The position numbers and the translations under genes are program-made. From Terriglobus roseus (GTDB lineage Bacteria > Acidobacteriota > Terriglobia > Terriglobales > Acidobacteriaceae), in NCBI RefSeq assembly GCF_900105625.1, contig NZ_FNSD01000001.1, positions 3,224,001 to 3,288,000 of the forward strand: a stretch of 64,000 nucleotides of DNA, given 5' to 3'. Positions 1 to 64,000 of this stretch are shown here, piece after piece. Each line of letters begins with the position of its first letter. The first letter of the stretch is position 1. Below the pieces are notes generated by a model that was not told the DNA's origin, did not search any database, and saw only the letters and a list, made by a program, of their open reading frames with translations.

Positions 1-444
1 CTCCAGCGCCAGGGTATACGTCGCCGTCAGACCCTGATCCACATAGAAGAACGGATTCCGTTTCCAGTCCGGAATGACCTCAAGTTCCCAGCGCACACGT
101 GCGATCGCTGACCCGATCAGGCGATAGTCCACCTGCACCGGCACGGGCGCAGCGCTTACATCCAGCGCGCGCCACTGCTTTTCAAATTCCGCGATGCGAG
201 CCTCATATCCGGCAACATCCTTCGGGGACCACCGGCCGACATAGCCCGCCGGTCGTGCGAGCCGTGGAATGTCGTCATTGGTAAACGGCTGCTCCGTCGC
301 CCGCCAATCCCAGAACGTCTCACTCAACGCCTGCACCTTGGCCTCAGCCGTCTGTGCCGGCAGGGTGGTCGTAAAGGCAATCGCAAGGGCCGACGTGATG
401 ATGCACGCGGCAAAGGCGCGGGGCAGAGCAGGTAAGAATCGCAT
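1..444 (-). CDS. DUF885-family exported protein, N-terminal part (cut by window edge)
   Basis: An open frame of 148 codons runs from an ATG at 444 to base 1 without a stop, so the gene continues to the left. Residues 1 to about 31 form a signal peptide (hydrophobic stretch ending TTLPAQT). The mature part begins with a helical region containing SETFWDWRATEQP and then PKDVAGYEARIAEFEKQW, a layout typical of DUF885 zinc-peptidase-like proteins, in which the catalytic HExxPGH part lies far downstream and is not visible here. A second, complete DUF885 protein lies at 27449-29221. It is transcribed divergently from ddl. The family call is moderately sure; the substrate is unknown. Confidence 0.65.
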   Translation of the reverse strand, partial: MRFLPALPRAFAACIITSALAIAFTTTLPAQTAEAKVQALSETFWDWRATEQPFTNDDIPRLARPAGYVGRWSPKDVAGYEARIAEFEKQWRALDVSAAPVPVQVDYRLIGSAIARVRWELEVIPDWKRNPFFYVDQGLTATYTLALE

Positions 445-747
445 GTTTGGACAGTAGCGCAACGGACGCATAAGCCAAAGCAATTTCAAGAACTCGCAGT
501 TCAGTCGACGAGACCGAGTATCCAAGAGATTCGGTTTCCCACCCTTTCGCGACGAAGCCGTCGAAGAATGGGTCACGCGGCCAGTCGCCGCCGAGGCGTC
601 ACGAGGAATTGCAGCAGCCCCTCAGGTCAGCATTGTCCTGCTCCCCGTACCCGTACCGGTACACCGGCGCCACAGCACCGAGTCCGAAACGCTACCATGC
701 AAGGGATGGCCGTACGCGCGTTGCCGCGTGCGCAAGGGGAGATTCCG
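445..747. other. Intergenic region between divergent genes
   Basis: About 300 bases separate the left-edge exported protein from the ddl start. I see no convincing gene. The ddl frame is open upstream to 568, but that stretch reads as low-complexity basic sequence unlike Ddl, so I treat it as untranslated. No clear -35/-10 pair or terminator was recognised. Confidence 0.4.
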
Positions 748-1884
748 TTGGCAAAGAAGCTGCGCGTGGGTGTGTTGTTTGGTGGCAAGTCGGGCGAGCA
801 TGAGGTGTCGCTGCGCTCGGGCGCATCGATTCTGCTGGCCATCGACAAGAGCAGGTACGACGTGGTGCCCATGGGCATCGCCAAGACCGGCCAGTGGCTG
901 CCCGCCGAAGCGTCCACCGCTATGCTTGGCGGCGACTTCGCGCCGAAGCTCGGTAAGACCTCCACAAAGAAGAAAGCGGCTGACACCAGCATCGCTTCGC
1001 AGGCACCAGGCACCGCCGGCCTCGACGTCGTCTTCCCTGTGTTGCACGGCACCTTCGGTGAAGACGGCACCATCCAGGGCATGCTCGAACTTGCCGACGT
1101 TGCCTACGTCGGCTCGGGTGTTCTCGGCTCCTCAGTGGGCATGGACAAAGACGCCATGAAGAAGATGTTCGCCGTGGCCGGCCTGCCCATCGTGAAGCAC
1201 GTCACCCTTCTGCGCGGCGAGTGGAAGGCCAATCCGAAGAAGTGCACCAAAACCATCGAAGACAAGCTGAAGTACCCGGTTTTCGTAAAGCCCGCAAACC
1301 TCGGCTCCTCGGTCGGCATCAGCAAGGTGCGCGAACGCGCCGAACTTGCCAGGGCCATGGATGAGGCCGCGTCCTTCGATCGCAAGATCGTTATCGAAGA
1401 AGGTGTCAGCGGCACCGGCAAGCTGAAGGGGAAGGGCAAGCCACGCGAGCTTGAGATCGCCGTGCTGGGCAATGACGATCCCATCGCCAGCGTCGTCGGC
1501 GAGATCGTGCCCGACCGCGAATTCTACGACTACGCCAGCAAGTACGACAGCACCAGCACCAGCGAACCGGTCATCCCGGCGAAGATCACCAAGGCACAGT
1601 CGAAGCAGATTCAGGCGATGGCCATCGCCGCCTTCAAGTCCTGCGACTGCAGCGGCCTGGCCCGCGTCGACTTCCTCATGGAAGCCGTCGAACCCGGCTC
1701 AAAGAAGGAACCAAAGATCTTCCTGAATGAGATCAACACCATGCCCGGCTTCACCAGCATCAGCATGTACCCCAAGCTGTGGGAAGCCACGGGCATCGGC
1801 TACAGCGAACTGATCGACCGTCTGATCGCACTCGCCATCGAACGCCACGACGAGCGTGCTGCGACGACGTTTTCAAAGTCGTAG
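748..1884 (+). CDS. ddl: D-alanine--D-alanine ligase
   Basis: ATP-grasp enzyme that joins two D-alanines for peptidoglycan precursors in the cytoplasm. The start is placed at TTG 748, giving 378 residues, because AAGGGGA lies 8 bases upstream and the protein then begins AKKLRVGVLFGGKSGEHEVS, as Ddl proteins do. The frame stays open to 568 but the added residues do not resemble the family. Visible family motifs are GGKSGEHEVS (about 12-21), HGTFGEDGTIQG (about 100), FVKPANLGSSVGISK (about 187) and the C-terminal NEINTMPGFTSISMYPKLW loop that binds magnesium and substrate. Length is normal. No operon partner is visible. Confidence 0.93.
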   Translation: MAKKLRVGVLFGGKSGEHEVSLRSGASILLAIDKSRYDVVPMGIAKTGQWLPAEASTAMLGGDFAPKLGKTSTKKKAADTSIASQAPGTAGLDVVFPVLHGTFGEDGTIQGMLELADVAYVGSGVLGSSVGMDKDAMKKMFAVAGLPIVKHVTLLRGEWKANPKKCTKTIEDKLKYPVFVKPANLGSSVGISKVRERAELARAMDEAASFDRKIVIEEGVSGTGKLKGKGKPRELEIAVLGNDDPIASVVGEIVPDREFYDYASKYDSTSTSEPVIPAKITKAQSKQIQAMAIAAFKSCDCSGLARVDFLMEAVEPGSKKEPKIFLNEINTMPGFTSISMYPKLWEATGIGYSELIDRLIALAIERHDERAATTFSKS

Positions 1885-2048
1885 CCGACAGAGCAGATTC
1901 CGATAAGCCGACTCGTCGTGATCTGCTTCGGGGAGCGCATCGGCGAGCGGGAATGTGAGATCCCGCTTCGTCTGCACTTCTCGCGCCCTTGCGCACCCTT
2001 GTCCCGGCCGTCCGGTTGCTTCGATTCAAGATCCGGTCGGGCCCCTGC

Positions 2049-2840
2049 TTAGGCAGCACTCCTGTCGAACGATGACGCTACCTCGTCTGACGCCGCAGCC
2101 GCGCGCTTTGTGCAGATGGCGTATTGGTAGCCGTCGCGGTACACCATCTCAACCTGTTGCCACGGTTGAGAGTGGACGAGCCGTCCGAACTCATCCGCGG
2201 ATAAGACCTTGACTGGAGACGATGCGTTTGCTCTCCAAGGACTGTCCCCGCTCAGCAGCTCGGAGATCTGCATGAACCACAACGGCAGACGTGTCTTGAA
2301 TCGCGTTGTCGGCTCGGCCACGAAGCATCTACCGCCGGGCTTCAGGATCCGAAAGATCTCGGACACCACTCGCTCCCGGTCGTGCACGATCAGGAACAGG
2401 CGCGACACCACGATCGCGTCGACCTGTTCCAGGCCGTCGTGCAAGGCGCACGCATCGCCGTGACGGAAGGAGCAGTTCTGCAGATGCGATGCCGATGCTC
2501 GCGATCGTGCCCACTCGAGCAGGCTTACCGACTGGTCAATGCCGATGGTCTGTATCTGGGGGAACAGGCGCGCCAACCGGCAGGCATAGAAGCCCGGGCC
2601 GCATCCCAACTCCAACACACGCGTGCCAGGACGCGGTCCACTCGAAGGAAAGATCGACCGCTTGATCTCTTCCGTGTGATCGCGAAAGACATGTTCGCGG
2701 AAAAATGCGTAGAGCCAGTGGCGCCGTTCAAAGAGGTTCCTTCGCACCACCACTTCTTCCGTCGGACAACAACCAGACTCGTCCAGCTTCAAGCACTGCA
2801 TGTTCATCCTTGTCCTGCGCTCATCGCGTGTGGCATCCAT
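2049..2840 (-). CDS. Class I SAM-dependent methyltransferase
   Basis: 263 residues. A Rossmann methyltransferase with motif I VLELGCGPGFYACRLA near residue 75, an acidic ribose-binding residue after TIGIDQS, and a motif-IV-like stretch DAIVVSRLFLIV. FRILKPGGRCFVAEP is the usual post-I/III region of ubiE-like methyltransferases. The ATG at 2840 overlaps the stop of the upstream molybdoenzyme by one base (TAATG), so translation is probably coupled and it is the third gene of the cytochrome b operon. ATGs at codons 12 and 14 are alternatives. The substrate cannot be told from sequence. A Cys-rich start (LDESGCCPTEE) is unusual for the family. Confidence 0.85.
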   Translation of the reverse strand: MDATRDERRTRMNMQCLKLDESGCCPTEEVVVRRNLFERRHWLYAFFREHVFRDHTEEIKRSIFPSSGPRPGTRVLELGCGPGFYACRLARLFPQIQTIGIDQSVSLLEWARSRASASHLQNCSFRHGDACALHDGLEQVDAIVVSRLFLIVHDRERVVSEIFRILKPGGRCFVAEPTTRFKTRLPLWFMQISELLSGDSPWRANASSPVKVLSADEFGRLVHSQPWQQVEMVYRDGYQYAICTKRAAAASDEVASSFDRSAA

Positions 2841-3796
2841 TACAGTCCGGCGTACCAGTCGTATCCCAGCTTGGTCCAGTAATCATCGGGCTTGTTGTTC
2901 GTATAACTGATCAGCCCGATCCGTTTGATTTGCTTGTAGCCGTACTTCGTCGGCATGTGCAGTCGCAGCGGCGCCCCATGAAACTGGGTCAAAGGCGCAC
3001 CCATCATCTCGGTCACCAGCAGCGTCTGCGGATGACGGCACACGGCCAGGTCATAGCCGGTGTAGTAATCGCCATCCGGCGTCTCCATGTACACAAACTT
3101 CGGCTCGCGGCCGCCAACCTTCTCCGGCGGATAAGCCTCAAGAAAATCAGCCATGCGAACACCAGCCCAGTGAACGATCTGACTCCAGCCCTCGATGCAC
3201 TTGAACTGCGTTACCAGTTCCTGCCGCGGCAGCTTGAGGACATCATCCATCGTCAGCAACAGACCCGGTGTGCCGGGCGCAAGTGTGGAGTCGCTCTCGC
3301 CAGCGTCCTCTCGACCACGCTCTGGTTTCTCTCTTATCGTCTGGTCCGTCTGGTGCGGAGCACTCTTCGTGTCATGTCCGTGATCTTCTGCAGACTTTGC
3401 CTGCGTGTAGCGATACTCCCACGCAGTAACATCCCGGCTGAAGCGAGCATGCTGCGCACCCGCGGTGGACCCAACTACCTGGAGCCTGTAGCTCTCAGGC
3501 ACCATTTCTTCCTTGAGGCCGAAGACACCGTTCACCCGCAGGTTCTCCGCTTGATGCAGCGGATAGGTCGGCGCCAAGGCGTGATCGTGAAACAGTGCCT
3601 TCGAGATCGCAGCATTGGCTTCAAAGGCGTCCCGGTACGGTATCTGTTGATCATCCTCGGCGGGTCTCCCCTCGATCCACCGGTAAAGGCCGAACCCTGC
3701 GGCAGCGGCTACGCCCGCTCCCAGGAACGATCGGCGCGTGTGTCTGCGTGACCGCGCCAGGATGACCTTGTTCTCTTCTTCAACGGTTGCCATCAC
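2840..3796 (-). CDS. Tat-exported molybdopterin-dependent oxidoreductase (sulfite oxidase / MsrP family)
   Basis: 318 residues. A twin-arginine signal (RRSFLGAG at 21-28, followed by a hydrophobic segment) sends the folded protein to the periplasm. The catalytic core carries FKCIEGWS, where Cys200 is the expected molybdenum ligand, and the family's C-terminal APLRLHMPTKYGYKQIKRI. This resembles MsrP/YedY methionine-sulfoxide reductases and related sulfite-oxidase-fold enzymes. Residues about 130-178 form an acidic, His- and Lys-rich insertion of low complexity that typical MsrP lacks. The gene overlaps the upstream cytochrome b by four bases (ATGA at 3793-3796), so the cytochrome is the likely electron donor. 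The exact substrate is inferred, not shown. Confidence 0.87.
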   Translation of the reverse strand: MMATVEEENKVILARSRRHTRRSFLGAGVAAAAGFGLYRWIEGRPAEDDQQIPYRDAFEANAAISKALFHDHALAPTYPLHQAENLRVNGVFGLKEEMVPESYRLQVVGSTAGAQHARFSRDVTAWEYRYTQAKSAEDHGHDTKSAPHQTDQTIREKPERGREDAGESDSTLAPGTPGLLLTMDDVLKLPRQELVTQFKCIEGWSQIVHWAGVRMADFLEAYPPEKVGGREPKFVYMETPDGDYYTGYDLAVCRHPQTLLVTEMMGAPLTQFHGAPLRLHMPTKYGYKQIKRIGLISYTNNKPDDYWTKLGYDWYAGL

Positions 3797-4533
3797 CAGG
3801 ACTTCCTTTCTGCTTCCACCGATGGTTCGTCGACACGTTTGATCTCAAGACCGCTGACCATCGCGCGGAAGTTATTCCATCCGGCCAGCACCACCTGTCC
3901 CACATGAACCAGGAAGAATCCAAGAAAGCTCATCGTCAGCCAGAAGTGCTCCCATCGCGCCATCTCATAACCACCCAGCAACGACGTCAGCCAGTGCAAC
4001 TGCGTCGGCTTGTAGATTGCGAGACCGGTGACCAGCATGCCCGCGCCCATCAGGATTACGGCCGAGTAAGCGATGCGCTGCGCACCGTTGTACTTCGTCT
4101 GGGGCGGCAACCCCTTGCGAAGATGCAGATCGACCAGTGTGACTTGCACGGCATCCCGCAGACTGCGCTTTTGCGGAACGAGAAATCGCCACTCGCCGGA
4201 GAGGACAAGGAACAGAACGTAAGCGATGCCGTTCGCGACAAAGAGCCACATGAAGAAGAAATGATGACCCAGTGCCTGCGTCACGTGATTGGGCGCGTTC
4301 GTCGCCTTCCAGAACCAGTCCGGGAACAGCCGCACCAACGTAAAGGAACCGATCCCGATGCGGTACACCGCGTGCGGATGCTGGTATGGGTTGTCGGAGT
4401 CGTTCCAATAGATCAGCAGCCCGCTCCAGATCATCAGGAACAGCAGCGGGAAGTTGATCCAGTGCATCCATCGAATGGCCAGCGGATGCTTCCGGTCGAG
4501 TTGCAACGGTTCTTCCTGCACAATCTTCCTCAT
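3793..4533 (-). CDS. Cytochrome b561-type membrane subunit for the molybdoenzyme
   Basis: 246 residues from ATG 4533. A longer frame from TTG 4563 exists, but a candidate ECF promoter has its -10 at 4581-4572, which would put that TTG at the transcript start, so ATG 4533 is preferred. Four to five membrane helices carry histidines typical of b-type hydrogenase/thiosulfate-reductase cytochromes: HPLAIRWMHWINFP, PNHVTQALGHHFFFMW and ARWEHFWLTMSFLGFFLVHVGQ. It should pass quinol electrons to the periplasmic molybdoenzyme encoded next. It is not an MsrQ-like protein by eye, which sets this pair apart from classical msrPQ. Confidence 0.82.
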   Translation of the reverse strand: MRKIVQEEPLQLDRKHPLAIRWMHWINFPLLFLMIWSGLLIYWNDSDNPYQHPHAVYRIGIGSFTLVRLFPDWFWKATNAPNHVTQALGHHFFFMWLFVANGIAYVLFLVLSGEWRFLVPQKRSLRDAVQVTLVDLHLRKGLPPQTKYNGAQRIAYSAVILMGAGMLVTGLAIYKPTQLHWLTSLLGGYEMARWEHFWLTMSFLGFFLVHVGQVVLAGWNNFRAMVSGLEIKRVDEPSVEAERKSW

Positions 4534-4571
4534 TCCAAAGTCCCGGCTGCAAGCAAAGTGCAAGCTTCCGT

Positions 4572-4603
4572 TCGTTAGAGAGGAAAGTAGGGAAGAGGTT
4601 ACA
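4572..4603 (-). promoter_or_regulatory. Candidate ECF promoter of the cytochrome b/molybdoenzyme operon
   Basis: On the minus strand TGTAACC (4603-4597) is followed by 15 bases and then TCTCTAACGA (4581-4572). The same -35, the same spacing and a similar -10 occur before the nearby sigma factor, DUF1223 and peroxiredoxin genes. The start codon is 39 bases downstream. Confidence 0.55.
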
Positions 4604-4658
4604 GAGAGTTCGAAGAAATCTCCGCTATGCTTGAGCCGGAGCTGCGCACTACATTCCT

Positions 4659-5096
4659 ATGAGCCAACACACAGACGCCTCGCCAGCAGATGACAGCCGT
4701 ATCAAGCCGTCGAACTGGTTTCTGAGTATCACCAGCCTCCTGTTTATCGTCTTGCAGAGCCTGTGTACCGCCGTGATGGCGATCAGCGGCGTGCGCGTTC
4801 TCATCGGGCTGAGTGCACTGGCGGCAGCCGCGGGGCTGAACCGACCGGCGTCGGGCTACCACGCAGACGCCATACGCATTCCGATGATGACGATTGCGGT
4901 CGTTGGCTCACTGGTCAACCTGTATGTCGTGTGGAGGATTCGCAGTTTGCGGAACCGGCCCGCAGCACAATGGCGCTCCCAGCCGATCAGCCTGAGACAG
5001 AGACGTGCGGAGATGTTTCAGATCGTGCTCGCCGTAGTCTCGCTGATCCTTGTCGCCATCGAGTGGTGGACTCACCGAATCGTCCACAATGTCTAG
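4659..5096 (+). CDS. Small membrane protein of unknown function
   Basis: 145 residues with three predicted membrane helices (about 20-43, 70-92 and 118-136), separated by basic loops (RIRSLRNRP, SLRQRRAEMF). N-terminus is polar. I do not recognise a family. It is transcribed away from the cytochrome b operon and its stop overlaps by four bases the stop end of the convergent anti-sigma gene. Its position inside the redox island hints at a related role, but no residue supports a specific function. Confidence 0.7.
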   Translation: MSQHTDASPADDSRIKPSNWFLSITSLLFIVLQSLCTAVMAISGVRVLIGLSALAAAAGLNRPASGYHADAIRIPMMTIAVVGSLVNLYVVWRIRSLRNRPAAQWRSQPISLRQRRAEMFQIVLAVVSLILVAIEWWTHRIVHNV

Positions 5097-5362
5097 GACG
5101 AGTCGCCTAAGCCTCGGTCCTTGTTGATCTCCGCGTTCAGCCGCTGATGCAGACGATCACTGAATCCGATGGGCAGTTCAAAGACACGATCGTCGGCTGT
5201 CAAAACAAGGATGTTCCGCGTCGAATCCAGAATGGCCGAGCAGATCTCGCAGTGATCGAGATGCCTCTGCACCAGTTCCCGCGTCTCGGGCGGCAGTGAG
5301 CCATCCAGGTAGTCGGAGATGTAATCCCATACGTGCTTGCACTCTATGACCATGGGAGCCAC
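5093..5362 (-). CDS. Zinc-binding anti-sigma factor (zf-HC2/ZAS type)
   Basis: 89 residues. The N-terminal half is a zinc anti-sigma domain with the signature His34-x3-Cys38-x2-Cys41 (HLDHCEIC), preceded by His10/Cys8 in ECKHVWDYISDYLDG. Such domains bind and block their partner ECF sigma factor and often release it upon oxidation. No membrane helix is present, so it should be cytoplasmic. The start overlaps the end of the sigma gene by 19 bases, a standard arrangement of cognate pairs. With a thiol-peroxidase-like and a methionine-sulfoxide-reductase-like gene next door, redox sensing is a reasonable inference. Confidence 0.88.
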   Translation of the reverse strand: MAPMVIECKHVWDYISDYLDGSLPPETRELVQRHLDHCEICSAILDSTRNILVLTADDRVFELPIGFSDRLHQRLNAEINKDRGLGDSS

Positions 5363-5973
5363 CTCCTCTTTGATTTGGATGTTGCGGCCCGAAGCTCTGG
5401 CGTCAGTTGCCGCTGCAACATCATGCGTGCACGATGCAGCCGGACCTTTACGGATGGGACGCTGATCTGCAACGCCTCCGCCGTCTCGATCACACTGAAT
5501 TCCTGAACCTCTCGCAGAAGAAACACGCGACGATAGATCTCTGGCAGATCGGCAACGGCCTGCTGCAGCAACTGACGCACTTCGCCGCGCTCGATCGCTT
5601 CGGATGGAATCTCGCGCCAGTCACGAAGCATCGCCGGAGAGGCTTTCGAACTGTCGTCCATAAGCTCATCCAGCGATTCGACACGGACGGTCGCCTGCTT
5701 GCGTAACCGGCTGCGAGCCTCATTCAGGGTGATGCTGATGAGCCACGTGCTGAACCTTGCCTCCGACCGGAAGCTGGCAAGATTGCGATAGGCCTTCAGG
5801 AAGGCCTCCTGTGCAACGTCCTCAGCATCGCTTTCGTTCTTCATATAGGTCAGGGCCATCAGATACACGCTGCGCTCATACGGACGGATCAGCTCGTGAT
5901 AGAGCTGTGTCTCGCCGGCCAGGATAGAAGCGATCATGCCTGCTTCATCCCTGATGTCGCTCTCGTTCCTCAT
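5344..5973 (-). CDS. ECF RNA polymerase sigma factor
   Basis: 209 residues. Region 2 spans about 28-95 (LIRPYERSVYLMALTY, DAEDVAQEAFLKAY, STWLISITLNEARSRLR) and region 4 about 140-190 (LPEIYRRVFLLREVQE, SVPSVKVRLHRARMML), the normal size for an RpoE-like sigma factor. It is co-encoded with the overlapping anti-sigma factor. Its own upstream region holds the same promoter signature found before three neighbouring operons, so it probably activates itself and the redox genes around it. The start ATG at 5973 is the only convincing one. Confidence 0.93.
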   Translation of the reverse strand: MRNESDIRDEAGMIASILAGETQLYHELIRPYERSVYLMALTYMKNESDAEDVAQEAFLKAYRNLASFRSEARFSTWLISITLNEARSRLRKQATVRVESLDELMDDSSKASPAMLRDWREIPSEAIERGEVRQLLQQAVADLPEIYRRVFLLREVQEFSVIETAEALQISVPSVKVRLHRARMMLQRQLTPELRAATSKSKRRWLPWS

Positions 5974-6018
5974 TCGGCGATGCCAGCTCCTGAATCCATC
6001 CCTGCAACGACCTTCGCA

Positions 6019-6050
6019 CCATTAGAGCTGCAGCGCGAGAAAGGGTTACA
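6019..6050 (-). promoter_or_regulatory. Candidate autoregulated ECF promoter of the sigma/anti-sigma operon
   Basis: On the minus strand TGTAACC (6050-6044), 15 bases, then GCTCTAATGG (6028-6019). The sigma start codon lies 46 bases further on. The -35 is one arm of a perfect inverted repeat, GGGTTACA-N7-TGTAACCC at 6043-6065, whose other arm is the -35 of the divergent DUF1223 gene. Confidence 0.6.
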
Positions 6051-6057
6051 GCGACGT

Positions 6058-6089
6058 TGTAACCCGTGATCCATCGCGGCGTCTCATGA
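6058..6089 (+). promoter_or_regulatory. Candidate ECF promoter of the DUF1223 gene
   Basis: TGTAACC at 6058-6064, 15-base spacer, then CGTCTCATGA at 6080-6089, 25 bases before the start codon. CGTC is a common ECF -10 word. It is back to back with the sigma-operon promoter. Confidence 0.6.
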
Positions 6090-6113
6090 CCGTTCGCTTC
6101 GGAGGGAACAGCG

Positions 6114-6905
6114 ATGAATACGTTTCGCAAAACGACATGGTCGATTGCCGCCTGCCTTCTGGCAGTATCTCCTCTGCCCATGGCAATTTCGCAGCCGAAG
6201 CATGCAGAGACGCCGCCGAACATCGTGCTCGTCGAGCTGTTCACCTCGGAGGGCTGCTCCAGCTGTCCGCCCGCGGATGAACTGTTGCGCAAGGTGAATG
6301 GCAGGCAGACCGCAGCAGGTCAGCTCGTCGTCGGAATCAGTGAACATGTGACGTACTGGAACCGGTTGGGATGGACGGATCCGTTTTCTTCCTCGACCTA
6401 TACGGACCGGCAGGATCGCTACGCGAACCGTTTTGGCCTGGACAGTGTGTACACCCCGCAGATGGTCGTAAACGGTCAGCAGCAGTTTGTTGGAAGCAAT
6501 GAGTCTCTTCTGGGTCGAGCGCTTGCCGATCAGGTCAAACAAAAGAGGATCAATCTTCGGATCCTTTCAAGCGAGTTTCAGAACGGCAACATTGCAATCC
6601 ATTTCGCGGCATCGCAACTGCCCTCGAATCGACCGCTCAACATCGTCGCTACACTCACAGACGACCTTGCAATCTCCAAGGTGATTCGCGGAGAGAATGG
6701 CGGGCGCTCCTTGCAGCATGTTGCCGTCGCTCGGTCACTCGCAACGATTGCGACCATCCACGGAGATACGGACACAACCGTCAACGTGCCGTGGAACGCA
6801 GTCGATGCGACGAAGCAGGGAGCGGCGCATCATCTGATCCTCTTTGCGCAGGAAGCAGGGCAGGGCGCAATTGTCGGCGCGGATGCGACACCGGTCATCC
6901 TGTGA
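6114..6905 (+). CDS. DUF1223 thioredoxin-like exported protein
   Basis: 263 residues. A signal peptide covers about 1-26. The DUF1223 hallmark VELFTSEGCSSCPPAD follows, with a CxxC pair at Cys48/Cys51 in a thioredoxin-like fold, and WTDPFSSSTYTDRQDRYA and YTPQMVVNGQQ further on, as in the family. The biochemical role of DUF1223 is not established; a periplasmic thiol-redox function is inferred from the CxxC. A peroxiredoxin-like gene follows 91 bases downstream on the same strand and has a similar promoter signature. Confidence 0.87.
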   Translation: MNTFRKTTWSIAACLLAVSPLPMAISQPKHAETPPNIVLVELFTSEGCSSCPPADELLRKVNGRQTAAGQLVVGISEHVTYWNRLGWTDPFSSSTYTDRQDRYANRFGLDSVYTPQMVVNGQQQFVGSNESLLGRALADQVKQKRINLRILSSEFQNGNIAIHFAASQLPSNRPLNIVATLTDDLAISKVIRGENGGRSLQHVAVARSLATIATIHGDTDTTVNVPWNAVDATKQGAAHHLILFAQEAGQGAIVGADATPVIL

Positions 6906-6924
6906 ACCATGCGTGCAGAAAGTC

Positions 6925-6956
6925 TGTAACTTCTTGCCGAATTCCTTGTCGAATGC
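6925..6956 (+). promoter_or_regulatory. Candidate ECF promoter of the peroxiredoxin gene
   Basis: TGTAACT at 6925-6931, exactly 15 bases, then TGTCGAATGC at 6947-6956; start codon 41 bases downstream. It is the weakest of the four by -35 match but has the same geometry. Confidence 0.5.
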
Positions 6957-6996
6957 GCAAAGCCACATGAGGCCACACAGGGAGATAAGAAACATC

Positions 6997-7596
6997 ATGC
7001 CCATCGCAACGACGTCTCATAACGTTTCCAGCGTATCGTCCCGCACGTCTCTCATCCGCAGACTGCTTGCTGTCACGTTTGCTGCGTCCACACTGCTGGG
7101 CGCGCTCCACGCACAGACTCCTGCAGTGGGTAACGTCGCGCCGGACTTCACGCTCAACACGCCCACGGGTAATTCGGTGCAACTCTCGAAGGGGCTCAAA
7201 CAAGCGTCGACGGTCCTGATCGTGTTGCGTGGCTACCCGGGCTATCAGTGCCCCTTCTGTCAGAAACAGCTACACGACTTCATCGAACATGCGTCGGAGT
7301 TTGCGGCGAAGAAGGCGACGGTCCTTCTCGTCTACCCGGGTCCGCCGGCAGATCTCGATCAGCGAGCAAAGGAGGCGCTCGCACAGCAGGCCAACCTTCC
7401 TGCGAACATCACGCTTGTCGTCGATCCGGATTACACGGTGACGAACCTCTACGGCCTGCGATGGAATGCACCGCACGAGACGGCTTACCCGGCCACGTTC
7501 ATCCTGGATCACAACGGGAAGGTCCTCTTTGAGAAGATCAGCCACGGCCATGGGGATCGCACCTCCGCGCAGGATGTCCTGGCCGCGCTTCGCTAA
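6997..7596 (+). CDS. Exported peroxiredoxin-like (AhpC/TSA family) protein
   Basis: 200 residues from ATG 6997, chosen because GGGAGATAAG precedes it; the frame is open to 6844 but overlaps the previous gene. Residues 1-40 are a signal peptide ending ALHAQ. The mature part is a thioredoxin-fold peroxidase: VGNVAPDFTLNTPTG, then RGYPGYQCPFCQKQ with Cys85 and Cys88, and YPATFILDHNGKVLFE near the C-terminus. Export is unusual for AhpC/TSA proteins but known for periplasmic versions. It likely reduces peroxides or acts as a thiol reductant in the periplasm together with the DUF1223 protein. Confidence 0.86.
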   Translation: MPIATTSHNVSSVSSRTSLIRRLLAVTFAASTLLGALHAQTPAVGNVAPDFTLNTPTGNSVQLSKGLKQASTVLIVLRGYPGYQCPFCQKQLHDFIEHASEFAAKKATVLLVYPGPPADLDQRAKEALAQQANLPANITLVVDPDYTVTNLYGLRWNAPHETAYPATFILDHNGKVLFEKISHGHGDRTSAQDVLAALR

Positions 7597-7636
7597 CTCT
7601 TCGAATGGTTCTGCCGCGTGACGATGAGATGCCTGT

Positions 7637-8488
7637 CTACCGCGAGCTCAGGCCAGTTTCGTGACGGCCTCTGGAGACGAGCACTACAGCAGCAATCACG
7701 ATGGAGAGTGCTAAGCCAGCCCCAAACTCAGAGGTAATGTATTTGGCCGCGCCGACCGGAGCCGTCAGCGGATCGTAGATGCCCTGAACGAAGGTATTGT
7801 GGCTTGCGTGGATAAGAACACAAGGCCAGAGGCTGCCGGACTGTAGCCGCAGGTAGCCCATGAGGTACGCCATCGCGACCACGCCCACAGTGAAACACGT
7901 CATGGCGAAGAAGGGATTGGTGCCGACGTTGTAATCAGCCCAGAGCAGCCCGGGGAAGTGCCAGACCGCCCAGATCGCTCCCGAGATGAGGCATGCGCCG
8001 TGGAAGCCAAACCGTTGATGCAGACGGGGAAACAGAAAGCCACGCCAGCCCAGTTCCTCACCCAGCGCCCACACGCATGTGGCGATTACATTGACGGTGA
8101 ATAACAGCGGTAGAGCGACGGCAAAGGTTCCAAAGACAGGCCACTGTCTCAGTCCGTACATGCCAGACATGGTGGCTTCGAAGCTTTGCAGCGAAAGCGC
8201 GCCGTGGATCGCCAGCCATGTGATCAGGTAGACGGGTGCGGCATAGAGCAGTGGAAGGAAGTACGCGAGCTTCAGGAACCGCGGTGCGGGCCAACTCCAG
8301 CCCAGGCTTCCGACCGGGATTCGGAGCACGAAGCAGGTACAAAGCGCAGCGAACCCGGGGCACCACATCGTGAACCTGCTCAGTGGCGCATCCATGTGGT
8401 GGCTGTGAATCACAAGCGCGTATGCGGCTGCGCTGAAGAGACCGAGGAAAGCGAAGAAGACGGGCAGTTGCTTATTCAAATTGCGCAC
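7637..8488 (-). CDS. CPBP-family intramembrane metalloprotease
   Basis: About 283 residues with seven to eight membrane helices. The CPBP (CAAX protease/Abi) motifs are clear: ALGEELGWRGFLFPRL (EExxxR), AIWAVWHFPGLLW and CVLIHASHNTF, whose Glu and His residues form the membrane metal site. The start is uncertain. I chose GTG 8488; the frame stays open to TTG 8548, inside the end of the upstream TetR gene, and no good ribosome site precedes either. The gene follows the TetR regulator on the same strand and may be co-transcribed with it. The substrate is unknown. Confidence 0.82.
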   Translation of the reverse strand: MRNLNKQLPVFFAFLGLFSAAAYALVIHSHHMDAPLSRFTMWCPGFAALCTCFVLRIPVGSLGWSWPAPRFLKLAYFLPLLYAAPVYLITWLAIHGALSLQSFEATMSGMYGLRQWPVFGTFAVALPLLFTVNVIATCVWALGEELGWRGFLFPRLHQRFGFHGACLISGAIWAVWHFPGLLWADYNVGTNPFFAMTCFTVGVVAMAYLMGYLRLQSGSLWPCVLIHASHNTFVQGIYDPLTAPVGAAKYITSEFGAGLALSIVIAAVVLVSRGRHETGLSSR

Positions 8489-8531
8489 TCTGATGCTACG
8501 AAGTTGGAAATCATTTGTTCCCTCCGGCTTG

Positions 8532-9143
8532 TTACTTGGCAAGAACAAGGGACATGTAGCTGCGGGCGTCTTTCAGAAGTTCTCTGCGTGATACGCCAGC
8601 CTTGGCGCGAAGCAGCAATCCCTGCATCAGGTCGATGAGCGCACGGGCTCGCACCTTCGCCGACAACGTGCGAGTCAGGCGGCCGGCCTTCATCTCCTGC
8701 TCAAACCTTTGTGCGAAGACATCAGCGCTCGCAGTAAGGCCCTTCGCAAAATAAGAGCGGATCTCGATTACTCGCTCCGACTGTCCGAGCGCCGCGGCAG
8801 CCATCATGCATCCGCCGCGCGCTTCGCCCGTAGCGGTGTCGACAGTGGCGACGCAGAAGGCGGTCACTGCCTTGTGGATGTCCGGCTCCGCCTGGAACGC
8901 CGCGATCATGGGAGCACCATAGGTCGTTGCATAACGTTCGACCGCCTTGAGCAGCAAGGTCGGCTTGTCGCCAAAGGCGCGGTACAGCGCAGGTTTTGTG
9001 ACGTGCACGGCTCGCGCGATCCGTTCGACATCCACGCCTTCATACCCATGCTCCCAAAACATCTCCACGGCACGGTCAAGGGCATCCTCAGGCAGAAAAG
9101 CCTGAGGCCGCCCGGGGGCCCGTCTGTCTGTATTAGTTACCAT
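8532..9143 (-). CDS. TetR-family transcriptional regulator
   Basis: 203 residues from ATG 9143, preceded at good spacing by AAGGAG; an in-frame start at 9206 is less likely. The N-terminal helix-turn-helix reads GVDVERIARAVHVTKPALYRAF (broken here for reference: VERIARAV, VTKPALYRAF) near residues 35-56, after GRPQAFLPEDALDRAVEMFW. The C-terminal half is a ligand-binding domain with TATGEARGGCMMAAAA. It is divergent from an azoreductase gene, with a short palindrome between them, so it probably represses that gene and itself. Confidence 0.9.
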   Translation of the reverse strand: MVTNTDRRAPGRPQAFLPEDALDRAVEMFWEHGYEGVDVERIARAVHVTKPALYRAFGDKPTLLLKAVERYATTYGAPMIAAFQAEPDIHKAVTAFCVATVDTATGEARGGCMMAAAALGQSERVIEIRSYFAKGLTASADVFAQRFEQEMKAGRLTRTLSAKVRARALIDLMQGLLLRAKAGVSRRELLKDARSYMSLVLAK

Positions 9144-9179
9144 CGCGTACGAAACTCCTTGCAGCGTTCTTCTGATTAT

Positions 9180-9195
9180 CGTACTCTGTCGTACG
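9180..9195. promoter_or_regulatory. Candidate TetR operator between regulator and azoreductase
   Basis: CGTAC-TCTGTC-GTACG is a perfect five-base dyad in the divergent intergenic region (9144-9289). Part of it (CGTAC) recurs at 9145-9150. Operator function is inferred from position only. Confidence 0.4.
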
Positions 9196-9289
9196 GAATA
9201 CCTCAAGAGTGAATCGGGTCATCGGAACGCAGTCTGACCGTTTCTGGAAACGCTCTCCAACTTCAACTTCCAACCGAAAGGTATGAGTT

Positions 9290-9916
9290 ATGTCGACCCT
9301 GCTTGCCCTGGACGTGAGTCCTCGCGGCGACCGTTCGATCTCTCGCGCACTTGGAAAGCATTTCGTCGGCGGATGGCAAGCGCTTAACCCAGATGGGACC
9401 GTGATCTATCGCGACCTGAATGCATCACGCATTCCCTACATGGACAACGACTGGATCGGAGGCGTGTATGCTCCGGCAGAAGTGGAGCGGACACCCGAGA
9501 TGCACAGAGCGCTGGCGCTCTCAGCCGAGTTGATCGCCGAGCTTCAGGCGGCTGACGTGCTCTTCATCAGCACGCCGATGTACAACTTCACGATCCCTGC
9601 CGTACTGAAGTCATGGCTCGATTACGTCGTGCGGCCCGGCTATACCTTCCAGCTCGCGCCAGGCTGGCCCGGCATGCTGAAGAACAAGAGAGCCAAGCTG
9701 ATTGTGGTGTCGCGCGACAGTTATGAGGAAGGCCAACCCACCGAGACTGAAGACCATGTGACGCCAGTACTACGCAAAGTACTTAGCTTTATGGGAATCA
9801 ACGAACTGGATGTGGTGCGGGCAGGAGGTAGCCTCGCCGTGAATCTTGGGAAAGTTCGACTCGAAGATCACCTGAAGCACTATGCTCCTGCGGTGGCAGC
9901 GCTCGCAGGCAGCTGA
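9290..9916 (+). CDS. azoR: FMN-dependent NADH-azoreductase
   Basis: 208 residues, the normal size for AzoR/AcpD flavodoxin-fold quinone and azo-compound reductases. The N-terminus LDVSPRGDRSISRALGKHF binds the FMN phosphate, and STPMYNFTIPAVLKSWLDYVVRPG (STPMYNFTIP, then LKSWLDYV) is the conserved FMN-isoalloxazine loop. A ribosome site GAAAGG precedes the ATG. It is divergently paired with a TetR regulator, a common arrangement in which electrophiles or quinones induce the reductase. In the 186 bases after the gene nothing convincing was found. Confidence 0.9.
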   Translation: MSTLLALDVSPRGDRSISRALGKHFVGGWQALNPDGTVIYRDLNASRIPYMDNDWIGGVYAPAEVERTPEMHRALALSAELIAELQAADVLFISTPMYNFTIPAVLKSWLDYVVRPGYTFQLAPGWPGMLKNKRAKLIVVSRDSYEEGQPTETEDHVTPVLRKVLSFMGINELDVVRAGGSLAVNLGKVRLEDHLKHYAPAVAALAGS

Positions 9917-10102
9917 CTTGATCGAGGAGGAGTCCCTGCTGCGGCACGGGAAGACCGGCGCAGCAAGGATGCTCGTGATGCTCGATGCCCAGGCGCTGTA
10001 AGTCAGCCATAAAGCTGGCTTGTGCGTTCAATCGATGCAGGGCGATAGCCAACGCGATCATCGGCCTCGGTAGCCCTTTCGAACCGGAGCACGATGCAGG
10101 CT

Positions 10103-11800
10103 CTAGTGGGCGTCGAGTGTGATCTTGCCAATGATCTTTGGCGGCCGTTTCAGCAGCAAGACCAGCGGCAGCAGGCAGGCCAGCACATACGCGAACAGCC
10201 GGAACTGGTCCATGTAGGCCAGCAGGGAGGCCTGCGTCTGCACCTGGTGGTAGACCATTGCCAGGCCTGCGTAGCTGCGGTCGGCCGCGTCTCCACCCAC
10301 GGCCGCGCTGGCGGACTGTACAGCCTGCATCGCGAGCGGATTCGATGCGGAGATATTTGCCGCGAGATACGTCTGGTGCTGCTGTGTCGTGCGCTGAAGA
10401 AAGGTGCTCGACAGCGCAATGCCGATCGATCCGCCTTCATTGCGCACCAGCGCGTAGATACCTGCTGCATTGCTGCTCTGATCCGCTGGCAGGAAGCGGA
10501 ACATGATGGTGCTGAGCGGGACCGTGGTCATCCCAAGGCCCATGACCTGCACAATGCGCGGCCAGACCAGGCTGTGTTCGCCTACGCTCAGGTTCAGCAA
10601 GGAGCACCAGTAGGTGCCGGCCGTCATGGTGATGATGCCCATCGCGATAAGTCTGCGAGCATCCGAGCCTCGGCTCATAAGCCAGCCCACGAAGGGCACC
10701 TCAAGCATCGTGACAAGGCCCGCGGGTGACACGGCGAGGCCGGCTGTCGTCGCGTCGTACCCCATCAGTTCCTGCATGTACTGCGGCAGCAGAAAGGTCG
10801 ATGCATACAGGGCCGTGTACATGCCCAACACGATCGTGCAGCAGAAGAGGAAGTTCCGTTCCTTCAGCAGCCGCAGGTTCACCACGGGGTTGGGCGTATA
10901 AAGTTCCCACGCGATGGCGCCGACGATGGCGATGCCTGCAACGATCGCGGTCCAGGTGATGAAGGTGCTGCCGAACCAGTCCAGTTCCTGTCCGCGATCG
11001 AGCACAATCTCCGTCGCCGCAAGGCCGATGCTCACCAGCGCGAGACCGGTACCGTCGATCCGAATCTTCTTGCCCTTGTTGGCTTTGCGCGCGGCGGTCA
11101 GATGTGGCGGATCGACCAGCACCATGCGCGTGAAGATCGCGCACAGAACACCCACTGGAATGTTGATGTAGAAGATCCAGCGCCACGAATAGTTGTCGGT
11201 GATCCACCCACCCAGCGTCGGGCCAAGCACCGGTGCGCACAGAATCGCGACCGTATAAACCGCCATGGCCATGCCACGCTTCTCCCCAGGAAACGCATCG
11301 GCAAGAATCGCCTGCACCGACGGCTGCAGACCGCCACCACTTAACCCCTGCAACACGCGGAAGACCACCAGCGCGCCCAGCGTCGGCGCAATGCCGCATG
11401 CGGCTGAGAACACGGTGAACATGACCACGGAAATCAGGTAAAAGTTCTTGCGGCCAATGACACTAGAGATCCATCCGCTGATCGGCAGGATGATGGCGTT
11501 TGCGACCAGGTAGCTGGTCAGCACCCACGTACTCTCATCCTGTGACGCGGAGAGACTGCCCGCAATGTGCGGCAGCGCAACGTTCGCAATGGAGGTATCC
11601 AGCACCTCCATGAACGTGCCCATGGTGACAACCAGCGCAATAATCCACGGATTGAAGACGCGAACCGGCGGCGCCTGGGTCTCAAGCGGCACGCCCGGCT
11701 CAAAGCGTGCGGCAGAGGGCGCCAGCGGCGCTTCGGCGCGGTCCGCGGCGTCTTCAAACGGATGGGATTCGATCTCGGGGTCCTGCGTAGATGACTGCAT
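10103..11800 (-). CDS. DHA2-family MFS multidrug efflux permease (EmrB/QacA type)
   Basis: 565 residues with about 14 membrane helices. VLDTSIANVALPHIAGSL is the DHA2 motif in helix 1, followed by TSYLVANAIILPISGW and WITDNYSWRWIFYINIPVG, all characteristic of EmrB/QacA proton-driven exporters. About 55 polar cytoplasmic residues precede the first helix. No EmrA-like adaptor is next to it. A divergent TetR gene starts 75 bases away with a dyad operator in between, which suggests drug- or toxin-inducible efflux. Confidence 0.9.
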   Translation of the reverse strand: MQSSTQDPEIESHPFEDAADRAEAPLAPSAARFEPGVPLETQAPPVRVFNPWIIALVVTMGTFMEVLDTSIANVALPHIAGSLSASQDESTWVLTSYLVANAIILPISGWISSVIGRKNFYLISVVMFTVFSAACGIAPTLGALVVFRVLQGLSGGGLQPSVQAILADAFPGEKRGMAMAVYTVAILCAPVLGPTLGGWITDNYSWRWIFYINIPVGVLCAIFTRMVLVDPPHLTAARKANKGKKIRIDGTGLALVSIGLAATEIVLDRGQELDWFGSTFITWTAIVAGIAIVGAIAWELYTPNPVVNLRLLKERNFLFCCTIVLGMYTALYASTFLLPQYMQELMGYDATTAGLAVSPAGLVTMLEVPFVGWLMSRGSDARRLIAMGIITMTAGTYWCSLLNLSVGEHSLVWPRIVQVMGLGMTTVPLSTIMFRFLPADQSSNAAGIYALVRNEGGSIGIALSSTFLQRTTQQHQTYLAANISASNPLAMQAVQSASAAVGGDAADRSYAGLAMVYHQVQTQASLLAYMDQFRLFAYVLACLLPLVLLLKRPPKIIGKITLDAH

Positions 11801-11811
11801 GGTCAGAAAAA

Positions 11812-11825
11812 TGACTACTCAGTCA
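11812..11825. promoter_or_regulatory. Candidate TetR operator for the efflux pump
   Basis: TGACT-ACTC-AGTCA is a perfect five-base inverted repeat 12 bases upstream of the efflux gene start, in the 75-bp region shared with the divergent TetR gene. Confidence 0.5.
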
Positions 11826-11875
11826 GTTAGATTCTTTCAGACAGTTGCCGGATTCACTGTGATAGCTTCAGTTGC

Positions 11876-12502
11876 GTGAAATCCACCAGGGCTGCTACTC
11901 CCGGCAAGAAGGCAAAGACCGTGTCCCCGCGGCAGATGCTCACCGATCTGCGGCGCGGCGAAATCATCGCCGCGGCCATGAAGGTCTTTGCAAAGAAGGG
12001 CTTTAGCGAGGCACGCGCCGAGGATGTCGCAGCGCAGGCCGGCATCGCCAAGGGAACGCTCTATCTTTATTTCGATTCCAAGGAAGCCATCTACGAAGCC
12101 GCACTGAAGCACGCCATGACTGCCCTGGGCGCGACCGTGGCGGCGCGCGTGGGTGCTGCAGCCACGGCCGAGGAACGTATTCGCGCCTGGGTCGGCGCAC
12201 GCATTGATTTCTGGGGAGGCCAGGGCGACCTCTACCGCATGATCCTGACGCTGGGCCGCGAGAAAAAGCATCGCAAACAAACCGCGACGCTGCTGCGAGA
12301 GAGCGTCGATAGCTTCATGAATGTCTTGCGGATGTCGGTTGCATCGGGGGAGTTGAAGGACAGGCCGCTGGAGCCGATTAGCTGGACCGTGCTGGACATG
12401 ATCCGCGGTGCGAACGAGCGGCGCATCGACGGCCTCTCAATCCACGATGCAGGCAGTGATACCGAAGGGATCGTAGAGACCGTGATGCGCTACTTCGCGT
12501 AA
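11876..12502 (+). CDS. TetR-family transcriptional regulator of the efflux pump
   Basis: 208 residues from GTG 11876. The helix-turn-helix lies at about 28-62: IIAAAMKVFAKKGFSEAR, then VAAQAGIAKGTLYLYF and DSKEAIYEAALKH, a textbook TetR DNA-binding domain. The C-terminal part is a helical ligand domain (YRMILTLGREKKHRKQ). It is divergent from the DHA2 transporter and is the likely repressor binding the dyad at 11812-11825. No strong ribosome site precedes the GTG, so the start is moderately sure. Confidence 0.88.
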   Translation: MKSTRAATPGKKAKTVSPRQMLTDLRRGEIIAAAMKVFAKKGFSEARAEDVAAQAGIAKGTLYLYFDSKEAIYEAALKHAMTALGATVAARVGAAATAEERIRAWVGARIDFWGGQGDLYRMILTLGREKKHRKQTATLLRESVDSFMNVLRMSVASGELKDRPLEPISWTVLDMIRGANERRIDGLSIHDAGSDTEGIVETVMRYFA

Positions 12503-12670
12503 CTACCGCGCGCTGGGCGTCAGGTTATAAGGCGTCGAAGTGCTGTTGCCATCGACCGTGTAGCCGACGGTCTGCTCGGGGCTCGACGAAGCCGCGCTCA
12601 CCGTACCCGTCATCATCAGGGCTGCATCCAGTACCAGGGCCGTCGCCAACATCCATTTCAGCAGGTTCAT
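12503..12670 (-). CDS. Small secreted peptide (55 residues), unknown function
   Basis: A 55-codon gene starts at ATG 12670 with a perfect AAGGAGG seven bases upstream, stronger than most sites in the window. Residues 1-26 form a signal peptide (MNLLKWMLATALVLDAALMM, then TGTVSA, cleavage likely after the second A of VSAA). The mature peptide of about 29 residues is Ser/Thr-rich (SSSPEQTVGYTVDGNSTSTP) without Cys. Its stop is adjacent to the stop of the convergent TetR gene. I know no family. The strong ribosome site and signal peptide argue that it is real. Confidence 0.6.
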   Translation of the reverse strand: MNLLKWMLATALVLDAALMMTGTVSAASSSPEQTVGYTVDGNSTSTPYNLTPSAR

Positions 12671-12793
12671 CCGGTCTACCTCCTTGACTTCTTGAAGACT
12701 AGACCTTTGGATGCACTGCCTTCTACGGGAAAGAACTTCCGAAAGGCCGTGAAAAGGTGGGATTTCAGGAAGTCTTTGCCCATTTTCGCGCGT

Positions 12794-15100
<2,307 letters not shown>

Positions 15101-15158
15101 TCATCGGAGGGCTGGGAAAGCGCGCACTTTCAGCGCGCGTCGCCGACGGTTTTGCCCG

Positions 15159-15620
15159 TCACGAATCGAGCAGATCCGGCCATCCGCCGGTCGGTTCCAC
15201 CCACATCGCACGGGCCCGCTGGTCCTTCACCACATCGAAGTCGTACAGCAACGCGTGCAGATCGCGGCGCGGCCCGTAGCGCTCCACGGCAAGCTGCACA
15301 AACGCGAGTCGCGAGGTGCCATGCGAGGCCCGCAGGAGACGCACAAGGACCCCGATCCACATGCGCGTGAGCGTTTCGTGATAACCACTGGTCGCTGAAT
15401 TAACGCCGCCGATGGCTTGGTTATAGGCGCGTACGCGGTCGCGCATGTGCCCCATGGCGCGCGCTTCGCCGAACAGGTAGACGTAATGGGCTCCGGCGAC
15501 CAGGTGCCCCTCGTGCGTCCATCGCGACTTGGGCAGGCTGCCTGCCTCAAACGCACGCAAAAATGCATCGAGTTCTTCCACGCTCGCGGGCGCTTGATGG
15601 GGATCGGTTTCAGGCGTCAT
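15159..15620 (-). CDS. Conserved-looking hypothetical protein
   Basis: 153 residues from ATG 15620 (an open frame continues to 15737 without a plausible start). The sequence has a helical, His-containing core: SRWTHEGHLVAGAHYVYLFGE, better cited as THEGHLVAGAHY near 40-52, and YHETLTRMWIGVLVRLL near 85. The regular spacing of His and Arg residues suggests a folded domain rather than a spurious frame, and proteins with this WTHxxHL motif occur widely without known function. It lies alone between ligA and the 120-bp element. Confidence 0.65.
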   Translation of the reverse strand: MTPETDPHQAPASVEELDAFLRAFEAGSLPKSRWTHEGHLVAGAHYVYLFGEARAMGHMRDRVRAYNQAIGGVNSATSGYHETLTRMWIGVLVRLLRASHGTSRLAFVQLAVERYGPRRDLHALLYDFDVVKDQRARAMWVEPTGGWPDLLDS

Positions 15621-16040
15621 CTGGGCAGTATCGCCCAGTGTGAGCCGCAATGCTTTCAGTGGACTAAAGGCGCGATCTATAGAACGTCCGCGGTCGACCG
15701 AATGCGTGGCATTCGGGAGCCGGAAGGTCCCTTGCATGTCGGCATAACAATGCTGTCAAGAGGCAAAACTTGTAACTGCATTGGAAGCAATGACTTACGG
15801 GTGGCCGGTATTTCCGCGGAAATCGCTACAATAGATATAGAGCTCTTTCCAGCGGACGCCGCACCTCCCATTGCGGCGCTAAGTCCTTTGGAATCTAATT
15901 TTTACCCGTAAGTCCTTTGGAATCTAATTTTTGCCGATCCGGGAATCGTCAACTCCTTTGGAATCTGATTTTTACGGGTTTCAGGGGGAGGGGTACCCCC
16001 CTCTGCCGACAGACTTGCCACACCACAGAAAGAAGTCCGA
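15621..16040. other. 420-bp intergenic region with a three-unit repeat element
   Basis: No gene is seen. The second half holds the 120-bp element described separately. A possible -10 word TACAAT lies at about 15828 without a matching -35. The serA start is 41 bases beyond the element. Confidence 0.5.
15881..16000 (+). repeat. 120-bp dispersed element, copy 1 (three imperfect units plus GGTACC palindrome)
   Basis: Three units of 29, 41 and 50 bases start at 15881, 15910 and 15951. Each begins AAGTCCTTTGGAATCTAATT or close to it and continues with a T-run. The last ends in GGGGGAGGGGTACCCCC. A diverged copy with exactly the same three unit lengths lies in opposite orientation at 30281-30400. 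Confidence 0.75.
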
Positions 16041-17633
16041 ATGAAGATTGTTATCGCCGAGAAGGTATCCCCCGCAACGCTCGCCGTCTTTCAGCAGGAG
16101 CCTTCGTGGCAGATTGTGACTGCCGATAAGATCACCAGCCTGGAAGCTGAGCTGGCCGCTGCGGATGCGCTCGTTGTCCGCAGCGCCGTTCAGGTGGACG
16201 CAGCCCTGCTGGAGCACGCTCCCAAGCTGCGGGTGATTGGACGCGCCGGTGTTGGCGTGGACAACATTGACGCGGATGCCGCAACCAAGCGCGGGATCGT
16301 GGTGATGAACACGCCCGGTGCGAACGCCGTGGCCGTGGCCGAGCTGACGCTGGGCCTGATGGTCACGATGGCTCGCCAGATCCCGAAGGCGACCGCCGCA
16401 CTGCATAACGGCAAGTGGGAGAAGAAGAGCCTGCAGGGCACCGAACTCCGCAACAAGACGCTGGGTATCGTGGGCCTGGGCCGCATCGGCCTTGAGGTTG
16501 CGCGCCGTGCGCGTGCCTTCGGCATGGACTTGATCGGCTACGATCCCTTCGTTGCCCCCGTCATCGCGCGTGAGAACGGTGTGACGCTCGTCGACATTGA
16601 CACCATCTTCAAGCAGTCGGACTACCTGACACTGCACGTCGGCTTGACACCGCAGACGGACGGCCTCATCAATGAGCACTCCATCGCCATCATGAAGAAA
16701 GGCATCCGCATCGTGAACTGCGCGCGCGGTGAGCTCATCGTGGATGAGGCGCTGGTGGAAGGCCTCAAGAGCGGCAAGGTTGGCGGCGCAGCACTGGACG
16801 TCTTCCGCACCGAGCCCCTGAAGAGCTCCTCGTACTTCGGTCTGGACAACGTCATCCTCACGCCGCACCTTGGCGGATCGACCGACGAGGCGCAGGAGGC
16901 CATCGGCATCCAGCTTGCGGACCAGGTCAGCGCCTACCTGAAGGACGGTGTGGTGCAGAACGCGGTCAACGTACCCTCGCTCAGCCGCGAAGAGTATGTC
17001 GAGGTCGCACCGTACATCGATCTTGCGCTACGTCTCGGCACCTTCCTGGGCCACGCAACGCCCGGCAACCTGGAAAACATGGAGATCGCCTACTCGGGTC
17101 GTCTCGCCTCCGGCAAGACCGACCTCATCCGCAATGCGATCCTCGCGGGTGTACTGAACGATTCCGATGTGAACAGCATTAACGCCACGTCAGTCGCAGC
17201 GGAACGCGGTATCCGCATCCAGGAAGACAAGAAGGAATTCGCCAGCGGCGGCGCCGGATCTGTCCTGAAGCTCATCCTGCATGCTGCCGAGGGGGAGGCC
17301 TCCGCGTCTGCAACGGTGCTGCATGGCAACGCACCACGCCTGCTCTCGCTGGATGGCATTGACATCGAAGCGCCGTTGACCGGAACACTGCTGGCAATTC
17401 GAAATCATGATGTCCCAGGCGTCATCGGCCGCATCGGAACGGTGCTGGGCGAGCATGGTGTGAACATCGCCAACTTCGCACTGGGCCGCAGCGTACGCAG
17501 CCAGAGGGTCCCGCAGGGCCAGGCGCTTGCCGTTGTGCAGATCGAAGCTTCGCCGGCAAAGGTCGCCGACGTTGTTGCTGCCCTGCGCAAGGTAGATGCC
17601 ATCGCCAGCGTGCGCGCCATCGAACTGCCCTAA
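16041..17633 (+). CDS. serA: D-3-phosphoglycerate dehydrogenase
   Basis: 530 residues, the long form of the enzyme that opens serine synthesis (3-phosphoglycerate to 3-phosphohydroxypyruvate, NAD-dependent). Visible parts: N-terminal substrate domain, NAD-binding GIVGLGRIGLEVARRA (142-157), catalytic Arg229 (NCARGEL), Glu258 (VFRTEP) and His276 (LTPHLGGS), an intervening ASB domain and a C-terminal ACT domain (HDVPGVIGRIGTVLGEHGVN) for serine feedback. The gene follows a dispersed repeat element and precedes an FmdB-like gene by 27 bases, so the two are probably co-transcribed. Confidence 0.95.
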   Translation: MKIVIAEKVSPATLAVFQQEPSWQIVTADKITSLEAELAAADALVVRSAVQVDAALLEHAPKLRVIGRAGVGVDNIDADAATKRGIVVMNTPGANAVAVAELTLGLMVTMARQIPKATAALHNGKWEKKSLQGTELRNKTLGIVGLGRIGLEVARRARAFGMDLIGYDPFVAPVIARENGVTLVDIDTIFKQSDYLTLHVGLTPQTDGLINEHSIAIMKKGIRIVNCARGELIVDEALVEGLKSGKVGGAALDVFRTEPLKSSSYFGLDNVILTPHLGGSTDEAQEAIGIQLADQVSAYLKDGVVQNAVNVPSLSREEYVEVAPYIDLALRLGTFLGHATPGNLENMEIAYSGRLASGKTDLIRNAILAGVLNDSDVNSINATSVAAERGIRIQEDKKEFASGGAGSVLKLILHAAEGEASASATVLHGNAPRLLSLDGIDIEAPLTGTLLAIRNHDVPGVIGRIGTVLGEHGVNIANFALGRSVRSQRVPQGQALAVVQIEASPAKVADVVAALRKVDAIASVRAIELP

Positions 17634-17660
17634 CCAGCACCGAACGAGAGGAGAGCTCTT

Positions 17661-18002
17661 ATGCCGATCTACGAGTACAAATGCAACGATTGCGGACGCG
17701 CGCTGGAGAAGCGGCAGAAGTTCTCGGACCCCGAGCTGACGGAGTGTCCGCACTGCGGAGGACGCCTGGAGAAGCAGATCAGTGCGCCTTCATTCCAGTT
17801 CGCGGGCGGTGGATGGTACGCGGACGGCTACGGCAATAAGGCCTCTGCGAAATCGGCTTCGAGTGAGAGCAGCAGCCCTTCCAGCGATAGCTCCAGCACG
17901 CCCGCGAGCACGCCGTCACCGGACTCGTCAACAACTGCCAAGCCTGCATCGACACCGTCGGCACCCAGTGCTCCAGCGAGCACCGCAACGCCAACAAAGT
18001 AG
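17661..18002 (+). CDS. FmdB-family zinc ribbon protein
   Basis: 113 residues. MPIYEYKCNDCG and TECPHCGGRLEKQISAP form the FmdB zinc ribbon with Cys8, 11, 29 and 32; FQFAGGGWYADGY follows as in the family. From about residue 62 the protein is a low-complexity Ser/Pro/Thr/Ala tail, probably disordered. GAGAGGAGAG lies before the ATG. The role of FmdB proteins is not settled (regulatory or ribosome-linked). It follows serA closely. Confidence 0.88.
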   Translation: MPIYEYKCNDCGRALEKRQKFSDPELTECPHCGGRLEKQISAPSFQFAGGGWYADGYGNKASAKSASSESSSPSSDSSSTPASTPSPDSSTTAKPASTPSAPSAPASTATPTK

Positions 18003-18026
18003 AAGCAGCGTAAGACGGAAACACGA

Positions 18027-18060
18027 AGGCCGCAAGGATTGCTCCTTGCGGCCTTTGTAT
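18027..18060. terminator. Rho-independent terminator (bidirectional)
   Basis: AAGGCCGCAAGGA and TCCTTGCGGCCTT form a perfect 13-bp stem with loop TTGC, followed by TGTATTGCTT on the plus strand. It lies between the convergent FmdB-like and DUF6496 genes. Confidence 0.85.
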
Positions 18061-18094
18061 TGCTTCGAGCAGGTGGCTCGTCAGCGTGTGAAGA

Positions 18095-18517
18095 CTACTT
18101 CTTCTTCGGTGCTGGCGGAACCTTCTTGCCGGCCTTGCGAGCTTCGCTCAGACCGATCGCGATTGCCTGCTTCGGGTTCGTGACCTTCTTGCCGCTGCGA
18201 CCGCTCTTCAGCGCGCCCTTCTTCATCTCGCGCATCTCGGTCCCGACCTGTTTGCCTGCAGCGGGTGAGTACTTACGCGTGGTGGTCTTCTTCGCTGCTT
18301 TGGTCGCAGTGGTCTTCTTCGCGACGGTCTTCTTTGCAGGAGCCTTGGTCGCAGTGGTCTTTTTCGCGACGGTCTTCTTTGCAACGACCTTCTTCGCAAC
18401 GGTCTTCTTCGCCGGGGTTGCTACCTTCTTGGCGGTGGTCTTCTTCGCCGGAGCAGCCTTCGTTGCGGTGGTCTTCTTTACTGCGGTCTTCTTAGCGCTT
18501 GCCTTTTTTGTTGCCAT
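18095..18517 (-). CDS. DUF6496 protein with Lys/Ala-rich histone-H1-like region
   Basis: 140 residues from ATG 18517, with GGGAGAAG as ribosome site. Residues 1 to about 82 are repeats of KKT(A/V)xKK and PAKKT, like eukaryotic H1 tails and bacterial nucleoid proteins. Residues about 84-140 form the DUF6496 domain (YSPAAGKQVGTEMREMKKG, then NPKQAIAIGLSEARKAGKK). Nucleic-acid binding or nucleoid compaction is inferred from charge. The DNA is repetitive (GGTCTTCTTCGC repeats on the plus strand), so repeat number may vary between strains. Confidence 0.85.
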   Translation of the reverse strand: MATKKASAKKTAVKKTTATKAAPAKKTTAKKVATPAKKTVAKKVVAKKTVAKKTTATKAPAKKTVAKKTTATKAAKKTTTRKYSPAAGKQVGTEMREMKKGALKSGRSGKKVTNPKQAIAIGLSEARKAGKKVPPAPKKK

Positions 18518-18594
18518 GACTACTTCTCCCTGTGTTGCTTCTTGCATGGTGCTACGCGTTCGGTATTGCACGTGCGCGTTGTGACTCTGTTGCG

Positions 18595-20067
18595 TTAACG
18601 ACGACTGCGGCGGAACCGCAGCAACCAAAGTACAAGACCGGAGGCAATCAATACACCTGCAATTGTCAGGGCTTGCCCAGTAAGTACATAGCGATGATGC
18701 AGATCACCCTGCTGCCAGGCGGTCTGCGACCGGATCAGATCATCACGCAGACCAGGAACCGTGATCGCGTTCATGTCCGTCGTTGGCAACGATCCGAAGA
18801 TGCGCTCGAATGCAGGCGGAGCTCCGCCAGTGTCTTTCGGCACTGCTTCCATCAGCTTCGTGATCTCATCATCCGGCTGATCGCGGAAGAGTTCTGTCTT
18901 CGCCGTGTTAGGGAAGAGCGTCGTTCTGCCGGTCATGCGCTGCTCAATTGCGCCGACTACGTCCTGGCAGACGCCCAGCGTGTAGTAGCCGCCAAACGGC
19001 AACTGCGGATGCGCCGCATGCAGGTACGCATACGCACGCAACATCTGTCCGGTCAGGCGTGTGACTTCGATGGCATCTGCGCCGATGTATTCATGCGCAT
19101 GCCGTCCCATCACCCACGGCTGATTCAGCTGGTCGTTCGTACGAAACTCCGCGCGTCCGTCGATGCCAAAGTAGAACGTGATGTCTGCATTGATCTTCGG
19201 TCCCCGTATAAACCACTCGTACTCCGCATGCGCAACTGGTACCAGCAGCCGATGCGAGCGCTGCCACCAGTGATCGGTTGACACGGAGATCTGGCTGTCC
19301 AGAAAGAACGGCATCTCGACATCCTCGCCGTTGTAGTGGAAGTGTCCGAAGTTGGCGAAGTAACGCGCGTCCGCAACGGTGACTTCATGGCCGGTCTCGA
19401 CTAATGCCTGTACGAGCTGCTGTGGAGTTGTCACGGTCTGTCCACTGATGCTGGCAGCGAACGGAGCGGTGGATTGGTAGCCGTTGAGCGACAGCCGATT
19501 CATCACCTCGGCGAGCCGAGCGCTCTCCGCATGCATCGGAGCGATCTTCGGATCAGCACCATCGCCGTTCGTGACGGAGTCAGTCAGCTTCGTGACAAGA
19601 CCCTTGTCCGAGAAGCCAGGACGATCGCTCGGCGTGTCGAGCGAGGCGGTCATCGCCTTATCCAGCGTGTAGGGTCCAATCTGAACACGATCGCTCGCGG
19701 CGACGGCATCCTTGCTCTTGGACATCAGGCTTTCGCCGATGTGCACAGTCTGCGTGACGCGATGGATCGTCCAGCCTGGGAAGCGGTCAAGCCCGCTCCA
19801 GTCCTTGCCAAGCACGAGTTTCCGGAAGGTGTCGAAGAGCTCCGGTGTCAGGAACGCACCGTTCTTCTCGCCCTTGTTGATGAAGCTCAGCAGCTGATCG
19901 GTGAAGCCAGGCTGAGCAGAAAGCTCACGCATCATCTGCGACAGCATCACCGTATTCGGCGGCACTGCCGACGAATCGCTTGCGATGGAGCGCTCCACAC
20001 CAGCGCGGCTCGCGCATCCAGCGAGCAGCAACAGGGAAGAGAGACGAAGGTAAGACAATGCACGCAT
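18595..20067 (-). CDS. Large lipoprotein with C-terminal membrane helix, unknown function
   Basis: 490 residues from ATG 20067. The signal peptide ends in the lipobox LLAGC (Cys18). A single hydrophobic helix near the end (ALTIAGVLIASGLVLWLL) is followed by a basic tail RFRRSRR, so the protein could be anchored at both ends, with the middle in the periplasm. The middle has no motif I recognise; it reads as a soluble alpha/beta protein with phrases such as WWQRSHRLLVPVAHAEYEW and FFGIDGRAEFRTNDQ. Orphan between the DUF6496 gene and gatB. Function is unknown. Confidence 0.8.
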   Translation of the reverse strand: MRALSYLRLSSLLLLAGCASRAGVERSIASDSSAVPPNTVMLSQMMRELSAQPGFTDQLLSFINKGEKNGAFLTPELFDTFRKLVLGKDWSGLDRFPGWTIHRVTQTVHIGESLMSKSKDAVAASDRVQIGPYTLDKAMTASLDTPSDRPGFSDKGLVTKLTDSVTNGDGADPKIAPMHAESARLAEVMNRLSLNGYQSTAPFAASISGQTVTTPQQLVQALVETGHEVTVADARYFANFGHFHYNGEDVEMPFFLDSQISVSTDHWWQRSHRLLVPVAHAEYEWFIRGPKINADITFYFGIDGRAEFRTNDQLNQPWVMGRHAHEYIGADAIEVTRLTGQMLRAYAYLHAAHPQLPFGGYYTLGVCQDVVGAIEQRMTGRTTLFPNTAKTELFRDQPDDEITKLMEAVPKDTGGAPPAFERIFGSLPTTDMNAITVPGLRDDLIRSQTAWQQGDLHHRYVLTGQALTIAGVLIASGLVLWLLRFRRSRR

Positions 20068-20128
20068 GCAACATCTACGATGCAGCATTGCATCGTGATG
20101 GCGATACACAATGCACCACAAAACACAC

Positions 20129-20160
20129 GAGGCGCAGGGATTACTCGTTGCGCCTCTTTG
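20129..20160 (-). terminator. Hairpin terminator downstream of gatB
   Basis: GAGGCGCA (20129-20136) and TGCGCCTC (20149-20156) form a stem with a 12-base loop, between the end of gatB and the start of the lipoprotein gene. On the minus strand it is followed by GTGTGTTTTG, a modest T-rich tail. Confidence 0.6.
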
Positions 20161-20180
20161 TTTCCGAGCCTTCGCAGGGC

Positions 20181-21662
20181 TTATGCGGCGTTGAGCTTCT
20201 TCATGACGAGCTCGTTCAGCAACGCAGGATTCGCCTGTCCCTTCGACAGCCGCATCACTTGGCCGACGAAGAACGCAGACACTGTCGTCTTGCCGCCTTT
20301 GAACTGCTCCACCTGCTTCGGATTTGCGGCGATGACCTCATCGATCATCTTCTCGATCGCGCCGGTATCACTGATCTGTTCCGGCTTCTCGCGGTCATAG
20401 ACCACGCCGAAGTCCTCGCTCTTCTCGAACGCAATGTCGAACAGGCCCTTCAACTGCTTGCTGGAAAGCTTGCCCTCTTCGACAAGGTCCGCAGCCTGCA
20501 CAATGCCCTGCATCGAAACGGGCGATTGCGAGAGCTCTAGTCCTGCAGCGTTCAAGCGTCCGACGAGTTCACCGAGGATCAGGTTGGCAACACGCTTGGG
20601 ACTCTTCGCAGTCTTTGCTGCAGCCTCAAACGAATCTGCGAAGGCGCGCGTGTTCGCGAAGGTTGCCGCATCTTGCGCGGTCAGATCGTAATCCGCGATC
20701 ATGCGCGCGCGACGCGCTTCCGGCAGCTCCGGTAGATCGGCAAGGATCGTCTGCATCCATGCGTTATCGACGTGCAGCGCAGGCAGGTCCGGCTCAGGGA
20801 AGTAGCGATAGTCATGCGCGGCTTCCTTGCTGCGCATGCTGTACGTGCGGCCCTCGGCCGAGTTGTAGAGCCGCGACTCCTGGATAACGCGCGCGCCGCT
20901 TTCCACGACTTCGATCTGCCGTTCGATCTCGAAGTGGATTGCTTCGCGAATGAAGCGGAAGCTGTTGACGTTCTTGACTTCGGCTTTGGTGCCGTATTCG
21001 GCCGCACCCTTCAGCATCACGGACACGTTGGCATCGCAACGCAGCGATCCTTCTTCCATGTTGCAGTCGCTGACGCCGGTGTAGAGAAGGATCTCCTTCA
21101 GCTTTGTCAGGTACTCATAAGCTTCTTCCGGCGTCCGCAAATCAGGCTCACTGACGATCTCAACCAGCGGGGTCCCGCAACGATTCAGGTCGATGTAAGT
21201 GCTGCGAGCGGAGTCGGCGAAGCCGTCGTGAATGCTCTTGCCGGCGTCCTCTTCCATGTGAAGGCGCGTAATGCCGATGCGGCGCGTGCCGCCTTTGCCG
21301 TCGCTCACGTCCATCCAGCCGTTCTCCGCCAGCGGCTTGTCAAACTGCGAGATCTGATAGCCCTTCGGCGAGTCGGGATAGAAGTAATTCTTACGCGCGA
21401 AGATGCTCTCCTCGTTGATGGTCAGGTTCAGCGCCTTCGAGGCGAGCACGGCAAACTCAACCGCCTGGCGATTCAGGACTGGCAGCGCGCCCGGCAGACC
21501 GAGGCAGACAGGGCATACGTGCGTGTTTGGCTCACCACCGTAGCGGTTGATGCAGCCACAAAACGCCTTGGTCTGCGTCAGCAACTGCACGTGAACCTCA
21601 AGCCCGATCACGGGCTGGTACTTCGCGAGAACATCCGGAGAAAGTGCGGCGGCAAGAGACAT
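20181..21662 (-). CDS. gatB: Asp/Glu-tRNA amidotransferase subunit B
   Basis: 493 residues from ATG 21662, preceded by AGAGGTGAT. GatB with GatA and GatC converts Glu-tRNA(Gln) or Asp-tRNA(Asn) to the amide form. Signatures: QPVIGLEVHVQLLT at the start, CPVCLGLPGALPVLN, YFYPDSPKGYQISQFD, RCDANVS (tRNA-binding cradle) and a C-terminal YqeY-like helical tail (about 350-493). Typical Cys zinc ligands are present in CGCINRYGGEPNTHVCPVC. Divergent from mfd with 95 bases between. gatA and gatC are not in this window. Confidence 0.95.
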   Translation of the reverse strand: MSLAAALSPDVLAKYQPVIGLEVHVQLLTQTKAFCGCINRYGGEPNTHVCPVCLGLPGALPVLNRQAVEFAVLASKALNLTINEESIFARKNYFYPDSPKGYQISQFDKPLAENGWMDVSDGKGGTRRIGITRLHMEEDAGKSIHDGFADSARSTYIDLNRCGTPLVEIVSEPDLRTPEEAYEYLTKLKEILLYTGVSDCNMEEGSLRCDANVSVMLKGAAEYGTKAEVKNVNSFRFIREAIHFEIERQIEVVESGARVIQESRLYNSAEGRTYSMRSKEAAHDYRYFPEPDLPALHVDNAWMQTILADLPELPEARRARMIADYDLTAQDAATFANTRAFADSFEAAAKTAKSPKRVANLILGELVGRLNAAGLELSQSPVSMQGIVQAADLVEEGKLSSKQLKGLFDIAFEKSEDFGVVYDREKPEQISDTGAIEKMIDEVIAANPKQVEQFKGGKTTVSAFFVGQVMRLSKGQANPALLNELVMKKLNAA

Positions 21663-21757
21663 ATCACCTCTGATTCTAGCGAAGCGCACCCGAGAACTGC
21701 GAGATTACTTGGAGTCCTTAGGCACCGCCTTTCGTCGCCCGGCTAAACTGTAGCTAG

Positions 21758-24700
21758 ATGATTCTGCCGTTTGTCCGCGAGATGATCGCGGACCTGGAAC
21801 ACACTGACGCCTTTGAACGAGTCCGCCGTCACCTGAGCGCGGGCAGTGGGCGCCGACGTGTGTCCGGACTCACTACCACCGCGCGTGCGATTTACCTGCC
21901 GCTGATGGTCCGCGCCAGTAACGCGCCGGCGCTCATTTTGGTTAGCGACAACAAGGCTGCAGAAGCTCTACATGCGCTGCTGAACGCTACGTGCGACCTG
22001 ACCGGAACGCTGAAGTGCGAAGAGGTGCTGCGGCTGCCCGCGCACGATGTGTTGCCCTTTGAGAATCTGTCGCCGCACGCCGAGATCCAGGAGCAGCGTG
22101 CCGCAACTCTGTGGAAGATCTGCAGCGGCGCCGCCCGGATTGTCATCGTCCCCCTCGAATCGGCGTGCATGCGGCTCTTCAGCCGCGATTACTATGCCGC
22201 ACTGGCGCTTGAACTGAAGCGCGGCGAAGAGTACGACACAGCGATGCTTTTGGAGCACCTGCTGACTGTCGGCTATACGCGTGTCGACGTGGTGGAGATG
22301 CCCGGCCAGGTTACGCTGCGAGGCGGCATCATGGATGTCTATTCGCCGGAGATGGACCGGCCAGTGCGGATCGACTTCTTCGGCGACGAGATCGAGAGCA
22401 TGCGCAAGTTCGACCCGGAGACACAGCGTTCGTCTTCACCTGTCGACGAAATTGTCCTGCTGCCTCTCACGGAGACACCGGTCACCGAAAAGCTGCTTGG
22501 CGCCGTACATGCGCGTCTAGTGCGCGGTGGCACTGCCGGCGCTGGTCTTGAGGGCGGCGAGGAGCCGCGTGAATTGCAAACAAGCGTTGGCGAAGTCTCG
22601 GTGTTCCCAGGTTGGGAGTTCTTCGCGCCCGTCGCGGGCGCTCACGGCACGGTGCTGGATCTGCTGGGTCCGAAGACGCGTGTGTATGTAGAAGAACCCG
22701 CCATGGTGAAGAATCAGGGCGAGCGTTGGTGGAACAAGGTTGAACAGCGGCACGATCGTAGCGGTATCGGTTCGCTGGTCAAGCCGGACGATGTCTACCT
22801 TTCGCCGTGGGATTTCGCTGATCGCGTGCGCATGTACCCCGGTATCGAGCTCGACCAGCTTGGCGCGGTGGATGTTCTCGATGCGGAGGCTTCATCGCAG
22901 AGCGAAATCGAGTTTGCGACACGGCCAACGATGCGTTTCCACGGCTCGATCCCACAGTTCACGGAGCATCTGAAGACGCTCCAAAGTCAGGATGCGCGCG
23001 TCCTCATCGCGGCCCATAATCAAGGCGAAGTTGAGCGCCTCGCTGGGCTGCTGCAGGAATATGGCGTTGCCTACCGTATTGGCAGCCGCGTGCAGCAGGC
23101 AAGTGGCTCAGCAACCGTCTACGACGAGAGCAGCTACCTGACCGGCGACATTCGCACGCCGGTCATCGTTCGTACCGCGCTTGCGAGCGGTGTGCAATTC
23201 CTCGATCTCGACAAGGCAACGGCTCGGCAGTTCATCATCGTTGGCGCGCAGGACCTGAACGACGAGGCGGATGTTACCGCGCGGCCTGTGCAACGCAAGT
23301 CGAAGACATCGGCTTTCATCAGTGACTTCCGTGATCTGACAGTTGGTGACTTTGTCGTGCACGTCGAGCACGGCATCGCGAAGTACATGGGTCTGCGCAC
23401 CATCGATCAGGACGGCACTCCGCTGGAATTGATGATCTTGGAGTTCGCGGAGCAAGCGAAGCTGTATGTGCCGCTAACGCGACTCGATCTCATTCAGAAG
23501 TACCGCAGCAGCGAGTCTGGTCCAGCACCCGAGCTCAACAAGATGGGCGGGGCTGCGTGGGCAAAGACAAAGGCTCGGGTCAAGAAGGCCATGCAGGACA
23601 TGACCGGCGAGTTGCTGAAGCTGTATGCGCAGCGGCAGGCAGCCCTCGGTTACGCGTTCACGCCGGACTCGCAGATGATGCGCGAATTCGAGGATGCGTT
23701 CGACTACAGCGAGACGGACGACCAGCTCGCAGCCATCGCAGACATCAAGCGTGACATGGAGTCCACGCAGCCCATGGATCGCCTGCTGTGCGGCGACGTG
23801 GGGTACGGCAAGACGGAAGTTGCGATGCGCGCGGCGTTGAAGGCCGTGCAGGATTCGAAGCAGGTCGCAGTATTGACTCCAACGACCGTACTCAGCTTCC
23901 AGCACTTCCAGTCGTTTAAGAAGCGCTTCGCGCGCTTCCCGGTGAACGTTGAGATGATCTCAAGCTTCCGCACCGCGAAGGAGCAGAAGAAGATCCTTGA
24001 AGACACCGCCGCTGGCAAGGTGGACATCCTCATCGGAACGCATCGCTTGCTGTCTAAGGACCTCGTCTTTCAGGATCTTGGTCTTCTCGTCGTTGACGAA
24101 GAGCAGCGTTTTGGTGTGCGACACAAAGAGCGGTTGAAGCAGATGCGAGCACACATCGATGTGCTGGCGATGTCTGCTACGCCAATCCCACGCACATTGC
24201 ACATGAGCTTGCTGGGCCTGCGGGACATGAGCGTCATCGAGACGCCGCCAAAAGACCGTATGGCAATCCAGACGATCGTCGCTAAGTTCGATGAGAAGCT
24301 GCTGCGCACCGCAATCGAAGTCGAGCTGGAGCGCAACGGTCAAATCTACTTCGTGCACAACCGTGTTGAGACGATCTATGAGCTTGCCTCGAAGATCCGC
24401 GAGCTGGTGCCGCAGGCGCGCACCATCGTCGCGCATGGTCAGATGGGTGAGGGCGAGTTGGAGAAGGCGATGCTCGCATTCATGGACGGCGAGTACGACG
24501 TGCTCTGCGCGACCAGCATCATTGAGAACGGCTTGGACATCTCGCGCGCGAACACCATCATCATCAACCGCGCAGACCGTCACGGCCTCAGTGAGCTTTA
24601 CCAGCTTCGGGGCCGCGTCGGTCGAAGCGATCGCCGCGCTTATGCATACCTTCTAATTCCACCCGAGAACGAACTGACTGAAATTGCACGCAGGCGTCTC

Positions 24701-25384
24701 GCAGCGTTGAAGGAGTTCAGCGATCTCGGCGCGGGCTTTAAAATCGCAGCGCTCGATCTTGAACTTCGCGGCGCGGGTAACATGCTTGGCGGCGAGCAGA
24801 GCGGCCACATCGAGGCCATTGGCTTCGAGATGTACACGTCGATGCTCCAGGAGGCCGTCGCCAAGATCAAGGGCGAAGGGCAAGAAGAGCGTCCCGGCGT
24901 TGTGCTCAATCTGGGCATCTCGCTGCGGATCGATGCGACATATATTTCGGAAGAGAATCAGCGCCTACGCATGTATAAGCGCATCGCCGGCGCAACCGAT
25001 ACGGGCGTGCTCGCGGATGTCCGCGCAGAGATGATTGATCGCTACGGCGAACTGCCGGAGAGCGTCGTGAACCTACTCGCTGCCGCGGAAGTGCGCCTGC
25101 AGTGCGAGCGAATCTGCATCGCGCAGTTGGACCGTAAGCGCGTCCAGCTCGAGGAGAATAGGCAGAAGGTCTTCCGCGAAATGCTGATTCTCAAGTTCGA
25201 TCAGAAGGCGAAGATCGATCCCGGCATGTTGATGAAGCTCGTCTCGCGCAACACCAAGAAGGGCGCGCAGTTCACGCCTCAGGGTGTGCTTCGTTGGCCG
25301 CTGTCGTCGGCCCAGTCTGCTGATGTCATCGCAGAAACGAAGGCGCTGCTGGAACAGCTTGATCTAGCGCCTGCGGCTGTGTAG
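21758..25384 (+). CDS. mfd: Transcription-repair coupling factor
   Basis: 1208 residues, normal length. Mfd removes RNA polymerase stalled at lesions and recruits UvrA. Domains in order: UvrB-like domain (about 20-330), RNA-polymerase-interacting CarD-like domain (DFVVHVEHGIAKYMGLR near 530), superfamily 2 translocase with Walker A LLCGDVGYGKTEVAMRA (about 676), DEEQRFG box (about 780), SATPIPRTLHMSLLGLRDMS, and helicase-C with HNRVETIYELA and the TRG-like RADRHGLSELYQLRGRVGRS, then the C-terminal TRCF domain. Starts at ATG 21758. A small VTR-like spacer in the N-terminal half (GGTAGAGLEGGEEP) is lineage-specific. Confidence 0.96.
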   Translation: MILPFVREMIADLEHTDAFERVRRHLSAGSGRRRVSGLTTTARAIYLPLMVRASNAPALILVSDNKAAEALHALLNATCDLTGTLKCEEVLRLPAHDVLPFENLSPHAEIQEQRAATLWKICSGAARIVIVPLESACMRLFSRDYYAALALELKRGEEYDTAMLLEHLLTVGYTRVDVVEMPGQVTLRGGIMDVYSPEMDRPVRIDFFGDEIESMRKFDPETQRSSSPVDEIVLLPLTETPVTEKLLGAVHARLVRGGTAGAGLEGGEEPRELQTSVGEVSVFPGWEFFAPVAGAHGTVLDLLGPKTRVYVEEPAMVKNQGERWWNKVEQRHDRSGIGSLVKPDDVYLSPWDFADRVRMYPGIELDQLGAVDVLDAEASSQSEIEFATRPTMRFHGSIPQFTEHLKTLQSQDARVLIAAHNQGEVERLAGLLQEYGVAYRIGSRVQQASGSATVYDESSYLTGDIRTPVIVRTALASGVQFLDLDKATARQFIIVGAQDLNDEADVTARPVQRKSKTSAFISDFRDLTVGDFVVHVEHGIAKYMGLRTIDQDGTPLELMILEFAEQAKLYVPLTRLDLIQKYRSSESGPAPELNKMGGAAWAKTKARVKKAMQDMTGELLKLYAQRQAALGYAFTPDSQMMREFEDAFDYSETDDQLAAIADIKRDMESTQPMDRLLCGDVGYGKTEVAMRAALKAVQDSKQVAVLTPTTVLSFQHFQSFKKRFARFPVNVEMISSFRTAKEQKKILEDTAAGKVDILIGTHRLLSKDLVFQDLGLLVVDEEQRFGVRHKERLKQMRAHIDVLAMSATPIPRTLHMSLLGLRDMSVIETPPKDRMAIQTIVAKFDEKLLRTAIEVELERNGQIYFVHNRVETIYELASKIRELVPQARTIVAHGQMGEGELEKAMLAFMDGEYDVLCATSIIENGLDISRANTIIINRADRHGLSELYQLRGRVGRSDRRAYAYLLIPPENELTEIARRRLAALKEFSDLGAGFKIAALDLELRGAGNMLGGEQSGHIEAIGFEMYTSMLQEAVAKIKGEGQEERPGVVLNLGISLRIDATYISEENQRLRMYKRIAGATDTGVLADVRAEMIDRYGELPESVVNLLAAAEVRLQCERICIAQLDRKRVQLEENRQKVFREMLILKFDQKAKIDPGMLMKLVSRNTKKGAQFTPQGVLRWPLSSAQSADVIAETKALLEQLDLAPAAV

Positions 25385-25437
25385 TCTCGCGGCATCCACA
25401 ACATTCGCAAGAACGACCGTGTGATCAAGGTCAAACT

Positions 25438-26553
25438 GTGACGAAATCTGCTTCTGCGCCTGCTGAGCTCAAGATTCTACCGCTTACCTCGGTGCGATTC
25501 TTTGCTGCTATCTTTGTCGTCTTCTATCACGGTTGGCCAACCATACATTCCCATCGGAACCATGATGATCTTGTCTTCAGGTTCATTGGTTTGGGGTATG
25601 TAAGTGTCAGCTTTTTCTTTATGCTTTCAGGCTTTATCCTGGCTATCGTCTATCTGGGCTCGGGCAAGCCAGTCCAGCTTAGACGCTTCTTCGTCAGCCG
25701 CTTCGCCCGCATTTATCCACTCTATGTTGCAACTCTGCTTTTGGATCTGCCTCACTTTCTTCACACGTACCGTCCCATCAGTGCTGGCTCGTTCCGTGCC
25801 GTCGGCATTGTTCTGGCCAGCTTTGGTCTTGTACAGTCGTTTTCTCCCGCATTGATGGGTCTGAATATCCCTAGCTGGTCTCTCTCCGCAGAGGCCTTTT
25901 TCTATCTGTTCTTCCCATTTATCGGGCCTTTCTTAGGGGAATTGCGCTTACGCACATCGCTTTTTTTAAGTCTGCTGATCTATGTTTTCGGCACATGGAT
26001 TGTGCATTCTGTTGGTGGTTCCGGTCAGACTTATTCTCCCTTCCCCCACTTTTACGTGTTTCTGCTTGGTATAAACCTTGCTAGGCCATTCCGTTGGTTG
26101 ACGGAAGATCTTGAACGGAGGCGGATGCTGGAGCGGAGCGCGCCGTACATGCTCATCTTCAGTCTTGGTGCCTTTCTTGCGATTCCAATACTTCGGCTTC
26201 CGATCTCTGAAAACAGCTTGCAGCATGGTCTTCTGGCTCCGCTTTTCGCGATTGTCATCGTGGCACTGGCCAGCGGGAATCGTCTCATCAAGTTTTTGCT
26301 TTCGCCGAAATGGCTCGTGTTATTAGGCGAAGCGAGTTTCGCGCTTTATTTGATCCACATGCCGATTGCGACCATGCTCAGGCGTCCTTTACAGCGCTAT
26401 GGCAACCCTGCATTCTGTGTCTATGTATGCCTGGTGGTTGGAATCAGCGTACTCAGCCTTCTCTACTTTGAGACGCCCTGCCGTCTCTGGATACTTACAA
26501 AGGAGAAGGTCCGTACCCGCGAGACAGAAGCCACCAGTGTCTTAATGCAATAG
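25438..26553 (+). CDS. Acyltransferase 3 family integral membrane protein
   Basis: 371 residues from GTG 25438 with AAGG eight bases upstream. About ten membrane helices. The family motif LTSVRFFAAIFVVFYHGWP carries the catalytic-type His31, and FFMLSGFILAIVYLG with RRFFVSRFARIYPLY is the conserved acyltransferase-3 loop (R/K-x10-R). NIPSWSLSAEAFFYLFFP is also typical. Such enzymes O-acylate surface sugars. The gene is visibly more AT-rich than its neighbours (long T-runs), suggesting transfer from elsewhere. It stands alone between mfd and a YdeI-like gene. Confidence 0.88.
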   Translation: MTKSASAPAELKILPLTSVRFFAAIFVVFYHGWPTIHSHRNHDDLVFRFIGLGYVSVSFFFMLSGFILAIVYLGSGKPVQLRRFFVSRFARIYPLYVATLLLDLPHFLHTYRPISAGSFRAVGIVLASFGLVQSFSPALMGLNIPSWSLSAEAFFYLFFPFIGPFLGELRLRTSLFLSLLIYVFGTWIVHSVGGSGQTYSPFPHFYVFLLGINLARPFRWLTEDLERRRMLERSAPYMLIFSLGAFLAIPILRLPISENSLQHGLLAPLFAIVIVALASGNRLIKFLLSPKWLVLLGEASFALYLIHMPIATMLRRPLQRYGNPAFCVYVCLVVGISVLSLLYFETPCRLWILTKEKVRTRETEATSVLMQ

Positions 26554-26742
26554 CTCTCTCACGACACTTCAGGGCAAGACGAGCGGGTGATCGTAGGGCG
26601 TGCTGAAGTATGTCACGCTTTAAGTTTTCCTTGCCACACTGCTCCGGAAGTAATGAAATGGTTTGATCGGACTCCAGCGCTTGTAACGTCTCGCCTGTCA
26701 TGCAAATTGCGGTTTGAGCCTGAATGTTTATCGGGTGTCGAT

Positions 26743-27405
26743 ATGAAGAAAAACTTCCAAGCCGCAATTGAAAAAGGGACAGGGGGGCTTGGCTGGACGA
26801 TCGCGCAAATCCCGTTCGATCCCCTAGTGGACTGGACTGATCGAATCCGTCTGCGTGTGAAGGGAACGATTAATGGGTTCTCTTTTCGCACTTCGTTGTT
26901 TCCGCTTGCGGGCGAAGCGGGCAAGTATTTCCTGTTGGTGAATCGCGAGATGCAGACCGGCGGTCGAGTCGGGCCCGGGCACGTTGCGCAATTCGTGTTG
27001 GAGGCCGATCTTGATCCACGTCCGGCTGAAGTGCCGGAGGAACTTGATGCGTTGCTTGATGAAGAGAATGGGTTGCGCGCTTGGTACGACTCTCTCTCGG
27101 AGTACACGCGGCGCGAGATCGGCAAGTGGATCTGCGATGTGAAGAGCGATGAAGCACGCATGCGTCGTGCGCAGACGATGACCGAACGTCTCTTCGGAAC
27201 CATGGAAGCCGAAGCCGAATTGCCACCTGCGATTCGCAAGGCGCTGGATGCCAGGCCGAAGGCGAACTCCGGATGGCAGACGATGACCCCGACGCAGCGA
27301 CGCATGGAGTTGTTCGCCGTCTCCGCGTACCAATCGCCTGAGTCGCGCGCTAAGCGCATCGACAAGCTGTGCGATGCCGCGGTCAAGCACGCCGGGAAGA
27401 AATAG
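26743..27405 (+). CDS. YdeI/OmpD-associated family protein with DUF1905
   Basis: 220 residues from ATG 26743; an open frame to 26587 has no family resemblance. The N-terminal half is a DUF1905 beta-barrel-like domain (WTDRIRLRVKGTINGFSFRTS, cite RIRLRVKGTINGF near 32). The C-terminal half is a bacteriocin-protection YdeI/OmdA domain (YTRREIGKWICDVKSDEAR and RMELFAVSAYQSPESRAKRI). The function is poorly known: YdeI has been linked to resistance to cationic peptides. The ribosome site is weak (GGGTG). Confidence 0.85.
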   Translation: MKKNFQAAIEKGTGGLGWTIAQIPFDPLVDWTDRIRLRVKGTINGFSFRTSLFPLAGEAGKYFLLVNREMQTGGRVGPGHVAQFVLEADLDPRPAEVPEELDALLDEENGLRAWYDSLSEYTRREIGKWICDVKSDEARMRRAQTMTERLFGTMEAEAELPPAIRKALDARPKANSGWQTMTPTQRRMELFAVSAYQSPESRAKRIDKLCDAAVKHAGKK

Positions 27406-27448
27406 CCGCGCTTCATCGGCTCTTGCGAGACGTGCTCGCCGCGATAAG

Positions 27449-29221
27449 ATGTTCGCAATCATGCGCTTTTTACTTCAGTCCGTCGCGGTCTCGTTCGCAC
27501 TCGTCGCAACCCTCTCTGTCCCGGCACGTGCGCAGCGCATCGGCGCCGATGGCGCAAAGCAGACATTTGGTTTCGTAAGCGAACAATACTTCGACGACGT
27601 TTACTTCAAGTTCAACCCCACCAGTGGAACGAGCGTCGGCTTTCATCAGTACGACGCGCAGCTTGAGGACTATTCCGCTGCGAACATCGCGAAAGAGACG
27701 GCTGCGCTGCATCAGTACCAGGCGAAGCTTGAGGCGATTCCCGCGGATGGTCTTGATGCTCCTGTTGCCGCGGACCGCGAGGTGCTGCTGAATTCCATCA
27801 AGTCGCAACTGCTGAGCCTGGAGACGATCCGGATGTGGCAGAAGAATCCGGACAACTACTCCAGCGGCGTTACGAGCTCGATCTTCACACTGATGGAGAG
27901 GCCATACGCACCGGTGAACACACGCTTACGAGCGGCAATCGCTCGCGAGAAGCTGATTCCGCAGGTCTTCGCAGAGGCGCGGAAGAACCTGCAGAATCCG
28001 CCAAGAATCTACACAGAGATCGCGTTGGAGCAGATCGACGGCAGCATCAGTTTCTTTGAGCACGATGTGCCGCTGGCCTTCGCCTCGGCTACCGACGCTG
28101 CCGCGAAAGCTGAGCTCATGAAGACCAACGCTGCTGTCGTCGACGCCATGAAGAGTTATGCAGCATGGATGAAGGCGGACCTGTTGCCGCGTTCGAACGG
28201 CAGCTTCGCCTTTGGTGCTGACACGTATCGTAAGAAGCTGCAGTACGACGAGATGGTCGACACTCCGCTGGACAAGCTGCTTGCCGTAAATGAAGCGAAC
28301 ACGAAGGCAAACCAGGCGGAGTTCGCGCGCATTGCGAAGGAGCTCGATCCGAAGAAAACTCCGACGGAAGTGCTGGCGGAACTGGCCACTATCCATCCTG
28401 CACCGGACAAGCTGCTGGATGCCTTCCGTTACAGTTTCAACGCGGAGATAGCATTCATCCAGACGCATCACATCATCACGCTGCCGAGCGACGCGCGCCC
28501 TATCCTGCAGGAGACACCGCCGTTCATGCGCGCGACGACCTCTGCCAGCATCGATCCTTCAGGACCGTTTGAGACAGGATCGAAGGCCGCGTACTTCAAC
28601 GTGACGCTGCCTGAAAAGGGATGGACACCGGAGCACATCGCCGAACACATGGCGGAGTTCAACGTTGGAACCGTCGTCAGCACCAGCATCCACGAGACGT
28701 TTCCCGGTCACTACGTCCAGTTCCTCTGGCAGGATCAGTTCCCATCGAAGGTGCGCAAGCTGGTTGGCGCGAATACGAACGTAGAGGGCTGGGCTCACTA
28801 CACCGAGCAGATGATGCTGGATGAAGGTTTTGTCACACCCGGCGCGGAGGAACGCACACGCAAACTGGTCCGGCTGGGCCAGATCCAGGATGCGTTGTTG
28901 CGCAATGCGCGCTTCACAGTGGCCATCAAGATGCATACGGAAGGCTGGACGACGGAGCAGGCTGAGCACTATTTCGTAACCGAAGGCTATCAATCACCGT
29001 CTGTAGGGAAGATGGAAACCAAGCGCGGAACGGCCGATGCTACCTATCTGTATTACACGTTGGGTAAACTAGAGATACTGAAGCTCCGAGCTGATGTGAA
29101 GGCAAAGCAGGGCGCACGATTCAACCTGCAGGACTTTCACGATACCTTCATGCGGCAGGGTCCTGTACCGATCAGGATCGTACGCCAGGCGATGTTGCAC
29201 GATAACTCGCCGGTACTGTAA
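27449..29221 (+). CDS. DUF885-family exported peptidase-like protein
   Basis: 591 residues from ATG 27449 (ATG 27461 is an alternative). The signal peptide ends near VPARAQ. DUF885 proteins are putative zinc carboxypeptidase-like enzymes; the catalytic-type motif HETFPGHYVQ lies near residue 415 and NVEGWAHYTEQMMLDEG near 446, matching HExxPGH and the downstream Glu/His set of the family. The protein should act in the periplasm on peptides. It is a paralogue-type companion of the partial gene at 1-444. It overlaps no neighbour and precedes galU by 158 bases. Confidence 0.9.
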   Translation: MFAIMRFLLQSVAVSFALVATLSVPARAQRIGADGAKQTFGFVSEQYFDDVYFKFNPTSGTSVGFHQYDAQLEDYSAANIAKETAALHQYQAKLEAIPADGLDAPVAADREVLLNSIKSQLLSLETIRMWQKNPDNYSSGVTSSIFTLMERPYAPVNTRLRAAIAREKLIPQVFAEARKNLQNPPRIYTEIALEQIDGSISFFEHDVPLAFASATDAAAKAELMKTNAAVVDAMKSYAAWMKADLLPRSNGSFAFGADTYRKKLQYDEMVDTPLDKLLAVNEANTKANQAEFARIAKELDPKKTPTEVLAELATIHPAPDKLLDAFRYSFNAEIAFIQTHHIITLPSDARPILQETPPFMRATTSASIDPSGPFETGSKAAYFNVTLPEKGWTPEHIAEHMAEFNVGTVVSTSIHETFPGHYVQFLWQDQFPSKVRKLVGANTNVEGWAHYTEQMMLDEGFVTPGAEERTRKLVRLGQIQDALLRNARFTVAIKMHTEGWTTEQAEHYFVTEGYQSPSVGKMETKRGTADATYLYYTLGKLEILKLRADVKAKQGARFNLQDFHDTFMRQGPVPIRIVRQAMLHDNSPVL

Positions 29222-29283
29222 GCCGCACAACGTTTGCTGCGTCACTGAACTGCTTCCTGCACTGTCGTTCATCGACCTACAAC

Positions 29284-29310
29284 GGATTCGGGATACGCTT
29301 CCTCGAATCC
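29284..29310 (+). terminator. Weak hairpin between DUF885 gene and galU
   Basis: GGATTCG and CGAATCC form a seven-base stem with a 13-base loop. No T-run follows, so termination is doubtful. Confidence 0.3.
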
Positions 29311-29379
29311 GCTCACTAGCATTGGGCAATTGAAATCACTGTAATTACATCTCGGAAAGTGTTTGGAAACCAGTCACGC

Positions 29380-30255
29380 ATGACACAGAAGATTCGTAAG
29401 GCCGTATTCCCCGCCGCCGGTATGGGCACCCGCTTCCTTCCTGCCACCAAGGCCACTCCCAAGGAGATGCTGCCTCTGGTCGACAAGCCGTTGATCCAGT
29501 ACGGCGTCGAAGAGGCAGTCGCTGCCGGATGCACAGAGATCATCATCGTCACGGGCCGCGGCAAAGGCACCATGGAAGACCACTTCGACCGCGCACCGGA
29601 GCTTGAGGCGTCGCTTGAGAAGCGTGGTAAGACTGCTCTGCTTGAGATCGCGCAGTCTGTCTCCAAGCTGGCCAAAATCACCTACGTGCGCCAGCCAGAG
29701 GCGCTTGGCCTGGGCCACGCAGTGCTGATGGCGAAGGAACTCGTCGGCGATGAGCCATTCTGCGTGCTTCTGCCGGACGACATCGTGGATGCGACCACAC
29801 CCTGCATGAAGCAAATGGTGGAAGCCTTCAACCGCACCGGATCGTCGATCCTGGGCAGCGAAGTGGTCGAAGGCGAAGCCATCTCGCAGTACGGCTGTCT
29901 CGACTGCGCTCCGGTCGCCGGTGATGAGCGCCTGCTGAAGGTTCGCGACATGGTCGAGAAGCCCAAGGCAAGCGAAGCACCGAGCCAGAACGCGATCATC
30001 GGTCGCTACATCCTGACGCCTCGCATCTTCAGCCTGCTGGAGCAGCTGACACCCGGCGCTGGCGGCGAACTGCAGCTGACGGACGGCATCAAGGCGTTGC
30101 TGCAGTATGAGAGCGTCTACGGCTTCACCTACGAGGGCAAGCGTCACGACGCGGGCGATAAGCTCGGCTTCCTGAAGGCGACTGTCGAGTTTGCTCTGAA
30201 GCGCGACGACCTGGGGCCGAAGTTCCGCGAGTGGCTGAAGTCGTTCCCCATCTAA
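29380..30255 (+). CDS. galU: UTP--glucose-1-phosphate uridylyltransferase
   Basis: 291 residues from ATG 29380; GTG 29359 is an in-frame alternative. It makes UDP-glucose for surface polysaccharides and glycogen-like polymers. Nucleotidyltransferase signature KAVFPAAGMGTRFLPATKA with PKEMLPLVDKPLIQY at the N-terminus, and later GLGHAVLMAKELVGDEPFCVLLPDDI (GLGHAVL, VLLPDD) and YEGKRHDAGDKLGFLKA, all as in GalU. Monocistronic, followed by the inverted copy of the 120-bp element and a strong terminator. Confidence 0.95.
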   Translation: MTQKIRKAVFPAAGMGTRFLPATKATPKEMLPLVDKPLIQYGVEEAVAAGCTEIIIVTGRGKGTMEDHFDRAPELEASLEKRGKTALLEIAQSVSKLAKITYVRQPEALGLGHAVLMAKELVGDEPFCVLLPDDIVDATTPCMKQMVEAFNRTGSSILGSEVVEGEAISQYGCLDCAPVAGDERLLKVRDMVEKPKASEAPSQNAIIGRYILTPRIFSLLEQLTPGAGGELQLTDGIKALLQYESVYGFTYEGKRHDAGDKLGFLKATVEFALKRDDLGPKFREWLKSFPI

Positions 30256-30280
30256 GAACGTCGACGACCTGAGATCGGGG

Positions 30281-30400
30281 GGTACCCCCTCCCCCGATTC
30301 TCGTAAAAATCAGATTCTAAATAGGTTGACGATTCCTAAATCGGCAAAAATTAGATTCTAAACGGCTTAGACGCAAAAATCAGATTTTAAAGGACTTAGG
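30281..30400 (-). repeat. 120-bp dispersed element, copy 2 (inverted)
   Basis: Read on the minus strand it has the same 29-, 41- and 50-base units as copy 1 and ends in GGGGGAGGGGGTACCCCC. Unit starts diverge (AAGTCCTTTAAAATCTGATT, AAGCCGTTTAGAATCTAATT, AACCTATTTAGAATCTGATT) but keep the word ATCT(A/G)ATTTTT. It begins 26 bases after the galU stop. Confidence 0.75.
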
Positions 30401-30439
30401 GCAAATCACAGAGTCGCTGTGATTTGCCCTATTTCTATT
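30398..30439 (+). terminator. Strong Rho-independent terminator downstream of galU
   Basis: AGGGCAAATCACAG and CTGTGATTTGCCCT form a perfect 14-bp stem around loop AGTCG, followed by ATTTCTATT. Confidence 0.9.
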
Positions 30440-30550
30440 GTACCGAGTCGATGGAAGTCAGCGGCCAACTCGATGTCTTTTTGAATCTATGAGATAAGTG
30501 ATTTAGGGGCTTGACAGCTTTTTGGCAGCGGGAAAGTTCGCGCGAGCGCG

Positions 30551-30657
30551 AGTACCCACCTCTCGTGATGGAGCCGCGAAAGGATTGGGCACCCGGAGCG
30601 GCGGCAGCCCACTTACGACAATGAAGCTGTCACGAATGGGCCACCGGATTTGTGGCG
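30551..30657. repeat. Two REP-like palindromic units
   Basis: Two tandem, diverged units: GTACCCACC...GGATTGGGCACCCGG (30551-30595) and AGCCCACTT...GAATGGGCCACCGG (30606-30650). The shared form is a CCCA(C/T) left arm, a hairpin core and an AATGGGgCACC right end, also present at 36655-36785 and 44187-44229. Confidence 0.5.
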
Positions 30658-30668
30658 CGCATGGGCTC

Positions 30669-30700
30669 ACTAACCTTTTTCTATCTCCCGTGTCTATCAC
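30669..30700 (+). promoter_or_regulatory. Candidate ECF promoter (autoregulation) of the second sigma factor
   Basis: ACTAACC (30669-30675), 15 bases, then TGTCTATCAC (30691-30700), 38 bases before the start codon. It matches the TAACC-N15-TGTC pattern of the first ECF regulon. Confidence 0.45.
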
Positions 30701-30715
30701 TGTGAGATCGATCTT

Positions 30716-30731
30716 CTGACTCCGGAGTCAG
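30716..30731. promoter_or_regulatory. Perfect 16-bp palindrome covering the ribosome site of the sigma gene
   Basis: CTGACTCCGGAGTCAG ends six bases before the ATG at 30738 and contains the GGAG ribosome site. Either an operator or an RNA hairpin that hides the site. Confidence 0.5.
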
Positions 30732-30737
30732 CGCACG

Positions 30738-31502
30738 ATGGGTACACAAGCTTTTGGTGACGCAGTGAGTGGTGGCGCTTTTGCAGCAAATACCGGTGGT
30801 TTTGCCGGCAATGGGGCATTGGTGGCGGGTGTGGTCGCGGTAGAATCGCCAGCAGTGGCGAAGGCAGCGGCAGGACGAGCAGGCAGGGCGGCGCTTACTC
30901 CAGCGCAGATGGAAGCCCGTGCCCAGCAGCGGTTGGAGGATGACGAACTCATCCGTCAGGCGCAGCGCGGCGAGCGCGATGCATTCGACCAGTTGGTGCG
31001 CCGGTATGATGGTGCGGTTCTAAGGCTTGCGCTGCACATGCTGGGCAATGAGCAGGATGCGCAGGACGTGCACCAGGAGGCGTTCCTGAAGGCCTACCGG
31101 CACCTGTCGAACTTCCGCTTTGAGTGCTCGTTTTACACGTGGCTCTATCGCATCGTCACTAACCTTTGCCTGGACGCGCTGCGCCGGCGTAAGAGCCGTC
31201 GCGAAGATCCGGCGGTGGTGATGGACGGCAGCGGTGATGCGATCGACCTGATGAGCAACATCAGCGACGACCGCGCCGGTGCCAACCCTGAACTGGAGCT
31301 GCGGCGCAATACGCTGCACCTTCGCATCCAGGAAGCGCTGAACCTGCTGACGCCGCGCGAGCGGATGGTGTTTGAGTTGAAGCACTACCAGGGCCTGAAG
31401 CTTCGCGCCATTGGCGAGATGCTGCAGACCACGGAAGAGACGGCAAAGAACACGCTGTTCCGCGCAACACGGAAGCTGCGCGCGAACCTGGCGGACGCTT
31501 AG
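30738..31502 (+). CDS. ECF RNA polymerase sigma factor with Ala/Gly-rich N-terminal extension
   Basis: 254 residues. Region 2 (about 75-145: LIRQAQRGERDAFDQLVRRY, cite DAFDQLVRRY; DAQDVHQEAFLKAYRHL; FYTWLYRIVTNLCLDALRRR) and region 4 (about 190-250: LTPRERMVFELKHYQGLKLR, TTEETAKNTLFRATRKLR) are intact RpoE-type. About 65 Ala/Gly/Val-rich residues precede region 2, which is unusual; a later start (Met58 in TPAQMEARAQQR) would give a normal-length protein but lacks the visible ribosome site that precedes ATG 30738. It heads an operon with an anti-sigma factor and a PDZ protein. Confidence 0.92.
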   Translation: MGTQAFGDAVSGGAFAANTGGFAGNGALVAGVVAVESPAVAKAAAGRAGRAALTPAQMEARAQQRLEDDELIRQAQRGERDAFDQLVRRYDGAVLRLALHMLGNEQDAQDVHQEAFLKAYRHLSNFRFECSFYTWLYRIVTNLCLDALRRRKSRREDPAVVMDGSGDAIDLMSNISDDRAGANPELELRRNTLHLRIQEALNLLTPRERMVFELKHYQGLKLRAIGEMLQTTEETAKNTLFRATRKLRANLADA

Positions 31503-31507
31503 AAAAG

Positions 31508-31555
31508 TTTCGTAGTTTCTGGTTTCTAGGAACTACGAAACCAGCAACAAGAAAC
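31508..31555. repeat. Small palindromic element of the TTTCTGGTTTCTAG type, copy 1
   Basis: TTTCGTAGTT and AACTACGAAA (10-bp arms, 31508-31540) form a hairpin; CTGGTTTC and GAAACCAG overlap it. A related element with the same words lies at 37991-38084. Confidence 0.5.
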
Positions 31556-31699
31556 AGCAGCACCAGCAGGACCCCGCAGATCAGGCACAGGCCGGCGCGG
31601 GTGCAGTACACAGACCACGGCAGGCGATCGGGACACCAACGACCGGCCGGGACAGCAGCACGCAACAACTTTTGGGAAGCCACACAAGGAACACGCGCC

Positions 31700-32662
31700 A
31701 TGAACTGCGAAGAAGTCAAAGTAAATCTCGTTTTGTTGGCCTACGACGAGCTCCGAGAGGAAGAGCAAGCCGATCTGGAACTGCATCTGAGGGGATGCGC
31801 TGAGTGTCGGGAGGAGTCGCTGGCAATGGCCGCGATGACCGGAGTCCTGGCCCAGGAGACAGTCCCCGAAGTGTCGCCGAACATGCTGGCAGCCAGCCGC
31901 ATGCGCCTGGACGAAGCCCTGGATGAAGCCGCCGAAAGCACCTGGAGCATGCGCCTTCGGGCTGCGCTGATGGGCACGTGGCAGCACCTGTACGCCGCGC
32001 CCGCATTGGCCACGCTGCTGGTGGGCGTAGGGTTCCTGGGCGGCAACTTCGTCACGCGTTACCAGGTGGACCATGCGCCGAAGCCCACGTCGCCTTTTTC
32101 GGCGACCATTGGCGAGGGTGTGATCGGAAGTATCAATGACATTGTGGCGACGCCCGAACCGGGCGTCGTCCAGGTGAAGTACACGCGGATGGTGCCAACG
32201 ATGTTCCAGGGCCGCCTCGATGAACCGCAGGTGCGTGAACTGTTGACACTCGCAACACAGCGACCGGGCGATAGCGAAGTGCATAAGACGTCTGTCGGCA
32301 TATTGGTCGATGCATGCAAGGCCGGCAACATCTGTGATCATGGCGAGGGGCAGGCGCCGGGTTACCGGGACGTCCTGTTGCAGCGGCTGCGCTACGATCA
32401 GAGCGCTTCCGTTCGTTTGCGCGCGCTGGAGGGCCTGGGCCGCTATATCGGTGAGGATCCAAAGGTTCGTGATGCCGTGCTGGAAAGCCTGATGAGCGAC
32501 TCCAATGCCGAAGTGCGAACCCATGCCATTGGAATGCTGGAGCCCGTCGAGGGTGATTCCAGTGTGCGCCAGGTGCTCCACACGGTTTCCACGCGGGACG
32601 AAAACCCATACATTCGCAATGCCTCCGCGCAGGTACTGGGGACCATCGATGGGATTCAATAG
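31700..32662 (+). CDS. Membrane-anchored zinc anti-sigma factor with HEAT repeats
   Basis: 320 residues from ATG 31700 (AAGGA upstream). Residues 1-40 are a ZAS-type anti-sigma domain with His29-x3-Cys33-x2-Cys36 (HLRGCAEC) and Cys3. A single membrane helix lies at about 98-118 (APALATLLVGVGFLGG). The part beyond, about 200-315, consists of HEAT/PBS-lyase-like helical repeats (SASVRLRALEGLGRYI, NAEVRTHAIGMLEPV, NPYIRNASAQVLG), predicted to be outside the cytoplasm. It probably holds the preceding sigma factor and senses a periplasmic partner. The PDZ gene starts inside its last codons. Confidence 0.85.
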   Translation: MNCEEVKVNLVLLAYDELREEEQADLELHLRGCAECREESLAMAAMTGVLAQETVPEVSPNMLAASRMRLDEALDEAAESTWSMRLRAALMGTWQHLYAAPALATLLVGVGFLGGNFVTRYQVDHAPKPTSPFSATIGEGVIGSINDIVATPEPGVVQVKYTRMVPTMFQGRLDEPQVRELLTLATQRPGDSEVHKTSVGILVDACKAGNICDHGEGQAPGYRDVLLQRLRYDQSASVRLRALEGLGRYIGEDPKVRDAVLESLMSDSNAEVRTHAIGMLEPVEGDSSVRQVLHTVSTRDENPYIRNASAQVLGTIDGIQ

Positions 32663-33611
32663 CCGGGTTGCGATCGCCGGACTCGCGGTGTCTCTTTCGG
32701 CCGGAATTGCGATGGCACAGACGGCATCCCTGCCGGTGCAGATGTGCAGCACTGCCGATTTGAGTGCCATATTTGCAGGCGCAGGTTTCGCCTCCTTCAG
32801 CGGTGCGCACTCCCAGCCGCCGCAGGGATATCTTGGCATCGCATTTCACGGTGTGAATGACGGCGAGATCGCTGCCATGCACCTGAAGGATGGCCACGGT
32901 GCCGAGATCATCATGGTCGATCATGATGGCCCGGCGGGTAAAGCCGGACTGCGCGAGCATGATGTGGTGCTGAGCGTGAATGGGGTCAGCATCGAGGGTG
33001 AGGACCAGCTACGCAAGATGCTGCGTGACACGCCTCCGGGAAAGTCGATCGCGCTCTACATCTGCCGCAACGGCGTGGAGCAGACGGTAACAGCCGTGAT
33101 GTCCACGCGCGAAGAGGTCGATAAGCAGGCGCGCCAGACCCGCTTTATCGTGCCTGTGCCCGTGGACGATACGGCAATCGTCGTTGCGCCTGCGGAGCCG
33201 CCGGCCTCGCGGAGCGGCTTCGGTCATGGCTTCATTGCGGGACATCTTCTGCCCACACCCACCTACACGGGTGCAACGGTCGACGCCATGGGCGCGCAAC
33301 TAGCCGACTACTTCGGCGTGAAGGACGGGAAGGGTTTGTTAGTCCACGAAGTGGAGAACAACAGCCCGGCCGCTGTGGCAGGTTTGCGCGCCGGTGACGT
33401 CATTGTGAAGATGAATGGCGGCCGTGTGGCGACCGAGAAAGACTGGACGCGCGCCCTGCATGAGAGCAAGGGACGTGCGGTGACGATGACCGTTATTCGC
33501 GAGCGGCGCGAGCAGGTGCTGACCATGGTGCCGGACTCGAAGAGACGCAGTTCGCTGGACAGGGCGACGGAGCCGGGCGCAAGCGGTTTGCCTGCGATGA
33601 TGCTGCGGTAA
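32649..33611 (+). CDS. Exported protein with two PDZ domains, no protease domain
   Basis: 320 residues from ATG 32649, overlapping the anti-sigma gene by 14 bases. Signal peptide 1-23 (ending IAMAQ). PDZ1 lies at about 58-150 ([30 protein letters not shown]) and PDZ2 at about 215-298 ([38 protein letters not shown]). No trypsin-like Ser/His/Asp domain is present, so it is not a DegS or HtrA protease. It could bind exposed C-termini in the periplasm and signal to the HEAT anti-sigma factor. That role is inferred from the operon. Confidence 0.87.
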
Positions 33612-33653
33612 GGCTGCGCTACGGCACGATAATCCCCGAAGAAAAACATGCGG

Positions 33654-33673
33654 ACGGCCTCTTCGCAGGCCGT
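33654..33673 (+). terminator. GC-rich hairpin after the PDZ gene
   Basis: ACGGCCT and AGGCCGT around CTTCGC. No T-run follows; it may only attenuate read-through into the ATP-grasp operon. Confidence 0.4.
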
Positions 33674-33690
33674 TGAACGGTGAGGCACGC

Positions 33691-33719
33691 TTCTGGCGTC
33701 CGTCCCGGACCTCTATACT
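33691..33719 (+). promoter_or_regulatory. Possible sigma-70 promoter of the ATP-grasp gene
   Basis: TTCTGG, 17 bases, TATACT (33714-33719), 11 bases before the start codon at 33730. The -10 is good, the -35 poor. The transcript would have a very short leader that includes the TGAGG ribosome site. Confidence 0.35.
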
Positions 33720-33729
33720 GAGGCCACCG

Positions 33730-35187
33730 ATGGACAATCTCGAGCCGCTTCGGCCCAACCTGGAAGACTACCTGCTGGACAACGCCTACGACGAAATGTT
33801 CGCGGGGCCGGACCAGTTGCGCGGCACTTATGAAGTGCTGATGGAACAGTTTTCCGCCCTGCCGCGCGCTGAAGTGGAGCGACGCAAGCAGGCCGCTGAT
33901 CTATCGTTTCTGAATCAGGGCATCACCTTTACCGTCTATGGCCGCGATGAAGGTACGGAAAAGATCTTCCCGTATGACCTGCTGCCGCGCATGATCACGA
34001 GCGCCGAGTGGGCGACGGTGGAGAAGGGCCTGACTCAGCGCATTACCGCGTTGAACCTCTTCCTGAAAGATATTTATACCGAGGGCCGCATCCTGAAAGA
34101 GGGTGTGGTGCCGCGCGAACTGGTGTACAGCTGCAAGCAGTTCCGCCGCCATATGATCGGGCTGCAGGTGCCGCGCAACGTCTACATCGCCGTTGTGGGG
34201 ACGGACCTGATTCGCCTGGAGAACGGCGAGTTTGTTGTGCTGGAGGATAACCTGCGGGTGCCGTCAGGCGTGAGCTACATGCTGACGAACCGGCGCGTGA
34301 TGAAGCGGATCTTCCCGCAGATGTTCCGCAAATACAACGTGCGCCCGATTGAGCAGTACACCCAGCTGCTGTTGAGCACGTTGCGTTCGCTGGCGCCTGA
34401 GGGGCGTCCGGAACCGAATATTGTTCTGCTTTCGCCCGGTGTTTTTAACTCGGCGTACTACGAACACGCGTATCTTGCACGGCAGATGGGTATTGAGCTG
34501 GTCGAGGGACGTGATCTGGTGACGCACGACAATGTCGTGTACATGCGCACGACCAGCGGCCTGCGCCGCGTGGATGTGATCTATCGCCGCGTGGATGATG
34601 ACTTCATCGACCCCATGAGCTTCCGCGGCGACAGCATGCTGGGTGTAGCGGGCCTCTTCAACGCCTATCGCGCGGGTAACGTGACGCTGGCGAACGCCTT
34701 CGGCACCGGTGTTGCCGATGACAAGGCGCTGTATGCCTACGTGCCAGACATCATCAAGTACTACCTGGGCGAAGACCCTGTGCTGAAGAACGTGGAGACG
34801 TATCTTTGTGCGCGGCCCATTGAGCGGCAGCATGTGCTGGCGAACCTGGACAAGATGGTCGTGAAGGCCGTGGGTGAGAGCGGTGGCTATGGCATGCTGA
34901 TCGGCCCGCAGTCGACGGCGGCGCAGCGTGAGGAGTTTGCACGCAAGATCGAGGCGGATCCGCGGAATTACATCGCGCAGCCGACGATTCAGTTCAGCCG
35001 CGCGCCATGTCTGTTTGGCAATGGCTTTGAGCCGCGTCACGTGGATCTGCGGCCGTACGTCCTGTACGGCGATAAGGTGAGCATCGTGCCGGGTGGACTG
35101 ACGCGCGTTGCGTTGAAGAAGGGGTCGCTGGTTGTGAATAGTTCGCAAGGCGGTGGCAGCAAAGATACATGGGTGCTCAGTCAGTAA
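33730..35187 (+). CDS. Circularly permuted ATP-grasp type 2 protein
   Basis: 485 residues from ATG 33730. Hallmarks of the circularly permuted ATP-grasp family (former DUF404/DUF407) are [21 protein letters not shown], better cited as [31 protein letters not shown]-like [28 protein letters not shown] and the C-terminal [18 protein letters not shown]-binding loop. These enzymes form amide bonds and occur with alpha-E and transglutaminase-like proteins, as here. The stop codon shares one base with the ATG of the porin gene (TAATG), so the two are translationally coupled. Confidence 0.92.
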
Positions 35188-36626
35188 TGATCGTGCGGCG
35201 GTGGGTGGTGTGTGCGTTGCTTGCGGCTGCGCCGCTTGCTTTGGCGCAGGCACCCGCCAGTCGCAACCCACCGGCGCAGGTGCCGATCGAGAATGCGCCG
35301 CCGGCTGACACGGCTCCGGCGCTGTTTCCGCATACGCTCACGAAGCCCTGGTACATCGCAGGGCAGGCGAACAGCATTTTGCAGGCGCATGGCGCGTTTC
35401 ACTCGCCGTATGAGGGCGTAAACAGCTTGCGTGCGCGCGGCGAGTATAAGGTGTCGCTGCTTGGCACGGTGTATCTCGGCCTGCAGCCGTGGCAACTGCT
35501 CGCAGGCGCGGACTCGGTAAAAGCGAGTCGTTACAACACAGATTTTCTGGTCAATGTTGAGGCGGCCGGTGGCCGCGGCATCAGCCAGGCGCTGGGACTC
35601 GCAGGCTTTACGAATCTTGATGTGGTGCGGAATCCCACGCTCGGGTCCAAGCCGTACATCGCTCGGCTTGAGGTCCATCAGACCATCGGCTTTACCGATG
35701 CGATGACGGACAATACGCGCGGTCCGCTGTCGCTCGCGACGAAAGTGCCTGTTCGACGCCTGGAGTTTCGCGCCGGCAAGATGTCGACACCGGACGTCTT
35801 CGATCTGAACAGCGTGCTGAGTGACAGTCATCTCCAGTTCACCAACTGGAGTATCGACAACAATGGTGCGTGGGACTATGCGGCGGACACGCGTGGCTAC
35901 ACCTATGGCGCGACGCTCGAATACCAGGATCGCGACTGGGCCGTGCGCTATGGCCTGATGCTGATGCCGACGGTGGCTAACGGCATCGACCTGGACTGGG
36001 CGGTGAAGCGTAGCCGCGGGCAGAATGTGGAGGCCGAGCTTCGGCACGGATTCCTGCCGGGGAAGAAGGGAACGCAGCGTGTCCTCGCTTTTGTGAACAC
36101 AGCCCACATGGGCAGCTATCGTGAGGCAGTGCAGGCGTATCTGCGCGGTACCGATGCAACACCGGACATCACGCTGCACGAGCACACGTCGGCGCGGAAG
36201 TACGGCTTCGGCTACAACATGGAGCAGGCGGTTACCGATGACCTGACGGTGGCCGCGCGGTTCGGCTGGAATGACGGCAAGACCGAGTCATTTGCGTACA
36301 CCGAGATCGAGCAGACGGCGCTGGTTGGCGCCAGTTACGACGGCAAGCAGTGGGGCCGGAAGAATGACAAGGTGGGCCTGGCGTTCAGTTCGAACGCCAT
36401 CAAGCGCGATCATCAGCAGTATCTTGCGAACGGCGGCCTTGGCTTCATCCTGGGAGACGGCCACCTGCGCTACGGCCGCGAAAACATTGTGGAGGGTTAT
36501 TACAACCTCCACCTCTGGCGCGGATCGTACTTTGCAGCGGGCGGGTCGCACATCAATAATCCCGGTTACAACCGCGATCGCGGCCCGGTCTGGGTACCGT
36601 CGTTGCGCATGCACATGGATTTCTAG
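35187..36626 (+). CDS. OprB-like carbohydrate-selective porin
   Basis: 479 residues from ATG 35187. Signal peptide [20 protein letters not shown], followed by a Pro-rich linker and then an outer-membrane beta-barrel with aromatic-rich strands: TLTKPWYIAGQANSILQAHG, EYKVSLLGTVYLGLQPW, GTLEYQDRDWAVRYGL-like TLEYQDRDWAVRYGLM, and a terminal Phe (MHMDF) needed for Bam insertion. KPWYIAGQANSI and KMSTPDVFDLN are typical of the OprB family. Coupling by TAATG to an amide-ligase gene is unexpected for a sugar porin; it may export or import the product or substrate. Confidence 0.83.
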   Translation: MIVRRWVVCALLAAAPLALAQAPASRNPPAQVPIENAPPADTAPALFPHTLTKPWYIAGQANSILQAHGAFHSPYEGVNSLRARGEYKVSLLGTVYLGLQPWQLLAGADSVKASRYNTDFLVNVEAAGGRGISQALGLAGFTNLDVVRNPTLGSKPYIARLEVHQTIGFTDAMTDNTRGPLSLATKVPVRRLEFRAGKMSTPDVFDLNSVLSDSHLQFTNWSIDNNGAWDYAADTRGYTYGATLEYQDRDWAVRYGLMLMPTVANGIDLDWAVKRSRGQNVEAELRHGFLPGKKGTQRVLAFVNTAHMGSYREAVQAYLRGTDATPDITLHEHTSARKYGFGYNMEQAVTDDLTVAARFGWNDGKTESFAYTEIEQTALVGASYDGKQWGRKNDKVGLAFSSNAIKRDHQQYLANGGLGFILGDGHLRYGRENIVEGYYNLHLWRGSYFAAGGSHINNPGYNRDRGPVWVPSLRMHMDF

Positions 36627-37003
36627 CGAAAGGTTTGGAGGGGCACAGGGGCGGGTGCCCCATTCTTTCGCGGCTCCGTCGCGAAAGAATGGGTTCTTTC
36701 GCTGCAATTCGTACAGATCTGTGAAGCAATGCGGTTGCGCTGTCGCGCGATATCCCACCCTTGCTTCGCAAGGATGGGGCACCAACCGGATTGACTGGTG
36801 CAGGTGTCGCACGTTCTGCAACTGGTCCGTCGGTCTTGCCCCGATGAAAAGCCAGCATGCCGGGCTAGCTGCACTACACTGTATGGACCGATGAAGCTAA
36901 ATGACGTCGGATGCGACTTTCCCTATGCATCGCGGCGACTCTCATTTAAGCCGTACTGAAACCTCATACCTGCCTCTTCCAACCGCCTCGTAACCGGAGA
37001 CAC
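36627..37003. other. 377-bp intergenic region with hairpin repeats
   Basis: Contains two palindromic units described separately. No gene is seen. The alpha-E start codon is preceded by CGGAGACAC. No clear promoter was recognised. Confidence 0.5.
36652..36785. repeat. Two REP-like hairpin units
   Basis: GCCCCATTCTTTCGCG ... CGCGAAAGAATGGG is a near-perfect hairpin (36655-36694) followed by a second unit with CCCACCCTTGC ... GCAAGGATGGGGCACC (36753-36783). Both carry the AATGGG/ATGGGGCACC ends found at 30551-30650 and 44187-44229. Confidence 0.6.
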
Positions 37004-37990
37004 ATGCTTTCAAGAGTTGCAGACAGCCTGTACTGGATGAGCCGCTACCTGGAGCGCGCGGAGCACACGACGCGGCTGCTGGATGTGAACCTGAACCTGA
37101 TGCTGGACGAGCCGCAGACCAGCGCGGACCGTCGTTGGCAGCGCGTGCTGCAGGCGCTGGGTTCGCCCAAGGGCGCGAAGTTCGAGGGCGATGCCATCGC
37201 CTTGGCTCGCTGCCTGACCTTCGACGCGAACGTGCACGCGAGCGTCCTGTCCTGCATCATCGCGGCGCGCGAGAATGCGCGGCATGTGCGCGAGCAGATC
37301 TCCACCGAGATGTGGCAGAAGCTCAATTCGCTCTATCTGCAGGTCACTCGTCCAGAGATGCAGAGCGACATGCACGCCGAGGCCTTGTTGCAGCAGAACG
37401 AAGGCCCGACCGAGTTTCTTGGGCAGGTGATGGAGGGTGTGCATCAGTTCCAGGGTGTGACCGACTCCACCATGAGTCACGGCGAAGGCTGGCAATTTAT
37501 CCAGGTAGGCCGCTTCATGGAGCGCGCCTCCGCAACGGCCATGCTGATGGAGGCCTACCAACCGGAGCTGTGGGCCAAGCATGACGCTCTGCCGGACAGC
37601 AACGAGTACCTGGAGTGGATGGGGCTGCTGCGTTCCGCCACGGCTTTCGAGGCTTATTGCAAGGTCTACACCGCCGACCTGGCACCTGACTGGATTCTCG
37701 AATTCCTTCTGCTCGACGAAGACTTTCCGCACTCGCTGCGGTTTTCGATCGACGCGATGCAGCATGCGCTGGAGGCCGTGCAGGATGTGAGCGGCGGTGC
37801 TCGCTCGCACAACCTAAGCCGTATCTCCGGCCGATTGCGCGCCACGCTGAGTTACTCCAGTGTGGAAGAAATTATGAGCGGTGATGTGGTCACGTATCTG
37901 CGCGAAATCCAGATGCAGTGCCGCGAGATTCACAACGCCATCTATGAGCTATATGTCGATTACTCAATCCAGGCGGCGCTTGCCGGGTAA
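37004..37990 (+). CDS. Alpha-E domain protein
   Basis: 328 residues, all-helical. MLSRVADSLYWMSRYLERAEHTTRLLDVNLN (cite RVADSLYWMSRYLERAE) is the family's N-terminal signature. HVREQISTEMWQKLNSLYL and QFIQVGRFMERAS follow as in other alpha-E proteins. Members are found next to circularly permuted ATP-grasp and transglutaminase-like genes and are thought to work with them in peptide ligation, though no activity is proven. It lies 377 bases after the porin and 105 before the transglutaminase gene. Confidence 0.92.
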   Translation: MLSRVADSLYWMSRYLERAEHTTRLLDVNLNLMLDEPQTSADRRWQRVLQALGSPKGAKFEGDAIALARCLTFDANVHASVLSCIIAARENARHVREQISTEMWQKLNSLYLQVTRPEMQSDMHAEALLQQNEGPTEFLGQVMEGVHQFQGVTDSTMSHGEGWQFIQVGRFMERASATAMLMEAYQPELWAKHDALPDSNEYLEWMGLLRSATAFEAYCKVYTADLAPDWILEFLLLDEDFPHSLRFSIDAMQHALEAVQDVSGGARSHNLSRISGRLRATLSYSSVEEIMSGDVVTYLREIQMQCREIHNAIYELYVDYSIQAALAG

Positions 37991-37996
37991 GAGTTT

Positions 37997-38084
37997 CTTG
38001 TTGCTGGTTTCTTGTTTCTAGTTACCGGCCGAAGGATCGATGCATTTCACGGTCACTAGAAACCAGCAATAAGGAACTAGAAAC
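37997..38084. repeat. Small palindromic element of the TTTCTGGTTTCTAG type, copy 2
   Basis: TTGCTGGTTTC (38001-38011) pairs with GAAACCAGCAA (38059-38069) and GTTTCTAGTT (38014-38023) with AACTAGAAAC (38075-38084). It fills the gap between the alpha-E and transglutaminase genes. Confidence 0.55.
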
Positions 38085-38095
38085 ACGGAGTCCCC

Positions 38096-39100
38096 ATGTA
38101 TTACACGGTCCGGCACCTGACAAAGTTCGTCTATTCAAATGCAGTGAGCGAAAGCATCATGGAGACGCGCATGCATCCGCGGTCCGATGCTGTGCAGCGC
38201 TGCTTGAACTTCCAGCTCTCTGTCAGCCCGCGTTGCCGCGTCTTCAGCTATCGCGACCACCTGGCGAACAACGTGCACCATTTCGACATACCCGGCGCCC
38301 ATGAGCAGTTGGTCATCGTTGCGGAGAGCCTGGTCGAGATGGAGCCGGCACCCATGGTGCCGTCGTTCCTGTCGCCCGATGCATGGGCAGCGCTCGATGC
38401 GGATGTGCAGGCCGGTGACTTCTGGGAGTTCCTGTTTCCCAGCGAGTTCACGACACCAACACCGCTGCTGGAGGAGCTTGGAAACAAGCTTGAAGTGCGC
38501 CGCCGCGACGACCCGCTGATGGTGCTGCACGACCTGAATGAGAAGCTGTATCGCTACTTCGACTATGTGCCGAAGTCGACCGAGGCAGACTCGCCGATCG
38601 ATAAGGCGCTGGAGCAGAAAAGCGGTGTCTGCCAGGACTTCTCGCACATCATGATTGCGCTGGTGCGGTCGCGCCTGCAGATTCCGTGCCGCTACGTCAG
38701 CGGCTACCTGTACCACGGCCAGGGCGACAAGGACCGCAGCGCCACCAGTGCCACGCACGCATGGGTTGAGGCCTACCTGCCGCAGTTTGGATGGGTTGGC
38801 CTGGATCCAACGAACTGGCTGATCGCAAGTGACCGACACATTCGCACGGCCATCGGCCGCGACTACAGCGATGTGCCGCCAACACACGGCATCTTCCGTG
38901 GCTCGGCGAATACGGATCTAACGGTTGCAGTACGCGTCTCGCCCAGCGAAGGCTCGCCGTTGCCGGACCAGGAGCTGCCCGTGCCGGAAGACTGGTCCAT
39001 GCTGGTGGAAAAGGCGCAGCAGGTGCCACCACCGCCGCAGCCCATCGCCGACAGCATGAAGCGCATGCAACAGATGCAGCAGGCCCAGCAGCAACAGTAA
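38096..39100 (+). CDS. Transglutaminase-like cysteine peptidase-fold protein
   Basis: 334 residues. The N-terminal beta domain (MYYTVRHLTKFVYSNAVSES) is the transglut_N fold, and the catalytic triad is Cys179 (SGVCQDFSH), His221 (THAWVEAYL) and Asp237 (GLDPTNW). No signal peptide, so it acts in the cytoplasm with the ATP-grasp and alpha-E proteins. The family may hydrolyse or transfer amide-linked peptides made by the ATP-grasp. The C-terminus ends in a Met/Gln tract (MQQMQQAQQQQ), possibly disordered. GGAG ribosome site upstream. Confidence 0.92.
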   Translation: MYYTVRHLTKFVYSNAVSESIMETRMHPRSDAVQRCLNFQLSVSPRCRVFSYRDHLANNVHHFDIPGAHEQLVIVAESLVEMEPAPMVPSFLSPDAWAALDADVQAGDFWEFLFPSEFTTPTPLLEELGNKLEVRRRDDPLMVLHDLNEKLYRYFDYVPKSTEADSPIDKALEQKSGVCQDFSHIMIALVRSRLQIPCRYVSGYLYHGQGDKDRSATSATHAWVEAYLPQFGWVGLDPTNWLIASDRHIRTAIGRDYSDVPPTHGIFRGSANTDLTVAVRVSPSEGSPLPDQELPVPEDWSMLVEKAQQVPPPPQPIADSMKRMQQMQQAQQQQ

Positions 39101-39133
39101 GCCCTTCGTGCCGCTCTCGATATTTCGCGTGAG

Positions 39134-39165
39134 CAAGCCCGGCCTCGAGCCGGGCTTGTCTTTGT
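39134..39165 (+). terminator. Rho-independent terminator of the ATP-grasp/alpha-E/transglutaminase operon
   Basis: CAAGCCCGGC and GCCGGGCTTG form a perfect 10-bp stem with loop CTCGA, then TCTTTGTG. Confidence 0.85.
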
Positions 39166-39180
39166 GTGGAGAGCCCGAGT

Positions 39181-39274
39181 TCGGGCGCCCTAAGTCTCGA
39201 TTCTGAGAGGTGGGTTCCTCAAATTTCGATGGCGCTCACAGAACCCAAATCTCATGGAGATGTGGAGCGCCCGA
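39181..39274. repeat. Nested inverted repeat (cruciform-like)
   Basis: Outer arms TCGGGCGC (39181-39188) and GCGCCCGA (39267-39274); inner arms TGGGTTC (39211-39217) and GAACCCA (39241-39247). Between the operon terminator and the next gene. Confidence 0.5.
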
Positions 39275-39385
39275 TCCTCATTGCTTGCACTTCATTCGGC
39301 GCGCGGTCCTGTTGGCCGCAGTGAAATGGCTCTCGCTCGTGAACTTCAGGCCCGCATCTCACTTGATCGTTGAGGTGATTGGGCA

Positions 39386-39820
39386 ATGAGCGAGATGAGC
39401 ATGCAGGACCTGGCAAAGAAGATCGGTGACATCGACTTCACGATGCTGTCGACAAAGACAGACGGCGGCGCAATCGCCGCGCGTCCCATGAGCAACAACG
39501 GCGATGTTGAGTTCGACGGCGACTCGTGGTTCTTTACCTGGGAAGAGTCACGCATGGTGCAGGAGATCAAGGCCGATCCAAAGATAGGCCTGTCCTTGCA
39601 GGGCAAGGGACACTTGCTGGGCAAGCCTCCGCTCTTCATCGCCATGGAAGCTACGGCGGAACTCATCCGCGACAAGGCGGTGTTCACGAAGCATTGGCAG
39701 GCTGAACTGGAGCGATGGTTCAAACAGGGTGTAGATACACCGGGCCTCGTGCTGATCAAGGCACACGCCGAACGCATCACGTACTGGGACGGTGAAGAAG
39801 AGGGAACCGTCAAAATCTAG
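39386..39820 (+). CDS. Pyridoxamine-5'-phosphate-oxidase-fold general stress protein
   Basis: 144 residues. Split-barrel flavin-binding fold of the general stress protein 26 type: MLSTKTDGGAIAARPMSNN, GDSWFFTWEESRMVQEIKAD (cite WFFTWEESRMVQEI) and LIKAHAERITYWD at the C-terminus. Such proteins bind FMN, heme or F420; the partner here is unknown. GGTGATTGGGC precedes the ATG. Monocistronic. Confidence 0.85.
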   Translation: MSEMSMQDLAKKIGDIDFTMLSTKTDGGAIAARPMSNNGDVEFDGDSWFFTWEESRMVQEIKADPKIGLSLQGKGHLLGKPPLFIAMEATAELIRDKAVFTKHWQAELERWFKQGVDTPGLVLIKAHAERITYWDGEEEGTVKI

Positions 39821-40005
39821 CGATGTCTCTGCCATGCCACGGATCGGATCTTTAAGCTTGAGGGGCTTATCCTCACAGGCTCTATCGGCACTCCTCGGAG
39901 CGAAGTTCTGTCCCGCCGGCTGATTGCCTTTCGGCGGAATCGCGTGCCGAATAACTCCGTGCAAATCAAATGCCGCATCCGGTGGGAGCGAGTAACGGCT
40001 GGTGG

Positions 40006-40851
40006 CTACGGCCGGAACAGTTCACGCCAGGTGCGATCGAGCTGCAGCCAACGGGCGTTCTCAAACCAACTTGTCTGCCACTCTGGCTGGTGCAGGAGGC
40101 CGTGGCCTCTGTCACACATCTCCTCGGTGGCGTTTGAGTCCAGCAGGCTCCATGAGGGTGAGCCCATGCGCGCGGGACTGCGCAGCGACCTCATGCAGGT
40201 GGGGCAGCGCTGGCGCTGATCGGTGAGAGCCCAACTGACGGCAACTACATTGAAGACCAGTCCACAGGCCATCAGCAGCCAGTCTGCCTGTGCGCCCAGA
40301 AGGTGCTGGAATGGCATCGTCACGTGAATGGCAAGCAGATAGCATGACAGCACCGCAAAGACGAGCTTTGCGCCAAGGAAGCGCCACCGCAGCCATCTTT
40401 GGGCCATGGTGGCTGCGTCGCCGCGATAAGCGTCACACGCGCCGTAGCGCGAGGTGACAACAGTGGACGGCAACGAGAACAGTGCGAGTGCGATGAAGCA
40501 TGCAAAGGCACCGTGTCCCCAGTTGGAGAAGACCAGGTGCCGGAGCTGCGGCTGCGCCATGCTGCATACAAATAACAAGAAGAATGCTCCGCCCACCATG
40601 CGCACGCAGAGGCTGGGTGCCCGCCAGTCGATGGCCTCAAAGCGGCAACGTAGTTGAAGGCGACGCATGGCGATAGCGTCCGGCACCAGGCCCTGCGCAA
40701 GCTGTGCTGCAGCGTGAGGATCTTCGCAGTAGGCATGGCTCAGTTCCGCGACCCACTCTGTCTGCCAGGCTTCGCGCTTTACGGAAGGCACGATAGCAGC
40801 GGCCGCGCGTAACTGGCGATGCAGGCTGCGCAGCTGCCGGTGCGGCGTCAT
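40006..40851 (-). CDS. Membrane protein with zinc-ribbon-like Cys motif, co-transcribed with PadR
   Basis: 281 residues from ATG 40851, overlapping the PadR stop by four bases (ATGA). About five membrane helices (around 75-95, 108-128, 165-185 and 195-215). The N-terminal 60 residues are helical and resemble permease-regulating FtsX-like or DUF1700-type regions often paired with PadR. A CPTCMRSL motif with a later CDRGH may bind zinc. I do not recognise a family with certainty. A role with the PadR/ABC transporter system next door is inferred from the operon. Confidence 0.75.
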   Translation of the reverse strand: MTPHRQLRSLHRQLRAAAAIVPSVKREAWQTEWVAELSHAYCEDPHAAAQLAQGLVPDAIAMRRLQLRCRFEAIDWRAPSLCVRMVGGAFFLLFVCSMAQPQLRHLVFSNWGHGAFACFIALALFSLPSTVVTSRYGACDAYRGDAATMAQRWLRWRFLGAKLVFAVLSCYLLAIHVTMPFQHLLGAQADWLLMACGLVFNVVAVSWALTDQRQRCPTCMRSLRSPARMGSPSWSLLDSNATEEMCDRGHGLLHQPEWQTSWFENARWLQLDRTWRELFRP

Positions 40852-41162
40852 GCCTTGACCGCCTTGGGCCGTGCGAATTGAGCGATGAGCGGATACTTCT
40901 TCTCGGCTTCGACGAGTGCCACCTTTCCTGCGGCGGTCACCTTGTAGTAGCGGCGCGCGGGCCGGTCCTCCTTCTGCGCCTTCTGTTCGTTCTCCCACGT
41001 GCCGTCGATCAGGCCATCATTCTCCATGCGGCGCAGTGCGGGGTAGACGGTTCCGCTTGGAAGGCCGGTGATGTTCATGATGTCGAAACCATAGCCATAA
41101 CCCTCCTTCAGGGTCTTGAGCAAGAGCGCGGCGGAATGGGAGAGTCGAACGGTTTCGGACAC
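40848..41162 (-). CDS. PadR-family transcriptional regulator
   Basis: 104 residues from GTG 41162 with GAGG upstream. Winged-helix PadR-N domain: ALLLKTLKEGYGYGFDIMN, then SGTVYPALRRMENDGLIDG and ARRYYKVTAAGK, the standard PadR wing. It overlaps the following membrane-protein gene by four bases. It faces the ABC transporter genes with nested dyads between, so it most likely represses them in response to a ligand or cell-envelope stress. Confidence 0.92.
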   Translation of the reverse strand: MSETVRLSHSAALLLKTLKEGYGYGFDIMNITGLPSGTVYPALRRMENDGLIDGTWENEQKAQKEDRPARRYYKVTAAGKVALVEAEKKYPLIAQFARPKAVKA

Positions 41163-41183
41163 GGCAAATCCTCGGATCGGTAG

Positions 41184-41242
41184 CTATGTAGTTTTCTACT
41201 TGACCGCGCATGTTCGTCAAGGATATGAAGAATGCTACATAG
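41184..41242. promoter_or_regulatory. Candidate PadR operator: nested inverted repeats
   Basis: CTATGTAG (41184-41191) and CTACATAG (41235-41242) flank TTGAC (41200-41204) and GTCAA (41216-41220); a third dyad GTAG-TTTT-CTAC lies at 41188-41199. PadR proteins typically bind ATGT/ACAT dyads. Confidence 0.5.
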
Positions 41243-41251
41243 GGGTGGAGC

Positions 41252-42025
41252 TTGCTCGAACTGCTACGGGTTACAAAACGGTACCGCGGTATTCCGGCGG
41301 TGGAGGATGTCAGCTTTCGCCTGGAGGCCGGTGGTGTGCTCGGCTATCTGGGCCCGAACGGTGCGGGCAAATCGACGACGGTAAAGATGATCACGGGCAT
41401 GGTGGAGCCGACGCACGGCGAGATTTTATTCCGTGGACAGAGCATCTTTAAGGATCTTCCCGGGTATCGAGCGCGGCTGGGCTATGTGCCGGAGGAAGCG
41501 CAGGTTTACTTGCATCTGAGCGGCCTTGAATACCTGCAGCTTGCCGGGCGTCTGCGGGGGATGCCGGAAGTGACGATCGAGCGTAAGGCGCGGGCGCTGC
41601 TGGAGCTATTTGGTCTGAAGGCTGCGGTGGAGGCCCCGATCAGCGACTACAGCAAGGGCATGAAGCAGCGTGTGCTGCTGAGTGCGGCGCTGCTGCATGA
41701 TCCGGAACTGATCATCTTCGACGAGCCGTTGAGCGGTCTGGATGCCGTGACGGCGCGGCTGTTCAAGGACCTGCTGGTGGTGCTTCGCAGGGAAGGAAAG
41801 GCGGTGCTGTACATCTCGCATGTGCTGGAGGTGGTGGAGCAGGTATGCGATCGCGTGATCATCCTGGCTGCCGGGAAGGTGGTTGCGGATGCTTCGCCCG
41901 GAGAACTGACGCGCATGACTTCGCAGCCAACGCTGGAGCGCGTCTTTGCGCAGATGGTGCAGCAGCGGGATACGGCGGGTGTTGCAGAGGACCTTGTCAG
42001 CGTAATGCGGGGCGCGAGTGTTTAG
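41252..42025 (+). CDS. ABC transporter ATP-binding protein
   Basis: 257 residues from TTG 41252; GGTGGAG precedes it. Walker A GPNGAGKST (34-42), Q-loop region, signature SKGMKQRVLLS (about 130), Walker B LIIFDEPLSGLD (about 150) and H-loop LYISHVLEVVE. It resembles ATPases of drug/antibiotic or lantibiotic exporters. The permease gene overlaps its end by eight bases. Control by the divergent PadR is likely. Confidence 0.92.
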   Translation: MLELLRVTKRYRGIPAVEDVSFRLEAGGVLGYLGPNGAGKSTTVKMITGMVEPTHGEILFRGQSIFKDLPGYRARLGYVPEEAQVYLHLSGLEYLQLAGRLRGMPEVTIERKARALLELFGLKAAVEAPISDYSKGMKQRVLLSAALLHDPELIIFDEPLSGLDAVTARLFKDLLVVLRREGKAVLYISHVLEVVEQVCDRVIILAAGKVVADASPGELTRMTSQPTLERVFAQMVQQRDTAGVAEDLVSVMRGASV

Positions 42026-43715
42026 GCGGCTGCGCCTGGTCGCGCGCGGACTGTTGCAGCCAAGGCATCTGTCGCCCCGGAGGGCGCTGACGGCCCATTT
42101 TTTGCGGCAGTTCTTTCAGGGTGGCGATGCCGGGTCGGCGGAGACATCTCTGGTCCGTGCGCTCGCCGGTGTGGCTGCGCCGATGCTGATGGCGGCGTTC
42201 TGGATTGTGACGCTGGCGGGCAAGCTCTCCTCGTGGTCGGCAGCCGGTATCCACTACCTGTTCGTGCTGTACGCGTTCTGCGCCATGGGGTGTGTCACGA
42301 CGCTGCAGTGGGAGCGACTGTTTCCGGAACGCATCGACTTCCTTGTGCTGCTGCCGCTGCCATTGCGCGGCCGCATGATCTTTGCGGCTAAGCTGCGCGC
42401 CGTTGCCGCGCTGCTGCTTCTGTTCCTGTTCTCCGCAAACATCTTCGGGACGCTGCTGATGCCGGCGCTTACCGGCCGTCGGCTGCTGACTGCGATGGCT
42501 GCCCATGCTGTGGCGGTCTTTGGAGCGGGCGCGGCCTCGGCGCTGGCGGTGCTGGCACTGGAGTCGCTGGTGATCGCTCTTGTCCCGGAGCGCCTGTTTC
42601 GCTACGTCGCTCCCACCGTCCAGACAGTGCTGGTGGCGTTGTTTCTGGTGCTGTTCCTGCGCATGGGTGTTGTGACGGAAGGTTTGCCCGTGTTGTTCTC
42701 AAGTCAAGGGAATGTGACGCGCTGGTTTCCGCCGTTGTGGTTCCTTGCTGCGTATGAGGTCTGCGTGGGAGGCGCGGCAGCGACACCGTACGCGCATCTG
42801 CTGGCGCGCCAGGCATTCCTGTACCTTCCCATCCTGCTTGCGTGCGCGGTCGCTTTGTATCCCACGGCGTGGGTACGAAGGCAGCGCATGGCGCTGGAGG
42901 GGACGCGCAGCGCGACGTTGCGCGATGGAGCCGTATGGGCCGGCGTGGTGCATCGGACTGTGTTGCGCACGGCGGACGGACGCGCCGTCTTTCACTTCAT
43001 GCGGCAGACGCTGGCCCGGCTGAGTCGCTATCACGTAGGCCTGGCGGCGTATGCGGGCACGGGCATAGCGCTTAGCCTGACCGCTGCTGTGAAGGTGGAA
43101 GTGCGTGGCGGTAGCCTGCACGTCGGCCTGATCGAAACAGGTGCGCAAGCGGTGATGCCATTGCTGTTGTTCTGGCTGGTGGCGGGTCTGCGAACGGCGT
43201 TTTCGCTCCAGGCAGATATGGGCGCGCGGTGGGTCTTTCGGCTCGCGGGACTTGAGACGCGGCGTGTGATTACCACGGCGAAGCTGTTTGTGTTCAGCGG
43301 CTGCTGTGCCCTGATCGCGCTGGTCGTGCTGACACTCGCAGGCTGCGGCTGGCGTGGTGTGGACCTGGCGCTGCAGGGGGTCTACGGTTTGCTGTGCGCT
43401 GTGCTGTTGACGGACCTCTTCTTCTACCTGGAGGCGCATGTGCCATTCACGCGTCCGCCGCTGCCGGGCCGGACCAGTCTGCCGATGACACTCGCGGTCT
43501 ACATTTTCGGTGTGCCCGTGTTGCTGCTGCTGATGGTGACACTGGAACGCTGGACCGGCCATCATGCGCTACGTGTTCTGGAAGCCGTTGGCGGAATCAC
43601 CGGAGTGCATGCGTTGATGCACTGGTTGCGTGGTCTGCCTTCACATCCCGCTTCCGCGGATGTTTTTCTGGATGAGTTGACGGAGGAGATCCAGACACTC
43701 GGCCTGAGCGGGTAG
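42018..43715 (+). CDS. ABC transporter permease
   Basis: 565 residues from GTG 42018, inside the end of the ATPase gene. About 12 membrane helices arranged as two half-sets (about 60-240 and 320-530), with soluble stretches in between (VRRQRMALEGTRSATLRDGA). It looks like a large fused ABC-2-type permease of Acidobacteria, and the ATPase next to it supports the role. The substrate is unknown. Confidence 0.82.
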   Translation: MFRRLRLVARGLLQPRHLSPRRALTAHFLRQFFQGGDAGSAETSLVRALAGVAAPMLMAAFWIVTLAGKLSSWSAAGIHYLFVLYAFCAMGCVTTLQWERLFPERIDFLVLLPLPLRGRMIFAAKLRAVAALLLLFLFSANIFGTLLMPALTGRRLLTAMAAHAVAVFGAGAASALAVLALESLVIALVPERLFRYVAPTVQTVLVALFLVLFLRMGVVTEGLPVLFSSQGNVTRWFPPLWFLAAYEVCVGGAAATPYAHLLARQAFLYLPILLACAVALYPTAWVRRQRMALEGTRSATLRDGAVWAGVVHRTVLRTADGRAVFHFMRQTLARLSRYHVGLAAYAGTGIALSLTAAVKVEVRGGSLHVGLIETGAQAVMPLLLFWLVAGLRTAFSLQADMGARWVFRLAGLETRRVITTAKLFVFSGCCALIALVVLTLAGCGWRGVDLALQGVYGLLCAVLLTDLFFYLEAHVPFTRPPLPGRTSLPMTLAVYIFGVPVLLLLMVTLERWTGHHALRVLEAVGGITGVHALMHWLRGLPSHPASADVFLDELTEEIQTLGLSG

Positions 43716-43769
43716 GCTTGGTCGGGAGAGGCGTAGCGCAGCCGAAGAGCGCGCCCCTATACTCTCCGC

Positions 43770-44099
43770 ATGATCGTTCTCTCCGTGCTGTATCCGAAGA
43801 CTGCCGGCGCTCGTTTCGACTACGAGTACTACCTGAACAAGCACATGCCGCTGGCGAGCGCGCGTTTCAGTAGTATGACGAAGTCTACGGTGATGCGTGG
43901 CGTGTCTGCTCCTGACGGCAGCGCACCTGCTTATGAGGTCCTTACGTTGCTTGAGTTTCCGTCCGCGGAAGCGCTCGCTGCTGACATGGAAGCGCATGGT
44001 GCCGATGTGACTGGTGACGTTCGGAATGCAACGGACATTCAGCCGTTGCTGCAGATCAATGAAGTGCTGGAGCAGGGGCCTGCCGGGATCGATCTCTAA
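43770..44099 (+). CDS. EthD-family protein
   Basis: 109 residues. Ferredoxin-like dimeric alpha-beta fold of the EthD/ABM type: IVLSVLYPKTAGARFDYEYY, cite SVLYPKTAGARFDYEYYLNK, then HMPLASARF, the conserved DxxYY...HxPL motif. EthD proteins often help degrade small organics, but many family members are uncharacterised. Stand-alone gene 54 bases after the ABC permease, same strand. Confidence 0.88.
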   Translation: MIVLSVLYPKTAGARFDYEYYLNKHMPLASARFSSMTKSTVMRGVSAPDGSAPAYEVLTLLEFPSAEALAADMEAHGADVTGDVRNATDIQPLLQINEVLEQGPAGIDL

Positions 44100-44186
44100 G
44101 GCCGGAGGACCGCAAGCGGGTGCCTCTATTCCTGTGTGTTGTTTGCGCAGGAATGGGCTTGATGCGCAGGGTGCTGACGAGCGTTT

Positions 44187-44229
44187 TGCGAACCCACTCA
44201 TGACGATGGTGCCGTCATGAATGGGGCGC
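44187..44229. repeat. REP-like palindromic unit
   Basis: ACCCACTCATGACGATGG ... CCGTCATGAATGGGGCGCC is a 43-base hairpin unit of the family at 30551-30650 and 36655-36785. CATGACG and CGTCATG are the perfect core arms. Confidence 0.6.
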
Positions 44230-44251
44230 CCGGTTTCGTTGGTAGACGGAG

Positions 44252-45523
44252 CTACCTCATTTCGCCGCCGGTGTAGTAGCCGTCGCGTGCCTGCAGGATG
44301 ACCTTCTTCTGTTTGGGCGTGTCGACAATGAGCTTGTGATATCCCGGCTCGTTGTTGCCGGGCGAGAAGCCCAGGCGGTATTGGCTGCGTAGCTCTTCGG
44401 CGATCTGCCGGTAGATCTCGGTCAGCGGCAGCTTTTTGGATACCTCGTAGACACGACCACCGGTCTCGTCGGCCATCCGCTCCAGAATTTTCTTGCCGTC
44501 GACTCTACGTTCGCCGCCGCCACCGCCACCGGTGCGTCCACCGCCGCCGGGGAAGCCACCGCCGCCACGTCCGCCACCACCCATGCCGGGGATGTGGCCA
44601 GGGAATCCGCCACCACCGCCGCCGTGGTCTTCTTCACCCTTGTAATAGATTGCGTAGATCGTCGCATCCGTACGCTGCGCAGCCTCGATGGCGTCGGTCA
44701 GGGACTCCTTGCTGCCGCGATCGTCGCCGTCCGTCAGCAGGATGATCGCTTTGCGTGAAGGGCCGCTCGTGACAGTCGATTTGGCCGAAGCGTCGCTGCC
44801 TGCGACCGCTTTGCTCTCGGCCGGTGCGGTGGGCGCCTTCTTCAGCACCTCGTTCGAGGAGAGATAGACTGCGTCGTACAGGACGGTGCCACCACCGCGG
44901 CTGGAGCCGCCACCTTGCCCTCCGCGGCCACCCCGCCTGCCGCCGTACCCACCATTGTTGCCACTGCCGGTGTCATTCGGATCGTTGCTATTTCCGCTGT
45001 CGTTTGGATCGCCGTTACGGAAGCTGGGCCGGCTGTCCGTGTCGGCCTCGATCTTCTGCAGGCCTGCCTGCAGCCTGGGCAGGGACGGCGTCACGTCCGC
45101 CAGCAGGTCGGCCGACTTGCCAAACTGCACCACGAAGGCGCGGTCGCGGCCGGGTGTCAGCATGCCGTCGAGAAACGCTGACGATGCCGTGCGCTCCGAA
45201 TCCAGGACCGTACGCTGGCTGCCACTGACGTCGACCAGGAGGCCCACCGTCAGCGGCAGGTCATCTTCGCGGTCGAAGTAGCGGATGGACTGCGGCTTGC
45301 CGTCGACGGTCAGCGTGAAGTCATCCTTTGCCAGCGTGCGGATGAAGTGGTCCTTGTTGTCGCGCACGGTGACGGGTACAACCACCAGCCGTGCATCGAC
45401 CTTTAGCGTGGTGGTCTGCGAAGCGGGGTCAGCCTGCGTTGCCGATTGGGCGAGCGCATGGGGCAGGGTTGCGGCGGCACACAGCAGCACGCTCAAGGCG
45501 GAGGAAGGACTGCAGAATCGCAT
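44252..45523 (-). CDS. VWFA-related exported protein with Gly-rich segments
   Basis: 423 residues. Signal peptide 1-25. The sequence matches the acidobacterial VWFA-related type: VDARLVVVPVTVRDNKDHFI, TLTVDGKPQSIRYFDRED and then the MIDAS-type LLVDVSGSQRTVL (DxSGS near 97). Further motifs ILLTDGDDRGSKESL and ATIYAIYYKG follow. Two Gly-rich low-complexity stretches (about 190-215 and 305-350) are unusual additions. Such proteins are periplasmic or outer-surface; the function is unknown. RYRLGFSP and DGYYTGGEM at the end are typical of the group. Confidence 0.9.
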   Translation of the reverse strand: MRFCSPSSALSVLLCAAATLPHALAQSATQADPASQTTTLKVDARLVVVPVTVRDNKDHFIRTLAKDDFTLTVDGKPQSIRYFDREDDLPLTVGLLVDVSGSQRTVLDSERTASSAFLDGMLTPGRDRAFVVQFGKSADLLADVTPSLPRLQAGLQKIEADTDSRPSFRNGDPNDSGNSNDPNDTGSGNNGGYGGRRGGRGGQGGGSSRGGGTVLYDAVYLSSNEVLKKAPTAPAESKAVAGSDASAKSTVTSGPSRKAIILLTDGDDRGSKESLTDAIEAAQRTDATIYAIYYKGEEDHGGGGGGFPGHIPGMGGGGRGGGGFPGGGGRTGGGGGGERRVDGKKILERMADETGGRVYEVSKKLPLTEIYRQIAEELRSQYRLGFSPGNNEPGYHKLIVDTPKQKKVILQARDGYYTGGEMR

Positions 45524-45621
45524 AGCTGATTGGACGGTATGGGTGTCCCGGAGTCTACGTCGCCAACGGAAATGACGCGGAAAGACAACAGCCTAAGGCC
45601 CTGACGCGATACCATCGCCGA

Positions 45622-47016
45622 ATGATCCCAGTACAGCCCAGGTCCCACACAAGCGGTCTGCAGCGCGGCATGGGCACCGCCGGAGCGCTGGGCGCGAATG
45701 TGATCGACATGGTCGGCGTCGGACCGTTCATTACGTTACCGCTGATCGTTGGCGTCATGGGAGGCCCACAGGCCATGCTGGGCTGGTTGCTGGGTGCATT
45801 GCTGTCCATGGCGGATGGCTGCACATGGAGTGAACTCGGCACAGCGCATCCCGAAGCCGGCGGGTCGTATGCGTACCTGAAGCACAGTTTTTCGCCGCGA
45901 TGGGGCCGTGCGTTCTCGTTCCTGTATGCGTGGCAACTATTGTTTTCTGCGCCACTCTCCATCGCTTCGGGCTGCATTGGATTCGCGCAGTATGCCAGCT
46001 GGTTTCTGCCGGGCGCGACGCATACCGTGCAGACACTCATTGCGATCGCCGCCTGCGTCGCGTGCACCGCCCTGCTATTTCAGCCGGTGCGCAAGGTGAG
46101 TGAAGCGACGAAGGCACTGGGCATCGTGGTGCTGCTGACGCTTGTGGCTGTCATCGTCATCGGATTCACGCACTTTTCCCCAAAGCTCGCACTATCGTTT
46201 CCGCCGGGAGCATTTCACCTGGGTCATGCTTTCTTTCTTGGACTCGGTGGCGGCCTGTTGATCTCGGCCTATGACTACTGGGGCTACTACAACGTCTGCT
46301 TCCTGGGGGCAGAGGTGCGCGACCCCGCGAGGACGATTCCGCGGGCGGTGCTTGGCTCCATCGCCATCGTGGGAACGCTGTACCTGTTGATGAATACGGC
46401 TGTGCTGGGCGTGCTGCCCTGGCAGTCTTTGATCCATGAGGACGCGGGCGCACGGCAGTACACCATCGCCATCTTCACGCAGACGGCCTTCGCCTCGCAT
46501 GCCTGGTCACACACGGCTGCCAGCGGTGCCGTGGTGTTAATTGCCGTGGCATCGCTTGCATCGGTTTTCGCGTTGCTGCTGGGCTATTCGCGCATCCCGT
46601 ATGCGGCGGCAGAGGATGGTAACTTTCCTGCGATCTTCGCGCGTCTGCACCCGAAGCATCGCGTGCCCACAGTTGCTCTGTTGACGCTGTGCGGTGTCAC
46701 GCTGGTGTGCTGCCTCTTTCGTTTGCAGGAGGTGATCGCATCGCTGGTGGTGGTTCGCATCGTCTTTCAGTTCCTGCTGCAGGGCGTTGCCGTGATGATG
46801 CCGAAGCACCGTGCGGAGCGGAGGCAACGCGGCCGCTTCCGCATGCCGCTTTACCCGCTGCCCACGCTGCTGGCGATGTGCGGCTTCGTCTACATCCTGC
46901 TGTCACGCCCACGCCTGCTGGTGGAACTGCGGCCCGTGGCATTCGTGCTCCTGAGTGGCCTTGCGGTCTATGGCGTGCGAGAAGTCCTGTCGCGTCGTGC
47001 ACAGCCGGTAGACTAG
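45622..47016 (+). CDS. APC-family amino-acid permease
   Basis: 464 residues with about 12 membrane helices. The N-terminal GTAGALGANVIDMVGVGPFI is the APC consensus helix 1 (unwound GxG region); WSELGTAHPEAGGSYAYLKHS and GGGLLISAYDYWGYYNVCF are also characteristic. It imports amino acids or related compounds by proton or cation symport. A polysaccharide deacetylase starts 4 bases beyond the stop, so both may be transcribed together, without an obvious metabolic link. Confidence 0.9.
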   Translation: MIPVQPRSHTSGLQRGMGTAGALGANVIDMVGVGPFITLPLIVGVMGGPQAMLGWLLGALLSMADGCTWSELGTAHPEAGGSYAYLKHSFSPRWGRAFSFLYAWQLLFSAPLSIASGCIGFAQYASWFLPGATHTVQTLIAIAACVACTALLFQPVRKVSEATKALGIVVLLTLVAVIVIGFTHFSPKLALSFPPGAFHLGHAFFLGLGGGLLISAYDYWGYYNVCFLGAEVRDPARTIPRAVLGSIAIVGTLYLLMNTAVLGVLPWQSLIHEDAGARQYTIAIFTQTAFASHAWSHTAASGAVVLIAVASLASVFALLLGYSRIPYAAAEDGNFPAIFARLHPKHRVPTVALLTLCGVTLVCCLFRLQEVIASLVVVRIVFQFLLQGVAVMMPKHRAERRQRGRFRMPLYPLPTLLAMCGFVYILLSRPRLLVELRPVAFVLLSGLAVYGVREVLSRRAQPVD

Positions 47017-47020
47017 GCCG

Positions 47021-47773
47021 ATGAATGCGTTGCTCGATGTTGGCGCGGGTGCTGCTGCTTTGGGGCTGCTGGCCGGCGGCTATGCCTATGCGGCGAACTG
47101 GCCGACGTCACAGATCTTCGGCAGAACACTGATCGCTGGTCGCGACGGTGCTGATGGCCTCCATCGCGTCGCGCTGACCTATGACGACGGCCCCAGCCCG
47201 CGCAACACGCCGGCACTGCTTGACCTGCTGGCAGACCATCATGTACATGCGACGTTCTTCCTCATCGGCGAACATGTGCGCAAGCATCCGGATCTGGCCC
47301 GCCGAGTCGTTGCGGGCGGACACGTCATCGGCAATCACACGGCGATGCATCCCAACCTTCGCAAGAAGTACGATGCGCGTGTGCGCGGAGAGTTGGCGAC
47401 CTGCCAGAAGACGATCGAGGACACGCTTGGCATCACGCCGGTGCTCTTCCGTCCTCCGTATGGCGCGCGACGCCCCGGCGTTCTGCGAATTGCACAATCG
47501 TTGGGACTGACACCGGTGATGTGGAATGTGACCGCGCACGATTGGGATCCGATTGGATCGGACGCGATCCTGGCGCGGATCGACAAGGGAATGCGTGCGA
47601 ATGGGAAGCGCGGTGTTGCCTCCAATATCCTGCTGCACGACGCCTCACACCTTGACGGCATCGAACCTGCGTCGCGTGTCGATACCATCACGGTGACTCG
47701 CACGCTGCTACGGCGCAAAGGGCTTCACTTTGTGACGCCGCTGGACTGGCTTGAGGACTTCCGCAAGCACTAG
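47021..47773 (+). CDS. Polysaccharide deacetylase (NodB domain)
   Basis: 250 residues. N-terminal membrane or signal segment 5-25. The NodB domain carries motif 1 TYDDGPSP (Asp55, Asp56), motif 2 HVIGNHTAMHP (His106, His110), motif 3 RPPYGARRP (about 145) and motif 4/5 region WNVTAHDWDP with LLHDA near the C-terminus. Zinc-dependent removal of acetyl groups from peptidoglycan or another polysaccharide outside the cytoplasm is expected. Last four bases overlap the stop of the convergent small membrane gene. Confidence 0.92.
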   Translation: MNALLDVGAGAAALGLLAGGYAYAANWPTSQIFGRTLIAGRDGADGLHRVALTYDDGPSPRNTPALLDLLADHHVHATFFLIGEHVRKHPDLARRVVAGGHVIGNHTAMHPNLRKKYDARVRGELATCQKTIEDTLGITPVLFRPPYGARRPGVLRIAQSLGLTPVMWNVTAHDWDPIGSDAILARIDKGMRANGKRGVASNILLHDASHLDGIEPASRVDTITVTRTLLRRKGLHFVTPLDWLEDFRKH

Positions 47774-48087
47774 AAGGACGTGTAGGTCTCCTTCACGCCG
47801 ATCTGCGTGAACACCACAACCACCAGGATCGTAATTGCCAGGGCGATGGTGGCAGAGATGGCACATGTCTTCATGCGCTTGCGCAGCGCGCCGTAGCCCA
47901 GCAGTGCTGCGTATACGAGCACAACAGCAATCAGCCAGTCGAAGTCATAGGTGCGGGTGTACAGCTCCGTGTGCGCCGTCACGCGCGAGATCCGCAGCGC
48001 CGGTACTGCAGCGCCCAACATGAAACCGCCAAGCGCCGCTACAAACAGCAGCAAGGTCTGCCCTAGAACTGCAAGTGCCGTTCTCAT
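47770..48087 (-). CDS. Small membrane protein of unknown function
   Basis: 105 residues with three helices (about 6-28, 50-66 and 74-98). LIAVVLVYAALLGYGALRKRMKTC lies in the middle; no known family recognised. The ATG overlaps the end of the adenosine deaminase gene by four bases (ATGA at 48084-48087), so the two share a transcript and translation is coupled. No function can be assigned. Confidence 0.7.
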   Translation of the reverse strand: MRTALAVLGQTLLLFVAALGGFMLGAAVPALRISRVTAHTELYTRTYDFDWLIAVVLVYAALLGYGALRKRMKTCAISATIALAITILVVVVFTQIGVKETYTSF

Positions 48088-49667
48088 CGTGTCTCCTTCG
48101 TAGTAGCCACCGCAGTCGACTCAAATGCGCGGAAGCGCTTTTCCAGTTCCCACTGCTGTTGTGCCTTGTCACTTGTCTTCAGGAAATCCGCGCATGCGGC
48201 GGAGGGCGCATCGCCCTTGCTGGTGATGCACTCGTGCCGCATCGCAGCGAATTTGTCGCGCGCTGCCCACAGGCTGTCGCCGGGAAGGAACGAGTGTTCC
48301 AACGAAGCTCGTGCGGAAGACTTCAGCTGAGCGTACGTCAGGCCCTGTTCCATCACGGCTCGCACATACTCGTGGGTTAGATCGATGCGCGACACGCCTT
48401 CATCATCTGTCGAAAGTGCAAACGGCACGCCTGCACCGATGTAGCTCTGTAGCGAATGATCCTTGCCTCTCACGCCCAGGATCACATCGTTCGAAGTCAG
48501 GTTGATCTCAACCATTACGTGCTTCGCGGCCATGTCTTTCAGCAGCGCGTCCGCGCCGTCCTCGAACATGACGTCAACGCCATGTCCAATGCGCTCGGCG
48601 CCGGCCTTCTCGACCGCATCGTGGATGTGAAACCGGAGACCATCCGGCGGCACCATCCCCGGACCAAGCTCGCCGGCGTGCAGCGACAGGTGCACCTTGG
48701 GGTAGGTCGCATGCAGATACTGCAGCATCGTCATCTGGTTGTCGTACTGCGACATCGCCAGGAAGGCGTCCTCCGGTTGCACGAAGTTGATGCCAACCAC
48801 GCGCGGGTCGACGCTTGCGACCTCGTAGCCAAGCAGCGTCTGCGCAAAAACGCGCTCCGGCGGAGCGGATCGCAGGATCTGGTAGATGTAGCGCACCTGC
48901 ACCCTGCATGCAGGCTTTGCTTCCGGCGTGCCGCAGTGCTCACGCGCGTTGCGTGTCGCTTCGAGAGCGTCAATCTCTGCGCGATCTGTAGCGATGTTGT
49001 CCCGCAGCCCACCGGCGAGCAGCGCATCGCGCATCTTTGCAGGATCGCCATCCCAGTGCTGCTGCGCTGCAAGGCGTATCGCCATGCCAAAGTCCGGCGT
49101 GTTCATCAGTTCGAGATACTGCTCGTTCTGCGAGGCAGCACGGGTGGCGACTTCATCCACCCACTCACCCTGGTGGCTCTTCGCAATGCCGCCGAAACGG
49201 GCAAAGGTCGCGAAGAACTGATCGTGGCCGCTCCAGCCCGCACTTGGGACGAAGGAGCGCATGCTGAAGCTGTCGACCAGCCTGTCGTAAAGCCCCTGGT
49301 CGCGGAAGGCGGTTGCAGCAGGCTGCGTGCCCTCAACGCATACGGGCTGTGGCGGCAGGCTCTTCGTAAGGCCGCGGTTGGGCAGTAGCACGCCCTTGAT
49401 CGGGTCCACGCAAAGATTGTCTGCCGCGGCGTTCTGCAAAAAGGTCTCCGCATAGACGGCACCTGACAGGTGTACATGCAAGTCGCCGCCCTTGGGCATG
49501 CTGACCAGCAGTGCGCGCAGCGCAGCGGGGTTCGATCGAAGTCTCTCAATCTTTGCAGCCATCCGCGCTTCACTGCTGCCAGCGGCAGCCTGTGCGGATG
49601 CACCCATCGAGGCAGTAGCCGTCGCGCCCAGTAGCGCAACACGGAAGACTTTCTTCCACGAAACCAT
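48084..49667 (-). CDS. Exported adenosine deaminase-family protein
   Basis: 527 residues, longer than cytosolic adenosine deaminase and with a signal peptide (1-28, ending ASAQA), like secreted ADGF-type enzymes. Metal and catalytic motifs are MPKGGDLHVHLSGAV (His64, His66), LSLHAGELGPG (zinc His and catalytic Glu), RIGHGVDVMFED and LSTDDEGVSR. LWRG-type N-terminal extension of about 30 residues contains Ala/Gly-rich sequence. It probably removes the amino group of adenosine or a related nucleoside in the periplasm. Co-transcribed with the small membrane protein. Confidence 0.87.
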   Translation of the reverse strand: MVSWKKVFRVALLGATATASMGASAQAAAGSSEARMAAKIERLRSNPAALRALLVSMPKGGDLHVHLSGAVYAETFLQNAAADNLCVDPIKGVLLPNRGLTKSLPPQPVCVEGTQPAATAFRDQGLYDRLVDSFSMRSFVPSAGWSGHDQFFATFARFGGIAKSHQGEWVDEVATRAASQNEQYLELMNTPDFGMAIRLAAQQHWDGDPAKMRDALLAGGLRDNIATDRAEIDALEATRNAREHCGTPEAKPACRVQVRYIYQILRSAPPERVFAQTLLGYEVASVDPRVVGINFVQPEDAFLAMSQYDNQMTMLQYLHATYPKVHLSLHAGELGPGMVPPDGLRFHIHDAVEKAGAERIGHGVDVMFEDGADALLKDMAAKHVMVEINLTSNDVILGVRGKDHSLQSYIGAGVPFALSTDDEGVSRIDLTHEYVRAVMEQGLTYAQLKSSARASLEHSFLPGDSLWAARDKFAAMRHECITSKGDAPSAACADFLKTSDKAQQQWELEKRFRAFESTAVATTKETR

Positions 49668-49808
49668 TCGGATCTAACCTCATGAAGCGCCGGCAAGCCG
49701 CCAAGGACGGGCTCTTTGCGCAGTGTGGGAACGATGCCTAAGCATATCTGACGGAGCACTGCGCGCTGCAGGGAAAGGTCATCGGCCAAAGGAATAACGG
49801 ACTCCGAT

Positions 49809-49837
49809 TTGGCGCACCGGCCATGCGTTGGTATACT
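49809..49837 (+). promoter_or_regulatory. Promoter of the tRNA-Phe transcript
   Basis: TTGGCG (49809-49814), 17 bases, TATACT (49832-49837). About 100 bases of leader precede the tRNA. Confidence 0.6.
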
Positions 49838-49941
49838 CAGGAAGTCGTTCCAGCCGCCGCAGCAAGCAGAGGATTTGGAATCACCGGCGGCACCAAGGGA
49901 CCCCGGGCTTCAGCCCCCAAAGCAGAAGTGATACATCCCAC

Positions 49942-50016
49942 GGCCAGATAGCTCAGTGGTAGAGCGCGGCCCTGAAAAGGCCGGCGTCGGCGGTTCGATC
50001 CCGTCTCTGGCCACCA
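49942..50016 (+). tRNA. tRNA-Phe (GAA), CCA encoded
   Basis: GGCCAGA pairs with TCTGGCC in the acceptor stem; D arm GCTC...GAGC; anticodon stem CGGCC/GGCCG around loop CTGAAAA (anticodon GAA, Phe); T arm GGCGG-TTCGATC-CCGTC with one G-T pair. The CCA end is encoded at 50014-50016. The last 40 bases of this tRNA recur in the three 113-bp repeats that follow directly. Confidence 0.95.
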
Positions 50017-50051
50017 CTCCTTCAACATCTAAAGAGTCCGAGCCGCGCTCC

Positions 50052-50129
50052 TTGAGCGTAGCTCCGTGGCATGCCCGCGGCCATGGGAAGGCCCTCGCGT
50101 CGGCGGTTCGATCCCGTCTCTGGCCACCA
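50052..50129 (+). pseudogene. tRNA-like sequence 1
   Basis: T arm, acceptor 3' strand and CCA match tRNA-Phe. The 5' strand TTGAGCG cannot pair with TCTGGCC, the D stem is broken and the anticodon-like loop is ATGGGAA, which would read GGG. Unlikely to work as a tRNA. Confidence 0.7.
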
Positions 50130-50164
50130 CTCCTTCAACATCGAAAGAGTCCGAGCCGCGCTCC

Positions 50165-50242
50165 TCGAGCATAGCTCCGTGGCATGCCCGCGGCCATGGG
50201 AAGGCCCTCGCGTCGGCGGTTCGATCCCGTCTCTGGCCACCA
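50165..50242 (+). pseudogene. tRNA-like sequence 2
   Basis: As copy 1 with a few changes (5' strand TCGAGCA). T arm and CCA intact. Confidence 0.7.
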
Positions 50243-50277
50243 CTCCTTCAACATCTAAAGAGTCCGAGCCGCGCTCC

Positions 50278-50355
50278 TTGAGCGTAGCTCCGTGGCATGC
50301 CCGCGGCCATGGGAAGGCCCTCGCGTCGGCGGTTCGATCTTATCTCTGGCTACCA
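50278..50355 (+). pseudogene. tRNA-like sequence 3 (most decayed)
   Basis: Changes in the T stem and acceptor (TTCGATCTTATCTCTGGCTA) leave only part of the fold, as expected for the oldest or unselected last copy. Confidence 0.7.
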
Positions 50356-50598
50356 CGAATGTATTCATCGAGCGCGCAGGGCTGACCGGAAAGTGCGAAA
50401 GCTTGCGGATCAACTCATGAATTGGATCGAGTCCCAAATCGCAGCTCAGCGCGAATGCTTCGCGCGAGACATTGACCTTGGCAGTCGTTACGGTGGAGCC
50501 AGCACCTGGGAGTGCCTTCGCTGCCTTCTAGCATGCTTTGATGGAGGGGAGCGCCGGGGTTCGCCGGCCGCGCATGTGTAGCAAAACCTAAAACGAAT

Positions 50599-50628
50599 GG
50601 CGCTGCCGTTCAGGCAGCGCCGCAGGGG
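50599..50628. terminator. Hairpin at the end of the ribbon-helix-helix gene
   Basis: GGCGCTGCC (50599-50607) and GGCAGCGCC (50613-50621) form a perfect 9-bp stem. On the minus strand it overlaps the stop of the RHH gene and is followed by ATTCGTTTTAGGTTTTGC, a good terminator tail. Confidence 0.7.
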
Positions 50629-50798
50629 TTTTGGGGCCCAGGCTCTGCTTTGCCTGTTAGCCATTCATGGTGCTGCAGTGACGCCAATTTCTCAGCCGCG
50701 GCGAGAATCATAAACTCGTCGACGGACAAACTCTGAGCCTTGGCCACCTCCACGATTTTCGAGTACAGAATCTCGGGTAATTGCAAGGAAGCGGTCAT
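50610..50798 (-). CDS. Ribbon-helix-helix protein (HicB/Arc-type antitoxin-like)
   Basis: 62 residues from ATG 50798 with AGGA upstream. LQLPEILYSKIVEVAKAQS followed by SVDEFMILAAAEKLASLQ has the ribbon-helix-helix pattern of small antitoxin or HicB C-terminal domains. No toxin gene of HicA type (about 60 residues with a dsRBD fold) is adjacent. It is a paralogue-like partner of the protein at 51328-51564. Confidence 0.7.
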   Translation of the reverse strand: MTASLQLPEILYSKIVEVAKAQSLSVDEFMILAAAEKLASLQHHEWLTGKAEPGPQNPCGAA

Positions 50799-50872
50799 TT
50801 AATCCTGGGAAGACCGCGGTGCAGCGTACGGCGATAAGTGAACAACAGCGTACGGCAGGAGCGGCCGGGGAG

Positions 50873-51280
50873 TTAATGGATGTTAGGTAGAAAACCGAGC
50901 GCGCGTGCGTCGGCATCAGTCAGTTGCCGGTGAACAGTCTCTCCACCGTCGATAAGCTTGAGGACATCGTCGACTTCATTCTCTGTGAAGCAGGTAAGCA
51001 AGCAGGTCCGCAACGCGTCGGGAGAATCACAGGTAAACGGTTCAGCCGAGTGGAAATTAACCTCGGTTAAGGCAATGCAGCTCATGCGCACATAGATTTC
51101 ATCCCCATGTACGGGAAAGATGCTTAGTAAATGATTTTTCAAAAGAGTGATCTGCCTCTGAACGTGCGGCAATAGGTGCTTTTTGCCTGCACAAGGATTC
51201 AAAGTATGAGGCAGTTTTCGCCTTTTTGGTTTTCCATAGGACCTGTCTTTCGGCAGGCACTCATACGTTGCATTTGGCAC
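50873..51280 (-). CDS. Hypothetical protein between two ribbon-helix-helix genes
   Basis: About 135 residues. The frame is open upstream to 51583 but there overlaps the RHH gene in another frame, so the start is placed tentatively at GTG 51280. The last 70 residues look real (YVRMSCIALTEVNFHSAEPF, FTENEVDDVLKLIDGGETVH, LTDADARALGFLP) with an acidic, helical C-terminus. The N-terminal part is basic (GKPKRRKLPHTLN). No family recognised. It could be the partner of one of the RHH proteins. Confidence 0.45.
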   Translation of the reverse strand: MPNATYECLPKDRSYGKPKRRKLPHTLNPCAGKKHLLPHVQRQITLLKNHLLSIFPVHGDEIYVRMSCIALTEVNFHSAEPFTCDSPDALRTCLLTCFTENEVDDVLKLIDGGETVHRQLTDADARALGFLPNIH

Positions 51281-51327
51281 AGGGAGAACCCTCAGGGTGT
51301 TGGAGGCTCTTTCGCTGCTAAGGAATC

Positions 51328-51564
51328 CTAGCGTCTTCGAAGCTGCGCCGAAGGCGCACTGGCGCGGATTGCGGTGGGCGATGGAGCTTTCGCGTCGTTC
51401 TGCCGAATCCAGCTGTCGTGTTCGAGGCGGCTGAGTTTCTCGGCAACGGCGAGGCTGATGAAATGGTTGAGCGAGATCCCTTCCTGGCCTGCAATCTCTG
51501 TTGCCTGCAGTCGAATGGACGGGCAAAGACGGAGTGGGAAAGATAAGGCGCGTTTCTGTTCCAT
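51328..51564 (-). CDS. Ribbon-helix-helix protein (HicB-type antitoxin-like)
   Basis: 78 residues from ATG 51564 with GAGGA upstream. ALSFPLRLCPSIRLQATEIA and GISLNHFISLAVAEKLSRLE give the RHH pattern; the second part is close to the common HicB antitoxin C-terminal sequence (GISLNQF...AVAEKL). The tail is basic and Ala/Pro-rich. DNA-binding, probably autoregulatory. No adjacent toxin was recognised. Confidence 0.7.
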   Translation of the reverse strand: MEQKRALSFPLRLCPSIRLQATEIAGQEGISLNHFISLAVAEKLSRLEHDSWIRQNDAKAPSPTAIRASAPSAQLRRR

Positions 51565-51915
51565 GTTTCCTCGGCTGCCCCATTTGGATGCGAGCGCTCT
51601 ACTGGCTGACCTATGAAGAAAAGTGATTGACCGCTTGGAATCGATGGGTGGCTGAACCGCCCATTCGACTGACGACACTTCGCCTCACTCGCTGAGGTCG
51701 ACGTAGTACAAATGCCCTACATATCCCTACATGCAATAGCCCCGTACCAGGCTGAGTCGGATAACCGTCTCAGTCAGGTAGGTGACATATGGGGAGGTTG
51801 CCACGCATGCCGACCAGGAGCAACACCGCTAAAGTGGTAGGCGCGCAAAACGAATATAGTTTTCCGTCTTGTGAAAGTGTGCGTAGCTAACCCCTTGCAT
51901 TTCAATAAAAGACCT

Positions 51916-51950
51916 ATTCCCAATTCGGGAATTTGCTTTTCTTTGTTTTA
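51916..51950 (+). terminator. Possible small terminator
   Basis: ATTCCC and GGGAAT around AATTC, followed by TTGCTTTTCTTTGTTTT. The stem is short. Confidence 0.45.
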
Positions 51951-52095
51951 GGGGCAACCTTTTGCTCTCCGCAAACTCCTGATTCGCCAATTGTCGCCGC
52001 TCTCGTGACGCGATCCGTCCTGGAGTGCTAGATCGCTGCTTCCGCGAGCGCCTGAGAAGGATCATGACGGCGATCCCTTGCCTGTTTGAAGACCC

Positions 52096-52130
52096 TGATA
52101 TCAAGCGTGATATCCAAACTCGGCTTTATG
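52096..52130 (+). promoter_or_regulatory. GATATC module, copy 1 (before Ig-repeat lipoprotein)
   Basis: TGATATCA, five bases, GATATCCAAA, six bases, TTTATG. The two GATATC cores are 12 bases apart. The same sequence with identical spacing lies at 62248-62282, upstream of the Flp pilin. The gene start is 108 bases downstream. Confidence 0.55.
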
Positions 52131-52238
52131 TTTTCCCGGGCGGGAAAGCGCTCTGCATCCGGCATACAAGCAAATAGAGACACGTAAGCACATCCATTTG
52201 TGCCAGCTATTTGACCTGCCTTTTGCTTAGGAGCCGCC

Positions 52239-55200
52239 ATGGAAATACCTCGGTCTTTATCCGCCGCTGACGCTGCGCTGAACATGCGAGTGAATCATCC
52301 CTCGCTGACGTTTGTTCCCTCCGCAGTGCGCAGCCGCACGCTCTGGACGACCAGGCAGACAAGACAGGTCCTGTCTGTCCTGTTGCTGCTTCTGCTCTCC
52401 AGCTTCATGGGATTCCTAGCGGGTTGCGGCGGCGGAGGCTACGCAGGCACGGGCATCACCAGCCTGTCGAAGAGCACGGCAACGATCGACGCAGGCCAGT
52501 CCTTCAGCATTGCTGCGGCAAACCCGGGGAATCTGCCGCTGACATGGACGTTGACAGGGCCAGCCTGCAGCGGCGCTACATGCGGTACGTTGTCGGCGAG
52601 CGACAGCGCATCCAGCACGGTCTACACGGCACCCGCGACGGTCACGACGCAGATGACGGTGACACTGAGCGCGACCGTATCCGGAACGCAGAGCACAAAG
52701 GTTGTTGTCATCACGGTCAACCCGGCGCTGGCGATCACGGGCACGACGCCGTCCGGCGTTGTTGGCGCCGCTTATAGCGCGACACTTGGCACCACGGGTG
52801 GCACGCCCACAGTCACGATGAGCCTGGTTGGCGGCACGCTGCCGGCCGGCCTCACATTCGATCCCTCGACGGGAAAGATCACGGGCACGCCGACTGCTGC
52901 GGGCACCTCCAACTTCACCATCCAGGCTGTGGATCACAGCGACGTCGTAGCGACCGTAACGTCGTTGCGGCAGATCACCATTGGCACCGCCGGCGCAACG
53001 CTGAGCGTCACCGGCACTCCTCCTGCGGGCGTCGTCGGCACCGCGTATAGCTACGCGCTGCTGGCCAGCGGCGGCACATCGCCTTATACGTGGGGGATTA
53101 CGTCGGGCGCGCTCCCGGCAGGGCTGACTTTGTCCTCCACGGGCGTGATCTCCGGAACGCCCACGACTGCAGGCACCTCCAGCTTCGTGGCAACGGCTAC
53201 CGACGCTGCTGGCAATAAGGCTGGTTCCTCCTTCGGCATCGTGATCACTGCAGCGGTACCCACAGGCACCCTCACCATCACCACAGGAACGCTGCCAAAC
53301 GGCACCATCAATGTGCCCTACAGCTCCGTCATTGGAGTCAGTGGCGGCACCGGTCCTTACACCTGCACCATCGTCAGCGGAACGTTGCCAGCGGGGCTCT
53401 CGCTCGGCGCAGGCTGTGCGGTGACGGGTACGCCAACGGTCACGGGAACCAGCGCACTCGGCGTCCATGTGACGGACTCCTCCAACCCGGCGCTGAGCAC
53501 CACGGGGAATGTCAGCATCACCATCGGCGCCAGCACCCTGGGCATCACCAGTGGAACGCTGCCGGCCGGCACGGTTGGCACGGTCTACACGGCGACCATC
53601 CCGGTCACGGGGGGAACGTCCCCCTACACCTGCACGCTCACCAGCGGCACGTTGCCTGCAGGCCTGACGCTCGGAGCTGGTTGCACCGTCACCGGCACAC
53701 CGACAACGGCTGGCACCAGCACGGCGACCATCACCATCAAGGACGCCTCCAACCCGCAGCAGACGATCACTCCATCGATCAGCATTACGATCGCTCCCTC
53801 TGCGATGAGCGTCACCAGCGGCACGCTGCCGAGCGGCACCGTCGGCACGGTCTACACCGCGACCATTCCGGTCACGGGTGGGACCGGACCTTACACCTGC
53901 ACACTGGCAAGCGGCACACTACCCGCGGGTCTGACGCTTGGAGCTGGTTGCACCGTGACGGGAACGCCGACGACTGCCGGCACCAGCACGCCGACCATCA
54001 CCATCCACGACTCTGAGAATCCACCTCAGACGATCACACCGGCGATCAGCGTCACCATCAACCCCAGTACCCTGGTCATCAGCAACGGCACGCTGCCGAA
54101 TGGCACGGTTGGCACGGTCTACAGCGCACCCATTCCCGTCACGGGTGGCACGTCGCCTTATACCTGCACACTGACCAGCGGCACCCTGCCCGCGGGCCTA
54201 ACGCTGGGAGCAGGTTGCACCGTCACTGGCACCCCAACGACGTCGGGCGTCAGCACACCGACCATCACCATCAAGGACTCGTCCAGCACGCAGCAGACGA
54301 TCACGCCGACCATCAGCATCACGATCGCTCCTGCGACCTTGAGCCTGACCAGCGGCACACTGCCGAACGGCACGGTTGGCACGGTCTATAGCGCTTCGCT
54401 TCCGATCACGGGTGGCACGGCGCCGTATACCTGCACGGTGACCAGTGGCACCTTGCCCGCAGGCCTGACACTTGGCACTGGTTGCACCGTCACTGGTACG
54501 CCAACGACGGCCGGCACCAGCACGCCAACGATCACCATTCACGACTCTGAGAATCCAGCTCAGACGATCACGCCGACCGTCAGCATCACAATCGCTCCCG
54601 CGACCATGACACTGACCACCGGCACGCTGCCGAACGGGATGGTTGGCACGGTCTACAGCGCTCCGCTCCCGATCACGGGTGGCACAGCGCCTTACACTTG
54701 CACACTGACCGGCGGCGCACTGCCGGCAGGTCTGACACTGGGAGCTGGTTGCACCGTCACCGGCACCCCGACGACGGCCGGCACCAGCACACCCACGATC
54801 ACCATTCACGACTCGGCGAATCCAGCTCAGACGATCACGCCGACCATCAGCATCACGATCGACCCCAGCAACTTCCGGGTGACGAACGGTACGCTGCCGG
54901 ACGGCACGGTAGGCATCGTCTACAGCCAGTTGATTCCGATCGTTGGTGGCACCTCGCCTTACACCTGCGCTCTCGCTTCGGGGGCCATGCCTCCTGGCCT
55001 GACGGTGAACGCGAACTGCACCGTGACCGGAACACCGAGTGCGGCGGGAACCTTCTCGCCGACACTGACAATCCACGACTCCTCGAACCCGCAGCAGACC
55101 ATCACGTCGGCTCTCAGCATCACCATCAATCCGAGCGCTCTCGCAGTCAGCAACGGAACGCTGCCTGCTGGTACGGTTGGCACGCTCTACAACGCAACTA

Positions 55201-58200
55201 TCCCGGTAACGGGTGGAACCGCACCCTATGCCTGCACACTGACCGGCGGCACACTGCCCGCGGGCCTGACGCTTGGTGCAAACTGCGCTGTGACCGGCAC
55301 TCCGACTACGGCCGGTACCAGCACGCCGACCATCACCATTCACGACTCCTCGACCACGCAGCAGACCATCACGCCGACGATCAGCATCACGATCAATCCT
55401 GCGGCGCTGACGGTTGGCACCGGATCGTTACCGGGTGGCACGGTAGGTGTCGTCTACACGCAGCCGATCCCCGTCACGGGCGGCACCGGTCCCTACACCT
55501 GCACGCTGACCTCGGGCACACTGCCCACCGGTCTGACACTCGGCGCAGGCTGCACGGTCACCGGTACTCCCACGACGCCTGGCACCAGCACGCCGGTCAT
55601 CACCATCCACGACTCGGGTAACCCGACGCAGACCATCACCCCGACGATCAGCATCACCATCAGCCCCGCACCCCTGGTGCTTGGTACTGGCGCTCTGCCG
55701 AACGGAACGGTTGGCACGGTGTACACGGCAACGCTGCCGGTCAGTGGCGGCACCTCGCCTTACACCTGCACGCTGGGCGGTGGCACACTGCCAGCTGGTC
55801 TGGCGCTGGGAGCAGGTTGCACCGTGACCGGAACACCGACCACGGCTGGCACCAGCACCCCCACCATTAACGTGTCAGACAGCAGCAATCCGGCTCTCAC
55901 AACGTCTGGCCCGGCGAGCATCACGATCGTTGCCGCGCCTCCCACACTCGTGATCAGCTCACCGCCTCCTGCAACCGTGAACGTGCCCTACACCGGCACC
56001 ATCCCGGTCACGGGTGGAACCGGACCGTATACCTGCCAGGTCGTCAGTGGCACGGTACCCGGCCTGACGGTGAATGCAAACTGCTCCATCACCGGCACAC
56101 CCACCACGACTGGCTCCACACCCATCTCGGTCACCGTGACCGATTCGAGCCAGCCGCCTGCAACGAAGACTGGCACCACCACCATCACGGTCAACGCGGC
56201 CACGACCACACTCACGCTGACGTCTCCTGCCACGGCGACGGTCACCGTTCCGTACACCGGCACCATTGGTGTCACGGGCGGCACCGGTCCCTACACCTGC
56301 GCAGCCCCGGCAGGAACCATGCCGGCCGGTCTGACACTCAATGCAAACTGCTCCGTTACCGGAACGCCTACGGTCGTGGCTGTCACGCCGGTCAACGTAA
56401 CCGCAACGGATTCGGCTAGCCCCGCAAACGTCACCACCGCACCGGTCACCATCACCGTGCAGGCAATCCCTGCGCTGACGCTGACTGGATCCCTGCCCAA
56501 CGCAACGGTCGGTGTGGCTTACACGCAGACACTGCAGGCAGCGGGCGGCGTTGGTCCTTACACCTACGCGGTCACCGCAGGCGCTCTGCCTGCCGGTCTG
56601 ACACTCGCTACGAACGGCACGGTCAGCGGAACACCGACTGCACCTGGCGCCAGCAGCTTTACTGTCACCGCAACCGACTCGGAGGGCACGCCGCAGACGG
56701 CGAGCCTGCCGCTGGTGTTGCTGGTGGTCTACCCAACCACACCGGACGACGCCAAGCTGAAGGGACCGTACGCGTATCTCTTCACAGGCAATGACGACGT
56801 CCTGCTCGGCATCCTCGCCTACCGTACGGCCACGGCAGCAAGCTTCACCGCGGACGGAACGGGCGTCATCAGCGCCGGTGAGATGGACAGCAATCACCAG
56901 ACGTCCACAGCTACCGGCAATACCATCGCGACCAACGAGTTCGTCGGCACCTACACCATCGGTACAGACCTTCGCGGATCGCTCACCCTCAGCACGCTCA
57001 ACGCAGACGGTACTGTGCAGTCCAACACCACCTATGCCATTGCACTCCGCGCGCCGGTTTCGCCGGTGACGATCTCCTCAACCGCCAGCATGACGTTGGC
57101 TGACACCAACCTGCTTGCTTCAAGCAAGGGCTCCGGAACCATCATGCTGCAGGACGCGACGAAGTTTGCCGCGGGCCTGACCGGTAGCTATGTCTTCGGT
57201 CTCCAGGGTGATGCACCCTGCTTCCCGACCTGCACTTTGGGCCTGGTTGCGGGACCTGCTGCTTCGGTCGGACAGTTCACGGCGACCGCTGGCACCATCT
57301 CGGGAACGGGCGACGCCAACCTGGCTGCAACCAACTACCCACAGTCCACACTTGCAGGCAGCTTCGGTGCGGCCGATGCAAATGGACGCTTACAACTCAG
57401 CATGACCACCTCCGGCCTGGCGGGTGTGGCCTTCCCAACCGACTACGCGGTCTATGTGGTCGATTCCAGCCACCTGTTCGTTGTGTCGACGGACAAGCAC
57501 TCCTCCTTCGTCCTGCAGGCTGGTACGGCGCAGCTGCAGACGCAGGCTACCTATAACAATGCGTCGATGAATGCACCCTTCGTCGGCTATGAAAACTCCC
57601 CGGTCAACCCTGGACTGGTGGGCGCCACACTGCAGAGCGTTGCCAGCCTCTCGTCCGCAACGATCTTCCGCGGAACGGGTAACGGCAACGGAACCTGCAC
57701 AACCACCAACGTGGACACGGGCGGCACCACCGGCCTGGTCAACTCCATCGTCGGAGCGGTCGGCGGCGGGGCTCCCCTTATCGGAGGCCTGCTGGGTACC
57801 TACCAATCGCTCGGCAACAGCAATTGCGCGGTGACTTCGAACGGTCGCGTGGTGCTGAACTACCCAGCACCGAGCTCACTCCTGACCTCAATCCTTGGTC
57901 TGCTGGGAGTCCAGGCAGTGGCGCCGGCACCACGCATCGTCTACCTGGTTTCGCCTAACACCGGTTACTTCCTTGAGAGCAGCTATGCAGGCGTCGGCAA
58001 CATTGAGGCGCAGGTGGGTGCTCCCTTCACCACGGCAACGCTGAACGGAAAGTTCCTCTATAACCAGGTTCCGGCCAGCACGATCGCAACCATCAGCAGC
58101 TCCGGCGAATTGACTGCCGACGGAGCAGGACACACCATCTCCACCCTGGACGAGAACATAGGCGTTGGTTCCCTCAACGTCCTTTCCCTCGGCGTCACAG

Positions 58201-58349
58201 GAGCGGATACCTACACCCTGACGGACGGGGTTGCAGGACGCTACACGCTCGGGAATTACGGCACGGTCTACGCCATCTCTCCCGGCAGGTTCGTCCTTCT
58301 GCAAACAGATGCAGTGGGTACTTCACCCTACATCGCCCTGCTGTACTAG
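52239..58349 (+). CDS. Giant surface lipoprotein with 15 putative-Ig (He_PIG) repeats
   Basis: 2036 residues. A lipobox FLAGC (Cys near 65) follows a hydrophobic segment, preceded by an unusually long basic N-terminus; ATG 52287 is an alternative start. After a BACON-like first domain, 15 repeats of about 88-89 residues run to about 1500, each ending GTPTTAGTSTPTITI-like. In repeats 3-14 a Cys pair sits in PYTC and GAGCTVTG, likely a disulfide in each domain. At DNA level the core repeats have a 267-bp period. The C-terminal 530 residues are another beta-rich acidobacterial domain. Probably a surface adhesin or scaffold. Confidence 0.9.
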   Translation: MEIPRSLSAADAALNMRVNHPSLTFVPSAVRSRTLWTTRQTRQVLSVLLLLLLSSFMGFLAGCGGGGYAGTGITSLSKSTATIDAGQSFSIAAANPGNLPLTWTLTGPACSGATCGTLSASDSASSTVYTAPATVTTQMTVTLSATVSGTQSTKVVVITVNPALAITGTTPSGVVGAAYSATLGTTGGTPTVTMSLVGGTLPAGLTFDPSTGKITGTPTAAGTSNFTIQAVDHSDVVATVTSLRQITIGTAGATLSVTGTPPAGVVGTAYSYALLASGGTSPYTWGITSGALPAGLTLSSTGVISGTPTTAGTSSFVATATDAAGNKAGSSFGIVITAAVPTGTLTITTGTLPNGTINVPYSSVIGVSGGTGPYTCTIVSGTLPAGLSLGAGCAVTGTPTVTGTSALGVHVTDSSNPALSTTGNVSITIGASTLGITSGTLPAGTVGTVYTATIPVTGGTSPYTCTLTSGTLPAGLTLGAGCTVTGTPTTAGTSTATITIKDASNPQQTITPSISITIAPSAMSVTSGTLPSGTVGTVYTATIPVTGGTGPYTCTLASGTLPAGLTLGAGCTVTGTPTTAGTSTPTITIHDSENPPQTITPAISVTINPSTLVISNGTLPNGTVGTVYSAPIPVTGGTSPYTCTLTSGTLPAGLTLGAGCTVTGTPTTSGVSTPTITIKDSSSTQQTITPTISITIAPATLSLTSGTLPNGTVGTVYSASLPITGGTAPYTCTVTSGTLPAGLTLGTGCTVTGTPTTAGTSTPTITIHDSENPAQTITPTVSITIAPATMTLTTGTLPNGMVGTVYSAPLPITGGTAPYTCTLTGGALPAGLTLGAGCTVTGTPTTAGTSTPTITIHDSANPAQTITPTISITIDPSNFRVTNGTLPDGTVGIVYSQLIPIVGGTSPYTCALASGAMPPGLTVNANCTVTGTPSAAGTFSPTLTIHDSSNPQQTITSALSITINPSALAVSNGTLPAGTVGTLYNATIPVTGGTAPYACTLTGGTLPAGLTLGANCAVTGTPTTAGTSTPTITIHDSSTTQQTITPTISITINPAALTVGTGSLPGGTVGVVYTQPIPVTGGTGPYTCTLTSGTLPTGLTLGAGCTVTGTPTTPGTSTPVITIHDSGNPTQTITPTISITISPAPLVLGTGALPNGTVGTVYTATLPVSGGTSPYTCTLGGGTLPAGLALGAGCTVTGTPTTAGTSTPTINVSDSSNPALTTSGPASITIVAAPPTLVISSPPPATVNVPYTGTIPVTGGTGPYTCQVVSGTVPGLTVNANCSITGTPTTTGSTPISVTVTDSSQPPATKTGTTTITVNAATTTLTLTSPATATVTVPYTGTIGVTGGTGPYTCAAPAGTMPAGLTLNANCSVTGTPTVVAVTPVNVTATDSASPANVTTAPVTITVQAIPALTLTGSLPNATVGVAYTQTLQAAGGVGPYTYAVTAGALPAGLTLATNGTVSGTPTAPGASSFTVTATDSEGTPQTASLPLVLLVVYPTTPDDAKLKGPYAYLFTGNDDVLLGILAYRTATAASFTADGTGVISAGEMDSNHQTSTATGNTIATNEFVGTYTIGTDLRGSLTLSTLNADGTVQSNTTYAIALRAPVSPVTISSTASMTLADTNLLASSKGSGTIMLQDATKFAAGLTGSYVFGLQGDAPCFPTCTLGLVAGPAASVGQFTATAGTISGTGDANLAATNYPQSTLAGSFGAADANGRLQLSMTTSGLAGVAFPTDYAVYVVDSSHLFVVSTDKHSSFVLQAGTAQLQTQATYNNASMNAPFVGYENSPVNPGLVGATLQSVASLSSATIFRGTGNGNGTCTTTNVDTGGTTGLVNSIVGAVGGGAPLIGGLLGTYQSLGNSNCAVTSNGRVVLNYPAPSSLLTSILGLLGVQAVAPAPRIVYLVSPNTGYFLESSYAGVGNIEAQVGAPFTTATLNGKFLYNQVPASTIATISSSGELTADGAGHTISTLDENIGVGSLNVLSLGVTGADTYTLTDGVAGRYTLGNYGTVYAISPGRFVLLQTDAVGTSPYIALLY

Positions 58350-58401
58350 GGTTCCTAAACGGCACGACCGGGCAACACCCGGCAAGGGAAAGGTATAAGG
58401 C

Positions 58402-59499
58402 ATGCGTCTGATCACTGCTTCACTGCTGATGGCTCTCTCCGGACTCCCACTTGCGAACGCGCAAGTGGGAGCCTATGACCCCACACCGAGCGTCCCGCGC
58501 TTTACCCTGGCGGCTCAGTACAACTACATCCGCGCCAATGCTCCCCCGGCCGGCTGTGACTGCTTCAGCCTGAATGGTGGAGATCTCCAGGCAGGTGTCA
58601 CCATTCGTTACTGGCTCCGTGGCGTTGCCGATGTTGGCGGCGCGCATGCCAACACCATTGGTCCGCTGGGTCAGAACCTGACGCTGCTGACCTACATGGG
58701 CGGCCCCGAAGTTGTTCTGCACGGCCGCCGCATTGAGACCTTTGCGCACGGCCTGTTCGGTGCCGCGCATGGCAGCGACTCATACTTTCCGACAACCACC
58801 ACCTACAGCACCTCTGCCACCAGCTTTGCGTACAAGGTTGGCGGTGGATTCGATTATGACCTCACTCATCGGCTTGCGATCCGGGTGGTGGAAGTGGACT
58901 ACCTTCACACCGGATTCCCAAACGCTGCCAATAACTCACAGAGTCACCTGGTCGTGGGTGCGGGCCTGGTCTTCCACTTGCGCAACAAAACCTGGACGCC
59001 GGATCCCGGCAACCAGCGCCGCGATGCAAACAAGGCTATGCATGACATGGACATGCAGGCCCTGAAGCCGCCAACGCCGCCGCCGTCCGCACCAGCCCCG
59101 GCCCCGGCAGCACCACCGCCGCCTGCCCCGGTCGTGGATAACGCGCCCATCAGTGAGGCGACCTTCCACGAGCACATCAAGGATGCTTTGTTCGACTATG
59201 ACAGCTACGCGTTGCGTCCCGATGCGCAGCAGGCGGTGCAGGAGGCTGCGGCATATCTCAAGTTGCACCCGTCGGTCATGGTGCTGGTTGGTGGCTACTC
59301 GGACGAGCGGGGAAGTGCTGACTACAACCTGGCTCTGGGCGACAAGCGCGCCACCGCCGCACGCGAGGCGCTGATCCTGAATGGTGTCAGTCCGGATCGC
59401 ATTGAAACCATCAGTTACGGCAAGGAAAAGCAGGTCTGCACCGCGGAAGACGAAGCCTGCTTCCAGCTCAATCGCCGAGCTGCCTTCATGCCGAAATAA
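58402..59499 (+). CDS. OmpA-family outer-membrane protein
   Basis: 365 residues. Signal peptide 1-20. Residues about 30-190 form an 8-strand OmpA-like beta-barrel (FTLAAQYNYIRANAPPAGCD, cite AAQYNYIRANAP; RLAIRVVEVDYLHTGFPN). A Pro/Ala linker (PTPPPSAPAPAPAAPPPPAP, about 215-245) joins the peptidoglycan-binding OmpA domain (about 255-365: FDYDSYALRPDAQQAV, VGGYSDERGSADYNLALGDKRA, ISYGKEKQVC). It anchors the outer membrane to the wall. The gene starts 53 bases after the Ig-repeat lipoprotein, so they are likely one transcript and the OmpA protein may hold the giant lipoprotein at the surface. Confidence 0.93.
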   Translation: MRLITASLLMALSGLPLANAQVGAYDPTPSVPRFTLAAQYNYIRANAPPAGCDCFSLNGGDLQAGVTIRYWLRGVADVGGAHANTIGPLGQNLTLLTYMGGPEVVLHGRRIETFAHGLFGAAHGSDSYFPTTTTYSTSATSFAYKVGGGFDYDLTHRLAIRVVEVDYLHTGFPNAANNSQSHLVVGAGLVFHLRNKTWTPDPGNQRRDANKAMHDMDMQALKPPTPPPSAPAPAPAAPPPPAPVVDNAPISEATFHEHIKDALFDYDSYALRPDAQQAVQEAAAYLKLHPSVMVLVGGYSDERGSADYNLALGDKRATAAREALILNGVSPDRIETISYGKEKQVCTAEDEACFQLNRRAAFMPK

Positions 59500-59517
59500 G
59501 TTAACCCTCCCCATGGC

Positions 59518-59546
59518 GGCCGGCCTCTGTCACTGCGAGGCCGGCC
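59518..59546 (+). terminator. GC-rich hairpin after the OmpA gene
   Basis: GGCCGGCCTC and GAGGCCGGCC form a perfect 10-bp stem with a 9-base loop; no T-run follows. Confidence 0.5.
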
Positions 59547-59566
59547 TGAGGAGATTCCATTTCCCA

Positions 59567-59600
59567 CACCGCATTCCTGCCATGGATGCGGTGTTTTTTT
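59567..59600 (+). terminator. Rho-independent terminator of the lipoprotein/OmpA operon
   Basis: CACCGCAT and ATGCGGTG, 11-base loop, then seven T. Confidence 0.88.
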
Positions 59601-59842
59601 GCGCCTGAAGGAACCTGCAGTGCAGACCAGGCGGCGAGGATCACAAAGGGGATAGTGGAGGTCGGAAGGGAGGGCCATCGCAGGCGTTTAGAGGCCTCTG
59701 GACAAGGCCGGACGGTCCATCCCGACCGGATGCCAGTAGCAGAGGTAAGACGGCCAGCGGCGGGCCTCGCACAACTTGCGTGAAGCGTGGAAGGGTGCCA
59801 CGGTGCCTGATTCACTCGGCACCGTTCGTGATCGACTGGCTT

Positions 59843-62101
59843 CTACCGCTCTTTTGGAGTGGGGAAGATCATGGGGGGCGCGAGAGCTGCAGCGCCGTGC
59901 ATCTGCAAGCGCTTATTGACAACTGGCGGCAACATCCGCGTGGACTTGGAGATCGTCAGTCCATTCCTCAGCAGACCGATCATCATATCCATGGGTACAG
60001 GCCTGCTGTAAAGATAGCCCTGCGCATGCATGCATCCCTGCTTCAGCAACGCAGCTTCCTGCTCGACCTCTTCAACGCCCTCGGCCGTAACGGACATCCG
60101 GAACTCGTGCGCCAGCGCGACGATGAACAGCACAAGGTTTGTCCCACCCTCGCTCTGGTTCATCGCCCGCACAAACGATTGATCCACCTTCAGGGTGTCG
60201 ATGGGATAGCGGGTGAGATAGCTCAGGGAACAGTAGCCCGTGCCAAAATCATCGAAGGCCACCTTCACACCCAGCGCACGAATGTCATGTAGTAGCGACC
60301 CGATGGACGTTGCATCCCTGATAAAGATGCTCTCCGTAATCTCAAGTTGAAGCTGAGAGGGTGGCATGGATGTCTCATCGAGTACATCCTGCAGAATCTT
60401 CAGAAAGGGTGTTTCGAAGAGCTGCCGTGGCGACACATTCACGGACATCAGCAGGTCTCTGGAGGAGTTCTCCTGCAGGGAAGCAAAGTCGCGGCAGGAC
60501 TGCTGCAGCGTCCAAAGGCCGATGGCCAGGATCTGACCGGTCTCCTCTGCAAGTGGAATGAAGCTTCCCGGTGCGACCAGTCCACGCGTTGGATGGTTCC
60601 AGCGAATGAGCGCTTCCACGCCATAGATGCTGCGGTCGCGCATGTCGACGAAGGGCTGGTAGTACAGAACGAACTGCTCGTGCTCTACCGCAGCCTTGAG
60701 CTCCATCTTTCTTTGCTGCGCTTCCAGCAGGTCGTCGCGCATGCTAGGGGCAAAGAAGATGCATTGTCCTCCACCGCTGCGTTTCGCAACCTGCATGGCG
60801 GTGTCGACGTCGCGGAAGATCTCATCCGCGCTGCTCTGGTTGTTGTTCACCTCGCAAAGCCCGAGGCTCGCGGACAAGTTCACGACCGCGCTGCCGACCG
60901 AGATCTGCTCTTCGACGCTGGACAGCATCAGGTGTGCCTTGCGGCGCGCCTGCTCCGGGGTTGGCAGATGCTTCAGCACCAGCAGAAACTCGCCGCCGCC
61001 CACACGCGCGAGGACGTCCATTTCCATGGCGAACCGTCGTAGCCGCTTCGATACTTCCAGCAGGACAAGATCTCCGGTGGCACGGCCCACAAGATCGTTC
61101 ACGCTCTTCAAACCATCCAGGTTCAGCAGGATGACCCACGGCCGCGATTTCTTGTTCTGCTTGGACTGCAGCATGTCGGCCAGCTTCATGGAGACTGAGG
61201 TGCGATTTTCAAGACCGGTCAGCGGATCGTGAAACGCAGCAAACAGCAATCTTCCTTCGGCGCTCTGACGTTCCTGCATCTCCTGCAGCAGCGCTTCATT
61301 CTGCAGCCGGGTGACACGCTGGTCCAGGAGGGCATCCCGCATGCGCTGCTGATCCAGGCTGACCTGCAATTCCTTTGTGAGCAGGAACGTCTGCCTGCTT
61401 ACGCTGGTGGCGGCCAGGGCAATCACCAGCACGCTGATCGTTCCCAGGCATAACGCAGTCAGCGGAATACCGGCGGCAAGATAATCTTCCGCGCCCGCAA
61501 GGCCCATCGCTCGATCCACCTGAAAGGTGAAGACAAGGCTGCCGCTCATCAGCAGTCCCATGACGGGCGCGGCCCATAAGGTTCGAAGGTTCCATGCAGA
61601 CTCTTGTAATTTTGCGAGTGCGCCAATCTTCAGGAATAGATAGGCCGCAGCAGTTGCCACAAGAAACGACAGGGCGGATGTCTCATAGACGGTTGGGTCG
61701 GCCCGCATCCGCAGCAGCGTCACGTCGCCCACGGCAGTAAGTCCAAAGGCAAGGGCCAGGCTGCTGGCGATGACCCAACCCGTCGGCAGGCGACGGCGGC
61801 TCAGTGCGAACAGGGACCAGACACAGCCTGCACAGGCGAAGATTGCCTGCACGATATGGTCTGGTAGCGCCGCCGGCAGTGACCCGCCGATGCCTTGCGC
61901 TGCAAGCTCCATCGTGCAGGACACGCCCAGCGCTACGGCGAGTGAGCCACAGCCCAGCCACAGGGCAAGCCGCGTACCGGAGCAGCGCTGAACCTGCCTG
62001 GCAAGTTCAAGGATCGTATGCGCCGTAAGCGTCGGCACGACCAAGAGCGCGATGACACGCGCAACGCTATAGCTCTCAAAGGAAAGATGGTTCCAATCCA
62101 T
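59843..62101 (-). CDS. Membrane GGDEF-EAL protein with degenerate GGDEF motif
   Basis: 752 residues from ATG 62101 (AAAGGAA upstream); an open frame to 62290 adds nothing typical. Seven or eight membrane helices cover about 12-235. GGDEF domain at about 285-450: metal Asp329 (NLDGLKS) is kept, but the signature reads GGGEF (368-372), so cyclase activity is doubtful and the RxxD inhibitory site is missing. EAL domain at about 465-725 keeps EALIRW (496-498), ITESIFI, FDDFGTGY and LKVDQSF plus EGVE, so c-di-GMP hydrolysis looks possible. Divergent from the Flp pilus genes, it may set c-di-GMP for pilus use. Confidence 0.92.
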   Translation of the reverse strand: MDWNHLSFESYSVARVIALLVVPTLTAHTILELARQVQRCSGTRLALWLGCGSLAVALGVSCTMELAAQGIGGSLPAALPDHIVQAIFACAGCVWSLFALSRRRLPTGWVIASSLALAFGLTAVGDVTLLRMRADPTVYETSALSFLVATAAAYLFLKIGALAKLQESAWNLRTLWAAPVMGLLMSGSLVFTFQVDRAMGLAGAEDYLAAGIPLTALCLGTISVLVIALAATSVSRQTFLLTKELQVSLDQQRMRDALLDQRVTRLQNEALLQEMQERQSAEGRLLFAAFHDPLTGLENRTSVSMKLADMLQSKQNKKSRPWVILLNLDGLKSVNDLVGRATGDLVLLEVSKRLRRFAMEMDVLARVGGGEFLLVLKHLPTPEQARRKAHLMLSSVEEQISVGSAVVNLSASLGLCEVNNNQSSADEIFRDVDTAMQVAKRSGGGQCIFFAPSMRDDLLEAQQRKMELKAAVEHEQFVLYYQPFVDMRDRSIYGVEALIRWNHPTRGLVAPGSFIPLAEETGQILAIGLWTLQQSCRDFASLQENSSRDLLMSVNVSPRQLFETPFLKILQDVLDETSMPPSQLQLEITESIFIRDATSIGSLLHDIRALGVKVAFDDFGTGYCSLSYLTRYPIDTLKVDQSFVRAMNQSEGGTNLVLFIVALAHEFRMSVTAEGVEEVEQEAALLKQGCMHAQGYLYSRPVPMDMMIGLLRNGLTISKSTRMLPPVVNKRLQMHGAAALAPPMIFPTPKER

Positions 62102-62247
62102 GCGGGAATTCCTTTCCTGCGCAGAGCGAACCTGATTCGTCAGCGCATTCAAGAGTGCTCTGACAGAACACCTGCAAGTAGTTTGTAACCTAATCGCCCT
62201 AGAGGTTGTATTGGGTTTTGCGCTGCACAACCGATATGTGCAAAGAG

Positions 62248-62282
62248 TGATATCACCGTGGATATCCAAAGCTGTATTTATG
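62248..62282 (+). promoter_or_regulatory. GATATC module, copy 2 (before Flp pilin)
   Basis: TGATATCA, five bases, GATATCCAAA, six bases, TTTATG, identical words and spacing to 52096-52130. The pilin start is 129 bases downstream. Confidence 0.55.
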
Positions 62283-62318
62283 TCATGCACATACTTTTTG
62301 CGCTAATCCACGGTGATA
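62251..62318. promoter_or_regulatory. 13-bp perfect inverted repeat in the pilus/c-di-GMP intergenic region
   Basis: TATCACCGTGGAT (62251-62263) and ATCCACGGTGATA (62306-62318), separated by 42 bases. Could be two regulator half-sites or a stem-loop. Its left arm overlaps the GATATC module. Confidence 0.6.
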
Positions 62319-62411
62319 GTCTCACCCCAATAGAAGGGCGTGCAGAAATAAAACATCTGCTTCCGCCGAGTAGTTAATGCTACACAAAACCCTCCCCATT
62401 AAGGAAAACCA

Positions 62412-62594
62412 ATGAAGAATCTGACCCTGAACGTAAAGAACCTTATCTCTGATGAATCCGGACAGGACCTGATCGAGTACGCGCTGATCGCGTCTCTTAT
62501 TGGTTTGGTGGCTGTTACTACACTGACCAGCGTTTCGGGTGCGATCACCGCTGTCTTCGGACGCGTCGTCACTGCCCTCGGCCCCGCCACCTAG
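62412..62594 (+). CDS. flp: Flp-family type IVb pilin
   Basis: 60 residues. A short leader MKNLTLNVKNLISDESG ends in Gly17, followed by the mature start QDLIEYALIASLIGLV with Glu at position 5, the hallmark of type IV pilins and Flp pilins. The hydrophobic segment spans about 24-45. The mature pilin of 43 residues is typical of Flp/Tad pili. AAGGAAAACC precedes the ATG. First gene of a Tad locus with prepilin peptidase and cpaB. Confidence 0.93.
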   Translation: MKNLTLNVKNLISDESGQDLIEYALIASLIGLVAVTTLTSVSGAITAVFGRVVTALGPAT

Positions 62595-62607
62595 AGACAG
62601 GCGCGGG

Positions 62608-62625
62608 GCGGGTTTCGGTACCCGC
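62608..62625 (+). terminator. Small hairpin after the pilin gene (possible attenuator)
   Basis: GCGGGT and ACCCGC with a 6-base loop in an even more GC-rich context. A partial terminator after an abundant pilin message is common, but no T-run follows. Confidence 0.35.
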
Positions 62626-62682
62626 TCCGCACTGGCTTTCCTTATTCGATGAACTGCGGCACTTGAATCTCTGGACGGTGAC

Positions 62683-63216
62683 ATGATCAGCATAGAAAAA
62701 GATCTTACGTACGCCGCCGCCGCTAATATCGTCGCCCTCACCGCAGCAGTTTGGGATGTGGCGACGCGTAGAATCCCAAATCTTCTTGTGCTGGCCGGCC
62801 TTACTGCGGGCCTTGTCCTGCATCTTGTCTACGACGGCTGGCACGGCCTGTTCTCTGCGCTCCTTGCGGGTTTCGTTGCGGGCGCCATCTTTTTTATCTT
62901 CTATAGCGCAGGCGGTATGGGAGGCGGCGACGTCAAGCTGATGGCCGCCGTGGCGACGCTTTATGGCTTCGCAAGCATGCCCTATCTATTGGTACTTACA
63001 TCGCTTGCCGGCGGTGTCCTGGCCCTCGCCTTCGCGTTACGGCATCATCGCCTGAAAGAGACCCTCTTCAATGTCGGCACACTCGCTGCGCACCATGCGC
63101 ACGAGGGACTTACGCCGCACGACACGCACCACGTCCGCAACAAGTCATCCCTGCGTCTGCCTTATGGCGTTGCCATTGCTGCGGGATGTCTTCTGGTTGC
63201 AGCGGGGCGTGGCTAA
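62683..63216 (+). CDS. cpaA: Prepilin peptidase (A24 family, CpaA/TadV type)
   Basis: 177 residues with five to six membrane helices and no N-methyltransferase domain, as in TadV/CpaA. The catalytic aspartates are Asp25 (WDVATRRIPN) and Asp83 (GGGDVKLM), both in the expected A24 motifs. It cleaves the Flp leader. The gene follows flp by 88 bases and precedes cpaB by 3 bases. Confidence 0.92.
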   Translation: MISIEKDLTYAAAANIVALTAAVWDVATRRIPNLLVLAGLTAGLVLHLVYDGWHGLFSALLAGFVAGAIFFIFYSAGGMGGGDVKLMAAVATLYGFASMPYLLVLTSLAGGVLALAFALRHHRLKETLFNVGTLAAHHAHEGLTPHDTHHVRNKSSLRLPYGVAIAAGCLLVAAGRG

Positions 63217-63219
63217 CTT

Positions 63220-64000
63220 ATGATCGCTCGTCGACTTATCCTTGCCCTGTGCGTTGCTATCCTTGTCTCCGGAATTTTCACTTATTTGCTTAGCCGCCGG
63301 TTTTCTAAGTCAGCCCCTGCCGCGGCGCAGTTGCGTTACGTAGCGACCGCGAAGAATCTTGAGGCAGGCCAGATACTGGAAGCGTCCAACCTGACCATGG
63401 TGAACTGGCCCGTCGGTCAGCCGTTGAAAGGCGCTTTTCTTAAGACGGAAGATGTTGTCGGCCGCACGGTGATGTATCCCGTTGCGGGAGGGGAACCGGT
63501 GCTTGACCGCCAGGTCTCTGCGATCGGCGCAGGCACGGGCCTGTCCACGCGGATCCCTCAGGGTATGCGGGCACTCTCTCTGAAGTCCGACCAGGTTGTA
63601 GGCGTTGCAGGCTACCTGCTTCCCGGCACACGAGTCGACGTGCTCGTAACCTTTCACACCCCTGCTTCTCCCGATCCCGTAACGTCGACCGTCTTGCAGG
63701 ACGCGCAGATCCTTACTGCCGGTCAGAAGATGCAGCCCGACCCCGATGGCAAGGCGAGCACCGTGGACGTGGTTACGCTGCTGGTCACACCCGCCGATGC
63801 AGAGAAGGTTGTGCTTGCAAGTGCGCAGGGTACAGTCCACTTCGTACTCCGCAATGGAGCCGATCATGAGTTACATGATGATCCGCCGACACAGCTCTCT
63901 TCGCTGGGTGCAGCGGTTCGTGTAACTCCAGTGGTAAAGGCCGCCCCGGTGAAAACCGTAGCTGCTGTGCCCCAGGGGCCCAAGCCTTATCGCGTAGAAG
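63220..64000 (+). CDS. cpaB: Flp pilus assembly protein CpaB/RcpC, N-terminal part (cut by window edge)
   Basis: 260 codons are open from ATG 63220 to the window end. A membrane or signal segment (RLILALCVAILVSGIFTYLL) is followed by an SAF domain: VATAKNLEAGQILEASNLTM, VNWPVGQPLKGAF, GRTVMYPVAGGEPVLDRQV, and RcpC-like VVGVAGYLLPGTRVDVLVTF. This is the usual CpaB architecture. It acts at the outer membrane/secretin side of the Tad apparatus and supports assembly. Start is 3 bases after cpaA. Confidence 0.93.
   Translation, partial: MIARRLILALCVAILVSGIFTYLLSRRFSKSAPAAAQLRYVATAKNLEAGQILEASNLTMVNWPVGQPLKGAFLKTEDVVGRTVMYPVAGGEPVLDRQVSAIGAGTGLSTRIPQGMRALSLKSDQVVGVAGYLLPGTRVDVLVTFHTPASPDPVTSTVLQDAQILTAGQKMQPDPDGKASTVDVVTLLVTPADAEKVVLASAQGTVHFVLRNGADHELHDDPPTQLSSLGAAVRVTPVVKAAPVKTVAAVPQGPKPYRVE

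Follow-up and report, generated by a model that had tools for sequence, protein, structure and literature searches.

The window analysed here, a stretch of 64,000 nucleotides from Terriglobus roseus, contains a sole tRNA gene, a CCA-encoding tRNA-Phe (anticodon GAA) placed by ARAGORN at positions 49942–50016 of the forward strand. Directly 3' of this gene, three units of 113 bp lie head-to-tail on the same strand and occupy positions 50017–50355, with unit 1 at 50017–50129, unit 2 at 50130–50242, and unit 3 at 50243–50355. The repeat search returned one family, comprising three 147-nt copies that start at 49984, 50097, and 50210, with a spacing of exactly 113 and 113 nt and identities of 98% and 97% to the first copy, far beyond chance. 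Three tandem units behind a tRNA-Phe, as put forward in the original prediction, are therefore borne out by the repeat spacing and the ARAGORN call. The tRNA trailer does lie inside the unit as proposed, and an origin of the units by duplication of the tRNA end plus its flank is supported. The further claim that each unit ends exactly like the tRNA stands for units 1 and 2, with no mismatches in the final 29 nt, and fails for unit 3, with four. Among the 46 distinct tRNA genes read in the genome of the window, nearby tail copies are found at tRNA-Phe only.

The units are not additional tRNA genes. Whilst the GGG of the unit 1 loop resembles a proline anticodon, neither ARAGORN nor, at E values up to 10, the Rfam tRNA model, the kind of covariance-model scoring that had been suggested as a check, recognises any of the three units as a tRNA. 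A protein encoded across the array was likewise rejected, with ORFs of 104 and 94 aa giving no Pfam match (E up to 0.01), and with no common frame kept by the unit lengths (99 bp in a truncated unit and 104 to 186 bp in the others, over 27 units). Behind the array, on the reverse strand at 50600–51678, lie two short ORFs that look alike by eye (SLSVDEFMILAAAEKLASLQ and SLNHFISLAVAEKLSRLE), one with a sub-threshold HicB match, and ribbon-helix-helix proteins are possible products. Further along, at 52239–58349 of the forward strand, an ORF of 2036 aa contains many similar repeats (GTLPNGTVGTVYS and others) and a GCGGGG stretch near its start, which gives it a lipoprotein-like appearance by eye.

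Anatomy of the units

Unit 1 opens with a trailer segment (50017–50041), followed by GCCGCGCTC at 50042–50050, the reverse complement of tRNA positions 21–29. For unit 1 alone, 8 of 200 shuffles give an equally good inverted match, and the block recurs in other units. Next come TAGCTCCGTGG at 50059–50069, a direct copy of tRNA positions 8–18 in the D arm with one mismatch (1 of 200 shuffles equally good), and, at 50076–50129, the tRNA sequence copied directly from its anticodon stem through its CCA, within which the predicted loop ATGGGAA, an altered anticodon loop, is located at 50083–50089. Across the family the usual order after the CCA is trailer, GCCGCGCTC, short loop, GAGCGNAGC, D-arm-like stretch, and direct tRNA copy from anticodon stem to CCA. 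The trailers measure 18 to 35 bases, with 60 in G035, and contain few G residues (96 among the 730 trailer bases of 27 units).

The 5' part of the unit had been regarded as degenerate, however most units hold an inverted tRNA copy there rather than the product of random decay. When the part preceding the direct copy was set against the reverse-complemented host tRNA in 22 units, each with 200 shuffles, the best inverted match fell inside tRNA positions 10–33 in 19 units. This match was reached by two or fewer shuffles in 11 of the 22 units, with 15 exact bases in the G025 copy, and by 5 to 9 shuffles in five, the window unit (8) among the latter. In the other six (the second unit of G015, both units of G099, and the units of G124, G251, and L156) the match is no better than chance, at 22 to 105 of 200 shuffles. 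Of 27 units, 21 carry the core of the block, GCCGCGC, unaltered, five have one change in it, and one has two, with G025 counted among the 21 through an internal chance match, its true block being GCTGCGC. Direct D-arm copies reached by 10 or fewer of 200 shuffles were found in 7 of 22 units (G157 and G259, 0; window and G011, 1; G020, 4; L156, 6; G088, 10), and the clearest of all is GATAGCGCAGTGGT in L249, its D-arm match being GATAGCgCAGTGGT.

Because both the inverted D/anticodon block and direct D-arm copies are found, the unit is read as an altered tRNA copy, and more exactly is best read as one in which the first bases have been swapped for its own D/anticodon segment in inverted form. 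As this inverted copy precedes a direct copy running up to the CCA, a fold-back stands in most units in the place of the 5' acceptor strand.

The inverted block differs where the tRNA differs. In two genera, represented by G025 and G153, the tRNA reads GAGCGCAGCC (GCAGC), the units carry GGCTGCGCTC, and the inverted block is GCTGCGCTC (GCTGCGC). Since the direct copies inside these units also read CGCAGC, the block may follow either the tRNA or the units' own direct copies. The tails of the units also agree with the host tRNA, with the final 33 bases of 26 units (the truncated G259 left out) showing 101 mismatches in sum against their own tRNAs, a value as low as which was reached in none of 5000 permutations of the tRNAs (minimum 109), in a test that ignores relatedness. 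Recombination of the units with their tRNA would yield such resemblance. The T arm is decayed or replaced in four cases, namely window unit 3, G099, G302, and G307.

Range of the units and islands at tRNA-Phe

With a 113-bp unit as the query, matches were obtained in 50 of 61 relatives, in most cases owing to the tRNA itself. Within the genus of the window, the analysis covered the tRNA-Phe locus of 18 genomes, six of which have units: three in the window, five in G002, two each in G008 (the second without its end), G012, and G015, and one in G011. G001 has a 53-bp stub, and the stretch fetched around tRNA-Phe contains no tail copy in 11 of the 18. Counting copies in relatives, another suggested check, thus gives 0 to 5 units within a single genus.

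A covariance model was built from 19 units, leaving out those of G025 and G206 (unalignable), the second unit of G015 and first of G099 (diverged or altered), and units found later. A search of 398 Acidobacteriaceae genomes with this model identified at least 17 that have full-length matches outside the tRNA, with E values of 1.9e-13 or better; tRNA genes themselves score up to 74.8 bits with this model, such that the score ranges of tRNAs and units touch, and G305, whose match within the E limit is the tRNA itself, was dropped. Reading of the loci added eight carriers, namely G025, G242 (with a variant core), G259 and G206 (truncated or degenerate), G153, G307, G302, and G421. Units or their remains are therefore carried by at least 25 of the 398 family genomes, in 12 genera, and in 23 of these 25 carriers they lie directly behind tRNA-Phe in one to five copies. 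The exceptions are G302, where the units follow a displaced tRNA fragment, and G421, where the stretch examined contains no tRNA. Named carriers include Terriglobus albidus DSM 26559 and Acidobacteriaceae bacterium ZG23-2, and five metagenome-assembled genomes, one with the variant core, also carry units, making seven stretches together with the named carriers. At E values up to 1e-12 the covariance matches are confined to the family of the window, being found in 13 of 249 genomes across the order (including G305 and G211, where the match is the tRNA itself) and 4 of 396 across the phylum, although distant relatives may be missed at these ranks because the model is made from this family and the filter was stricter.

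Related genomes may differ by a whole unit. The single unit of the metagenome-assembled genome YF4.bin40 (L156) has no counterpart in G315 (L194), and an alignment of the 800-base downstream flanks, taken behind the unit in the former and behind the tRNA in the latter, contains 708 identical positions, 58 mismatches, and 68 positions with gaps. On the upstream side the two loci are the same at 154 of 161 bases, and the difference between them is located at the CCA boundary.

A viral source for the units was considered and rejected, with the exact tRNA-tail pattern matching one contig of a viral collection, L249 (IMGVR_UViG_3300037258_000144). This contig holds a complete tRNA-Phe gene and one tail-repeat unit, and for that reason likely includes bacterial DNA.

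The original prediction also considered that the units might be what repeated integration had left at the 3' end of the tRNA, and tRNA-Phe is indeed an integration hot spot in this family. Among 30 genomes chosen for extra matches, 14 have a 3' fragment of tRNA-Phe of at least 48 bases that shares contig and strand with the gene at a distance of ~14 to 252 kb, and eight long ORFs from such loci comprise three Phage_integrase matches, one sulfatase, one transporter, and three without a match. Both this evidence for a true hot spot and the freshest unit, that of G299, whose 52-nt shared block is nearly the length of an att block (~48–53 nt), are in keeping with units that are att scars of small or deleted islands using tRNA-Phe as attB.

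The boundaries of the displaced fragments argue otherwise. At 16 of the 20 sites read, identity to tRNA-Phe begins at the anticodon loop behind a common arm, GATTCTAAACCACTTAG, which has 1 to 7 mismatches of 17 at these sites versus 7 to 10 in 27 units; the units, on the other hand, retain sequence from the D arm and the inverted D/anticodon segment on the 5' side of this crossover point. An attR would have identity starting at the crossover together with the arm of the displaced fragments, a combination that the units lack. No further tail copy occurs in the stretches fetched at the 16 anticodon-loop sites, and of the four remaining displaced sites, L177 and L178 have different flanks, L179 is one of the G035 units, and L180 matches the tail over a short length. 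A crossover centred on the anticodon is one known island class, according to the portion of PMC4383910 available to us.

Two genomes bear on the relation between islands and arrays. G302 has an island-type flank at its tRNA, with two units and a truncated third behind a displaced fragment on another contig, so that the array is probably older than that island; islands and arrays look distinct, since the units sit behind the displaced fragment, apart from the island-flanked tRNA. G035 has one unit after the tRNA and a unit-like tail 16.6 kb further on, and no integrase was seen by eye among the ORFs of at least 120 aa between the two copies. Integration remnants are considered unlikely because islands enter at the anticodon loop with an arm missing from the units, and the differing boundary and arm led us to reject integration scars as the main reading; the more particular version, with small or deleted islands, appears very unlikely to us.

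Islander-type islands nonetheless invite comparison, sharing with the units the same tRNA end and direct repeats of the tRNA 3' part. In contrast to the ~113-bp units, Islander candidates are of 2–200 kb with an integrase, as given in the accessible part of PMC4383910, and unlike island ends the units have extra tRNA sequence and are without the arm.

Common island ends at tRNA-Phe were seen in several genera of the family at L162–L181, of the types TTTAGAATCAA.AACTTA and GATTCTAAACC.CTTAG, and belong to an anticodon-loop integrase group. The 16.6-kb block of G035 (L182) contains ordinary-looking genes by eye, among them a response regulator, a sensor kinase, a catalase-like gene, and others.

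Probable transcription, folding, and possible roles of a unit RNA

A promoter-like site lies 5' of tRNA-Phe at 49809–49837 of the forward strand, consisting of TTGGCG and TATACT separated by 17 nt, with TG before the second hexamer (one site found versus a shuffle mean of 0.4). The TGCTATACT box is also present 5' of tRNA-Phe in G002, G008, G012, G015, L156, and L194. A terminator scan found none in 12 of 14 arrays and weak matches in those of G002 and G099. This supports read-through only mildly, because nothing was found behind the 12 arrays either (over 900 bases or a shorter stretch), and among 84 loci that lack tail copies just 10 show a terminator-like site in the first 150 bases. The units are probably transcribed together with tRNA-Phe.

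Predicted folding energies of the units are ordinary, with a mean z of -0.47 over 27 units (-0.22, 0.56, and 0.50 in the window), G025 alone reaching -4.05. A model that pairs GCCGCG with CGCGGC around an inner hairpin gives 86.9% paired cells and a covariation score reached by 33 of 500 shuffles, and the number of its pairs in which both bases have changed is reached by 484 of 500, whereas a rival hairpin with GAGCG gives 91.1% paired cells and is reached by 3 of 500. The two models exclude one another, as they use the same bases, and both were drawn from these sequences, with the block serving to set where each row begins. With consensus folds, pair counts, and shuffles weak and competing, a conserved RNA fold was rejected.

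The suggestion that the units are tRNA-mimic decoys, acting on RNase P, CCA enzymes, or a synthetase, draws on the many units that retain the T arm and the CCA, and on some predicted folds in which the 3' strands of anticodon stem and acceptor stem pair to give a CCA-ended helix. However, the 5' acceptor strand is missing, the T arm is lost in several arrays, and the units give no tRNA-model match in the window (E up to 10) or at the loci of seven relatives (E up to 0.1). With the strand absent and the model silent the decoy is unsupported, and we consider it extremely unlikely.

A selected regulatory RNA would be a CCA-ended, structured molecule serving as a sponge, or as an antisense to tRNA-Phe through GCCGCGCTC, with copy number setting its dose. 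In keeping with this, GCCGCGC recurs from genus to genus, with 21 of 27 units having it exactly, whilst trailers and loops vary, and the block tracks the tRNA in G025 and G153; a tRNA trailer is also reported to act as a sponge, to go by the title of a 2015 paper by Lalaouna. As the block is not sense tRNA sequence, its recurrence needs more than recombination with the tRNA to account for it, and this recurrence speaks against pure neutrality. Set against such a role are its patchy occurrence (at least 25 of 398 genomes), the decayed or replaced T arms noted above, ordinary folding energies, and the fact that a palindrome can be held together by template switching without selection. Template switching can generate and maintain RNA hairpins, as stated in the available text of PMC8794818, and matched arms are thereby explained without invoking selection. 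We regard a selected regulatory RNA as doubtful. A neutral or weakly useful trailer RNA is weighed above a strong function, with a mild role or none the more likely for any unit RNA.

Likeness to E. coli rtT and proposed origin of the array

The E. coli rtT repeats were reportedly described by Landy's group, and Boesl and Kersten are reported to have connected them with the stringent response. Processing of the tRNA reportedly sets free an RNA from rtT, and to our knowledge these repeats had remained a single odd case for decades. Our literature search (rtT, tyrT, and RttR; tRNA-Phe in Acidobacteria; Terriglobus repeats), with subscription literature mostly outside its scope, returned no title on arrays such as those described here. 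In the parts of the sources available, a tandem GA motif in RtT is mentioned in a paper on RNA structure (PMC7657543), and rttR is listed among sRNAs with REPs (PMC12306157).

The original prediction was reminded of rtT, and the likeness goes deeper than had been supposed, with both types of unit carrying an inverted tRNA segment. The rtT units (RF00391; annotated rttR and tpr) lie directly behind a tRNA gene, with three in tandem after tyrV, and each ends with the last bases of the tRNA and CCA and contains a trailer and an inverted tRNA segment. Behind tyrT and tyrV, all four units contain the tRNA tail, a trailer, and an inverted copy of tRNA-Tyr positions 56–77 (0 of 200 shuffles for each). 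By plan, the tRNA-Phe arrays are of the same type, being tandem units behind a tRNA that end in its tail and CCA. They also contain the inverted tRNA segment, at 8 of 200 shuffles for the window unit and at nine or fewer for 16 of 22 units, with six of the 22 lacking such a match; the use of this segment to define the type is our own reading of rtT rather than a published definition. In contrast to the Phe units, rtT belongs to tRNA-Tyr and to another phylum, its units measure 175–178 bp, and its inverted copy of positions 56–77 closes a predicted helix to the tail, whereas the Phe units copy positions ~20–30. The Rfam RtT model, which gives four matches of 133–138 bits at the E. coli locus, has none in the window or in L007, L064, L065, L103, L237, L233, and L249. 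The plan is thus common to E. coli rtT and the tRNA-Phe arrays, without sequence kinship. At the E. coli locus read here (L154, NC_000913 1286000–1288200), the inverted copy of rtT can close a helix with the tRNA tail.

We hold with moderate confidence that the locus is an rtT-like tail-repeat array formed by tandem duplication and template switching, and probably co-transcribed with its tRNA. Formation would begin with a tandem copy of tRNA-Phe and its trailer, after which a template switch on a hairpin during replication may have written the inverted D/anticodon segment over the 5' acceptor strand of the copy. The resulting unit, composed of trailer, fold-back, and direct copy from D arm to CCA, is unable to serve as a tRNA. 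The array could then grow and shrink by unequal recombination across the block of ~50 bases common to tRNA and units, a process that would also keep the unit tails like the host's own tRNA. Finally, the units, probably co-transcribed with tRNA-Phe, would be cut off as CCA-ended trailer RNA. The template-switch hairpins treated in the accessible part of PMC8794818 are similar in having an inverted copy beside its source and arms that stay matched; the difference is that those lie in rRNA and microRNA genes, and that the present one would have produced a tandem tail repeat.

A broader proposal is that fold-back tail repeats form a recurrent, convergent class of transcribed elements born by template switching on tRNA arms, with rtT and the tRNA-Phe arrays arising independently and the block kept for a tRNA-linked RNA job; we offer this tentatively and think it rather improbable as a whole. 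A second family with the rtT plan, having 0 to 5 copies, 12 genera, and a natural empty site, would turn an isolated curiosity into one that can be compared, dated, and tested, and the evolution of an inverted copy can be traced through two differing lineages in which it fits its source tRNA. In the variant of G242 (L087/L159), tRNA-Phe is followed by two tail repeats of 124 bp, whose core differs and contains CCTTCGACTCGCTGGCGCTCGCTCAGGAT and whose T loop and acceptor tail are common to other units.
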